Virus record (IMG/VR): IMGVR_UViG_3300036820_000631
Coordinates: 1 to 41,059 of that record
Strand: one strand, 5' to 3'
Source: a virus
DNA length: 41,059 nt
Numbering within the stretch: the stretch's first letter is position 1; each line of letters starts with the position of its first letter. Both the position numbers and the translations under genes were made by a program. The notes beneath the pieces are model-generated. The model did not search any database. It worked only from the letters and a program-made list of their open reading frames with translations, and was not told the DNA's origin. Below, piece after piece: positions 1-41,059 of this stretch.

Positions 1-3000
1 TCAGTAAGTAGGTCCACCAGCTCCGTGGCCTATCGGACTGCCACCGGTGTACCCGCCTCCCGGAGCGCCAGGATTGCCCACGCTGACCGTCGCTCCTGAT
101 CCCACCCCAGCTCCCACGATCAGGGCTGTAATGTTGTGGCCACCGCTCGTCCCCGGAGCCGTATAGAGACCCGTGCCGTCGATCGTTCCCACGGTCGCAT
201 TTCCTCCCGTGACGCCATCGACGGCCCACTGAATCGTCGGCGATCCGCTGTAGCCCGTCACCGTCGCCGTGAACTGCTGCGTGGCGCTGAGAGCGATCGC
301 AGCGGCACTCGGTGTGATCGCCAGCTGGGCCGCCCCGATTGTGCTCCCGGCCGATCCTGTACCGACCTGCACAAACTGCCAGCCGATCGCCGCCGCGTTT
401 GCCTGGCTGATCGCCGTGATCTGATGTGTCCCGTTGGTCGCAGGCGCGGTGTAGAGTCCCGTGGCGTCGATTGTTCCCACGTCAGCGTTGCCGCCGGCGA
501 CGCCGTCCACACTCCAGTTGACCGCCATGTTCGAGCTTCCCAGCACCTGCGCCGAGAACTGCTGTGTCCCGCTCACCGGCATCGAAATGCCGGCAGGAGA
601 GACGGTCACGCTGATGCCGCCGGCCGAGCCTCCGGACGCGCCGGTTGTCGGCTCATAGAAGAGAGCGAAGACGTCGGCGGTACCGCTCCACTGATTGCCT
701 TCGCCGTCCTCGAAAAATATGTGCACCGTGAGATTGGCGTCAACGTAGCACGCACCGATGCCGTGCGCCGGGTGATCCACGATATCGAACGTGCGCGGAC
801 CGGCGATCGCCTGCAGCGAATTGCCTGCGCCCGCGGCGGTTGGCAGCGTCAGTGCAGAGCCGTCGGCGAAGGTGCCCATCCCTACACCGAGCGTCATATC
901 CGTCGCATCGTTGTAGAGCATCCAACTCGCGCCGCCGAAAGTCTGGGTGGTCACCGTGCCGGTGTTGTTCTGCCACGCGAACACCAGCACATTCGCGTTC
1001 CCGTGCCAGACGTGTCCTTCACCATCCTGGTAGTTCAGGTGCACCACTCCGTCGCTGTCGACGTACGCACCGACTCCATGCGCCTGGTTCCCACTCGCAC
1101 CGGCTTCATTCGGCGAGGCGTCGTGCGGATAGGCGACGATCAGCGACTTCGCCAGATCGAATCCAGTCGGCAGGATCAGGTTCGTTCCATCAGCGAGTAC
1201 TCCCTGACCGAAACAGACCTTCTCACCGCCCGCCAGCGTGAGCAGCAGCCAGTTGAATTCGGAAGTTCCGATCACGGCCGTGGTGAGATCCGCCGCGGTG
1301 TTGTCGCCGATCCACGTCACCGCGGCCACATTGACGTCGCCGCCCCACAAGTTGTTCTCACCATCCTCGTAGGACAGCGATGCTATGCGCGTGGTCGGAT
1401 CTACGCTGCAGTTGCTGATGACGTGCATGTCGTTACCGACGTCCGCGGTTCCCTGCGGACCTGCCCAGGCCAGCATGTTGGCCGGATCAAATCCACTCGA
1501 TGGCAGATCGAACGACTTGCCGGTGGGCAGCGAGAGGCTGAGAAAAGCCAGTGTTCCGTTGTCCGCCAGCGCGATCGCGGTGTAGTCGCCATCATTGCCG
1601 GGATCGCTGCCCGGCACATTGCTCCAGCCGGCGGTTCCGGCATCGGTCGAATCGTAGAAGTAGCCGCCGTCGAACCACTGCAGCGTGAGCGTTTCCTGGC
1701 CGCCGTCCGGCGATGCCTTCAGCGTCACCGTATTGCCGCTGCCAGCGGGCTGCGCGGTGTACGGCTGGTGAGCGCGAGTGATCACTTCATAGATGCCCTG
1801 ATAAGCGAAACTGGCGGTAGGATCGAGCGTCACCACGTCGCCAGGCTGCAGCTGCGCGGCCGCCGCGCCAGTGCCGGCCGCATCGCGCGCATACGCTGGA
1901 CACTTCAGAGTGAACGCCGGCGGTGTCACGTACGGGGCGGCATCATAGCCGAGCGCTCGGTCTTTCTCGTAACGGATCACGCGGCTGGCCTGATCGAAGG
2001 TGGTCACCGCGAAGTCGTAGGTCACCGGCACCGCGTTCAGCTGGCGCGGAATGCCGACGCCCACGGCGCCCTTCGCATACTGGTTCGCCTGATGGCGGAA
2101 GGTGGGGGCGCGTTCTTTGAAGCGCGAGTACGTCAGACCGATCACGCCGCCGGCGCCCACGCTCGCCGGATAGTTCGAGCCCTTGCTCAGCAGGGTCAGG
2201 GTGGTGATGTTGGTGCCCGCCGGCACGCCGGCCACAAACCACACGCCATCATAGATAGTGTCCGTTCCGCCGATGGCGATGCGATCGCCGGTGTTGAACG
2301 GATGCGGATCCTCAGTGGTGACGATCGGTTCTGAGTGGTCCGCGCAGGTGATGGTGGCGATGTTCGCAGCCGCCGGTACCAGCAGATCGCGAAACTTCGC
2401 TATGAAGGAGTTGGGCGCCGAGCTCAGGGTTTTATCGCTCGGCGCGAAGCTGCCTGGCAGGATGTGCTCGCGTGTAAAAGTTAACACTGAGTCGCGCGGC
2501 CGATCGACGATCAGCGAGAGTTGGCCGGCGTACTCGCGGATGAAGCCGCGGCAGACCTTCAGCATCTGCTCCTCGATCGCCGCCAGCGTCGTCGACTGCG
2601 AAAAGGCATAGTTCCCAGTGAAGCGGGGACGCGAGCCGAGGTTCGTCTGGATGATCTGGTTGCAGTAGGTCGCGCTCGCATAGATATCGCCCCAGTTGAA
2701 GCGATTGAGCACATCCTCCGGTACCGGATCGGCGCCCCCGTTCAGCGAGACGCCGTACTCGGGAAACAGCTTGCGGCGCAGCTTCACGTCTACCCAGTGC
2801 CACACCGGATTGGTCGAGAACGCGTAGCCGGACTGGTTCCCTTCGTCGTCGAAGATCCGCACCCGCAGCCCGCGCCAGAGACCGATAGGGGCGATGTCGG
2901 TCCACTGCGTCGGATCGTTTTCATGGTCATTCGTCTGGTTCTCGATCGGCTGCTTGCGGAAGATTCCGTAGTAGGCGAGCCTGCTGTAGCACAGTGGCTG

Positions 3001-3366
3001 CAGCGCGGTCGGAAACCACTGCCAGAACTGATCGCAGCCCTGATCGGGGCCGATCGAATACGGGGTCAGTCCGGAGCCGATGACCGAGTCGGTTCCGCGG
3101 TGAAAATGAAACTGCGCGGGGTCGTCGTATTCCGAATCCCATGTATAGGTGTCGTTGATCCACAGCTCCTCGCAGCCGTCCCATTCCCCTTCGCCGAGGA
3201 GCCAGAAGCCGACCCGCGAGAATTCGAGCGCATCGCTGCCCGTGTTCTGCAGCATGTAATACTCGGCGCGCTTGCCCGTCGCCCAGATAAAGCCATAGCC
3301 CAGCGCAGCCGGGGTGTTGGTGGTCTGGCTCGAATCGACGGCGACGGTGCTGGATGAATTTGGCAT
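1..3366 (-). CDS. Tail-tip / host-recognition protein with Ig-like repeats
   Basis: This is the last and largest tail gene of the leftward operon (1121 aa), complete with a TGA stop at bases 1-3. The N-terminal ~590 residues look like a tail hub or tip attachment protein (gpJ-like position downstream of the tape measure and the gpL-like gene). Residues ~597-905 hold three diverged repeats of ~95 residues, each ending in a DGE(N/G)xxW motif followed by a short hydrophobic strand. Residues ~918-1001 and ~1014-1096 are two bacterial Ig-like (BIG2-type) domains, each with a GLYTAP motif. The C-terminus is a Gly/Pro-rich tail. The domain order suggests a structural base followed by receptor- or glycan-binding modules. 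The exact receptor is unknown. The ATG lies 3 bases after the stop of the upstream gene. Assignment as a tail-tip protein rests on position and architecture; I did not recognise a catalytic motif. Confidence 0.75.
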   Translation of the reverse strand: MPNSSSTVAVDSSQTTNTPAALGYGFIWATGKRAEYYMLQNTGSDALEFSRVGFWLLGEGEWDGCEELWINDTYTWDSEYDDPAQFHFHRGTDSVIGSGLTPYSIGPDQGCDQFWQWFPTALQPLCYSRLAYYGIFRKQPIENQTNDHENDPTQWTDIAPIGLWRGLRVRIFDDEGNQSGYAFSTNPVWHWVDVKLRRKLFPEYGVSLNGGADPVPEDVLNRFNWGDIYASATYCNQIIQTNLGSRPRFTGNYAFSQSTTLAAIEEQMLKVCRGFIREYAGQLSLIVDRPRDSVLTFTREHILPGSFAPSDKTLSSAPNSFIAKFRDLLVPAAANIATITCADHSEPIVTTEDPHPFNTGDRIAIGGTDTIYDGVWFVAGVPAGTNITTLTLLSKGSNYPASVGAGGVIGLTYSRFKERAPTFRHQANQYAKGAVGVGIPRQLNAVPVTYDFAVTTFDQASRVIRYEKDRALGYDAAPYVTPPAFTLKCPAYARDAAGTGAAAAQLQPGDVVTLDPTASFAYQGIYEVITRAHQPYTAQPAGSGNTVTLKASPDGGQETLTLQWFDGGYFYDSTDAGTAGWSNVPGSDPGNDGDYTAIALADNGTLAFLSLSLPTGKSFDLPSSGFDPANMLAWAGPQGTADVGNDMHVISNCSVDPTTRIASLSYEDGENNLWGGDVNVAAVTWIGDNTAADLTTAVIGTSEFNWLLLTLAGGEKVCFGQGVLADGTNLILPTGFDLAKSLIVAYPHDASPNEAGASGNQAHGVGAYVDSDGVVHLNYQDGEGHVWHGNANVLVFAWQNNTGTVTTQTFGGASWMLYNDATDMTLGVGMGTFADGSALTLPTAAGAGNSLQAIAGPRTFDIVDHPAHGIGACYVDANLTVHIFFEDGEGNQWSGTADVFALFYEPTTGASGGSAGGISVTVSPAGISMPVSGTQQFSAQVLGSSNMAVNWSVDGVAGGNADVGTIDATGLYTAPATNGTHQITAISQANAAAIGWQFVQVGTGSAGSTIGAAQLAITPSAAAIALSATQQFTATVTGYSGSPTIQWAVDGVTGGNATVGTIDGTGLYTAPGTSGGHNITALIVGAGVGSGATVSVGNPGAPGGGYTGGSPIGHGAGGPTY
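79..615 (-). repeat. Two tandem Ig-like (BIG2-type) domain repeats
   Basis: These are protein-level repeats inside the tail-tip gene. Each unit of ~83 residues has a QQF(S/T)A strand, a W(S/A)VDGV turn, an NAxVGTID segment and a GLYTAP motif. Such domains usually mediate weak adhesion to cell-surface carbohydrate. Confidence 0.7.
652..1578 (-). repeat. Three diverged ~95-residue repeats in the tail-tip protein
   Basis: Each unit contains an LP(T/S) turn, a central HxI/HGxGA-type segment, and ends with an acidic DGEG/DGEN motif, a Trp-Gly pair and a DV/NV strand. The units are diverged enough to be old duplications. A repeated receptor-binding or glycan-binding fold is plausible, but I cannot name the family. 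Confidence 0.6.
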
Positions 3367-3369
3367 CGT

Positions 3370-4038
3370 TCAGAACTGGCGAATGCGATTGACCACGCCG
3401 GTCGCGGTGTTCGCCCACGCCTCGCCGTAGTTTTTCTCGTAGTTGTTCACAATCACAAAAACCCGCTCGACCACCTGGCAGGTCGGGAAGGTCTGCATGC
3501 AGGGCGTCGGCTGCGTCGATCCGCACTGCACGCTCGACCAGCGCCACTGGCAGATCTCGCAGAGCTGATAGGGCGGCGCAGCGTCCTGGGACGGGTCGTT
3601 CAGCTGCTTCAGCGTGAGACTCACCTTCTCGGGATTGCTGTCATCCACGCTGAGCGTCCCGTGAAACTCAAGCTCGGCCGCCTGACCGCCGGCGTTCCAT
3701 TCGCGGTAGACGCACAACGCACCTTCAAGCACTGTTCGGCGCGCGATCTTTTGAAAGTCCGACTGCAGTGTGTCGCCGCTCAGGTTCTGCAGCTGCACAC
3801 TGCCGCTGTCGGTCTTCATCGAGCGGTTGAAGGTGAACTGCGGCGCGCTGAGAATCCACGGCAGATATAGATTCGAGGCCGATCCGCCATCCCCCACGAT
3901 GACGCTGGGAGCGACCAGGGGACGGCTTCCCCAGTAGTAGCAGTTCCCGTTCGGGTCCTCGACGTCGAGCAGGTAGGCATTCGCGATGCCCGTGTGCGCG
4001 AGAGAGGATTTCTGGATTGCCTGAGTCCAGGGGATCAT
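3370..4038 (-). CDS. Minor tail protein, gpL / DUF2163-like, with C-terminal Cys cluster
   Basis: A protein of 222 aa from the ATG at 4038. That start shares an ATGA overlap with the preceding gene and has GGAG nine bases upstream. A longer in-frame start at 4071 exists but lacks these signs. The N-terminal half is β-rich. The C-terminal part has clustered cysteines (CEIC, QCG, PCM, TCQ), reminiscent of the metal- or iron-sulfur-binding C-terminus of λ gpL and of DUF2163 tail assembly proteins. Those proteins cap the tail tube beneath the host-recognition protein. The position just before the tip protein and after the distal tail protein fits. Family assignment is by pattern and context, so moderate. 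Confidence 0.55.
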   Translation of the reverse strand: MIPWTQAIQKSSLAHTGIANAYLLDVEDPNGNCYYWGSRPLVAPSVIVGDGGSASNLYLPWILSAPQFTFNRSMKTDSGSVQLQNLSGDTLQSDFQKIARRTVLEGALCVYREWNAGGQAAELEFHGTLSVDDSNPEKVSLTLKQLNDPSQDAAPPYQLCEICQWRWSSVQCGSTQPTPCMQTFPTCQVVERVFVIVNNYEKNYGEAWANTATGVVNRIRQF

Positions 4039-4331
4039 CGCGTCCGTCTCCGCGCGACAGTGGAATAACACTCAACGGTGTGCCGCGGCACATTCTCGTG
4101 ATCCGGCAGAGGATGCGCCTCGCACCATTCTTTGCTGGAAACGCAGAGCGGGAAAAATCCCTTCCCCTCGCAAATGTCGCAGACCACGTTGTCCACTTCG
4201 CCGTCCCCACAGCAGCAGCTGTCTTCGCCGCAATCGTGGCCGGCGTATCCCTCTCCGCCACAATTTTGACACTCCACGAAATCGATGCTCGACCCGCATC
4301 GCCCGCATTGATATGCGATCTGATTAGCCAT
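4035..4331 (-). CDS. Small Cys-rich zinc-finger-like protein in the tail operon
   Basis: A protein of 98 aa from the ATG at 4331, preceded by GATGAGG. It carries repeated CxxC-type pairs (CGRC, CQNCGGEG, CGEDSCCCG, CDICEGKG), which resemble the cysteine-rich zinc-binding region of DnaJ. It ends with ATGA overlapping the next tail gene, so it is translated with the tail genes. I do not recognise a specific family. A metal-binding tail assembly helper, or a minor structural protein that supplies metal to the downstream Cys-rich tail protein, would fit the context. Neither is shown by the sequence. Confidence 0.6.
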   Translation of the reverse strand: MANQIAYQCGRCGSSIDFVECQNCGGEGYAGHDCGEDSCCCGDGEVDNVVCDICEGKGFFPLCVSSKEWCEAHPLPDHENVPRHTVECYSTVARRRTR

Positions 4332-4336
4332 CGGGG

Positions 4337-5269
4337 TTACCTCATCACCTTCAGCGCGTACCACGCCACCGGCAATCCGGCAGGGGCGTATCCGGAAGGC
4401 GTCCCCGGCTGCGCCCATCCGGCGGGCGCAACGCCAGCCGCCCAGGTCTGGATCGGCGTCGACGCGCCGCCCGCTGTCGGCGTGAACTCGGCCGCCTGCA
4501 CAGTCACCTGCACGCGGTGCAGATCGAGCGGCAGATTCGCCTGCTCGAAGACCATCTTGGGTGCGAGAACCGGCGATGAGGATCCAAGGCCGATGGTTGC
4601 GGCGAGCGTGCCGTCGACGAAGACCTGCGCGATTCCCTGACCGGCTCCAACCATCATCGAAAGCTGGAATCCATAGCCGCGATATTCGTACTGCGCCCAG
4701 TCGCCGATGGTCCCGTTGTCAGTCGCGATCGTGCGCGGAATCTCTCCGAACTTTTGCTGCGCGAGGGTCCACGCGCCCTGGGTGGCCAGCTTCTGCTCGC
4801 CCAGGGGCGTCGCCGCCAGCCGGAAATCGTTGCACACGTAGAGATCGATCGCGTCGTTGACCCAGTCGTTCGGGTACTGCAGCATGGGGCACTGCGGGAT
4901 CTCTTCGAACTGCACGTTCTGGACGTCCCACTTGTTGTTGTTGCTTTCGATCGGCTGAACCTCGCTGGTGAAGCGGCCAACATAGTGGCGGCCGCCGCCA
5001 TCATGGTCGATCAGCGTAAAGTAGCCGTCCTCGAACTGCTCGTAGAACCACTTCAGCCGGCGCACGCAGCCCCAGGTGCGCCCCAGCCACGACAGCACCA
5101 GGGTGTGCCCGGTGTTACCCTGCTCGCGCGTGTAGGGAATGCCTCCCACAGCCTTCATCAGCGCGCGCGTCGCGGTCCGCTTGCGCGAGAACCCATAGTC
5201 GGGGTTCATGGCGTCGCCGATCTGGGGATCGTATCCCTTCAGCGGATTCAGGATGACGTGCTCGCTCAT
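4337..5269 (-). CDS. Distal tail protein-like (DUF2460-like)
   Basis: A protein of 310 aa between the tape measure and the gpL-like protein. The N-terminal ~120 residues contain the aromatic/basic pattern seen in phage distal tail proteins: a stretch around FSRKRTATRAL, a WFYEQF segment and a short DHDGGGR loop. The C-terminal half is β-strand-rich with aromatic residues and could be a jelly-roll or carbohydrate-binding domain (for instance around WAQYEYRGYGFQLSM). The start ATG overlaps the tape-measure stop by 4 bases (ATGA), indicating coupled translation. The likely role is a ring linking the tail tube to the tip complex. The call is based mainly on gene order. Confidence 0.5.
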   Translation of the reverse strand: MSEHVILNPLKGYDPQIGDAMNPDYGFSRKRTATRALMKAVGGIPYTREQGNTGHTLVLSWLGRTWGCVRRLKWFYEQFEDGYFTLIDHDGGGRHYVGRFTSEVQPIESNNNKWDVQNVQFEEIPQCPMLQYPNDWVNDAIDLYVCNDFRLAATPLGEQKLATQGAWTLAQQKFGEIPRTIATDNGTIGDWAQYEYRGYGFQLSMMVGAGQGIAQVFVDGTLAATIGLGSSSPVLAPKMVFEQANLPLDLHRVQVTVQAAEFTPTAGGASTPIQTWAAGVAPAGWAQPGTPSGYAPAGLPVAWYALKVMR

Positions 5270-8200
5270 CCTCCCGCCTCGCCACCGTAGATTCCATATG
5301 CGCTGTTGTGCGCCGCGCGGATGGTATCAGCGTTGTCCATCAGGAAGTCGGTCGCACTCTTGGTATCGATCGCGTGGACGTGCAGCTGGTAAGTGTTGCC
5401 ACCCCCCTGCGTCGCGCCGCGGCCGGGCGAAGACTGCACCGCGTCGCGATAGGCGGAATGCAGCGCCGGGTATGACTCGACGGCCCGGGTGATGCGTTCG
5501 TTCTGATCCGTGGGCATGACGCGCTCACCAGGGGTGAGCATGGCGGGGACGCTGTCGATGCCGGTGTTATACATTGCCGTGCTGAAGGTGTCGGCGCTCC
5601 GTCCCGCCTTCTGCTCGCGATTCAGCTTCGCTTCCGCCTGCGAGATCTCGCCCGTCACCGTGTCGTGGTAGTACTTCTCGCCGGTGAAGCCCATCTTTTT
5701 GAGCGTCTCCATCGCCGAGTACTTCAGGCTCTCCATGTCGGTATACGCCGACGTGTAATCGCCGCTCTGCTCGTAGGTGTCCATATCGGTGGCAAGCCGC
5801 GGGCGCCCGTTTTGCAACCACCACACTCGCGCCTGTTCACCACCCCCGAAGAAGCCGATCGCGGCGCCGGCGATTGCGCCGATTCCCGCTCCGATCGGGC
5901 CGCCCACGTCCATGCCGAGCTCCGCACCACTCATCGCGCCGCCCAGCATCCCGCCAAAGCCGCCCTGCTTCGACGCGCTGAAAAGGCCGATGCCGGCGCC
6001 AGCCGCGCCCAGCGTGTTCGACACTGTCATGCCGCCGCCCAACATGGATTGGCTGTAAGCGCTGGGCGCGGCCGCGGCGGGAGCGTTCCCGCCGCCGATC
6101 TGATTGGTAAGCGTCACTTCCTGCGGTTCGAGATCCGAAGCGGCGGCTCCGGAGCGGCCAGCGGTAATCATCGAGCCGATGCTGCGCGCGGTGCTCAGCC
6201 CCGCACCTACGTTGTGAAGCGCGCCGCCGACGCCGCCAGCAGTGGAAGGAGCGGGCGCTGGCGTTCTAGCCGCCGCGGCGCTCGCGCCCGCTCCTCCGCC
6301 GTCGCCAGATCCGCCGGCTCCGGCCCACGCGTCAGAGAGACCACCGCTCACTCCACCGCTTGTGGACGGAGCGCTGGTGATCGGACCACCTCCGAAGCTG
6401 ACGTCCCCACCGCCAGTCGAACTCCCTCTCTGGCTGAACGTTGAGCTGATGCTGCGCGCCGCGGTGAATCCATGGCCCACATCGCTCATCGCCCCACTCA
6501 CGCCTCCAGCCGCGGATGGAGCTGGGGCTGCGGACGGAGCGCTGGTGATGGGACCGCCCCCGGATCCGGACCACGCGTCCGAGAATCCACCCCCGTAGCC
6601 GCCGCCTGCGCCGCTCGTCCCGCTGAAGCCTGCGCCGAAGGACGAGCCTCCGGCCGATCCGGATGGACTCCAGGACGATCCCATCGCGCCGCCGCGACTA
6701 CCACCTCCACCGCCGGCGCCCACAATGTTCGCGCTGGACACGTAGATCGTCGCCGTGCGCAGCGTCATCACGCCGGCTGCGCCGCCGACGCGAGCGCCGG
6801 GCATCTCCGCGTGCTCGTCTGGATTGCGAGGAATGTGAGAGACCCCCGCAATGCGATCGAAGATCGATCCGCTGCGCGATCCTCCGGTTTGCACGCCGTA
6901 GTGCGTCGCCGCGCGCTGGATGAGGGACGCACCCGCCTGGCTCGCGAACTTTGAGCCGGCTTCCTCAAGCGCCTGCAGCGGGTGCGCCCCGATCAGCCCC
7001 TTCAGCTCGCCCGCGATCTTCTCCCGCGCCTGCCGCGCCTGATCGATCAGCTCGGCCTGCATCTCCTCACCGGCCGCGACCACGCGTCGGTTGTAATCGT
7101 CCTGGCTGATCAGCTGCTGATTCAGCTCGTCGCGATATTTCGCCAGACGCTGGTTGTATTCGTCCTCGATCGCCGCGGTCTGCTGCTTCTCGGCCGAGAG
7201 CAGCTTCGCGCGCGCCTGCGTCTCGATCTGCTCCGTCTCTTCTTCGTTGCGCCGCCCCAGATCGGCCGTCTGGCCTGCCCCGCCAGCGGCAATCGCGCCC
7301 AGTCCCTGATTCAGTTGGCCTGTATGGCTCTGATAACCTGCGCTTCCGGGTTTGCCGTATTCCTTTTCGTAGTCGGCCCGCCACGCGTCCTGCTGGCGTT
7401 GCACTTCGGAGCGGATTTTCGCGAACCCCGAAAGCTGGTGTCCTGTCTGCTCGTCAACCAGCTGATTCAGCTTTTGAGTGAACGTTTGCTCTTCAGCAAG
7501 GATCTGCGCATTTGTAGCCTCCCAGTTGGAGACGCGGTCCCTCTGGGCGTCGTTCAGACTCTGGTATTTTCCGGCCGCAGCATTATCGAGGATGTCTTTA
7601 TCCCGCTGCTGTCCTTCAAAACGGACCTTTGCGACACCGGTGAGACCCGCGCCGCTCGCCTCGCTCTCTCGCCTGGCGACGGCAGTCTGCTCCTCCTGAT
7701 ACCGCTTCATCTCCTCAGCGTGAAACTTCGCCTTTACCGCTCCGACGGCAGTTGCCGATGCGATCCCACGGTCGCGCAGTTCCTCGATCGCTGCACCCTC
7801 CTGCGCTTGAAAGAGTGGAATGCCGCGAAGCGACGCCTGCTCTGCCTGCTCCTGCAGATGGCGAATTTCAATGCTGTTAGAACGCGCGCGCTCTATCTCA
7901 TCAGCACGGTATTGAGCATCGGCCGCATCCACGGCCTGTTTCTCCTGGAGCATCCCGTCGTTTTTGGGAACTTGGACGTGCTCCATCTGATCCTGCGCGT
8001 TTTTCCCGTAGTTGTAGGCATCGACACCGGCGTTATAAGTGCCCGCGAGCGCCGTGTCGCGGCGAGCCGAATACTCCCGCTCCATGGCGGCCTGCCGGAC
8101 CGCATATTCTTGTTTGACGGCGTCGCGTCGGTAATCCGGCACCCGAGCCGCAGCGAGTCTCTCTTCGTTCTGGAGGGCGGCAGCCTGGGCCTTATGCTCC

Positions 8201-8904
8201 TCGTCCATTTGGTGAATCCGCTGCTCGCCTTGCTGCATCTGCAGCTTCCCGAGTCGTTCGGCATCTTCGGCATTGAAGAACTTCCGATCTCCGCCTGTTG
8301 CCCACGCCGGACCGCCCGACCCTCCAATTTCGTTGCCAATGTGGGTGAGCCAACTCTCCGAGGTTTTCCGTTTCCGATACAGTTCATCGACCTGAGCATT
8401 TAGATCGCCAACCATCGCGATCTGGGCTTCCATGCTTCCCCGGTCGAAGAGTTCCGTCTGCGCCGCCTTCATGGCATCCTGCTGGTACTTCCGAACCGCG
8501 CTGTCGACGTCGATCCACTTTTCGTAAAACTCATGGATCTTCTCAGCGCCCATCACGAGCACACCGATCAGCGCGGTAGCGCCGAACACTGGGAATGCCA
8601 GCTCCATTGCCTCGCCGATTTTTGGCAGCGTGGCGAGGAACTCTGAGGCAGCGCGGGTGTCGCCGAAGATCGAACCCTGCAGCGAGCGCACCTCGGCGTT
8701 CATGGTGCGGATGCTGCCCTCGTTAGAGGTGAACTCGTTCGCGAGCTTCTTCAGACCATCCGCATGCCCTGAGGTCTTATTCAGCTCGTCATTGAGCTGA
8801 TGCACCGTCCCGGCGGCTCCCTTGACGGAGGTGTCGAATGCGCGGATGCCCTGGACTGCGCCCTTCTCGTCAACAGTCAGTTCGAGCTGAATTGCGGTGG
8901 CCAT
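5266..8904 (-). CDS. Tail tape measure protein
   Basis: A protein of 1212 aa, the longest gene of the window, in the expected place between the tail chaperone genes and the distal tail genes. The N-terminal ~100 residues resemble the start of tape measure proteins. A hydrophobic segment at residues ~101-119 is followed by ~400 residues of charged, Gln/Glu/Ala-rich helical sequence typical of coiled coil. Next comes a Gly/Ser/Ala/Pro-rich repetitive region (near 5990-6725), then a glycine-zipper-like hydrophobic stretch near the C-terminus. Tape measures set tail length and are ejected into the host envelope, where hydrophobic parts may help form a channel. The start ATG has AGGA upstream and directly follows the preceding TAG. 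At this length a long flexible tail is expected. Confidence 0.85.
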   Translation of the reverse strand: MATAIQLELTVDEKGAVQGIRAFDTSVKGAAGTVHQLNDELNKTSGHADGLKKLANEFTSNEGSIRTMNAEVRSLQGSIFGDTRAASEFLATLPKIGEAMELAFPVFGATALIGVLVMGAEKIHEFYEKWIDVDSAVRKYQQDAMKAAQTELFDRGSMEAQIAMVGDLNAQVDELYRKRKTSESWLTHIGNEIGGSGGPAWATGGDRKFFNAEDAERLGKLQMQQGEQRIHQMDEEHKAQAAALQNEERLAAARVPDYRRDAVKQEYAVRQAAMEREYSARRDTALAGTYNAGVDAYNYGKNAQDQMEHVQVPKNDGMLQEKQAVDAADAQYRADEIERARSNSIEIRHLQEQAEQASLRGIPLFQAQEGAAIEELRDRGIASATAVGAVKAKFHAEEMKRYQEEQTAVARRESEASGAGLTGVAKVRFEGQQRDKDILDNAAAGKYQSLNDAQRDRVSNWEATNAQILAEEQTFTQKLNQLVDEQTGHQLSGFAKIRSEVQRQQDAWRADYEKEYGKPGSAGYQSHTGQLNQGLGAIAAGGAGQTADLGRRNEEETEQIETQARAKLLSAEKQQTAAIEDEYNQRLAKYRDELNQQLISQDDYNRRVVAAGEEMQAELIDQARQAREKIAGELKGLIGAHPLQALEEAGSKFASQAGASLIQRAATHYGVQTGGSRSGSIFDRIAGVSHIPRNPDEHAEMPGARVGGAAGVMTLRTATIYVSSANIVGAGGGGGSRGGAMGSSWSPSGSAGGSSFGAGFSGTSGAGGGYGGGFSDAWSGSGGGPITSAPSAAPAPSAAGGVSGAMSDVGHGFTAARSISSTFSQRGSSTGGGDVSFGGGPITSAPSTSGGVSGGLSDAWAGAGGSGDGGGAGASAAAARTPAPAPSTAGGVGGALHNVGAGLSTARSIGSMITAGRSGAAASDLEPQEVTLTNQIGGGNAPAAAAPSAYSQSMLGGGMTVSNTLGAAGAGIGLFSASKQGGFGGMLGGAMSGAELGMDVGGPIGAGIGAIAGAAIGFFGGGEQARVWWLQNGRPRLATDMDTYEQSGDYTSAYTDMESLKYSAMETLKKMGFTGEKYYHDTVTGEISQAEAKLNREQKAGRSADTFSTAMYNTGIDSVPAMLTPGERVMPTDQNERITRAVESYPALHSAYRDAVQSSPGRGATQGGGNTYQLHVHAIDTKSATDFLMDNADTIRAAHNSAYGIYGGEAGG
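6180..6725 (-). repeat. Gly/Ser/Ala/Pro-rich low-complexity repeats within the tape measure gene
   Basis: The encoded segment repeats blocks such as GGGPITSAPS (seen twice) and a related PAPAPSTAGG block. Each is followed by GGVSG-type and SDxxG/HNVG-type segments and a TARSI motif. The DNA shows matching imperfect direct repeats near 6360-6400 and 6530-6565. Such regions expand and contract by recombination and could alter tail length. Confidence 0.6.
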
Positions 8905-9318
8905 CTATTTTCCTATCTCCGCCATGCACTCCCGGCAGCGCAGCAGGTGCAGCGCGTTGGGCATCCCGCAGCGCGGGCACGGCGGATGCCCCGATTCGAA
9001 GCGGTTGCGTTCACGGCGCAGTATCATCAGGCCCTCCACCTCGGCCGCGGCAAGCTGGAGGTCGACAACGTCGAGCACGCGTTCAAGCCAGATAAGGTAA
9101 CTGGCCCAGACATAGCAGCCGTCCGGAACTGTTCTCCGGGGCAACAGCTTGCCGCGCGCCTCAGCCTGGAGTTCCACCGGCGTGTCGGCGAGGATCTTTG
9201 ACGCGATCGGGTATTCATAGCCCTCCTCGAAGAACTCGGCCGCCGCGCGCGCAAGGGCATCCGGATCGCGGGAGGCGTCGCGCCAGACAGGGCGCTTCGA
9301 ACTGGGGGGCGCGGTCAA
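8905..9318 (-). CDS. Tail chaperone extension-like ORF with C-terminal zinc ribbon
   Basis: An open frame of 137 codons placed directly before the tape measure, where λ-like phages carry the T part of the G/GT tail assembly chaperone. The C-terminus has a zinc-ribbon pattern: CPRC and CREC pairs separated by ~14 residues. No ATG or GTG with a Shine-Dalgarno site is seen at its beginning. The first possible start is TTG at 9318, immediately after the TGA of the upstream gene and in the same frame. It may therefore be made by TGA readthrough or reinitiation. Separate expression from the TTG is the conservative reading. Function is inferred from position only. Confidence 0.5.
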   Translation of the reverse strand: MTAPPSSKRPVWRDASRDPDALARAAAEFFEEGYEYPIASKILADTPVELQAEARGKLLPRRTVPDGCYVWASYLIWLERVLDVVDLQLAAAEVEGLMILRRERNRFESGHPPCPRCGMPNALHLLRCRECMAEIGK

Positions 9319-10053
9319 TCACGGGATCTCGATGGACTGGCTGGGAGAGAAGAGCTGCATCGCCGCGGTGGCCTTGTGCATGGCGTCCATCTCGCTGCGG
9401 ATGGCCTCGATGCCCGTCAACGGTTCGCCTTTGGCGGCGTAGCCTTCGACCGAATCGATGAGCTGGTCGTAGAGACGCATGGCGACGGACTGCCGGTTCG
9501 GATAGACGGTGACGCCGTCCTGGCCGGTCCCGAGGATGCGCGTGCGCGAAGTCTCGAAGTTGAATTCGCGCATTTGCTCGATCGAGGGATGCCGGAAGCG
9601 GTGCACCAGCCCCGAGTAGGTTGTCATGCGGCCGGTCTGCTTTTCCATCGACCAGCTGCTGGTGAGCCGCACGTCGATGTGGGGTCCGAGAACGAGATCG
9701 TCGACCGCGGTCTCGCAGGCCACCGCGCGCAGCACCACGCCGACCGTCACCTTGTGCTGGATGGGCAGCGCCGCCTTCCAGTCGGCCGCTGTGGCGTCGA
9801 AGTCGTAGCCGTGCACCGAACTCAGTGTGCGGTCGACCAGCTCCAGCAGCGCGGTGTCGCTCTCGAACACGCGCTCCTCCACGCCGTTGTGGCGCAGAGT
9901 GCGGTTCACGATGCCATCGAAGAACTTCTGCCAGTCGGGCTGGGTGACGCGGCGGAAGTGCCAGGTGAGCAGTTTTTGATTGACGCGCAGCGCGATCGAG
10001 CGCGGCGCGTCGAGTGGCAGCAATACTTTGTCCTGCTGCTCTGTCTCGGTCAT
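9319..10053 (-). CDS. Probable tail assembly chaperone-like protein
   Basis: A protein of 244 aa from the ATG at 10053, with GGGGAG seven bases upstream; an earlier in-frame start at 10113 is less likely. It lies between the tail tube gene and the tape measure, the usual place of the tail assembly chaperone. The sequence is soluble, mixed α/β and rich in charged residues, with no transmembrane segment or known catalytic motif. It ends in a single TGA that is in frame with the next ORF. The protein is longer than λ gpG (about 140 aa), so the chaperone call is by synteny rather than similarity. Confidence 0.45.
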   Translation of the reverse strand: MTETEQQDKVLLPLDAPRSIALRVNQKLLTWHFRRVTQPDWQKFFDGIVNRTLRHNGVEERVFESDTALLELVDRTLSSVHGYDFDATAADWKAALPIQHKVTVGVVLRAVACETAVDDLVLGPHIDVRLTSSWSMEKQTGRMTTYSGLVHRFRHPSIEQMREFNFETSRTRILGTGQDGVTVYPNRQSVAMRLYDQLIDSVEGYAAKGEPLTGIEAIRSEMDAMHKATAAMQLFSPSQSIEIP

Positions 10054-10118
10054 GGTGTGGTCTCCCCGGGAAAAGGGCGGAGCGCGATCAGCCGAACGCG
10101 CCCCGCGGTGCAAAACTT

Positions 10119-11132
10119 CTAGGCGGCCGTCAGGTATGCCACCTCGGTGTTCATCACCGTTGCGGTGACGGGCTGGGCGCCGGCCGGTTTCAGGATCGAT
10201 TGCTGATCGAGCTCGACGGTGTAGATCACGTACTTGTCCTGCTCTCCGAGATCTGACTTCGGAATGATCACGTTGGGATAGTCGATCGTGAGCGATGTCG
10301 CGCTGCTGGTAGCCGCGATCTTCACTTCGAGCAGCGTCTGGTTCATCATCCAGTCGCGAACGTCGGACGTGGTGTCGATGGCGATGACCAGCTTGAGGCT
10401 GTGAACAGGGTTGCCATAGCGCGGGAAGACGGGATAGACGCCGCCGCCGCAGGAACGGAACAGATCGTTCGCATGATCGAACGTCGCTTCCCAGCTCAGC
10501 ACCCGGGGCGCCATGGAAACCGGCGCGCCGGCCGGTCCGATCGAGACGATCGAGTCAGACCCGTAGATGTACTGCGCGGTGGGCAGCGCCGGCAGTCCGG
10601 CGGCGATCACGCCATCGGTGTAGCGGCCGGTGCCGATGAAGCTGGCCTTCGCCATGATCGAGCCTTTATCCGCGCCCGAGAGCACGACCTTGGTGCACGA
10701 CATGTCGATGAACTTCCGCTTCAGTCCGGGCGCGTCCTCGATATAGACGTTGGTGAGCTGCGCCGGCGCGCCGGTGTCCGCCCAGGTGAGCACATGGGTG
10801 TTGGCCGCGCCGTCAGCGCCGGCCGTGTAGACCTCGGTGCCCATGCACATCGCCAGCATCCAGCCGGCGAGGAAGTCGTCAAGCCGCGCGTCGATCTCGC
10901 CTGAGGACTGCTGCGTGATCAGCCGGCTCTCGGTCGCGAACGAGCTGCCCTTGCCCGCGTATTGATAGTCGGACTCTTTGCCGAGCTCGATCTGGAAGAA
11001 GCCGCTGGTGTCGGGGCGGCCGCGATAGGTGAAGGCCGCGTCGGCCATGGTCTCCGCGAGTGTCGCCTGGATATTGGCCGGCAGCACCACGTTGCGAAGA
11101 AGGGATCGTTGCGTCGTAAAAGCGGTTGGCAT
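10119..11132 (-). CDS. Major tail tube protein-like
   Basis: A protein of 337 aa whose ATG is preceded by AAGGAGAAG at good spacing. It follows the tail terminator-like gene and precedes the chaperone genes, the normal slot for the tail tube protein of a long flexible tail. The sequence is β-rich with many small and polar residues, typical of polymerising tube proteins. There is no sheath gene next to it, which argues for a non-contractile tail. The strong ribosome-binding site fits a protein needed in many copies. The length is above the λ gpV size (246 aa), suggesting an added surface domain. Confidence 0.6.
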   Translation of the reverse strand: MPTAFTTQRSLLRNVVLPANIQATLAETMADAAFTYRGRPDTSGFFQIELGKESDYQYAGKGSSFATESRLITQQSSGEIDARLDDFLAGWMLAMCMGTEVYTAGADGAANTHVLTWADTGAPAQLTNVYIEDAPGLKRKFIDMSCTKVVLSGADKGSIMAKASFIGTGRYTDGVIAAGLPALPTAQYIYGSDSIVSIGPAGAPVSMAPRVLSWEATFDHANDLFRSCGGGVYPVFPRYGNPVHSLKLVIAIDTTSDVRDWMMNQTLLEVKIAATSSATSLTIDYPNVIIPKSDLGEQDKYVIYTVELDQQSILKPAGAQPVTATVMNTEVAYLTAA

Positions 11133-11141
11133 TTCTTCTCC

Positions 11142-11621
11142 TTAAAGCGGAAATTCCTCGACCGTGTGCGTGATGCGTGCCGTGTGGCACAGATACCTTC
11201 CGAACCAGACGAGCTTTACTCCTTCGATCTTCGGCGGCCCTGACCAGTCGAAGTAGACGCCGCTGCCCTCGGTCTCGAGGTGACGTCCGGAGTACGGAAA
11301 CAGCGCGCTGGCGATGGCGTCGACCTCCGCCTGCCACAGTGGCTCGCTGATGCCGTCCTGGAAGCCGCGGTAGCCGGTGAGCACGATCGTGTGCACCGCA
11401 CGCCCCGCCTGCATGGCGACGTCGGCAGTGGCTGTCCCGTCCCGCGTCGTCATCCAGGCGTGGATGTAAGCCTGTCCCGGAACGGTCTTCGTATCGAGAA
11501 ACAGATTGTCGAAGGCCGCGTCGACATTGGCGAAGCGCAGCTGGTCATAAAGGTTCGGTCCAGCCGCCTGGACGCCCTGGAGAACCGCGAACACGGCGGC
11601 GACGGCCGCGGCGGAGTTCAC
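11142..11621 (-). CDS. Tail terminator-like protein
   Basis: A protein of 159 aa with a GTG start at 11621 that forms a GTGA overlap with the preceding gene. It lies between a gp10-like head-tail joining gene and the tail tube gene. In λ/HK97-type modules this is the position of the tail terminator (gpU), which caps the tube and joins it to the head. The N-terminus is a short Ala-rich helix and the remainder is α/β with a C-terminal strand. There is no unique motif, so the identity rests on order and size. Confidence 0.45.
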   Translation of the reverse strand: MNSAAAVAAVFAVLQGVQAAGPNLYDQLRFANVDAAFDNLFLDTKTVPGQAYIHAWMTTRDGTATADVAMQAGRAVHTIVLTGYRGFQDGISEPLWQAEVDAIASALFPYSGRHLETEGSGVYFDWSGPPKIEGVKLVWFGRYLCHTARITHTVEEFPL

Positions 11622-12157
11622 GCGTGGCCTCCCGTGAATCCATGCTCGGCCAGCGCCTGCGCGATCGCCGCTTCCAGCACTTCAGGCGCGATCGGCTCCA
11701 GCTGATCGAGCGCACGCTCGAACATGAAGTGCCCCTGCATGCCGCGCTTCGCAATAGTCTTCGCCACGGCGAAGGCGATGCTCATCACCTGTTTCTCGTC
11801 ACCAAAGCCGAACTTCTTCTGCACCCACGGAATCAGCGCGGATGGCGGCGGCATGTGCGGACGCGCGCCCGTCTCGACCGGAGCGGCATAAACGTCGGCG
11901 CCCAGCGTCGGCGCAACGCCGATCACCTCGCGGCACATGGTTGCCTCGCGTGTGAAGCTGGACACGATGCTGGCCACCAGGTGGCCGAAGGCCACAGCTG
12001 GCGGCAGATTGCCATAGGGCGTCGCGATGTTCTGCTCCACCATCTCGGCGCCCTTCACGCCGAGCGCTTCGAGGCCGGTCTGGACGCCGGCGGCAAACGC
12101 CGCCTCCATCTCCGGAGGGAGATTCTCCGCGCCGCTCAGCTGTGCGTTCCAGGTCAT
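11618..12157 (-). CDS. HK97 gp10-like head-tail joining / minor tail protein
   Basis: A protein of 179 aa overlapping both neighbours by ATGA or GTGA. The N-terminus is helical, followed by a conserved-looking TGARPHMPP segment. That resembles the GTxPHxI motif of HK97 gp10/gpZ-type neck proteins, where a Gly-Thr/Ala-Arg-Pro-His turn precedes hydrophobic residues. The C-terminus is helical and acidic. Such proteins sit at the head-tail interface between connector and tail terminator. The motif plus gene order gives moderate confidence. Confidence 0.55.
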   Translation of the reverse strand: MTWNAQLSGAENLPPEMEAAFAAGVQTGLEALGVKGAEMVEQNIATPYGNLPPAVAFGHLVASIVSSFTREATMCREVIGVAPTLGADVYAAPVETGARPHMPPPSALIPWVQKKFGFGDEKQVMSIAFAVAKTIAKRGMQGHFMFERALDQLEPIAPEVLEAAIAQALAEHGFTGGHA

Positions 12158-12879
12158 CGGCTGTATTTGTCGTGGACGAGCCGGTCCACGCCGGAATTTT
12201 GTTCGAGGTACTGGTTACCCAGCGCGAACGCGGCCTGCACTTCTCCGTCTCCGGCCGCGCCCTCCTCGATGCCCATGTGGTTGAAGTAGCGTTTGCGCAG
12301 CATCTTCGCCACGCCCTGCACTTCCTGCGACTTCGTCCGGTAATTGACGACATCGACGTTCATCGTCGGATCGCCCACACCGATGTAGTAGCTGGCCAGC
12401 CACTCGGCCGCCAGCGACGCGGTGAAGTCCACCACCGCGAAGAAATCGCGATCGGGAACCGTGGAGCCGTCCGCCAGATGCCGCGCCGTCCAGATAACGC
12501 GGAGGACGTCGCCGGGAGGCGGCGTGTCGAAATTGATCAGGATTCGGTCCGGCTGCCCCGGCGTGTGGTAGATCCGGTAGTCGGAGTCGAGGATCAGCTG
12601 CGGCGGCTGCTGCATAACCGGGTATTCGATCTGGCGGATGACGGAGAAGTTCGATTCCCAGACCGGCAGATCGCCGCCCTCGCCCGGTGCTACAGGCGTC
12701 GGCACATAGTTCGTGCCGTTGCCCTCGACGTCGCTCACCACTTCGAGCGGCGCGTCGAGCGAATAACGCTGAAGCACCGCGCGGGCCGCGAACCCTTCCA
12801 GCAGAGGCGTGGTCTTCCCCGAGGAGTCGTTGAAGACCCCGGGGACCGCCGCCGCCAGCTTCTGGATCGAACAGGCCAT
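12154..12879 (-). CDS. Head-tail connector / adaptor protein
   Basis: A protein of 241 aa immediately after the small head decoration-like gene and overlapping the next gene by ATGA. The C-terminal half is helical and contains a WLASYYIGVGD segment followed by a region of charged helix, similar in style to gp6/gp15-type adaptors. The N-terminal half is more β-rich. Its place after the capsid and before the gp10-like protein is that of the adaptor that docks to the portal. I found no diagnostic motif. Confidence 0.45.
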   Translation of the reverse strand: MACSIQKLAAAVPGVFNDSSGKTTPLLEGFAARAVLQRYSLDAPLEVVSDVEGNGTNYVPTPVAPGEGGDLPVWESNFSVIRQIEYPVMQQPPQLILDSDYRIYHTPGQPDRILINFDTPPPGDVLRVIWTARHLADGSTVPDRDFFAVVDFTASLAAEWLASYYIGVGDPTMNVDVVNYRTKSQEVQGVAKMLRKRYFNHMGIEEGAAGDGEVQAAFALGNQYLEQNSGVDRLVHDKYSR

Positions 12880-12883
12880 CGCT

Positions 12884-13273
12884 CTAGGCGTCCACCTGGA
12901 CCATGTCGAGCACGATGAATGCCGCCTTCGGCACGGTGGTTGCAGGCACGCTGGTGACGTCGACGGTAACGGTGTCGCCGCTGTTCAGGCGGAAGCCGCC
13001 GGGGAAGTTCGAATCGTCGATGATCTCGGTTGACAAGGACTTTCCACTGGCCGCGCCGGCGATCGAGAGGCTGTTCGCTGCGTTGATGGCGTTGCCGTTG
13101 ACCTTGAGGTTCACGTTGGTAGCGCCCGCACCGGTGCCCGTGTCGCTCAGGCAGAGCTGCGCGGAGGCGATGCGCATCATGCGCGGCGCAACATAGGTGG
13201 CCACGCCGTTGGCCGCGGCCGGAGGCGCCGGCAGCGGGATCGTGATGGTGCTCCTGCGAAAAGAGTCCTGCAT
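12884..13273 (-). CDS. Small head decoration / capsid-stabilising-like protein
   Basis: A protein of 129 aa from the ATG at 13273, which has GAGGAA five bases upstream; an in-frame codon at 13333 would add a Pro/Arg-rich leader and is less likely. It directly follows the capsid gene. The sequence is small, Ala/Thr/Asn-rich and predicted all-β, as expected for a trimeric decoration or head-fibre protein. The strong ribosome-binding site suits a highly expressed structural protein. The role is inferred from position and composition. Confidence 0.5.
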   Translation of the reverse strand: MQDSFRRSTITIPLPAPPAAANGVATYVAPRMMRIASAQLCLSDTGTGAGATNVNLKVNGNAINAANSLSIAGAASGKSLSTEIIDDSNFPGGFRLNSGDTVTVDVTSVPATTVPKAAFIVLDMVQVDA

Positions 13274-13299
13274 GAATTTCCTCGCTTCTCGGTTTGGCA

Positions 13300-13319
13300 G
13301 CCCGGGTGTCGGCCCGGGC
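13300..13319 (-). other. GC-rich inverted repeat in the capsid-decoration gap
   Basis: GCCCGGG and CCCGGGC form a perfect 7-bp stem with a 6-base loop in the 125-base gap between the capsid stop and the decoration-protein start. No T-run follows on the transcribed strand, so it is not a classical terminator. It may stabilise the capsid mRNA 3' end or attenuate transcription. Confidence 0.45.
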
Positions 13320-13398
13320 CACCGTATCACCACCCCGACAGGTGGGGGAGCCGGATACGCTCAACTCCCCTTCGCAGTGTTCCTGTTGCGCCGCCCGA

Positions 13399-16086
13399 TT
13401 AGCCAGCGACGACGTTCTTGCCGACTCCGCGGAAGTCGACGATCGCGCCCGCGAAGACCATCTTCACCTTGTACTGCAGCTCATCCATCGTGAACTGCGT
13501 GCCGATGGTGGGCTGGTTGGCGAGGAAGATCTGTGGGTTCTCGATCCCGTCGAGGAAACCGATCTCGATAAACGGCGCGTTGTTCTGCTGCGTGCCGTAG
13601 TACCAGTCGGTCACGTCCGTGAGCTTCTCGTTGACGATGATCCGCTCGTTGTTCGCGCCGAACCGCTGGAAGAACGCGTTCGACCCGGCCGTGTTGGTCT
13701 GGTTGATCTGGATGGCGGTAGTCTTCAGCTGCGCAGGCACCATCACCCAGTCGAGCGGCAGACCCAGCGGCTCGCCCGAGTTCTTTTCTGTCTGGGTGAG
13801 CAGCGAGATCTCGGCCGCGATCAGCGACTCCTGCGAGAGCGCCGCGCTGCCCAGGTTGCTGTGACCGCTCGCGAACCACGCCACGCTGTCGGCCGTGTAG
13901 TTCGGGTTGTTCACGAAGAAGTTCGTGATGTAGTTCTTGAGCGTCCAGCGGCCCGCCCGCGCGAGGCGCCCAGGGAATCGGGCGATCGCTCCGAGATCGT
14001 CGTTGCGGATCGTCTCCTCGGAGATCGTGAGCAGGTTCCCGTACTTGCCGAGCTGATAGGTCACCAGCTCGTCAGTCGGATACGAGATCTCCGTGTAGGC
14101 GGCGCCTTCGCTGACCGTCGAGAGCTCAGAGAAGTAACCCTCGCGCACCCGGTCCTGCAGCTTGTAATCGCTGATGGGAGCCGTGGCGTAAAGCTGACTC
14201 AGGCCGTCCAGCGCCAGCTCCGCCCAGTCCTGCAGCAGCCGCTTGGTCATCGAGTTCAGCAGGATGTTCGGGAAGTCCCCGGTCAGCACCGCTTCCGACG
14301 CCAGAACGTGTCCCTGGAATCCGCCGCCACGCGTGAGCTTCGACAGGTCATGGTCGCCCGTGATCTGTACGTATGCTTCGCGCAGCCCGCGGAACGCCGG
14401 CACACCCTTGGTTGCCGCCTCTTTTACGCCGAGGGCAGCCTCCATCGCCAGTTGCAGCTTCTCCGTCGAGTCGAGCGTGACGCCGCGCACCGAAGCCGGC
14501 TGGACGCGGCCGACATTGCTGTAGGCTGCGAAGGCGTCGCGCACGCGCGTGATCTCGGCGTCGATCGCGGCGTCCGCGATGCTCGCCTCGGCCACGAGTG
14601 CGCTCTCCAGATGCTCGCGCACCAGCTTCTTCGCTGGCTCGCCGAGCTTCGAATCGGTGAGCTTCACCTCGATGCGGTTGCGCGACTGCAGGCGCTGCGC
14701 TTCGTGGAGGATGCCCTGCGCCTCGGCCGTGGTCACCGTGGCCGCGGGGGCCTCGGTCATCGCCGTGGTGACGGTTTCGAGGAAGGCCGGATATTCGGCC
14801 TCGGCCGTGTTGGCGAACTTCAGGCTCAGCTCGGCGCAGCGCGCAGGATTTTTCTGCCGAAGCGCTTCGAGCAGTTGAAGAATGGACTTCTTCATGGATG
14901 CTCCTTCGGTAGCGCTTGCCGCGCCGCCGCGGTTGCCGCTGCGCGCTGTACGCTGCTGCGCGATCACGGTGGATTGAGGGATGACGGCCGCCTGTTGCGC
15001 AACCGCAATGTCGTTGCCAGCAAAAGCCGCAGCCGTGAGGAATTCCCCGCCGGCGCCGGCGCGGATACAGAGATCGACGGAATAGAGCTTGCCCAGAGAT
15101 TCGGCCACCAGGCACTTCTTGCCTTCGACCACGCCGGCTTTGTAACCGACCGCGGCCAGCATCGAGACGGCAAAGAGATCGAGCTTCTTGCTCTCGCGTG
15201 CCTGGTCGAACTTCGATCGCAGCTCCGACTCGGCCGAGAACAGCTTGACGGAAGAAACGGCACTGGCGCCGTCGAACGTGCCGCCTTCGAGCCACCCGGC
15301 AATGCGGTCCGGATCGAGAGCGCCGGTAGGATCGCCGCCGCGCTGGTCGGGATGGCGGCGCCCGAAGGGACTGCCGCTCGCGGCTTCGGCAACCAGCTTC
15401 ACAAACTCGGCCGGATAGTAGTGTGGGACGGATTGCCCGTTGAGCGCGCCATTGCCCCAGCCCGCCTTCAGCACGCGAATCGGATAGGTCCCCGGCGCCC
15501 CCGCGTCGCCTTCGGTTGCGAGGAACGCGCAGGCTTCAGCAACCGGCACATAGGCCGTAGTCACCTCTTCGGCGTTGCTCAGCGTCACCTCATCGCCGTC
15601 GATGGTGTACGGGATGCGGTAGAGCTTGCCATCGTCAGAGCGTGCGATCAGGTAGGCGTCGAAGGTTTCGGAGAGCCAGAATCGCTGGTATCCCGAGCCG
15701 TCGAGACCGAACTGATCCCGCAGCGCGCCGTTGAGCAGCTGCAGCCTCTGATCGAGCGATAGGTCCGGGCCGGCCTCGGCCGTGACGTACTCTTTTTTGA
15801 ATTCGTCGGCATCGATGCCCATCTTCGTGGCCCTGGCCGCGAGCTTCTTCGCCAGCGCCTTCTTCTTCTTCGCCGGAATCACCTTGTCCTGATCCCAGCG
15901 CGCCATGGCATCGCGCACATGATCGGCGTCGAAGTCGGGCATGCTCCAGGTGGCGGGATCCTCCGGATCGCCAACGTAGAGGAAGTCGCCGGCCGGGTGC
16001 TCCTTGCCGTCGATCGCCTTGGTCTTTGCCTCTTCGGCGGCCAGCAACCAGCTCAGCCGATGTGTACCTGCAACTGCAGCTTTCAT
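13399..16086 (-). CDS. Fused head maturation protease - scaffold - major capsid protein
   Basis: A single 895-residue frame combining what is often two or three genes. Residues ~1-100 hold an HPAGDF segment and a DUF6582-like basic helix (around PAKKKKALAKKLA). Residues ~100-390 look like the phage head protease, with an LDLFAVSML segment where these enzymes carry the catalytic serine followed by a GKKCLVAES strand. Residues ~398-560 are helical and Ala/Glu-rich like a scaffold or delta domain. Residues ~560-895 are an HK97-fold major capsid protein of the Mu-like/HK97 kind. Within the frame, an AAGGAG five bases before an ATG at 14895 would give free 498-aa capsid protein. The protease would thus be a minor, longer product sharing the capsid C-terminus. 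Gene order after portal and MuF fits. Confidence 0.75.
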   Translation of the reverse strand: MKAAVAGTHRLSWLLAAEEAKTKAIDGKEHPAGDFLYVGDPEDPATWSMPDFDADHVRDAMARWDQDKVIPAKKKKALAKKLAARATKMGIDADEFKKEYVTAEAGPDLSLDQRLQLLNGALRDQFGLDGSGYQRFWLSETFDAYLIARSDDGKLYRIPYTIDGDEVTLSNAEEVTTAYVPVAEACAFLATEGDAGAPGTYPIRVLKAGWGNGALNGQSVPHYYPAEFVKLVAEAASGSPFGRRHPDQRGGDPTGALDPDRIAGWLEGGTFDGASAVSSVKLFSAESELRSKFDQARESKKLDLFAVSMLAAVGYKAGVVEGKKCLVAESLGKLYSVDLCIRAGAGGEFLTAAAFAGNDIAVAQQAAVIPQSTVIAQQRTARSGNRGGAASATEGASMKKSILQLLEALRQKNPARCAELSLKFANTAEAEYPAFLETVTTAMTEAPAATVTTAEAQGILHEAQRLQSRNRIEVKLTDSKLGEPAKKLVREHLESALVAEASIADAAIDAEITRVRDAFAAYSNVGRVQPASVRGVTLDSTEKLQLAMEAALGVKEAATKGVPAFRGLREAYVQITGDHDLSKLTRGGGFQGHVLASEAVLTGDFPNILLNSMTKRLLQDWAELALDGLSQLYATAPISDYKLQDRVREGYFSELSTVSEGAAYTEISYPTDELVTYQLGKYGNLLTISEETIRNDDLGAIARFPGRLARAGRWTLKNYITNFFVNNPNYTADSVAWFASGHSNLGSAALSQESLIAAEISLLTQTEKNSGEPLGLPLDWVMVPAQLKTTAIQINQTNTAGSNAFFQRFGANNERIIVNEKLTDVTDWYYGTQQNNAPFIEIGFLDGIENPQIFLANQPTIGTQFTMDELQYKVKMVFAGAIVDFRGVGKNVVAG
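14893..14906 (-). promoter_or_regulatory. Internal ribosome-binding site and start for the capsid part
   Basis: On the minus strand AAGGAG (14906-14901) lies five bases before an in-frame ATG at 14895, at the protease-to-scaffold boundary of the fused gene. Initiation here would yield a 498-residue scaffold-capsid protein in excess over the 895-residue fusion. Confidence 0.6.
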
Positions 16087-16127
16087 CGCAGCTCCCGGAA
16101 TGGGTGCGTACTTCGTCAGGGTTCATC

Positions 16128-16164
16128 TTCATCCGCCCGCTCCCGAGGGCCGCGGGCGGATGAA
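16128..16164 (-). terminator. Strong hairpin between the ChaB-like gene and the protease-capsid gene
   Basis: A perfect 13-bp stem (TTCATCCGCCCGC with its complement) and an 11-base loop lie in the 101-base gap upstream of the protease-capsid start. There is no following T-run on either strand. It could be an attenuator, an RNA-processing site or a weak terminator that separates packaging from head expression. Confidence 0.4.
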
Positions 16165-16187
16165 ACGGATGCGGCGGACGATAGGTC

Positions 16188-16538
16188 CTACTGCTGTTTC
16201 GCGCCTTTCTTCGGCGCCGGAGCGTCCACCGGGAAGGCGTACTTCCGGCCGTCGATCGTGACGCACAGCCGCGTGGCCACGCCTTTGATCGTCTTCGTCT
16301 CGCGCCGGATCACCTGCCAGTCGTAGAGATCATCGATCTCGGCCGCCGACGTCGGCGGGGTCACGCGGTGCAGAGTGTTCGCGGCCTTCACCGCGGCGAT
16401 CCGCGCGTTGCGCTCGTTGTTGCCGTTGTCCTGCATCGCCTGGGCAAAAGCTTTGTTATGCAGATCGGTCCACTTCTCCTGAATCTCGGGCGGGAAATTC
16501 GCCGGGGGAGCCGGGGTCTGGGTCGCGGTCGTAGTCAT
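16188..16538 (-). CDS. ChaB-like small protein
   Basis: A protein of 116 aa whose ATG lies eleven bases after an AAAGGAGG site that overlaps the stop of the MuF gene. Residues ~15-52 (FPPEIQEKW through AAVKAA) follow the ChaB-type pattern, a short three-helix domain found in several phage and cation-regulation proteins. The rest is a small β-rich stretch ending in basic residues. In Mu-like phages small proteins between MuF and the protease are common and of unknown role. The resemblance is partial and the function open. Confidence 0.5.
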   Translation of the reverse strand: MTTTATQTPAPPANFPPEIQEKWTDLHNKAFAQAMQDNGNNERNARIAAVKAANTLHRVTPPTSAAEIDDLYDWQVIRRETKTIKGVATRLCVTIDGRKYAFPVDAPAPKKGAKQQ

Positions 16539-16555
16539 GGCGTCTCTTGCCTCCT

Positions 16556-17452
16556 TTAGGCGGCTTGGACGGAGAGGCCATAGCTGCGCAGCAGCGCGCG
16601 ATCGCCCTCCGTGGGTTTCAGGTGAGCCTCAGCGATGTATGGCAGCTTGAGGCAGTGGCAGTTGATGGTGTTCTCAGCCGATCCGGCCGGATCGCGCGGG
16701 TAGCGCAGCAGCTCGCCCTCGATGAGGAACGGTTCGCCGGCCTTGCGGATCTGGCCGTCGGCCAGAAGGTGCCCGACGCGCGGAACGCGCGCTACCGGGA
16801 TGTGCTTCCAGATCGCTTCGATATTGTGGTTATGCTCAGCCAGCGCGTTGATTCGGGCGTCGGACGCCAGCGACTGCACGCGCATTACTTCGTTTGTCGC
16901 GATCGACATGGCGCGCTCCGCAACCTCGGAGAACATCCCGGAGAACTTGCCGCCTTCGAGCGCGCGCCCGATCTGCTCGGTGAGCTCGGACAGATTCAGC
17001 CGGCCGAGAGCTCCGCGCTGGATGGCGGCATTTACCTTCGCCGCGGCGTCGCTGGTGAGGCCGGTGATCAGATCGGCAGTGTATCCCTGAACCACCTGCA
17101 GCAGAGCGGTGTCGATCACCGGCTGCACAATCACCCCGCCGGCGGCGGCCGCCACCGTGGCGTCGACCTGCAGGGCCACCTGGCTGTATGCCGTCGCCTC
17201 CATCTTCTGCACTTCCGCCGACGCCTGGTCGCTGAACTGGCGCATCGCGCGATCGACCTGCTCCTTCAGGGCCGCCAGCCGCGCGGCGTTGTAGCTGTCG
17301 GGATTGGCGCGCGCCACGTCGGCGAGGATCTCGCGGTTGAGATCGTCGAGCAGCTTCCGGATGCGCGCGCGTACGTCCGGAGACAGCGCCTCGGCCTGCT
17401 TCGTCAGCAGGTTCAGCTGCTCCGCGTATGCCTGCGCGCGCGTGTCCGCCAT
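16556..17452 (-). CDS. MuF-like head morphogenesis protein
   Basis: A protein of 298 aa whose start overlaps the portal stop by one base (TGATG). The C-terminal ~110 residues carry the MuF/SPP1 gp7 signature: an Asn-rich helix (TNEVMRVQSLASDARINAL), a conserved Trp (IWKHIP), an RVGHLLADGQ segment, and a C-terminal pRDP...ENTINCHC block. The N-terminal ~180 residues are helical. MuF proteins are minor head proteins associated with the portal, incorporated in few copies and thought to be ejected or to assist assembly. The His and Cys residues of the C-terminal block are intact. High confidence in family. Confidence 0.88.
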   Translation of the reverse strand: MADTRAQAYAEQLNLLTKQAEALSPDVRARIRKLLDDLNREILADVARANPDSYNAARLAALKEQVDRAMRQFSDQASAEVQKMEATAYSQVALQVDATVAAAAGGVIVQPVIDTALLQVVQGYTADLITGLTSDAAAKVNAAIQRGALGRLNLSELTEQIGRALEGGKFSGMFSEVAERAMSIATNEVMRVQSLASDARINALAEHNHNIEAIWKHIPVARVPRVGHLLADGQIRKAGEPFLIEGELLRYPRDPAGSAENTINCHCLKLPYIAEAHLKPTEGDRALLRSYGLSVQAA

Positions 17453-19194
17453 CAGTTCACCTGCGTCCTGGCTTCGTCTTCGTCCAGCAGATCCGCATCC
17501 GGACCGTCGCCCGCTTCCTCCGCCGCGTTCGGCGACGGAGATCCCGGATTGCCGATCTTTTGGAGCGCCGCAGCCAGCTGCGACTGCGAGAAAAGGCTGT
17601 CCTGCTGCTTCGCCGCGCGATCCGCCTTCTCCTGCTGCGCCGCTTCATACTCCTCCTGCGAATCCTCGATATCGACGCCGATCTCGGCGAGGATGGTGTG
17701 GAAGGCGCGCGCCGCAGTCTGATCCGTCACCCAACCGGCCGCGACCCCCTGCGTCATCGCCTGCCCCACGCCGGCAAGCGTCTTCGCGCCATTGTTGAGG
17801 TCTTTGACCGCGATCTCCGGAAACTCGATCGTGAACCCGGGATCGAGCTTCGCCGGCAAGACGCCCGCGCGCTGGGCCTGGTCGATCACGAAGTTGAGCA
17901 GCTGCGTCAGGCAGCGGGCGAGATGGTTCTGCCGCTTCTGGATCTTCTTCACGAACGGTGCGTTCATTTCGAGCGCCGCGGCGCGGTTGGCGTCGTCGCC
18001 GTCACCGGTTAGCACCATCGGGATCCCGGCGCCTCCGAGTCCGTACTTCTTGATCATGGCGCCCCCCTGCGCCATGTCGGCCCCTTTGAAGTCCGGCGTC
18101 TGCGCCTCGATCTTCACCTTCTCGTTCGTCACCATCACGCCGCCCTGACGCGGCGGATCCTTGGTGAGCCGGTTCTTATAGTCGTCGACTTCCTTCGGCC
18201 CGGCGCCTTCGACGATGTAGTGCCATACGAAGGAATTCAGGAAACGGACCTTGTCTCCGAAGTCGAAGATCATCTGATCGAACAGGTCGATCCAGTCCGC
18301 CAGCGAGAACAGCTCGCTAAAGCCGCGGCTCGCGCTCTTCACCTTGTTGAGCGTCCAGTAAAAGCACTCCCCATTCAGCCGTCCGAAGGTCGCCGAGTTT
18401 GGATCCTCATCGCGGCGGATCAGCAGCATCGGCTTCTGCAGCACTTCGCCCACTTCGCGCCGCAGCCGCACCGCGTAGGGCACGTTGATCGACGCCGTCC
18501 CGGCGGCCGTCGCCATCTCCGCGAACTGGATGGTGTCGATGTTCATTGGATCGATGTAGCCGATCCGCACGTCGCCGTTCACCGGATTCACGGCCACCGG
18601 CGTGCACATCTCGCCGAAGATGGTGAGCTCATTGGTGATCGATTCGACGTTCGCGTCCATGTCGTTGACTTCGTCCTTCCAGAAGTCGTCGATCACCGCC
18701 TGCACCCGCGGATCCTTCGCCGTCACCCGCAGCCCTTTGCCCAGCGTGTACTCGGTGAGGATCTCGACGATCCGCTTGCCGAAAGGCGTGGTCACCGCGA
18801 GGAAGTAGCAGACCTGCAGCATGCGGTCATGCATCAGCGGATTCAGATCGCGCAGCGTCGCAATCGACGTGATGCGCCGGAAGCCGGGATCCTCGCCGTC
18901 CCCGGTGGTCAGGGTGAAGAGCTGCGGCGCTACCGCCTCGGCGGCCAGCCGCTCCTCCTCCGTCAGCCGTCCCACGGTGAGCATCTTCTGCGCGGCTTTC
19001 AGCAGGACGTTGTCGCGGTCATCAAGTTTGAAGCCGCCCGTCTTCATCATCGCGACGACGTCGGCCTCGGCCGCTCTCGCCCTGGCTTCTTCCCAGCGCG
19101 GAGCTTCGTCGAGCCGCAGCATGGTCAGGCTGTTGCGCTCATTCATCGAGCGCCGCGCGAAGAGGTTCTTGATCGCCCTCGGAATCAGGCCCAT
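17452..19194 (-). CDS. Portal protein
   Basis: A protein of 580 aa immediately downstream of the large terminase, overlapping it by 10 bases, and upstream of MuF. The middle part shows portal-like features: alternating helices and strands, a DPMNIDTIQF segment, a long helical stem region (DLFDQMIFDFGDKVRFLNS), and a PPRQGGVMV loop followed by an acidic/basic helix. The C-terminus is Glu/Asp/Gln-rich and disordered. The portal forms the dodecameric channel for DNA packaging and ejection. Length and position match portals of Mu-like siphophages. There is no sign of truncation. Confidence 0.8.
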   Translation of the reverse strand: MGLIPRAIKNLFARRSMNERNSLTMLRLDEAPRWEEARARAAEADVVAMMKTGGFKLDDRDNVLLKAAQKMLTVGRLTEEERLAAEAVAPQLFTLTTGDGEDPGFRRITSIATLRDLNPLMHDRMLQVCYFLAVTTPFGKRIVEILTEYTLGKGLRVTAKDPRVQAVIDDFWKDEVNDMDANVESITNELTIFGEMCTPVAVNPVNGDVRIGYIDPMNIDTIQFAEMATAAGTASINVPYAVRLRREVGEVLQKPMLLIRRDEDPNSATFGRLNGECFYWTLNKVKSASRGFSELFSLADWIDLFDQMIFDFGDKVRFLNSFVWHYIVEGAGPKEVDDYKNRLTKDPPRQGGVMVTNEKVKIEAQTPDFKGADMAQGGAMIKKYGLGGAGIPMVLTGDGDDANRAAALEMNAPFVKKIQKRQNHLARCLTQLLNFVIDQAQRAGVLPAKLDPGFTIEFPEIAVKDLNNGAKTLAGVGQAMTQGVAAGWVTDQTAARAFHTILAEIGVDIEDSQEEYEAAQQEKADRAAKQQDSLFSQSQLAAALQKIGNPGSPSPNAAEEAGDGPDADLLDEDEARTQVN

Positions 19195-20816
19195 CGGGAT
19201 CTCCTGTCTCGCGCCACAAAGTCGTTGGCGCCGCGGTGAACGCCGGCCAGCACATCGCGGCCGGCCTCGGGATCGCGGCCGCCTACCTGAGTGCCGGCGC
19301 TGGCCATGGCTGCGCGGAAGTTCACGTTCCGGGCGAGATGTACCGCGCCCTCGAGCGCGTCGGCCAGATCGTCCTTCGTCTTGCCCAGAAAGAGCAGTTG
19401 CGAGATCAGCGTCTTCTGCGTGCCGTCAAGGCAGAAACGGATAGTGCCGTTCTCGACCAGCGGCGACATCGTCGAGATGCGCAGGAATTTATCCGTCAGG
19501 TTGGCGACGCCAACCACGTTCAGATAACGGCAGCTCTCCCGCGACGCGTCTTCGATCGCCTGCTTCAGCGCGGCCTGATACGCCTGCTCTTCGATCCCGA
19601 TCACCATCGGCTGCTCTTCGTCGGCGCGCCGCAGGATGAACTCCACCTGCTTGGCAAACGGCATGCGATCCTGCTCGGCTCGCGTGACGAGGATGTAACC
19701 CCGGGCATCGATATCCACGGTCACGGAAGCGAAATAGTCCGCCGTCGACTTCTGACTGATCGCGGGATCGTTGTAGCTGATCCGGACGAAGGTCTCGCCC
19801 TGCTGGCGCCGCATCTGCAGCTCCTCGCGGCTGAACCCGTGGCGGAGCACCCAGTCTTCCCTGAACACCTGCGTCGATTCGGAAATCGGCAGGTTGCGGA
19901 ATTCCTGGTTGAACATCACCGAACCGATGTCCTCTTCTTTGTCTCGGAGCGAAGCGATATCCCACTTCGCCGGCCACAGCACCGACTCCGGATGCCATTC
20001 GAGGTCGACCGCCTCATAGCGCCGTTTCACGAACTTTTTGAATTTCTCCGGATCGAGCAGCTTCGCCAGCAGCCCGTCGTAATGCAGGATGGTGCCGATC
20101 ACGAAGACCTGGCATCGCTTCCCGAGGTTGAGCACCGTCCCCTTGAACCAGCGCTCCAGTTTGTCCCGCGTCTCCGGGTTTTCGACGTCCTCCTCGTTCT
20201 CCATGTCGTCGCAGATCACCAGATCCGGACGGTAGAGACGGAAGCGCAGGCCGCGCAGGCTTTGCCCCGCGCCGCGCGCGGCCAGCGTGATGCCCGTCGT
20301 CGTGCGGCAGTCGTTGACATCCCACTTGCGATCGCCGACCAGATTGCCGAAGTCGGCCGCCAGCGCGGCGTTGGTTTCGAGCTCTTCCTTCACCGCGGCC
20401 ATCTGCAGCGCGGCCTGCGACTGGGTGTCGCTGATCAGCACAATGAAGCGCCGCAGCTTGTAGCAGACGCAGTAGAGCACGAAGATCACCGACACGCAGG
20501 TGGACTTGGCATGCTCGCGCGGCGCCGCGATCGCGGCCCGCATCTCGGTCAGCAGGATGGTGTAGAGCTCTGCGTGAAACTGCGCCGGAGGAATCTTCGC
20601 GCCCGTCTGCTGGTCGACCATGAAGTGGCTGAGGTACTTCTCGGCGAACGCCGTAATCTCAAGCGCCAGATCCCAGGCCTGCTTGAGCAGGACGCGGCCG
20701 TCCGGCTTCGGTGCGCGCGACTCTCCCGGCGTCGCGCCGAAGATGGCGCGCAGCCGGGCAGCTGCGTCCTCACGCAGCTGACGCTTCGACGTGTTTTGCA
20801 AATGCTTCAGCGCCAT
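19185..20816 (-). CDS. Terminase large subunit
   Basis: A protein of 543 aa with an ATG at 20816 preceded by AGGA at 8 bases. An ATPase motor is seen: a Walker A variant (PREHAKST, residues ~99-106) and a Walker B (LVICDDMENEED, ~198-209), followed by an AAA-type TILHYDG segment. The C-terminal nuclease half has an Asp in SYNDPAI (~349), an acidic pair in IGIEEQ (~408) and a KDDLADALEGAV motif near residue 490, which together fit the RNase H-like nuclease of headful terminases. It cuts and pumps DNA into the prohead with the small subunit encoded just upstream. It overlaps that gene by 47 bases and the portal gene by 10. In Mu-type phages it packages from the left end into host DNA. Confidence 0.9.
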   Translation of the reverse strand: MALKHLQNTSKRQLREDAAARLRAIFGATPGESRAPKPDGRVLLKQAWDLALEITAFAEKYLSHFMVDQQTGAKIPPAQFHAELYTILLTEMRAAIAAPREHAKSTCVSVIFVLYCVCYKLRRFIVLISDTQSQAALQMAAVKEELETNAALAADFGNLVGDRKWDVNDCRTTTGITLAARGAGQSLRGLRFRLYRPDLVICDDMENEEDVENPETRDKLERWFKGTVLNLGKRCQVFVIGTILHYDGLLAKLLDPEKFKKFVKRRYEAVDLEWHPESVLWPAKWDIASLRDKEEDIGSVMFNQEFRNLPISESTQVFREDWVLRHGFSREELQMRRQQGETFVRISYNDPAISQKSTADYFASVTVDIDARGYILVTRAEQDRMPFAKQVEFILRRADEEQPMVIGIEEQAYQAALKQAIEDASRESCRYLNVVGVANLTDKFLRISTMSPLVENGTIRFCLDGTQKTLISQLLFLGKTKDDLADALEGAVHLARNVNFRAAMASAGTQVGGRDPEAGRDVLAGVHRGANDFVARDRRSRWA

Positions 20817-21516
20817 GCGTGAATTCCTGAATCAGCTCTTCTTTGATGGGATCGATCACGGCGCGCACACCCTCGCGCGTCCGCAGTTTTTTGAGCAAGT
20901 CCTGCGAAGCCAGCAGGTAGATCTCGCGCGGATCGCCGGCTTCGGCCGCCAGCTTCGCCCGCTCCGCTTCGAGCTTTGCGATGTCCGCCTCGACCCGCTT
21001 CTGCTGCAGCTCCACCCGCTGCATCCGGGTCATGGCCAGCGTCAGGTTCTGAAGCGCCTTCACGAAGCCGGCGCGGTCCATGTCGCCCACCCCGCGCATC
21101 ATCGTGAACACCTGATCGCGCAGCGCGTTGATCACCGCGGAATTCGAGCCGTCGAGATTCTTCGAGGCAAACTCCTGCGCCCACGCCCGCGCGCTCTCGC
21201 TCTCCACCAGTACCTGGTGACGCACCTGCTCCATGCGGATGTCGTACCAGCGCTGCAGCGATGACTTGGGCAGCTTGAGCTCCGGAAACTCTTCGAGCGC
21301 CCTTGTCTCCAGCGCATCCCAGTCGATGAAGCCCTGACCGTCCTTTTCCCATTTGCTGCTGTACTGAAGGCCGCTCTGCTCCTCGATCTCTTTCCAGGTG
21401 CGACCGCGATCGCGGAGCTGCGCGATCGCATCCTTCGCCGACTGCGGCAGGAGGTCGATCTTCAGAGGACGGCGGACTTCCCGCTCCTCGCCGGTTTTGG
21501 GTCTGGGCTTTGGCAT
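20770..21516 (-). CDS. Terminase small subunit, Mu gp27 / DUF3486-like
   Basis: A protein of 248 aa just before the large terminase. The N-terminal region (LPQSAKDAIAQLRDRGRTWKE) is the helix-turn-helix-like start typical of DUF3486 proteins, followed by a predicted DNA-binding segment ending in SSLQRWYDIR. The C-terminal half is a long charged coiled coil (around ADIAKLEAERAKLAAEA). In Mu-like phages this protein is the DNA-recognition part of the packaging machine. The gene order gp25-gp26-gp27-terminase seen here is the standard Mu/B3 order, which strengthens the assignment. Confidence 0.78.
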   Translation of the reverse strand: MPKPRPKTGEEREVRRPLKIDLLPQSAKDAIAQLRDRGRTWKEIEEQSGLQYSSKWEKDGQGFIDWDALETRALEEFPELKLPKSSLQRWYDIRMEQVRHQVLVESESARAWAQEFASKNLDGSNSAVINALRDQVFTMMRGVGDMDRAGFVKALQNLTLAMTRMQRVELQQKRVEADIAKLEAERAKLAAEAGDPREIYLLASQDLLKKLRTREGVRAVIDPIKEELIQEFTHGAEAFAKHVEASAA

Positions 21517-21522
21517 CGCGCC

Positions 21523-21840
21523 TCAGTCGAACCGCACTTCGTCTGTGTTCCTGCGCCGCACCACGAGCGCCGTCCCCGCGGCGGTCAGTTCGATGTCCTT
21601 CGCGACATAGCGCTCCCCGGCTTCGCTCCATTCCGTCCGGAACTTCACGAGGCCCAGCTCGGCCAGATCCTGCAGCATCGTCATCGTCTGGTTGCGGCTC
21701 ATCGTGACCCCGATGTCCTGCAACATGGCGAACATCTCGAAGTCATCCATCCGCGAGAGCTGCTCTTCATGCCCCTCGCGGACGAGTTTCAGGATCGTCC
21801 CCCGTCGCCGCGTCGTCTGAATCCACCGTTGGTCAGTCAT
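21523..21840 (-). CDS. Mu gp26-like winged-helix protein
   Basis: A protein of 105 aa lying six bases after the upstream gene and six before the DUF3486 gene. The sequence predicts a winged helix: helix (RRGTILKLV), a recognition-like helix (SRNQTMTMLQDLAELGLV), and a β-hairpin (YVAKDIELTAAGTALV). This matches the small protein found between gp25 and gp27 in Mu-like phages. The function is unknown, presumably packaging or late regulation. The fold call is by eye. Confidence 0.6.
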   Translation of the reverse strand: MTDQRWIQTTRRRGTILKLVREGHEEQLSRMDDFEMFAMLQDIGVTMSRNQTMTMLQDLAELGLVKFRTEWSEAGERYVAKDIELTAAGTALVVRRRNTDEVRFD

Positions 21841-21846
21841 CGCCCC

Positions 21847-22323
21847 TCAGCTTTTTCGCCTCTCGTTCAGCCGCGCGTGCAGTCCCTCCACGCTGGCCGC
21901 AACCTGCCTCATCACTTCGTCCTGCTTGTCCATGCGCTCGGCAATTACGCCGAGCTCCCGGCTGGCATAAACAGTCAGCCGCCGCACTTCCTCGGCCTGG
22001 CGATCGTCTTTCGCCGCGATCTGCGTCATCGCCTCGGCCATCTGCCGCTGCGCCTGCACCCCGTCGCGCGAGATCTCCATCAGCTGATTCAGCAGGCTGC
22101 CCACGATCAGCACGATCACCAGCCCGATGAAGAAATTCGGACCCCAGGCGCGCAGCAGCGCGAACGCCTGGTTCGGATCGCTTTCGAGCAGCCTCAGCCC
22201 CTCGATGCCGATCGCCACCGTCCCTACGCTTCCCAGCGCGAAGTTCACGTACCGGAACCAGCCCCGGCGCAGCCCCACCCGAAGCTCCGTCGACCGCCCT
22301 GTACCCTGTTCCGATCCAAACAT
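21847..22323 (-). CDS. Mu gp25 / DUF2730-like membrane protein with coiled coil
   Basis: A protein of 158 aa. One hydrophobic segment lies near residues 28-44 (FALGSVGTVAIGIEG) and a stronger one near 63-80 (NFFIGLVIVLIVGSLL). They are followed by ~80 residues of charged helix with heptad character (AEAMTQIAAKDDRQAEEVRRL). This resembles the membrane-anchored coiled-coil protein (DUF2730 class) that opens the packaging cluster of Mu-like phages. Its role is not established. It is the first gene after a 220-base gap with a hairpin, so a new transcript may begin here. Confidence 0.55.
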   Translation of the reverse strand: MFGSEQGTGRSTELRVGLRRGWFRYVNFALGSVGTVAIGIEGLRLLESDPNQAFALLRAWGPNFFIGLVIVLIVGSLLNQLMEISRDGVQAQRQMAEAMTQIAAKDDRQAEEVRRLTVYASRELGVIAERMDKQDEVMRQVAASVEGLHARLNERRKS

Positions 22324-22396
22324 CGCTTTTTACCTTCCCCGTCTTTCCCAGGATGCCCCGTGCTGCGACGTAAAAATAGCGTCGAGAATTACCAGG

Positions 22397-22416
22397 GGGG
22401 TAGGTGACCCTACCCC
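22397..22416. terminator. 8-bp hairpin in the gap upstream of the gp25-like gene
   Basis: GGGGTAGG and CCTACCCC form a perfect stem with a TGAC loop. The surrounding 220-base gap (22324-22543) holds no convincing gene and has A/T-rich patches on both sides (TTTTG to the right, TATTTTTA to the left on the minus strand). It could end the upstream nuclease transcript or be an operator. Confidence 0.4.
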
Positions 22417-22543
22417 ATCACTTTTGCCCCAAAACCGCTTAAAACCCCCTTAGAACGCGAAATTCCGGGTATTGCCGGAAAAGCCGACCCCGGCCGGCGT
22501 CCGGAAATGTGCAGAAGTTCGACGCACAAATTGCCGTTTTCCC

Positions 22544-23377
22544 TCACCGGCAGGCCGCCTTTTCGGCCGCGTTGTAGCCCTTCTCGTCCGCCGGCCACAG
22601 CAGCTCGCTGTGGATGGCATTCCGAGGCAGCGGGATCTCGATCCGCGTCTGCCCCTCGATCGTCTTCAGCGGAACCATGAACTTCGCAAGGTCCGTCCCG
22701 AGGCCGGCTTTCTGTGGCATCTCGAAGGCCAGGTACTCGTTCGTCTTTTCGTCCACGATCACTTTCCAGAACGCCGTGGGGACGTCGACCTTGTCCGCCC
22801 CGATCTTCCGGTCACTCTTTGCGTCGTAGGCCGGGCCGGTGATGATCCACAGCGGATCGCCCGCCCAGGCCCACGCCCGGATGTCTTCTTCGAGGTACTT
22901 CCACGTCTGGCGGTTCAGCCCGGGAAGCTGCGGCGCCATGTTCGTGAGGATGAAGCTCTGCCGCTCCAGCGCCGTGTCGTAGCTGAAATCGGCGTCCGGA
23001 CTCATGTGGCCGATGTCGTAGCCAGAGTGCAGGTAATCGGAAGGCTTCGCGCGCTCCGCCGCCGGCAGACTGTCGTCGGCCGCGAAAGCATTGCTGCGGG
23101 CGATGCAGCCGAAGCTGTGCTTCGGCGTGAGCACATGCGCGTCCCACACCGGGATCTTCGCAGCCGGATCGTAGTCGAGAGCATAGCCGGCGCGGCAGAT
23201 CAGCTGCGCCTTCGGCGACGGCGCACCGTACGGCAACTCCGCGGCGCAGCTGGCTTTCGAGAGCGGCGCCGGCTGCGGCGTCTCCGGATAGGCGATGACA
23301 GCTCCGAAGCAGCCGATCATCGCCAGCACGAAAGCCACGCAGAACAGCGGCACGATCCATTTGCGGACGTCAATCAC
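22544..23377 (-). CDS. Membrane-anchored or secreted DNA/RNA non-specific endonuclease (NUC1 family)
   Basis: A protein of 277 aa from a GTG at 23377 that forms a GTGA overlap with the lipoprotein gene and has AGGGA nine bases upstream. An ATG six codons earlier (23395) is the alternative. Residues ~7-30 are a strong hydrophobic segment, acting as signal anchor or signal peptide. The catalytic domain shows a DIGH version of the DRGH motif (His ~124, YDIGHMSP) and the downstream metal-binding Asn (GLNRQTW, ~155), both characteristic of NUC1/EndoG-type nucleases that cut DNA and RNA using Mg2+. An exported phage nuclease next to lysis genes is uncommon. It could digest host DNA at lysis or attack incoming DNA outside the cytoplasm. 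The family call is secure; the role is inferred. Confidence 0.8.
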   Translation of the reverse strand: MIDVRKWIVPLFCVAFVLAMIGCFGAVIAYPETPQPAPLSKASCAAELPYGAPSPKAQLICRAGYALDYDPAAKIPVWDAHVLTPKHSFGCIARSNAFAADDSLPAAERAKPSDYLHSGYDIGHMSPDADFSYDTALERQSFILTNMAPQLPGLNRQTWKYLEEDIRAWAWAGDPLWIITGPAYDAKSDRKIGADKVDVPTAFWKVIVDEKTNEYLAFEMPQKAGLGTDLAKFMVPLKTIEGQTRIEIPLPRNAIHSELLWPADEKGYNAAEKAACR

Positions 23378-23604
23378 CTTTTCACTTCCCTGCATGCGGA
23401 AATCTCGGAGCGGCCATCCAGCCCCACGATTGTTTCGGTGTTGTAAAAGCAGGAGGTCTCCGAAGAGTTCATGCACTTCGTCAACGCCGCACAAAGATCC
23501 GGAGCCGAATAAACGGCACCGCTTCGGCCGTACACCGAGATCGGCGTCGGCTTGTAAGAGCAGCCTGCGATGAACAGCAGCCCTGCCAGCAACAATCTCT
23601 TCAT
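23374..23604 (-). CDS. Small lipoprotein
   Basis: A protein of 76 aa from the ATG at 23604, with GGGAG seven bases upstream. The N-terminus has a basic residue, a short hydrophobic stretch and a lipobox (LLFIAGC), so it should be lipidated at Cys15 and membrane-attached. Four further cysteines in the mature part suggest disulfides in the periplasm. It is coupled by GTGA to the nuclease gene and may protect, tether or inhibit the nuclease, or act as an Rz1-like lysis lipoprotein. It lacks the Pro-richness usual in Rz1. Confidence 0.65.
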   Translation of the reverse strand: MKRLLLAGLLFIAGCSYKPTPISVYGRSGAVYSAPDLCAALTKCMNSSETSCFYNTETIVGLDGRSEISACREVKR

Positions 23605-23626
23605 CTCGTGACTCCCTTCCACGCAG

Positions 23627-23914
23627 TTAGCCCTCTACCAGACCCTCAATGCTGTGCTCTGGAACCCACTGCGGGCATTCGATCAGGGGATAGGAACATA
23701 ACCTCAAAATCAGCGCGCGACCTAAATCCATGCCGAAAAAGGGAGATTTCAGATGGTCGGCGTTGTTCGGCTCAAGAGTCAGCTTCTTCGTCTGATCCAG
23801 AGCTTCCTGCGCTTGCTGCTCGGTGTCGAACGGAATGAACTGACCGCAGGCGACAATTCCCACATAGACCTTTGAAACCGGTGCCCGCCTGCGTTGGATC
23901 TTCACATCGTCCAT
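23627..23914 (-). CDS. Hypothetical protein
   Basis: A protein of 95 aa, not recognised. The N-terminus is basic (KIQRRRAPVSKVY), followed by a short β-α unit in which VACGQFIPFDTEQQAQEALDQ resembles small SPOR- or RRM-like α/β folds. There is no signal peptide or membrane segment. It is the most upstream gene of the lipoprotein-nuclease group and separated from the next upstream gene by ~84 bases. Confidence 0.55.
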   Translation of the reverse strand: MDDVKIQRRRAPVSKVYVGIVACGQFIPFDTEQQAQEALDQTKKLTLEPNNADHLKSPFFGMDLGRALILRLCSYPLIECPQWVPEHSIEGLVEG

Positions 23915-23998
23915 CTGTGGTTCCCTCGCCTCCCCCCCGCGGGCCGCTGTGGTTGCAGCAAGCCCGCGCGGCTTCGGCCTTTGTTCAGGGTTAATTTG

Positions 23999-24247
23999 TC
24001 AGGCGATCCCGAGCAGTCCCTTCAGCCTGCCCTGGATCACGCCCACCGGCGCGAACATCGGTTTCTTCTCGACCGTGAACGTGACCAGGGTTCCGGTGAC
24101 GCCGGCCTTCGAGACATAGCTCAGTACCACGCCGCTGGTTTCCGGCAGCGTGCCGCTGTCCGGACCGAGGCCGAGCTTCGCCAGCTGGGCCGCGGCCGCG
24201 TTGAACTGCGCCGGCGTGAGCATCAGACTGAAGACTGGCTTCTTCAT
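23999..24247 (-). CDS. Hypothetical protein
   Basis: A protein of 82 aa starting seven bases after the holin-like fusion gene. It has a helical N-terminus (LTPAQFNAAAAQLAKLGL) and a β-rich C-terminal half with a GTLVTFTVEKKPM strand. No signal peptide is evident. Small α/β proteins of this sort are frequent in lysis regions, but I do not recognise a family. Confidence 0.5.
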   Translation of the reverse strand: MKKPVFSLMLTPAQFNAAAAQLAKLGLGPDSGTLPETSGVVLSYVSKAGVTGTLVTFTVEKKPMFAPVGVIQGRLKGLLGIA

Positions 24248-24254
24248 CGCCCGC

Positions 24255-25064
24255 CTACTTGCCCCAGCCGAACAGCACGCCGATGATCGGCTGATATCCG
24301 GTCCCGCCGGTGACAGACGACTTGACGATCCGCACGCTGGGCAGCAGGTAGTAGTTGCCCTTCAGGTGGATCGAAGCGATCGCTCCCGTGTTCCACTGCC
24401 AGCCGGTATTTGTGCCGTTCCAGCTGACCCCAACCGCGGTGGGAACGTAGATCGGCACATTGCCGATCGTCGCCACCTGCTGCGCGATCCCAGCGCCCAT
24501 GTTGGTGCTCACCGTGAACGGCTTCAGCGTGTTTGGCAACGCGTCCACCGCCGTGAAGGCATAGGTGGGCAGCGACGATCCGGTGTTCAGATTGCGCGCG
24601 TAGAGGCCGGTTCCCGCCACCGCCGGCGTGGCGCCGACGTTGTACGAGACGCCAACCGCGTACAGATTCTCGACGCCGTAGGTCGTGGTCTGTGACGCCG
24701 GCGGGGTCGTGGTAGTGGTCTGCGCGTGAGCCGGCAGAGCGACGCCGAGCAGCAGCGCGGCCAGAATCACAAGCGCAGCGCCTCCGCCTCCTCTTGGCGC
24801 GGCGGCAGCGATGGTCGCCGCAACGCTCGAACTCGATACTTCCCCTGTTCCAGACAGCTGCGTGATCGTAGTGGTGCTCGGCAGATACTTGCCCAGCACG
24901 CTCGATGCCAGGTCGCCCGCGATCATCTTCGCGAACTTGTAGAGCCAGCGATAGAAGTGGCTGCTTTGGGAATCGGGTGAGTCGAGCGCGCTCACGGCCG
25001 CCGAGAACGCCCACAGTGCGCCGAGACCGAGCAGGAAGGATTGATGAGACGTGAGTCCAAACAT
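24255..25064 (-). CDS. Holin-like N-terminus fused to an internal signal peptide and β-rich domain
   Basis: A protein of 269 aa directly downstream (11 bases) of the endolysin gene. Residues ~8-26 form a hydrophobic segment, and residues ~30-60 are an amphipathic helix. A second hydrophobic stretch (~95-111) ends in PAHAQ, a typical signal-peptidase I site near residue 114. The remaining ~155 residues are Thr/Gly/Val-rich and predicted β, in the style of outer-membrane or secreted proteins, ending in GVLFGWGK. The arrangement looks like a phage holin-like anchor joined to an exported β-barrel-like protein, either a true fusion or a bitopic protein with a re-entrant signal. Cleavage would release the C-terminal part outside. 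The lysis role is inferred from the neighbouring endolysin. Confidence 0.5.
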   Translation of the reverse strand: MFGLTSHQSFLLGLGALWAFSAAVSALDSPDSQSSHFYRWLYKFAKMIAGDLASSVLGKYLPSTTTITQLSGTGEVSSSSVAATIAAAAPRGGGGAALVILAALLLGVALPAHAQTTTTTPPASQTTTYGVENLYAVGVSYNVGATPAVAGTGLYARNLNTGSSLPTYAFTAVDALPNTLKPFTVSTNMGAGIAQQVATIGNVPIYVPTAVGVSWNGTNTGWQWNTGAIASIHLKGNYYLLPSVRIVKSSVTGGTGYQPIIGVLFGWGK

Positions 25065-25074
25065 GCGTGCTCCT

Positions 25075-25581
25075 TTACGCCGCCAGTTTTTCTTCCTGCG
25101 CCGGCGGCTCGGGCGGCAGGTCGTACTGCGTGAGGTCGTATTCGCTGATCAGCTGCGCCAGCGTCGCGCCGTACTGCGGGTTGGTGCTGTAGCCGCAGTG
25201 CTGCAGCTGGAAGGCAAAGGCCACGGGAGAGTTGCGCACCGTCATGGCCGGCTTGTACCGCGGAGCCATGGCCAGCAGCCGCGCGTGCGCGCCGAAGCCC
25301 AGCGTCAGGCTCGGATAGCGCACAAACTGGGCCATCACATGGCGCAGCACGCCGTTCACGAATTCCGTGGTCGGGAATTCTTTGTACGTTTCCGGACTTG
25401 CCTGCGCCCCCGCCTTAATGCCGAAGTCGTTGTTGCACTGGATGGCCAGATCGCTCTTGCCCCATCCGCTTTCGAGAATCGCCTGGGCCAGAGTCACCGA
25501 CGCCGGAACGCCATACGTCCGCTGCCCATACTGCGCAGCGGATACGCGGGATTTCAGGAATTCGGATTGCTCGGCGTTCAC
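25075..25581 (-). CDS. Endolysin: β-N-acetylglucosaminidase (GH73, FlgJ-like)
   Basis: A protein of 168 aa with a GTG start at 25581. It shows the GH73/glucosaminidase signature: an N-terminal VPASVTLAQAILESGWGKS segment with the catalytic Glu in AILESGWG (~37), a CNNDFGIK motif (~48-55), and a YxxF/RYPS loop. These are as in FlgJ and phage lysins that cleave the glycan strand between GlcNAc and MurNAc. There is no signal peptide, so it needs a holin or the neighbouring membrane protein for release. The C-terminus is short and Pro/Glu-rich. Peptidoglycan hydrolysis at lysis is the likely job. Confidence 0.85.
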   Translation of the reverse strand: MNAEQSEFLKSRVSAAQYGQRTYGVPASVTLAQAILESGWGKSDLAIQCNNDFGIKAGAQASPETYKEFPTTEFVNGVLRHVMAQFVRYPSLTLGFGAHARLLAMAPRYKPAMTVRNSPVAFAFQLQHCGYSTNPQYGATLAQLISEYDLTQYDLPPEPPAQEEKLAA

Positions 25582-25742
25582 CCTGGCTCGCTCCCAGTCT
25601 CACGGGCGGGCGCGGCCTCGCCGTCCCAGGCTATCCGCGCCACGGATCCGTTTTCGCTCTGGCGTCGCCGCGATCCTCCGATTCAGAGAGATTCGCAACG
25701 CCTTTCCCTTGCGGGATCAGCCATGACTGTAGGCGGGACTGG

Positions 25743-25766
25743 TTGCGCGCACGCAGGAGCGCGCAA
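25743..25766. promoter_or_regulatory. Perfect dyad in the gap between the lysis and repressor operons
   Basis: TTGCGCGC and GCGCGCAA form an 8-bp inverted repeat with an 8-base spacer within the 230-base gap 25582-25811. It lies 46 bases past the stop of the membrane-protein gene and 160 bases before the endolysin start. Without a T-run it is an unlikely terminator. An activator-binding site for a late promoter, or a transcript-end hairpin, are both possible. The rest of the gap holds no gene that I can support. Confidence 0.4.
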
Positions 25767-25811
25767 TCGCAGCGGAGGAGACGAAGTTTTGGGGTCTGAG
25801 AGTGGCCTAGT

Positions 25812-26111
25812 TTATCCGGGAAGGTGGGTCACGATGAACCAAAGGATGGCGCCCACCAGGGAGAACAGCATCATGCCCCAGAAGACTCCGCCGATGATGG
25901 TGCCCATGCGAACCACAGGGAGCGGAGCCACCCGCACATCATTCAATGGGGCTGACGAGTCGGCGGATCCGTTCAGGGAGACGGGATCGCCGGAGCTCAC
26001 CGGGAGCGACGCTGGCACCGATCTTGCCGCGAACACCTTCCCGAGAGCCCATCCAATAATCCCCAGCCCCACGATCGTGACAAGCACTCCCATGATGGCC
26101 TGAGACGTCAT
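25812..26111 (-). CDS. Two-transmembrane-helix small protein coupled to the repressor
   Basis: A protein of 99 aa from the ATG at 26111, which overlaps the repressor stop as ATGA. Residues ~3-25 and ~70-95 are strong membrane helices (around VLVTIVGLGIIGWALG and FWGMMLFSLVGAILWFIV), with a Ser/Pro-rich loop of ~40 residues between. Because it is translationally coupled to the repressor it should be made in the lysogen. That makes a superinfection-exclusion or membrane immunity role more likely than a lytic holin. I do not recognise the family, so both remain open. Confidence 0.65.
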   Translation of the reverse strand: MTSQAIMGVLVTIVGLGIIGWALGKVFAARSVPASLPVSSGDPVSLNGSADSSAPLNDVRVAPLPVVRMGTIIGGVFWGMMLFSLVGAILWFIVTHLPG

Positions 26112-26923
26112 GCTCGCTTCCTCAGCTTTCTGGCGATCTCTGCGTTCCGCGGAAGCTCTTCCGGGGGCGCGGGTGTATCGACGATCCATTTTATGATGCG
26201 GCCGACGATGCTGCCTTCACCGCTGTGCCGCAGGACCTGCGCGCCTGCGCCCGCCTGAAGCGAATCCAGGAGATAGGTCGGACCGTCCTTGCGCAGCGTC
26301 ATAGGCTTGAGGCCGCCGTCGGAGCGGATCGCCACAACGCAGCCGACAAGCCGATCCGGGTCACGACGATTCACGTCGATTAGCCCGATCAGGTCGCCCT
26401 GGATAAAGAGCGAGCCCGGATTAGGAAAACGTGCCGCTTGAATGAATCCATGATCCGGCATCCACTCGGGCAGCAGGGGGAGCATCGCTTCAACATTGCC
26501 GGGGAGCACCGCTTCTCTCGTACCTACTTTCGAAGGAATCCTGATAAGCGGAATCGTAGGTACTGACGGCTGCGCAGGCAAGTCCTCAATAGTTCCTGCC
26601 CCGCTGTTACCTTTGGGGAGTGCCCGAGCGATCGTCGCGGTGGCAGCGTGGAGCATCTCGGGGAGCATCGGATCCCCCATAAAAAAAGCATCCGGGACGC
26701 CGGCTTTCTCAAGGAAGAAGAGCTTCATCGCCCCATCTGAAAGGCGCGCGAGGGCCACCATCATTTCGGGAAGTGGACGAGCACGACCAGCTTCCCACTT
26801 CGAGACCGACGATGGCACGGTGCCCAGTCGGGCCGCAAATTCCGTTTGATTAAGGCCGAGCTGCTCCCGCAGTTCGCGGATGCGTCGGCTTACCTGCGGG
26901 TCAGCTTTCTCTTTAGGGTGCAC
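26108..26923 (-). CDS. Phage repressor: XRE-type HTH with S24/LexA-like C-terminal domain
   Basis: A protein of 271 aa from a GTG at 26923, preceded by AAGGGA at good spacing. Upstream in-frame codons reaching 27199 overlap the opposite-strand regulator and are rejected. Residues ~10-58 are a classical XRE helix-turn-helix (around RELREQLGLNQTEFAARLG and SSVSKWEAG). The C-terminal ~110 residues have the β-rich S24/LexA-like fold: an FIQGDLIGLIDV strand, a VGCVVAI strand and an IVGRIIKWI end. The expected catalytic Ser-Met-x-P turn before the GD motif is not present (it reads NPGSLFIQGD), so self-cleavage is doubtful. It should bind the dyad at 26941-26972 and shut off the rightward early promoter. 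Confidence 0.82.
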   Translation of the reverse strand: MHPKEKADPQVSRRIRELREQLGLNQTEFAARLGTVPSSVSKWEAGRARPLPEMMVALARLSDGAMKLFFLEKAGVPDAFFMGDPMLPEMLHAATATIARALPKGNSGAGTIEDLPAQPSVPTIPLIRIPSKVGTREAVLPGNVEAMLPLLPEWMPDHGFIQAARFPNPGSLFIQGDLIGLIDVNRRDPDRLVGCVVAIRSDGGLKPMTLRKDGPTYLLDSLQAGAGAQVLRHSGEGSIVGRIIKWIVDTPAPPEELPRNAEIARKLRKRA

Positions 26924-26931
26924 GTTTTCCC

Positions 26932-26961
26932 TTGACACGGTTGTGAAATCAAGAATATTCT
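26932..26961 (+). promoter_or_regulatory. Rightward early promoter
   Basis: TTGACA (26932-26937) and TATTCT (26956-26961) with an 18-base spacer make a good σ70-type promoter reading toward the Ner-like gene. The expected start point is about 26968-26970, only a few bases before the ATG at 26972. It overlaps the repressor ribosome-binding site on the other strand and the operator dyad. Confidence 0.6.
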
Positions 26962-26972
26962 CGCTTTCACAA
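26941..26972. promoter_or_regulatory. Operator: 32-bp dyad between repressor and Ner-like gene
   Basis: The outer half-sites TTGTGAAA (26941-26948) and TTTCACAA (26965-26972) are perfect inverted repeats. At exactly the same centre (26956.5) sits a 10-bp palindrome AGAATATTCT (26952-26961). In total 28 of 32 positions are symmetric. The dyad covers the -10 and spacer of the rightward promoter, the classic place for a repressor or Ner/Cro-type operator. Confidence 0.75.
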
Positions 26973-27187
26973 TGCCGTTCATTACCACCCGTGATTTTAC
27001 GCAGATTCGGGCCGAACTCCAGAAGGCGGCCCGATACAGGGGCCTCTACACCCGAGTCGCAGGGCGTTTGGGGATCACGTCGCAGCATGTCAGGGAAGTC
27101 GCTCACGGGCGCAGGCAGTCGCGGCGCGTCGAGCAGGCGATCGAACAGGAGTTTCGAAAGATCGTCGGCAAGGAGCGTGTTGCGTGA
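26972..27187 (+). CDS. Ner/Cro-like small DNA-binding regulator
   Basis: A protein of 71 aa divergent from the repressor and first gene of the early operon, the position of ner in Mu. The centre is a helix-turn-helix (VAGRLGITSQHVREVAHGRR) flanked by basic helices. The C-terminal EQEFRKIVG segment is shared with the third gene of this operon, so the two are paralogues. No Shine-Dalgarno sequence precedes the ATG and the predicted transcript start is only a few bases upstream, which suggests a leaderless mRNA. It likely down-regulates the early and repressor promoters during lytic growth. It overlaps the next gene by GTGA. Confidence 0.7.
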   Translation: MPFITTRDFTQIRAELQKAARYRGLYTRVAGRLGITSQHVREVAHGRRQSRRVEQAIEQEFRKIVGKERVA

Positions 27188-27669
27188 GGCGTAGTTCATC
27201 GCAGGCCCAACCTAGCCCCGGAGTACAAGGGTCGCCAATAGGAAAACCGTCACAAAATTTTCCCCGTCAGCAGCCGCTTTCGTTCGAGCCCGGAGACGAA
27301 AGCCTGAACGACGATGCGCTTGTCCGGGCGACGATCTCCGCCAGCATCAGGGCCTGTAGCCTGAGCCGCGTTCAGATCGCGGACGCCATGACGCAGCTCC
27401 TTGGCGTCCGCGTTACTACCAAAATGCTGAACAACTACAGCAGTGAGGCGATGCAGCCCTATCGCTTCCCGGCAGCGTGGGATCGCGCATTTTGCCGCGT
27501 CACCTCCGAAAACAAGCTGCTGACCTGCCGCGCAGAGCGAGCGGGGTTCTTCGTGATATCCGCAGAAGAGCAGGACATCCTCGAACTCGGCCGGCAGTAC
27601 CTGATTCGCAAGCGCGCGGACGAGCAGGCCCAGCTCCTCGAAAAACGGCTGGAGGGAGCTGATCTGTGA
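27184..27669 (+). CDS. Early regulatory-like protein, unrecognised
   Basis: A protein of 161 aa with a GTG start overlapping the Ner-like stop (GTGA) and AAGGAG eight bases upstream. The N-terminal ~40 residues are disordered (Ser/Pro/Gln-rich). Residues ~50-85 predict a helix-turn-helix-like region (LSRVQIADAMTQLLGV, then TTKMLNNYSSE). The C-terminal helix is charged (EQAQLLEKRL). The presence between two Ner-like paralogues and before the transposase suggests a role in early control or target choice. I do not recognise a named family. Confidence 0.6.
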   Translation: MRRSSSQAQPSPGVQGSPIGKPSQNFPRQQPLSFEPGDESLNDDALVRATISASIRACSLSRVQIADAMTQLLGVRVTTKMLNNYSSEAMQPYRFPAAWDRAFCRVTSENKLLTCRAERAGFFVISAEEQDILELGRQYLIRKRADEQAQLLEKRLEGADL

Positions 27670-27902
27670 ATATCCCCGCGCTCTTTTCTTTCCTCCGCCG
27701 GCCGGCACCGGTGATCGACTGCCGCTCCACTCTCCAGCTAATGAATCGCCTCTATGGAATTTACTCCGTGGTCGGCCGGGAGCTGGGCGTCACTTCACAC
27801 CACGTCAAACAGGTCGCTCTCGGAAGACGAAAATCGGCTGAGGTGATGGCTGCGGTCGAGCGTGAATTCCGTCGGATCGTCGACGCGGAGGCCGCCGATT
27901 GA
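27666..27902 (+). CDS. Ner-like regulator paralogue
   Basis: A protein of 78 aa starting with GTG in a GTGA overlap, with GGAGGGA eight bases upstream. The C-terminal ~45 residues match the first early gene closely: LGVTSHHVKQVALGRRKS against LGITSQHVREVAHGRRQS, followed by EREFRRIV against EQEFRKIV. The N-terminal ~25 residues differ. This looks like a tandem gene duplication with one gene in between. It could bind a related operator or form heterodimers with the first copy. It overlaps the transposase start by TTGA. Confidence 0.65.
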   Translation: MNIPALFSFLRRPAPVIDCRSTLQLMNRLYGIYSVVGRELGVTSHHVKQVALGRRKSAEVMAAVEREFRRIVDAEAAD

Positions 27903-29752
27903 GCGCGGCCCGCAATCTGGTTCCCTTTAAGCTCCCCGGCGAACAGGGGGTTCTATCCCTTCCTCCTATCGCCGGGGTTTCCGGGGCGAATGACGCTCCG
28001 GACGTTCCTGTGCGCGCGCTGCTCGTCAACTCCGCGGATGAGCAGTGCGCCCTTGAACGCCTGGCAATCCTCCGTCCCCTCCTCGATTTTGAGGACGATC
28101 CGGCCCTCTTCGCCCAATCCAAGAATCAGATCGTCGCCACGCTGTGCACGAAAAACCGACTCTGCCGCCGGACTATTTTCGACTGGCAGCGCCGGTACCG
28201 TGAAGGCGGCCTGGCCGCTCTTGCCGATCGCCAGCGTGCGGACAAGGGCAAGTCCCGGTGGTTCGGCGCCAACCAGCAGGCAGCATGGGTCGCGGCATAT
28301 CTCCACCTTGAATGCCGGCAGAGCTACCGCGCGGTGCACGAGGCGCTGGTCGAGAACCGCGAGCTGCTGGAGCTGGCCGACCTTCCTCACTACGACACGG
28401 TGCGCTCCTGGCTCGGCTCGATGCCACGTTGCCTGCGCGCTTACGCACTGAAGGGCCGCCGCGTTTACCAGGAGCGCATGGCGCCCTATGTGAGCCGCGG
28501 CTACGCCGATGTCGCCAGCAATCAGATCTGGGTTTCCGACCACGCCATCCACGACGTGGAAGTGATGAACGACTGCTTTCCGGAAGCCGAGTGGGGCGCT
28601 CCGCTACGCCTGCGGTTCACCTGCCTGCTCGACTTCCGCAGCCGCTACGTGGTGGGCAGCAGCTGGTGCTGGGAAGGCAGCTCGCACTCGATCGCGACGG
28701 CCCTGCGCCGCGCCATCGGCGTCCACGGCGCCTGCCAGCACTTCTACTGCGACAACGGTAAGGACTACCTCAGGGTGGCGAAGGGCGCCGTTCCCGCGTA
28801 TCTGATCGATCCGGAAGAGGTCCGCGGCTGGCACGAGCGCGAGCTGGCCCAGATCGAGCGCGTGGGCGTGCTGGCGCGGCTCGGGATCCGCGTGACGCAT
28901 TGCATCGTGCGCCATCCGCAGTCGAAACACGTCGAGCGCTTCTTCCGCACGATGCACGAGCAGTTCGACCGCCGCTGGCATCAGCACTACACCGGAGGCG
29001 CTCCGCACCTGCGCCCCGACGCCACCGCGGCCGCCATGATGCTGCACCGCAGTCTGCTGAAGCATGGCCGCGCCGCCAGCTCCACGCACCCGCCGGCTTC
29101 GGCCTTCATTGCGCTGTGCATGGAGTGGATCGAGGAGTATAACCACCGGCCGCACAGCGGCCGCGGCATGGACGGGCGTACGCCGGCCGACGTTTTCGCG
29201 GAGCGGTCGATCGAGGAGCGCAGCGCGGACCCCAACGCGCTGGCGCTCCTGCTCGAAGAGCACACGCGGCGCAGGGTGCGCGAATGCTCGGTGGAACTGG
29301 AGAAGCGGCGCTTCACATTCTTCGACGATGCCTCCCGCGACACCCTGCACCAGCTCAACGACACCAGCGTGGTGGTGGCCTACGACGCGAACGATCTCGA
29401 CTCCGTCGCCATCCTTGACGACGCCGGCCACTTCCTCACCTGGGCTAAGCCGGAGAGCTACCTGCGCATGGATCCGGCCGATCCCGAGACGCAGCGGCAG
29501 ATCGCGCAGTCGATGGCGGATCGCCGCCATCTCGAAAAGCAGACACGGAACGCGCTGGCTCTGATCAGCCGCACGGCGCGGGCCATCGGAGCGAAGACTC
29601 CGGTCGAGGCGATGGCCGATCGCGCCTCACTCGTCCCGGTCATCGAATCAGCCCTTACCCACCGTTCCCCAAAACTAAAACCCGCGAGCGATGCGCAGGC
29701 GCCGGCGAGCGCCGCGGACATCGCCGCCAGCGTACTGGAGGCCCTGAAGTGA
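27899..29752 (+). CDS. Mu-type DDE transposase (MuA-like)
   Basis: A protein of 617 aa beginning with TTG in a TTGA overlap and GGAGG seven bases upstream. N-terminal helices around residues 80-100 (NRLCRRTIFDWQRRY) form the DNA-binding HTH region. The RNase H-like core shows the catalytic triad Asp ~214 (WVSDHAIHD), Asp ~285 (FYCDNGKDY) and Glu ~346 (SKHVERFFR), with 71- and 61-residue spacings. The segment around EYNHRPHSGRGMDGRTPADVF is the usual MuA-like region after the core, and a β-barrel domain follows. The helical C-terminus is Ala-rich and is expected to contact the ATPase encoded next. It cuts and joins the phage ends for replicative transposition. It is slightly shorter than MuA (663 aa). 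No disruption is seen. Confidence 0.92.
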   Translation: MSAARNLVPFKLPGEQGVLSLPPIAGVSGANDAPDVPVRALLVNSADEQCALERLAILRPLLDFEDDPALFAQSKNQIVATLCTKNRLCRRTIFDWQRRYREGGLAALADRQRADKGKSRWFGANQQAAWVAAYLHLECRQSYRAVHEALVENRELLELADLPHYDTVRSWLGSMPRCLRAYALKGRRVYQERMAPYVSRGYADVASNQIWVSDHAIHDVEVMNDCFPEAEWGAPLRLRFTCLLDFRSRYVVGSSWCWEGSSHSIATALRRAIGVHGACQHFYCDNGKDYLRVAKGAVPAYLIDPEEVRGWHERELAQIERVGVLARLGIRVTHCIVRHPQSKHVERFFRTMHEQFDRRWHQHYTGGAPHLRPDATAAAMMLHRSLLKHGRAASSTHPPASAFIALCMEWIEEYNHRPHSGRGMDGRTPADVFAERSIEERSADPNALALLLEEHTRRRVRECSVELEKRRFTFFDDASRDTLHQLNDTSVVVAYDANDLDSVAILDDAGHFLTWAKPESYLRMDPADPETQRQIAQSMADRRHLEKQTRNALALISRTARAIGAKTPVEAMADRASLVPVIESALTHRSPKLKPASDAQAPASAADIAASVLEALK

Positions 29753-30774
29753 CCACCGTGAAGAGGCCGAGCAGGACAGAGCAGATCCCGGTGCGCATCG
29801 CCGCGCTGGCCCCTACTGCTAAAGAGCGCAGGGAGACCATCGCCGAGGTGCGGGACTATCTCGCGCGCACCGGTCTTCAGACTGCCGATTTTGCCCGCCA
29901 TATCAACTACGCCACGTCCACCATGGGGCTGTTCCTCGCCGACAAATATCACGAGGTCGGCGGCGACGACAGCAACATTCGGCGGGCGGTGCGGGATTTC
30001 ATGGCCGCCCATCCGATCGAAGCGCCCACGCGCGTGGCCGGCGACCTTTACGACACGGAGAATACCCGGCGCATCCGCGAGACCTTCCAAAAGCTGTTGC
30101 CGCGGCCGGTGGCCTACGTGATCTACGCTCCACCCGGATCGCAGAAGACCTTCGCTCTCGAAAACGAGCTGGCCCGCTTCAACCGCGAGGAGATCGGGAA
30201 AAACGGCCATGGACGCCGCGCGTACTACGTTTACGCGCGCCAGAACCTCAAGCCGCGCGATCTGATGCGCCGCATCTGCATCGCCTGCGGAGTGCCTGCC
30301 AGCAGCGAGATCGACCGCATGCTCGCCAACCTGCGCTTTCAGTTCCGCTCGCGCCGCGTGCTGCTGATCGTCGACGAAGCCCAGCATCTCGAAATCGAAA
30401 GCCTTGAGACGCTGCGCGAACTGCTCGACCAGCCTCCGCACATAAGCCTGCTGTTCGCCGGCTCCCACGATCTCAAGGAGAAGTTCGATCGCTTCTCCGC
30501 CACGCTCGAACAGTGGAACTCGCGCATCATCGCCAAGGTTCGCCTGCCGGGCCTGCAGCGCGAAGAGGCCGAGGGCATCATCCAGCGCGAGATCGGCGAC
30601 CTGCTGGCAAAGCTGCCAGCGCCGCGCGCCCAGAAAGTCGTCGAGTCAATCATTGCCCAGTCGACCACCCGCGACGCGTTCGAGAAGGGACGCACCTACA
30701 TCAACGTCCGCACGCTCACCAACGCGCTGTGGCAGACCCGCGCGGCCGCAAACGAGAAAGAGGCAGTCGCATGA
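29749..30774 (+). CDS. MuB-like AAA+ transposition ATPase
   Basis: A protein of 341 aa with a GTG start overlapping the transposase stop (GTGA). The N-terminal ~90 residues contain a helix-turn-helix (TADFARHINYATSTMGLFLA), as in MuB. The AAA+ core has a Walker A variant (APPGSQKT, residues ~127-134) and a Walker B (LLIVDEAQHL, ~205-214). A sensor-type Ser-His pair (FAGSHD) and an arginine-containing C-terminal part follow. MuB-type proteins form filaments on target DNA, deliver it to the transposase and provide target immunity. The C-terminus (EKEAVA) lies in a 22-bp direct repeat shared with the next gene. Confidence 0.9.
   Translation: MTTVKRPSRTEQIPVRIAALAPTAKERRETIAEVRDYLARTGLQTADFARHINYATSTMGLFLADKYHEVGGDDSNIRRAVRDFMAAHPIEAPTRVAGDLYDTENTRRIRETFQKLLPRPVAYVIYAPPGSQKTFALENELARFNREEIGKNGHGRRAYYVYARQNLKPRDLMRRICIACGVPASSEIDRMLANLRFQFRSRRVLLIVDEAQHLEIESLETLRELLDQPPHISLLFAGSHDLKEKFDRFSATLEQWNSRIIAKVRLPGLQREEAEGIIQREIGDLLAKLPAPRAQKVVESIIAQSTTRDAFEKGRTYINVRTLTNALWQTRAAANEKEAVA
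30753..30774 (+). repeat. 22-bp direct repeat, left copy
   Basis: This sequence, beginning CGAGAAAGAGG and ending GCATGA, is repeated exactly at 31013-31034, 260 bases away. It encodes the last residues of the ATPase plus the ATGA stop/start junction. Confidence 0.85.
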
Positions 30775-31034
30775 GACATCATCGCAGCTTCACGCCGCGC
30801 GGCTTCGAAGACTTTGCCGACTTAATCGACACTCACGGTCAGCAGATCGTCGTGCGTGAATCGAGCTCGCTCGCCCCCCGAGTTTGGATATTTGTCCACT
30901 CGAAGGAACTCGATCCGCATCTCCTGGTCAACGGCGCTCACCTCGATCCAGATCAGGCTCTCGTGGTTGCGGCGGCTCTCGTTGAGTTCGCCAGTCGACA
31001 CACACCCCGTACCGAGAAAGAGGCAGTCGCATGA
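30771..31034 (+). CDS. Small early protein bracketed by direct repeats
   Basis: A protein of 87 aa from the ATG at 30771 in an ATGA overlap with the ATPase gene. The sequence is mixed α/β with a central β-strand pair (PRVWIFVHSKELDPHLLV) and a helix (DPDQALVVAAALVEFA). The last residues (EKEAVA) are the same as those of the preceding ATPase because of the 22-bp repeat at both gene ends. The function is unknown. The repeat suggests the gene was inserted, or could be excised, by recombination at these sites without breaking the stop/start coupling of the neighbours. Confidence 0.65.
   Translation: MRHHRSFTPRGFEDFADLIDTHGQQIVVRESSSLAPRVWIFVHSKELDPHLLVNGAHLDPDQALVVAAALVEFASRHTPRTEKEAVA
31013..31034 (+). 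repeat. 22-bp direct repeat, right copy
   Basis: An exact copy of 30753-30774, at the end of the bracketed gene and including the ATGA junction to the next gene. Confidence 0.85.
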
Positions 31035-31480
31035 AAACCCAATTTTCCGCCTGCTCCATGATGCCGCTGATGGACGCGGCGTGTCCTTTCGGCGACGGAC
31101 ACAGCGAGCACTGCTGCGAGAAGGTCGTCGATCACCAGGGCCATCATCGCTGCGCATGCGGCTACGCGTGGACCGAGCGGAGGCCCGGCACGGTGGTCAT
31201 GGTCGAGAACCCTCTGGCGCCCAGCCGCGGATCCGTCATCCGCCGGCAGGTCGCGCGCTGCGCCGTGCTGGCGCTCTGCCTGACGGGCTTCGGAGCATGG
31301 TTCGCCGGCCGCGGCGAGCTCGCGCGCCAGCGCCAGGTGTCGGCCGCGCTGCACCGCGCCCTGCTCAGCTTCGGCCTGGATTGCCGCTACCAGCCCCGCG
31401 ACGGCTCGCTGGAGTGTGTTTGTGCCTCGCCCGATTGTCAGGTCCCCCGAAGTTCCACCTCAACGCAGGAGGATCAATGA
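31031..31480 (+). CDS. Membrane protein with N-terminal Cys/His cluster
   Basis: A protein of 149 aa with an ATGA junction on both sides. The N-terminal ~50 residues are rich in Cys and His (EHCCEKVVDHQGHHRCACGY), consistent with a small metal-binding domain. Residues ~77-93 are hydrophobic (CAVLALCLTGFGAWFAG) and form one membrane helix. The C-terminal domain has four more cysteines (DCRY, ECVCASPDC). Topology would leave the two Cys-rich parts on opposite sides of the membrane. I do not recognise the family. Confidence 0.6.
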   Translation: MKTQFSACSMMPLMDAACPFGDGHSEHCCEKVVDHQGHHRCACGYAWTERRPGTVVMVENPLAPSRGSVIRRQVARCAVLALCLTGFGAWFAGRGELARQRQVSAALHRALLSFGLDCRYQPRDGSLECVCASPDCQVPRSSTSTQEDQ

Positions 31481-31776
31481 ATACCGGCCCTTGTGGTTAC
31501 CCGCCTGGATCGAAATGGCGGCCGAAATTCCGCCCCGTATCGGAGTCGCGCTTCGGGCCTTTTCCGCTGCGCGAAGTCATCACCTTTCCCAACGGCCGGA
31601 GGCGTTTCCGTCCGCGCTTCCGCCGCAACCGCCCGATCTGGGGCGCGGCGCTTCGCCACGGAGGCTTTCCGGCGATCGCTTGCGCGTTCGCGGGCGCCCT
31701 GCTCTTTCTGTGGTTCCTGATCGCGATCGTCGCGCCTTTCTTCGACGGCCAGGTGGCCGCGGCGCTGGGGAGATAA
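31477..31776 (+). CDS. Basic small membrane protein
   Basis: A protein of 99 aa from the ATG at 31477, overlapping the previous gene by ATGA. The N-terminal ~60 residues are Arg/Pro/Phe-rich and strongly basic (FPNGRRRFRPRFRRNRP), followed by one membrane helix (FAGALLFLWFLIAIVAPFF). The positive-inside rule places the basic part in the cytoplasm. It could be a small inhibitor acting at the membrane (kil-like), but there is no sequence proof. Confidence 0.6.
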   Translation: MNTGPCGYPPGSKWRPKFRPVSESRFGPFPLREVITFPNGRRRFRPRFRRNRPIWGAALRHGGFPAIACAFAGALLFLWFLIAIVAPFFDGQVAAALGR

Positions 31777-31778
31777 CC

Positions 31779-32045
31779 ATGGCCATCGGGGAGCCGGAAG
31801 TGACGTGCGACGTGTGCGGGCGCTCGAAGCCCGAGGCGGAGACATGGAGCGTCGCCGTGCTGGACGCATGGATTGCATCCGCCTGGATCACCTTCGCAGC
31901 ATCGCGTGACAGCTGGCGCGACGCTTCCGGCCAGTTGCCCAATCATCTGCGCTTTTTCGATCTCTGCGGCGAGGGCTGCGAGATCACCGCCCACACGCGC
32001 TGGCATGCCGGCGCCTTCCCGGAAGTGAAGGAGACCGGTATATGA
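31779..32045 (+). CDS. Small protein with CxxC-type N-terminus
   Basis: A protein of 88 aa whose ATG is preceded by GGGGAG at six bases and which overlaps the next gene by ATGA. It carries a CDVCGRSKPEAETW segment near the N-terminus and a CGEGC pair near residue 68, which may together bind one zinc ion. The rest is helical with conserved-looking Trp residues. The function is not known. Confidence 0.6.
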   Translation: MAIGEPEVTCDVCGRSKPEAETWSVAVLDAWIASAWITFAASRDSWRDASGQLPNHLRFFDLCGEGCEITAHTRWHAGAFPEVKETGI

Positions 32046-32575
32046 ACCTGCAGCTGATCGCACCGTTGCCCACGACCGTCGACGCGCTCTGCCTTCTTCT
32101 GAATGAGAAGAAGGCGGCGGCTGAGGCGGCCGGCGAGGATCTCGCCAAAGCGAAGTCCGCTCTCATCGATCAGGTGCAACGCTTCGGCTACCTGCCCGCC
32201 GGCGCCGAGAAATCGATGCGCCTCGATGGCAACGAGTTCGTCGCCACCGTCACCGTGGGCAGCACGGTCGAGATCGTCGACCGGCGCGTGATCGAGCTGC
32301 AGCTCGCGCTCAGCAAGGCGAAGAAGCCGCGGATTTTCCCTCAGCTCTTCGAGCGCCGCGTGAAGTACTCGCTCTCGAAAGGAGCTTCGGAGCTGCTGCA
32401 GTCCTCGATCGCGAAGCTGTCCGATCCGGTGCAGAAGCGCCTCACCCAGCTTTTCTCGCTGTGCTTCGACGTCAACAGTAAATCTCCTTCCCTCAGCATC
32501 GAGTCCTCTTCCATGGTCAAGGCCAGGGAAGCGAAAGCCGCGAAGAAGGCGGCGAAGAAAGGAACCGCGCGGTGA
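32042..32575 (+). CDS. Early protein with N-terminal coiled coil (Gam-position)
   Basis: A protein of 177 aa. Residues ~10-48 form a charged helix, then comes a β-hairpin (EFVATVTVGSTVEIVDRR) and a second helical region. The C-terminus is very basic (KAREAKAAKKAAKKGTAR), as for nucleic-acid binding. In Mu-like phages the DNA-end-binding Gam protein lies in the early region behind the transposition genes and also consists of a coiled coil with a short β-part. I cannot confirm homology, so the Gam idea rests on position and shape only. Confidence 0.55.
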   Translation: MNLQLIAPLPTTVDALCLLLNEKKAAAEAAGEDLAKAKSALIDQVQRFGYLPAGAEKSMRLDGNEFVATVTVGSTVEIVDRRVIELQLALSKAKKPRIFPQLFERRVKYSLSKGASELLQSSIAKLSDPVQKRLTQLFSLCFDVNSKSPSLSIESSSMVKAREAKAAKKAAKKGTAR

Positions 32576-33087
32576 GCTCACTTTCAGCCTTTGAACGGCG
32601 CGCGCTTTGCATCCTCGAAGCCATCGAGTGGCATCCGCTGGCGTTTGCGGACATAGATGAAAAGCTGGTCGACTCCGGACTGCCGTACGATCCGGAGACA
32701 CTGCGGCCCGAGATCGCACTGATGGCTCAGGAGGGCATGGTGCGGACCTCTGCGTTTCCAGCGCCAGGCGGAAACCAGATCACCGGCATCGAGATCACCG
32801 AGGACGGCCGTCGCGAGCTCGCGCGGCTTCGGGGCCTCGACCGGGCGCAGCTCGATCCCGACGAACTGGAGGAGCGCGCGGAGGTGTACGAGCGCGCCGG
32901 CGTTCCGCCGCAGGCGACGATGTGCAACGCGGAGGAGCCGGAGCTCGATCTGCGCGAGACCACAGCGACCATCTGCATGACGGACCGCGAGCTGGATGCG
33001 TGGTGGGACTCGCTGACGATCGACGCGAAAGCGGAGGTCCTGATGAACCACTACGGCGCCGCGGCGGCCGACAACGAGGTGGCCTGA
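32572..33087 (+). CDS. Winged-helix-like early protein
   Basis: A protein of 171 aa with a GTG start in a GTGA overlap and a TGATG junction to the next gene. The first ~90 residues look like a winged helix: helix (RALCILEAIEW), helix (FADIDEKLV), recognition helix (LRPEIALMAQEGMVR), and a wing (ITGIEITEDGRRELARL). The C-terminal part is acidic. Transcription regulation or DNA binding is possible. No family is recognised. Confidence 0.55.
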   Translation: MSSLSAFERRALCILEAIEWHPLAFADIDEKLVDSGLPYDPETLRPEIALMAQEGMVRTSAFPAPGGNQITGIEITEDGRRELARLRGLDRAQLDPDELEERAEVYERAGVPPQATMCNAEEPELDLRETTATICMTDRELDAWWDSLTIDAKAEVLMNHYGAAAADNEVA

Positions 33088-33290
33088 TGCTGCAGACGCG
33101 CCTCTTTCTCAGCTGCGACGGTGACGGCTGCGCGAATAAATCCCCTGTAGTCGACGGGGCGATTCGCTCGCACACATGGCTGCGTGCCGAGATGGCGCTC
33201 GCCGCCGGATGGGTCCGCATCGGCAACCACGACTACTGCGACCGGTGCGCCTTTCTGTACACCCGGGAGCCGAAAGGGCGCAGGAAATGA
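33087..33290 (+). CDS. Small zinc-ribbon-like protein
   Basis: A protein of 67 aa starting in a TGATG junction. An N-terminal pair (CDGDGC) and a C-terminal pair (CDRC) about 40 residues apart, with a Trp-Val-Arg strand between, look like a treble-clef or zinc-ribbon fold. The end is basic (PKGRRK). It overlaps the next gene by ATGA. It is one of a group of small Cys-rich early proteins in this arm. Confidence 0.65.
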   Translation: MLQTRLFLSCDGDGCANKSPVVDGAIRSHTWLRAEMALAAGWVRIGNHDYCDRCAFLYTREPKGRRK

Positions 33291-33550
33291 GCCCGATCTA
33301 TCACGATCCCGAAGGCAAATTCACCGCGTTCATTTGCGATCGCGGTGGACGCCGCCGACCGTGCCAATTCTGCCGCACCGGTTATGTGACGAAGCTCTGC
33401 GATTTTCCGGCTGGTCCACGCGGCAAAACCTGCGACGCCGGAATGTGCGACAAGTGCGCGACGAACGTCGGCCCGGATCGCGATCACTGCCCGCGCCATA
33501 AGCACCTGCAGCCCCCGCAGGCCGACCTTCCACTCGGAGGGGCCGAATGA
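33287..33550 (+). CDS. Small Cys-rich zinc-binding-like protein
   Basis: A protein of 87 aa, with ATGA overlaps at both ends. Cysteines are arranged as CQFC, then a single Cys, then TCDAGMCDKC and a CPRH pair. That is enough for two zinc sites, as in small cross-brace domains. A basic patch (DRGGRRRPC) lies before the first pair. The pattern resembles proteins found in many soil-bacterial phages, but the function is not known. Confidence 0.65.
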   Translation: MSPIYHDPEGKFTAFICDRGGRRRPCQFCRTGYVTKLCDFPAGPRGKTCDAGMCDKCATNVGPDRDHCPRHKHLQPPQADLPLGGAE

Positions 33551-33987
33551 GCACACTCTTCGCCAATCTGCCGGAGCAGCGCGCGGTCGATCTCGACTGC
33601 AGCATCGGCCATCTGCTGCGCGGCCGCGTCGGCGGTCCGTTTAAGACGCGCCTGACCGAAGACGAGGCGGCCGTGCTTACGGGGATCCGCTACCACCGCG
33701 GCACGGCGAACGCCATCACCATCGCCGCGCTGCGGGAGCGCACGAAGCTCGGAGAGCGCGAGATCAAGGCCATCGTCCGCGCGCTGCGCATCAACTTCCG
33801 GCTACCGATCGGCGCCAGCAAGAATTCTTCTACCGGCGGCTATTTTCTCGTCCTCACGCCCGAAGATCTGGCGCTGGCCATGAAGTCGCCTCTCGATCAG
33901 ATCCGCGCCGAGCTGGCCGTGGTGCGCGCTCTGGGCGGGGACACTCGCGAGATCCTCGGCCAGCTCACCCTGGAGGTAGGCGAGTGA
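33547..33987 (+). CDS. Winged-helix-type early protein
   Basis: A protein of 146 aa. Residues ~38-85 (LTEDEAAVLTGIRYHRG followed by ITIAALRERTKLGEREIKAIVRAL) form a predicted helix-turn-helix with a wing around FRLPIGASKN. This looks like the winged-helix part of phage replication or regulator proteins. The C-terminal ~45 residues are helical and would dimerise. It overlaps its neighbours by ATGA and GTGA. The family is not recognised with certainty. Confidence 0.6.
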   Translation: MSTLFANLPEQRAVDLDCSIGHLLRGRVGGPFKTRLTEDEAAVLTGIRYHRGTANAITIAALRERTKLGEREIKAIVRALRINFRLPIGASKNSSTGGYFLVLTPEDLALAMKSPLDQIRAELAVVRALGGDTREILGQLTLEVGE

Positions 33988-34271
33988 GCTCTCTCTCGTT
34001 CAAGAAATGCTTTGCGGTAGGCTGCGAGGCCGTCATTCCGCGGCACATGCTGATGTGCCGGGATCACTGGTTTCGAGTGCCGAGCTGGACGAGGGAGGAA
34101 GTCGCACGCACCTGGGCTGCCTGGGAACAGGGCGGAGCCGGTACGCTGCGCCTCTACGTCCTCGCCACGCTCCGCGCGCAGCTGGCTATCGCCGAGAAGG
34201 AAGAAAAGCACGATCCGGCGAAAGCGATCCGCTCCATGATTATCCGAATCGAACAAAAGGAGGCAGCATAA
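33984..34271 (+). CDS. Small early protein
   Basis: A protein of 95 aa with a GTG start overlapping the previous gene. The N-terminal Cys and His residues (CFAVGC, MCRDHW) could bind a metal, followed by a long helix (EEVARTWAAWEQGG) and a basic C-terminal helix. The gene ends with TAA rather than an overlap. An AAAGGAGG sequence inside its end serves the next gene. Confidence 0.6.
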   Translation: MSSLSFKKCFAVGCEAVIPRHMLMCRDHWFRVPSWTREEVARTWAAWEQGGAGTLRLYVLATLRAQLAIAEKEEKHDPAKAIRSMIIRIEQKEAA

Positions 34272-34272
34272 A

Positions 34273-34704
34273 ATGGCTCGGCCGAAGAAGCGAGTACTTA
34301 TCTTCTCCACGCTGGAACAGGGAAGCGGCGCAATGCTGTTCGCGCTGAGCACGCGTGGATGTTCCCCCTGGCAACGGGTAACGGCGGTGAGCGTCGGCAC
34401 CGTCGAAGAGTTCTCTTTTGAGCTTGCCGCGCTCGCGCCCGACGCCGTGCTCATCTTCCGCGACGGCTCTTATTCGAACGGTCCGGTGGGCGCCTGCGAG
34501 CGCGCTGCAGTCGATGCCGGCGTTCCCATCCTGCTGGCGGCGCGCAAAGGCGACATCCCTCAGGACAGCCTGGCGTCGATGGCGCTCGGTCCGAAGCAAT
34601 GCGACATGGCGAACATCCTCCACGCACTCGGCGTTGTGACCAGCCGCAAGCGCGGACCGAAGCCGGTAACGGCCGCGGCCGTGGCGCAGGAGGCGTTGGC
34701 ATGA
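34273..34704 (+). CDS. α/β early protein, unrecognised
   Basis: A protein of 143 aa with a strong AAAGGAGG ten bases before the ATG. The sequence alternates strands and helices (RVLIFSTL, VEEFSFELAAL, DAVLIFRDG, CERAAVDAGVPILLAA), as in a small Rossmann-like or nucleotide-binding fold, and ends with a basic helix (SRKRGPKP). There is no clear nucleotide-binding loop. It overlaps the next gene by ATGA. Confidence 0.6.
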   Translation: MARPKKRVLIFSTLEQGSGAMLFALSTRGCSPWQRVTAVSVGTVEEFSFELAALAPDAVLIFRDGSYSNGPVGACERAAVDAGVPILLAARKGDIPQDSLASMALGPKQCDMANILHALGVVTSRKRGPKPVTAAAVAQEALA

Positions 34705-35426
34705 AGCTCTGGTGCGTTCCCTGCGCCCGCGCCAACCGAGCCACAGTGGCGACGTGCACGGTCGAAGACGATCTGTGCTGTGCAGCTTGCGCTGCACGCG
34801 AGGCAGCAGCAGCAGGCGTCGAGCCGGTGCCGCTGAAGAACGCCGACAGTCCTGCGCTTCCAGTGATTCCGGAGATCCGGCGCGCCGGCGATCAGATCGA
34901 CAGCGCCGAACAGGAAGCCGTTGATCTCGTCACACACCACGGCGCTTTTCCGAAAGGCGCTACCCTGGCACCGGTCGATGCCAAAGATCGGCGCGCTCCC
35001 TCGGCGGGTTCGTCGATGGTCCGCAAGGGGAGCGATAGCACCCGGGAACTCCCGGCCGGGGCCGATGACCGGGAGAAAAGTTTTAAGGAGGAACCACCCA
35101 GCATGCGACACAGCAATCGCCTCAGTCCGGCGGCGAAGGAATTGATTCGAAACGCCGACCCCTCGATCTCGCACAATCAGCTCGCCGATAAGTACGGCGT
35201 AACCGCCGCCGCCATCTCTTACCACCGCAGCAGGGGCCGGAAATCCTCAAAGAAGGCTGGCAAAACGGTACCTGAATTGCCCCCCCCCGGTTTCCGCTGC
35301 GCCAATGACCGCGCTCGTGCGCATCATGTTCGAGCACCTCACCCTGGAGATATGCGAGAAGGTCTGGGGCGCCCTTTCACCTGCGCAGAAAATGGACGCG
35401 CTGCGCTCACTGCTGGCCGGAACTGA
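34701..35426 (+). CDS. Cys-rich N-terminus plus HTH C-terminus, frame broken at a C9 tract
   Basis: An open frame of 241 codons. The first ~40 residues have four Cys (CVPC, CCAAC) typical of a zinc site, followed by a long flexible linker. At residue ~135 an HTH begins (SPAAKELIRNADPSISHNQLADKYGVTAAAISYHRSRG). It has its own AAGGAGG and ATG at 35103, so a second, HTH-only protein may be made. After the C9 tract (35280-35288) this frame reads unconvincing Arg/His-rich sequence. A +1 shift instead enters a sensible helical frame ending at 35436. The end shown is therefore the formal stop. The real product may end elsewhere. Confidence 0.5.
   Translation: MKLWCVPCARANRATVATCTVEDDLCCAACAAREAAAAGVEPVPLKNADSPALPVIPEIRRAGDQIDSAEQEAVDLVTHHGAFPKGATLAPVDAKDRRAPSAGSSMVRKGSDSTRELPAGADDREKSFKEEPPSMRHSNRLSPAAKELIRNADPSISHNQLADKYGVTAAAISYHRSRGRKSSKKAGKTVPELPPPGFRCANDRARAHHVRAPHPGDMREGLGRPFTCAENGRAALTAGRN
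35085..35105 (+). promoter_or_regulatory. Internal ribosome-binding site and start for the HTH part
   Basis: AAGGAGG (35085-35091) lies 11 bases before an ATG at 35103 that is in frame with the larger gene and directly before its HTH domain. Internal initiation would yield a short DNA-binding protein. Confidence 0.45.
35280..35288 (+). repeat. C9 homopolymer at a coding-frame switch
   Basis: Nine consecutive C between a TTG codon and GG. One fewer C (or a +1 slip) would fuse the HTH protein to the 43-codon frame ending at 35436. One more C (or a -1 slip) would stop at TGA 35306-35308, forming an ATGA junction with that frame. Confidence 0.6.
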
Positions 35427-35436
35427 GGCGGCGTGA
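35305..35436 (+). CDS. Short helical frame downstream of the C9 tract
   Basis: 43 codons from an ATG at 35305. It is either a small separate gene or the true C-terminus of the preceding one. The sequence is amphipathic and protein-like (ALVRIMFEHLTLEICEKVW, then LSPAQKMDALRSLL), unlike the low-quality competing frame. It ends in a GTGA overlap with the next gene. A -1 shift in the C9 tract would give an ATGA junction at its start. Confidence 0.5.
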   Translation: MTALVRIMFEHLTLEICEKVWGALSPAQKMDALRSLLAGTEAA

Positions 35437-35606
35437 CCCCGGATCACCAACTCGTGCTCGTGCAGTCGTGGTTCGACCGCGAGCTCACTGAGACGGAGCT
35501 CATCACCGCGCGGCAGATGCTTGCGCGCGGCGACCGGGCTCCGTACATTGCCCGCTTCCTCGACATGCGGGCGCGTGCCGATCGGCCGAAGGAGCAGACC
35601 ACATGA
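35433..35606 (+). CDS. Small early protein
   Basis: A protein of 57 aa with a GTG start in a GTGA overlap and an ATGA junction to the next gene. It is entirely helical in appearance (LVLVQSWFDRELTETELI, then a RQMLARGDRAPYIARFLDMRAR helix). No function is recognised. Its place in the chain of overlapping genes and its protein-like composition support it as real. Confidence 0.6.
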   Translation: MTPDHQLVLVQSWFDRELTETELITARQMLARGDRAPYIARFLDMRARADRPKEQTT

Positions 35607-35812
35607 CCTGCGAAGTTCTCGTGGGACGCCGCTGGATGCGGCGCTGCGACAGCAGCGCGGTGAGTTATGAGGTGATCTGGCGCGGCCAGAGCCTCGGCCG
35701 GTATTCGCTTTGCCCGCACCACGCGAGCCTCGTTGCGAACAAGCCTGTTGATCTGGTCCGTCTCAGCAATGAAGGCGCGGTGAAATACCCGCGGAATCGG
35801 AGGGCCGCATGA
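35603..35812 (+). CDS. Small early protein
   Basis: A protein of 69 aa joined to both neighbours by ATGA. A CEV..RRC segment near the N-terminus, a YSLCPHH motif near residue 40, and β-strands between them suggest a small metal-binding β-fold. Not recognised. Confidence 0.6.
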   Translation: MTCEVLVGRRWMRRCDSSAVSYEVIWRGQSLGRYSLCPHHASLVANKPVDLVRLSNEGAVKYPRNRRAA

Positions 35813-35985
35813 CGCTCGGCGAGGTGCTGAACCGCTGTCACGATCTCGGCCTCGACCTGCAGCTGCAGGATGATGGCACGATCCGCGTCTTTCCGATCGG
35901 CTATCCGGAGAACTTCACCACGGCCGCGACGCTGGCCGACGCGCTCGGCATCGCGGAGTTCTGGGAGGCAGACCATGGCAACTGA
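35809..35985 (+). CDS. Small early protein
   Basis: A protein of 58 aa from the ATG at 35809 in an ATGA overlap. It begins with a helix (LGEVLNRCHDLGLDL), then a strand pair (IRVFPIGYP), then a helix with an FWEADH end. The gene overlaps the next start by 11 bases, and its own sequence provides GGGAGGC before that ATG. Short proteins of this helix-strand kind are common in phage early regions. No function is assigned. Confidence 0.6.
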   Translation: MTLGEVLNRCHDLGLDLQLQDDGTIRVFPIGYPENFTTAATLADALGIAEFWEADHGN

Positions 35986-36430
35986 CAGGCGCGCGCAGAT
36001 CATCGTTGCCGTCGGAGACAATCCGCTCGCCGCCATGACCTTTGTCGAGATCTCACAGCGACTCGGCATCGCGCCGATCGCCGTGCGCGGCGTCTACCGC
36101 ACGGCGATGAACAAGCTGCGCAGAAACACGGAAGCGCTGGAGCGCATGGCCGAGCTCGCTCGCGAGCTCGAACGCCATCGCCCGGTTGACCTGGACTGGT
36201 TTGGCTCGGAAGACGAGGGGGGAGAAGTTGCCGGGGAATCCGGGATATCGCAGGAAGTGCCAGTGGCCACCGTGCGGCGCGCTGGTGAAGCGCAATCGCG
36301 ATCGGTTCTGCAGCGACAAATGCCGCATGAAGGACCATCGCGCGGCAAACGGCCGGCGGCCTCGGACCTGTCCGCATTGCGGCAAGTCGCTGCGCAAAAG
36401 GGGACGGCCGGAGTGAGGAGGGAAGGATGA
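35975..36430 (+). CDS. HTH-like early protein, C-terminal part in doubt
   Basis: An open frame of 151 codons starting at 35975. The first ~85 residues look like a sigma-region-4-type or HTH domain (MTFVEISQRLGIAPIAVRGVY followed by a charged helix). Beyond the G6 tract at 36217-36222 the frame becomes low-quality, whereas the +1 frame encodes a clear zinc-finger sequence. The frame as drawn ends in an ATGA overlap with the next gene, which argues that it is at least sometimes used. The natural product may switch frames at the G6 tract to give an HTH-zinc-finger fusion. Confidence 0.5.
   Translation: MATDRRAQIIVAVGDNPLAAMTFVEISQRLGIAPIAVRGVYRTAMNKLRRNTEALERMAELARELERHRPVDLDWFGSEDEGGEVAGESGISQEVPVATVRRAGEAQSRSVLQRQMPHEGPSRGKRPAASDLSALRQVAAQKGTAGVRREG
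36186..36416 (+). CDS. Zinc-finger protein overlapping in the +1 frame
   Basis: An open frame of 76 codons, beginning with TTG if separate. It encodes a convincing double zinc motif: CQWPPC, then FCSDKCRMKDHR, then CPHCGK, with basic residues between. The FCSxKCR pattern is typical of small treble-clef fingers in phage and toxin-related proteins. It lies inside the previous frame and starts near a G6 tract. There is no proper ribosome-binding site at the TTG, so expression by frame shifting from the upstream HTH frame is at least as likely as independent initiation. Confidence 0.55.
   Translation: MTWTGLARKTRGEKLPGNPGYRRKCQWPPCGALVKRNRDRFCSDKCRMKDHRAANGRRPRTCPHCGKSLRKRGRPE
36217..36222 (+). 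repeat. G6 homopolymer at a second coding-frame switch
   Basis: Six G in a GAGGGGGGAG context mark the point where the HTH frame loses quality and the +1 zinc-finger frame begins. A one-base deletion here would fuse the two into one protein. Confidence 0.5.
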
Positions 36431-36705
36431 AGCCAGTTTCGCCAGTTATGCCCGGCTCCGAATCGATCGAGGTGGTATTTGGTAAGGGCCAACCCGAATA
36501 CGAGCCGTTGCCGGCAGTTTACCTCGATACTCTCTCGCGCCCGGTGCTTTCGCGCTGGCGATTCACCGAGGAGGAACGCGCGGCGATAGCAGCGGGTGCC
36601 GACATCGTTCTCACGATTCTCACCTTTGGCGGTCCGCTGGCTCCAAGCCATCTGCAGGTAGTGAAGCCGGAGGAGATGCCGCTCTTCGTGGAGGAACCTG
36701 CGTGA
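36427..36705 (+). CDS. Small early protein
   Basis: A protein of 92 aa with a GAGGAGGGAAGG ribosome-binding region before the ATG and a GTGA overlap with the next gene. The centre has a TEEERAAIAAGADIVLTILTFGG segment followed by a Pro-rich end. It is soluble, acidic and not recognised, and may be a helper in the early operon. A second look by profile search would be decisive. Confidence 0.6.
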   Translation: MKPVSPVMPGSESIEVVFGKGQPEYEPLPAVYLDTLSRPVLSRWRFTEEERAAIAAGADIVLTILTFGGPLAPSHLQVVKPEEMPLFVEEPA

Positions 36706-37235
36706 GTGAGTCACGCGTCACCGGACCGCAGCTGAAGCGCCTGCAGACGCTCTACGGCCAGCTCTGCGCGCACACCCAGGAGCGGAACACGCGCGAGGCG
36801 CGGCTGCGCTGGGCTTCGGACCTGGTGGGGCGCTCGATCGCGAGTTTCTCCGATCTCACCCAGTCCGACGCGCGTCATCTGATCGATGCGACGCAGGGCC
36901 AGCTCGGCGTGCAGCACCCGGTGAAGCACCGCATGCCGCGGGAAGCCGCCGATCGCCACGGCCGCGACGGCCGACGCGACGGCGACGATCTCGCCGCGGT
37001 GCCTGAGATGGTGAGTGCAGACGATCTGGCCACCATTGAGGAGTACTACTCCCGGCTTGGATGGACGCGCGATCGCTTCGACGCCTGGCTGCGCTCGCCG
37101 CATTCGCCGCTGAAGAAGACCGCGCCCACGATCCGCACCAAGGCCGACGCCAACCGCGTTCGCTGGGCGCTGATCGGCATGCTCAAGAGCGCCGGCCTGT
37201 GGAGCGACAACAAGAGGAGGCAAGCATGCGCGTAG
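36702..37235 (+). CDS. GemA / gp16-like early protein
   Basis: A protein of 177 aa with a GTG start in a GTGA overlap. The N-terminal ~65 residues (VTGPQLKRLQTLYGQL followed by SFSDLTQSDARHLI) have the pattern of Mu gp16/GemA-type proteins. Those proteins begin with a helix, then an S-x-DLT turn and an acidic helix. The C-terminal domain has an EEYYSRLGWTRDRFDAWL segment. In Mu, GemA affects host gene expression and DNA supercoiling. The resemblance is short and I am only moderately sure. Confidence 0.5.
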   Translation: MSESRVTGPQLKRLQTLYGQLCAHTQERNTREARLRWASDLVGRSIASFSDLTQSDARHLIDATQGQLGVQHPVKHRMPREAADRHGRDGRRDGDDLAAVPEMVSADDLATIEEYYSRLGWTRDRFDAWLRSPHSPLKKTAPTIRTKADANRVRWALIGMLKSAGLWSDNKRRQACA

Positions 37236-37465
37236 CCTGCTGCAACTGCAAAAGCCCGGTTGACTTCGAGGACCTCGATCAACCTGACATCCGCAATTTT
37301 CCGGCATGCTCGGTCATCATCATCGAGCACTCGCAGCAGGTGACCTGCGCCTGCGGCGCGGTTCTCGCGCTGTTCACTGGAGGCGTCAAGGTGGGTTTCT
37401 CCACAGCAACCGTTCCGCCGAAACAGCGCACGTCGCCGATCGTCATTCCCGGGAGGATCCTCTAA
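37226..37465 (+). CDS. Small Cys-rich protein
   Basis: A protein of 79 aa from an ATG with AAGAGGAGG upstream. Cysteines occur as CCNC near the N-terminus and CAC near residue 42, with β-strands between, fitting a zinc ribbon. The C-terminal strand-rich tail contains basic residues. It overlaps the GemA-like gene by 10 bases. Confidence 0.6.
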   Translation: MRVACCNCKSPVDFEDLDQPDIRNFPACSVIIIEHSQQVTCACGAVLALFTGGVKVGFSTATVPPKQRTSPIVIPGRIL

Positions 37466-37468
37466 GCC

Positions 37469-37720
37469 GTGGACGAACGCCTGCGCGCCATTCGGGAATT
37501 CGAGCTCGCGATCCACGCCGCCCTGCAGGCGAGCGAAGAGGTTGAGGCTGCGCGCCGGCGTCTCCGCGAACAGGGCATGGATCTGTCTCATATCGACGTC
37601 GCCGCGTACCTCACGCTGGCCAGCATGGCCGCCGCGCCGCGGCCGCCGGATCAGAGCGACGCCGAGTTTCTGAAGTCGCTGCGCATCGCGCCCGACGTCA
37701 CGCCGGAGTCGAAGCCGTGA
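37469..37720 (+). CDS. Small helical early protein
   Basis: A protein of 83 aa with a GTG start. It is predicted helical throughout (LRAIREFELAIHAALQASEEVEAARRRLREQ), with a Pro-rich C-terminal region. It may be a short coiled-coil partner of the following HTH protein, with which it shares a GTGA overlap. Function unknown. Confidence 0.55.
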   Translation: MDERLRAIREFELAIHAALQASEEVEAARRRLREQGMDLSHIDVAAYLTLASMAAAPRPPDQSDAEFLKSLRIAPDVTPESKP

Positions 37721-38226
37721 GCACGCCCACCTTCGATCGCCAGATCCTGCTCCCCTTCGCGGAGAAGGAGTGGATATCGATGGACCGAACCGCGCGGATC
37801 CTCGGCATCAACGTCGCCTCCGCCTATCGCCTGCGCTCCATGCGCGACGCTCATGGCCGCCCGCTGCTCGACGTCATCGACTACGGCGCCGGCAGACGCC
37901 AGCGCGTGCTCTATGCCAGCGTGGTGCGCTACTGCGACTCGCTGCGCGATCTCTATTGCATCCCGGACCGCCGGCCACGTCTCGCCGGCTCGCTCTTTCG
38001 CCATCGCGACGAAGACCTCCTGCCGTTCCCGCTCAGCGACACGATCGATGTCACCCGCGCTTTGGCCTGCGTGGGCTATGAGTCCGAGGAGGGCGTGTAC
38101 GGCCTGATCGAGGAGGGCGCGTTCGAGGCGTACCGTATTCTGCCGGTCGCCGGCTCTCCGTGGCGCATCTCCCGCAGCTCGTTCGCCGCCTGGCTCGATC
38201 GGACCCGCAGCCGGCCGCGGGAATAA
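37717..38226 (+). CDS. Two-HTH DNA-binding protein, possible middle/late activator
   Basis: A protein of 169 aa and the last gene of the long early operon. It has two excisionase/MerR-like HTH units: residues ~18-65 (WISMDRTARILGINVASAYRL, wing around GRRQRVLY) and residues ~106-165 (DVTRALACVGYESEEGVYGLI, wing near SPWRISRSSFAAWLDR). In Mu the corresponding slot at the end of the early region is held by Mor, the activator of middle transcription, but this protein is not an obvious homologue. It could activate the leftward late promoters (for instance near the dyad at 25743-25766). Function inferred. Confidence 0.6.
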   Translation: MSTPTFDRQILLPFAEKEWISMDRTARILGINVASAYRLRSMRDAHGRPLLDVIDYGAGRRQRVLYASVVRYCDSLRDLYCIPDRRPRLAGSLFRHRDEDLLPFPLSDTIDVTRALACVGYESEEGVYGLIEEGAFEAYRILPVAGSPWRISRSSFAAWLDRTRSRPRE

Positions 38227-38295
38227 AACCTCTCATCCTCCGCATCTGCCGCTCCCTGCCTCTGTTTCGCCTCGCGCGCGCGCGAAGATGGCCGC

Positions 38296-40656
38296 ATGAT
38301 GCGCCGCTGCGCCCTCCTCCTTTTCGGCCTGCTGAGCCTGCCCGCCTTCGCGCAAACCGGGTTCGTCACCATCACAAACTCTGCGCCGCTGACCGATGGC
38401 TCCGGCGTTTCTGTCCAGAATGGCATCGCGACGTTTCAGGTGATGAACGGCTCCGGCCAGCAGATCGGCGTGCACGTCGGCGTACAAGGCGGACAGGCCG
38501 CCGGCGTACCCGTCCAGATGCCGGTGAACAACGGTGCGCTCGTTGGCGTCTGGCAGTGCTCCGGGTGGAGTGGAACTACCTGCACGGGGAGCGATCCAAC
38601 CGCGAATGGAACAAATCTCGTTCCGGATCCAGTGATCCAGTCGGGATGGGCCACCTGGAGCAATCCCGGCGACGGATGGACCATCGGCGCAGACGACGGC
38701 GGCTACGCAAGCGTCAATGGCTTCGTGGTTCCTGCATCTGCATCTGGAACGCAGGAGGGATCGGTCAGCGCGCCGATCACTGTGCAGCCTGGACAGACAT
38801 ACACCTTCGCCGGCTACTTCGACGCCACAAACATGACGAGCGGCGCCGCCGCCTGGGTGGTGACGAACTCCTCAGGGACCGTAACCTACTCGTCCGTTTT
38901 CGCGGTAGCTGGCCAGAAAGGCAGCCTCTCAACGCAGTTCACTGTGCCCACCGGGGTGACGCAGGTTTACATCAACGCCTCGAATTACCATGCCGTGATC
39001 TCTTCCGGCCAGAACCTCTACTTCGGCGCGCCGCTGCTGCAGGCTGGACCGTCGCAGCTCCCCGACACCAATCTTTCCAGCCCGCAGAACGCCTGCGTGA
39101 TGTTCACCGTGACCAGCAACGTCGAAACCGGCGGCGATGGCAGCACGATCCTCGGCGGTCCGGGAAGCGGCTACACCTGCCTGCAGCCCGCATACAACAA
39201 CAGCTGGTGCACCAACGGAGTCTGCGATCTCAGCAAGTACATTCCCGCCACCACGCCTGGAGCATTGCAGACCGCCGGGCCGCCGGGTGCGGCGCCGAAT
39301 CTGAGCATTGGAACGACAACGACGCTTTCGCCGGGCGCCAGCGCCACTGCTACCCTGAGCGGATCGAGCCCGAATTACACGCTGAGTCTCGGACTCCCCG
39401 CCGGCGCAAATGGATCCGGAACGGTCGATTCCAATGCGGTGCACATCAATTCGTCAAGCCTGCAATCGATGGTCGGTCCGCTGGCTATGACTCCCGCTGC
39501 TGGCCTGGCGGCGCTGACGGTGAACTCCACGAACTATGCCGGCATCGTCTCGATCAATAACCACACCACCCCGGGAAGCTGGGGCATGCCCGAGTATGCC
39601 TACTACGGCTCCGTAACCGTCAGCGGAACCAATGGCCGGGCGTACATCTACGACGCGGTGACCGCCGATGATCGAACTTCTGGCGGCATCCATTCGATCG
39701 CCTATCAGGCGGTTCTGACGACGACCCAGGCCGCGTCTCAGATTAATCTGCTCGCGGGGCATGTGGTGCAAACGCAGCTTCCCGACAGCCCCGCCAATCA
39801 GCTATACAACGGCTGGGGCTACGACTGCGAGACGGATGGCGACACGAACGAAGGGATCCTGAATTTCTGCCTGTACAGCGCGGATGGGTTTGCCCTGAAC
39901 GCTTTCTCGATCGGCGCGCAGTATCCCAACACGGGAGCAACGTCCACGCCCTCTCAGAACCTTGTTTTCACCTCTTATCTGACGGGGACGCAAAGCATCG
40001 CCTACGTCATGGAGGGTGCCAGCGGGCAGCTCAGCCTCAATGATGGGCTGTTCATCTCCTACGGCGCGGGCGGCGGCGGCGTTGCCGGGTATCTTGTCAT
40101 GAATCCGGACGCAACACTGACGTGGTCACCCACTACGTACAGCTCTGGATATCACGACACGGTGGGCCGGGGGGACGTTGGCCTTTCCAGGCTGACGTCG
40201 GGGGCGCTGGCTCTTGGTGACGGTAACTTTGGAGATGGGTCTGGTGACCTGTACCTGTCCGCCATTGGCCTGGGCACGGGCAACATGGGCCGCGCGGGCA
40301 TCACGCAGGCCAACGGCACCGGCATTTACTGGCTCAATTCTGCCGGGTCCGCACTGCTGGACGGCATCACCGTGGACACGTCTGCCAACCACTTCTACTT
40401 CGGCAACGGCAGTCTCCACGATTACAGCGCCACCATCACGGCTTCCCTGGGAAACTTTGTCACCGCGACCGCGAACTCCATGGTGATTGACGGCGCGAGC
40501 GGAGGCCAGATCACCGGCTATATGAATGTGCTGACCGGCTACGCCGTGAACGGCACTGACGGGTATACCGGCTCGCTTTCGTGTGGCACCGGGACCCACG
40601 TTGCCACCATTCCGATTGCCGGCGGCATCATTACCGGGGCACCCACCTGCAACTGA
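38296..40656 (+). CDS. Large secreted fibre-like / adhesin-like protein
   Basis: A protein of 786 aa. It begins with a clear Sec signal peptide (CALLLFGLLSLPAFA, cleavage about residue 19). Residues ~20-100 are β-rich with GSGVSVQNG-type turns. Residues ~108-255 resemble a carbohydrate-binding jelly roll (YTFAGYFDATNMTSGAAAW). Residues ~335-375 contain Ser/Thr/Gly-rich repeats ending in SLGLPAGANGSG, a pattern typical of phage tail-fibre and collagen-like linkers. The C-terminal ~400 residues are Gly/Thr/Asn-rich and end in a GGIITG motif seen in fibre C-termini. An exported fibre-like protein on the early strand is unusual for a virion fibre. It may decorate the host surface. The role is inferred. 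Confidence 0.7.
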   Translation: MMRRCALLLFGLLSLPAFAQTGFVTITNSAPLTDGSGVSVQNGIATFQVMNGSGQQIGVHVGVQGGQAAGVPVQMPVNNGALVGVWQCSGWSGTTCTGSDPTANGTNLVPDPVIQSGWATWSNPGDGWTIGADDGGYASVNGFVVPASASGTQEGSVSAPITVQPGQTYTFAGYFDATNMTSGAAAWVVTNSSGTVTYSSVFAVAGQKGSLSTQFTVPTGVTQVYINASNYHAVISSGQNLYFGAPLLQAGPSQLPDTNLSSPQNACVMFTVTSNVETGGDGSTILGGPGSGYTCLQPAYNNSWCTNGVCDLSKYIPATTPGALQTAGPPGAAPNLSIGTTTTLSPGASATATLSGSSPNYTLSLGLPAGANGSGTVDSNAVHINSSSLQSMVGPLAMTPAAGLAALTVNSTNYAGIVSINNHTTPGSWGMPEYAYYGSVTVSGTNGRAYIYDAVTADDRTSGGIHSIAYQAVLTTTQAASQINLLAGHVVQTQLPDSPANQLYNGWGYDCETDGDTNEGILNFCLYSADGFALNAFSIGAQYPNTGATSTPSQNLVFTSYLTGTQSIAYVMEGASGQLSLNDGLFISYGAGGGGVAGYLVMNPDATLTWSPTTYSSGYHDTVGRGDVGLSRLTSGALALGDGNFGDGSGDLYLSAIGLGTGNMGRAGITQANGTGIYWLNSAGSALLDGITVDTSANHFYFGNGSLHDYSATITASLGNFVTATANSMVIDGASGGQITGYMNVLTGYAVNGTDGYTGSLSCGTGTHVATIPIAGGIITGAPTCN

Positions 40657-40672
40657 GAGAAAAGGTGAACGA

Positions 40673-41059
40673 ATGAAAACGATTTTAAAACTCTGCGCGC
40701 TCGCTGCTCTGGTTCCGGGCGGGTTCGTGATGGCCCAGCATGAGAAGGGCATCGATTTCACCCAGCAGCTGACCACACTTGCCGGCACGCCGTTGCCGTC
40801 CTCGCCTGAAAAGGGCGCATCTGCGCTGACGCTCGGCGACGTATGCGTTAATGCGCTGGAGACGCCGCTCGAAGCGGACAGAGGGGTCAGCGGCGAGGCG
40901 AAATTTAAGCTGGATTCGCTGGCGCGAAAGATCTATGGAAAGAAGGACGTGCTGCTGACCGTGGACGAGAGCGCTCTGCTCAAACAGCGTATCGGTCAGG
41001 CGTACGGACCGCTGGTGGTTGGGCAGGCATGGAGGATGCTGGACCCGGCCGAAAAGTAG
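40673..41059 (+). CDS. Small secreted protein
   Basis: A protein of 128 aa from the ATG at 40673, with AAAGGTGAAC upstream and 16 bases after the fibre-like gene. The N-terminus is a signal peptide (LKLCALAALVPGGFVMAQ, cleavage about residue 20). The mature part is helical, with a DVCVNALETPL segment and a C-terminal helical region. It is probably co-expressed with the secreted fibre-like protein and could be its partner in the periplasm or at the cell surface. It is not recognised as a known family. The window ends on its TAG. Confidence 0.65.
   Translation: MKTILKLCALAALVPGGFVMAQHEKGIDFTQQLTTLAGTPLPSSPEKGASALTLGDVCVNALETPLEADRGVSGEAKFKLDSLARKIYGKKDVLLTVDESALLKQRIGQAYGPLVVGQAWRMLDPAEK

Follow-up and report, generated by a model that had tools for sequence, protein, structure and literature searches.

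A 32-base site at positions 26941-26972 of the window (the 41,059-base viral record of a transposable, Mu-like phage) is probably the on/off switch of that phage, at which the repressor would sit to silence the early lytic promoter. Comparison of about 25 relatives shows the site to change with the repressor and not with the small second regulator, and we have good, though not complete, confidence that it acts as a single repressor operator by which the early promoter is shut off. What the sequences show directly is the palindrome, its recurrence in relatives, its joint variation with the repressor HTH and the layout of the promoter; from these we infer binding, repression, stoichiometry, the transcription start and leaderless translation, as follows. 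The XRE/CI-type repressor would bind both outer TRTGnAA half-sites as a two-fold symmetric assembly and so cover the spacer, the -10 hexamer and the start of the rightward promoter, which would keep the transposase genes off, along with those for the CII-like and the small helix-turn-helix (HTH) regulators. When repression is lost, the promoter would make an mRNA whose 5' end lies only a few nucleotides from the ATG.

The probable operator palindrome

The site is a single, gapless inverted repeat with 14 of 16 positions paired per arm. The original prediction described an outer pair of half-sites and an inner palindrome nested on one centre (26956.5), together covering the spacer and -10 hexamer of a TTGACA/TATTCT promoter. 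All of these coordinates were verified (Table 1). The two parts are matched blocks flanking two mismatched positions, and they are more simply described as one inverted repeat. When the full 41-kb window was shuffled 200 times, 18 of the shuffled sequences contained a 14/16 palindrome (gap 0-3), whereas 20,000 shuffled versions of the 101 bp around the site contained none; a palindrome of this kind is thus not very rare by chance in the window as a whole but is rare at this place. The real evidence for the putative operator is its conservation across relatives rather than these shuffle statistics; homologous sites back the compact operator that had been predicted on the rightward early promoter. 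No second site like it occurs elsewhere within the window. A G+C-rich 14/16 palindrome (TCATCCGCCCGC...GCGGGCGGATGA) at 16129-16163, between two leftward genes, is terminator-like.

Table 1 Features of the switch region and early operon (positions in the window)
Feature	Position	Strand	Evidence
XRE/CI-type repressor, 271 aa, GTG start	26108-26923	-	Pfam HTH_3 1.2e-12; PHROG transcriptional repressor
Repressor Shine-Dalgarno AAGGG, 5 nt before GTG, overlapping the rightward -35	26929-26933	-	Sequence
-35 TTGACA of the rightward early promoter	26932-26937	+	TTGAC at the same place in relatives
Putative operator palindrome, TTGTGAAATCAAGAAT followed by ATTCTCGCTTTCACAA	26941-26972	.	Inverted-repeat search, shuffles, conserved in relatives
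Left outer half-site TTGTGAAA, putative repressor half-site	26941-26948	+	Changes together with the recognition helix of the repressor
Inner palindrome AGAATATTCT, overlapping the -10	26952-26961	.	Two-fold symmetry in 12 concentric operators
-10 TATTCT after an 18-bp spacer, forming the inner palindrome's right half	26956-26961	+	Counterparts in relatives
Right outer half-site TTGTGAAA (+ strand: TTTCACAA), putative repressor half-site	26965-26972	-	Same covariation
Small HTH protein, 71 aa, "Ner-like" in the original prediction	26972-27187	+	Three predicted helices, mean pLDDT 76
Transcription regulator, PHROG 2345, weakly CII-like	27184-27669	+	phrog_2345 6e-21, phrog_101 0.0019
Paralogue of the small HTH protein	27666-27902	+	45% identical to the 26972 protein
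Mu-type transposase A	27899-29752	+	Pfam Mu-transpos_C; phrog_310 1e-72
Transposition protein, B-type AAA ATPase	29749-30774	+	phrog_296 3.9e-30

Conservation of the site in related switches

Relatives were sought by three routes: through the transposase (blind to the site), through a DNA half-site pattern, and through the repressor (blind to the operator). Relatives found through the transposase have TTGAC in the equivalent gap, and most of them also have a dyad there. At the homologous spot, locus L005 has a perfect 30-bp palindrome (TATGAAAGTGAGAATATTCTCACTTTCATA), and L006 and L012, also found by this route, retain the outer arms. The DNA scan required TTGAC plus the outer arms, with the inner palindrome outside the pattern, and covered 2.9 million viral contigs; it returned three more homologous switches (L031, L036, and L054) with inner palindromes GCATTATGC. 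The exact full 32-mer had no match in the viral contigs, whereas the looser half-site pattern did. Repressor-based searches added L064, L066, and L068, with arms TTGTGnAA/TTTCACAA. Outer half-sites of the form TRTGnAA/TTTCAYA surround a common centre in eight loci besides L005.

Across 12 aligned concentric operators, the symmetric positions, counted from the outside, are 2-5, 7-8, 11, and 13-16, and positions 9, 10, and 12 are free. Two versions of the inner part occur: in one, GAATATTC, the arms are separated by 16 bp, and in the other, GCAT-T-ATGC, by 17 bp, so that the arms move with the centre.

One further locus, L048, fits the DNA pattern (TTGAC plus TGTGAAA/TTTCACA arms on its reverse strand at ~318, beside an unrelated small HTH gene). 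It was left out because it lacks homologues of the repressor, the small HTH protein and the transposase, and its match is attributed to coincidence or convergence. Other layouts also occur in this family of switches. L084 has a perfect 26-bp palindrome (ATGACACTCGTATATACGAGTGTCAT, rightward strand) over the homologous promoter and carries a further, different repressor, and L010, L081, and L087 have short 13-bp dyads in two copies that flank the -35.

Probable reading of the outer arms by the repressor

That the outer arms are read by the repressor, as originally proposed, is supported by their covariation with its recognition helix. Repressors whose recognition helix begins with PS[SAN] go with TTGTG arms in 7/7 loci (the window, L031, L036, L054, L064, L066, and L068), and within the TRTGnAA operator family the QG/QT repressors go with TATG arms in 3/3 (L005, L006, and L012). 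As a simple count that ignores relatedness, this split has a probability of 1/120. L015 breaks the rule: its QG repressor is close to that of L005, but it has another operator without TATGAAA arms.

Matrix comparisons point the same way. Over 26 loci, operator similarity follows that of the repressor HTH when the small HTH is held constant (partial Mantel r = 0.58, P 0.0002); the converse gives r = 0.11 (P 0.12). When the two loci known from the operator pattern alone are set aside, the remaining 24 give r = 0.53 (P 0.0002) between operator and repressor HTH and r = 0.24 (P 0.005) between operator and small HTH. The operator-small HTH association is thus weaker than that with the repressor but above zero, and the loci share ancestry, for which Mantel tests do not correct.

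Natural swaps of the two regulators also occur. L036 and L069 have similar small HTH proteins (similarity 0.85) but different repressors, and their operators match at 14/36 positions against a background mean of 15.4; the L064/L069 match is also 14/36, as in random pairs. The reverse swap is seen in L006 and L036, where the small HTH similarity is 0.44, the repressors are similar and the operators match at 30/36. L012 and L096 have near-identical small HTH proteins and different repressors, and their operators differ in both outer and inner parts. Together with the Mantel results, these swaps support reading by the repressor. The opposite assignment, in which the small HTH protein reads the outer arms, was rejected, since L015 and L069 have an L036-type small HTH yet other operators.

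These ~25 related switches, with their varied operators and repressor helices, form a natural code-breaking set that ties the residues PS[SAN] versus QG/QT to the half-sites TTGTG versus TATG. Such a code, together with a constant operator geometry, makes repressor specificity and superinfection immunity predictable, and testable on small DNA fragments, in phages of the Acidobacteria, a poorly studied group.

Repressor domains and operator geometry

The N-terminal XRE HTH of the repressor is recognized both by Pfam and by the 434 and P22 repressor sequences. Its AlphaFold model matches lambda CI and LexA with E values of 1e-6 to 1e-4, and the predicted C-terminal fold is of S24 type (Foldseek: lambda CI 3bdn 5.4e-6, LexA 5.7e-6). 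In the alignment the Ser-Lys dyad is absent from the window repressor, and the motif GDSMxP...K is present in L064, L084-L088, and L014. Since it lacks both catalytic residues, the window repressor is unlikely to undergo RecA-stimulated self-cleavage, and induction must presumably proceed by another route.

Measured between their centres, the half-sites lie 24 bp from each other, which is more than two helical turns. A single 434- or P22-type HTH dimer spans less than 24 bp, and the spacing is therefore a counterpoint to the repressor-operator reading. One HTH type and one operator are combined with three C-terminal domains: a dyad-lost S24 domain in L036, an intact S24 domain in L064, and, in both L066 and L031, a short helical domain that is unrelated. 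Since operator geometry stays constant while the C-terminal domain is swapped among three types, the half-site spacing is set by the N-terminal part of the repressor. More widely, repressors of this phage group (L036, L064, L066, L031, L005, and others) carry one of the three C-terminal domains behind the same HTH. This distribution points to SOS inducibility having been lost or swapped more than once.

Alternative readings of the inner palindrome and of the site

The original prediction assigned the inner palindrome to a second, Ner-like protein that would compete with the repressor for one site. The Ner identity was a positional label only: neither Pfam, NCBIfam nor PHROG gave a Ner family match for the small HTH protein, its predicted fold had no significant PDB match, and its relatives match YdaS, P22_Cro, and HTH_3 weakly. 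At most it is a small Cro/YdaS-like HTH protein. Concentric binding of repressor (outer arms) and small HTH protein (inner palindrome), together or in competition, would make a 32-bp two-protein switch in which the N-terminal module of the repressor fixes the outer geometry whatever the C-terminal domain. Some arguments favour it: the inner symmetry exceeds what a -10 hexamer requires, a residual operator-small HTH correlation persists (r = 0.15-0.24), and switches of the Mu, lambda, and B3 types normally have their small lytic regulator acting close to the early promoter region. The distribution of inner sequences does not fit. L005 and L006 have identical small HTH proteins, but their inner sequences are GAATATTC and GCATTATGC; near-identical small HTH proteins accompany unrelated operators (L036 and L064 versus L069, L012 versus L096); and the same inner GAATATTC lies beside different small HTH proteins in the window, L005, L070, and L096. 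These comparisons weaken the two-protein reading, which we regard as doubtful.

Another possibility is that the operator consists of the outer arms only; the inner palindrome would then be no more than the -10 hexamer, made symmetric by chance or by common descent. The inner right half is indeed the -10 (TATTCT or TATGCT) in concentric operators, and L012 keeps the outer arms without a clear inner palindrome. Yet the left half, GAGMAT, is dispensable for a promoter, and inner symmetry is nevertheless kept in 11/12 concentric operators at positions 13-14 and in 12/12 at positions 15-16, with position 14 changing from A to C on both arms together. We consider this explanation unlikely, although it is the likeliest of the alternatives weighed here. 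The inner part does not follow the recognition helix strictly either, since the window and L068 share PSSVSKWEAGR and differ in their inner sequences. As it follows neither protein strictly, we treat it as part of the site of the repressor assembly or of its DNA shape. Inner contacts by the repressor assembly, or a required DNA shape, are the more likely source of the symmetry than a separate Ner-type reader.

Two further readings were weighed. An RNA hairpin in the repressor leader is very unlikely to be the main role of the palindrome. The leftward RNA does fold well (32 nt, -12 kcal/mol, z -4.9; in L005 -16.4, z -7.6), and a promoter further upstream drives repressor transcription during lysogeny of a B3-like phage (PMC9936078). 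However, such folding is expected of any DNA palindrome, the Shine-Dalgarno is unpaired in the predicted fold, and L064, L066, and L068 each have a left-arm mismatch at position 6, with C or G opposite A. Use of the TTGTGA/TCACAA arms by a host Rex- or CRP-type regulator is more improbable still. The half-site equals that of Staphylococcus aureus Rex, whose operator is reported as TTGTGAAW4TTCACAA (PMC2883068), but the arms are spaced here by 16-17 bp instead of 4, and across loci they follow the phage repressor and differ between phages.

Promoter and translation starts

TTGACA-N18-TATTCT, together with an overlapping reading with a 16-bp spacer, is the sole sigma-70-like match on its strand between 26000 and 28000. 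TTGAC is kept at the same place in every relative examined except L091, and the -10 hexamers of relatives read TATTCT, TATGCT, or TAGTCT at spacers of 16-18 bp. The start codons of the divergent genes (repressor GTG at 26923, small HTH ATG at 26972) lie 48 bp apart. The repressor Shine-Dalgarno (minus strand, 26933-26929) shares the first two bases of TTGACA; the original prediction had placed the repressor ribosome-binding site immediately to the left of the site and put the decision region at under 60 bp. The overlap, as CTTGAC, is found in 24/27 loci (CCTTGAC in 13/27). A leftward promoter using the inner -10 was rejected for want of a -35 at the proper distance; a weak leftward candidate (TGGAGT-16-TAAAAT) lies at 27021-26994, and no clear leftward promoter was found at the operator.

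The small HTH gene has no Shine-Dalgarno, and its ATG lies 11 nt past the end of the -10 and ~3 nt past the predicted transcription start. No other standard in-frame start was found ahead of its HTH in the window, L005, or L006, and the neighbouring cii, tnpA, tnpB, and 27666 genes carry AAGG or GGAGG. The mRNA of the small HTH regulator is therefore likely to be leaderless or nearly so. Leaderless genes are used by Acidobacteria (mean 13% in three genomes; PMC3160421). Other relatives, L031, L036, L064, and L012 among them, differ in that the small HTH gene has a Shine-Dalgarno and starts downstream of the operator. In L002 (~3840-3930) and L003 (~3580-3660), no clear start codon opens the repressor frame at the place of the window's GTG, and the ATG-TAG that comes after the Shine-Dalgarno is one frame off.

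Phage, host and comparison with known switches

The early region has the layout of a Mu-like switch: the repressor and small HTH genes diverge, and the rightward operon includes transposase A and B. Leftward of the repressor lie terminase, portal, head, and tail genes, all on the minus strand. Relatives come from metagenomic viral contigs and from two metagenome-assembled genomes (MAGs), an Acidobacteriaceae bacterium and a Terracidiphilus sp.; these two loci were reached with the repressor profile against genome contigs, where the transposase profile had no match. The regulator was found in 16/399 genomes from the class of the Acidobacteriaceae bacterium MAG, and the host of the phage is accordingly most likely an acidobacterium. 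Searches with the repressor and P0003 by tblastn against phage records gave no match, nor did P0003 as a single query against viral contigs, and the transposase is 22-29% identical to those of known phages among the matches listed.

In gene order (repressor on the minus strand, promoter in the divergent gap, then small HTH, regulator, and transposase A and B), the switch resembles those of Mu and B3. In the B3-like phage Fc02, a distal promoter, pC1, feeds the repressor in lysogeny and the divergent genes are 106 bp apart (PMC9936078). The lack of a clear leftward promoter at the operator in the window is reminiscent of that arrangement; however, the window has the shorter gap and one operator, its small protein has no Ner match, and the C-terminal part of its repressor is of LexA/CI type. 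With lambda CI/LexA-type systems it shares an HTH joined to a predicted S24-type fold and a dyad operator over the lytic promoter. Lambda has several 17-bp operator sites, whereas here there is one site of 30-33 bp, and the window repressor lacks the catalytic Ser and Lys. The telomere phage PY54, in which leaderless cI and cro mRNAs have been mapped, likewise has a single operator, but this is a 16-bp palindrome upstream of cI bound by Cro (PMC4488713), not a 32-bp site on the lytic promoter. The CI-MOR switch of TP901-1 has a composite operator with sites side by side (OM1-OM2-OR-OM3; PMC7250872); a composite site for two regulators was proposed for the window as well, but with concentric palindromes, whose reading by a second protein is doubtful.

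The paralogue at 27666-27902 is a second, divergent copy of the small HTH gene just ahead of the transposase, and extra copies are also present in L064, L081, and L096.
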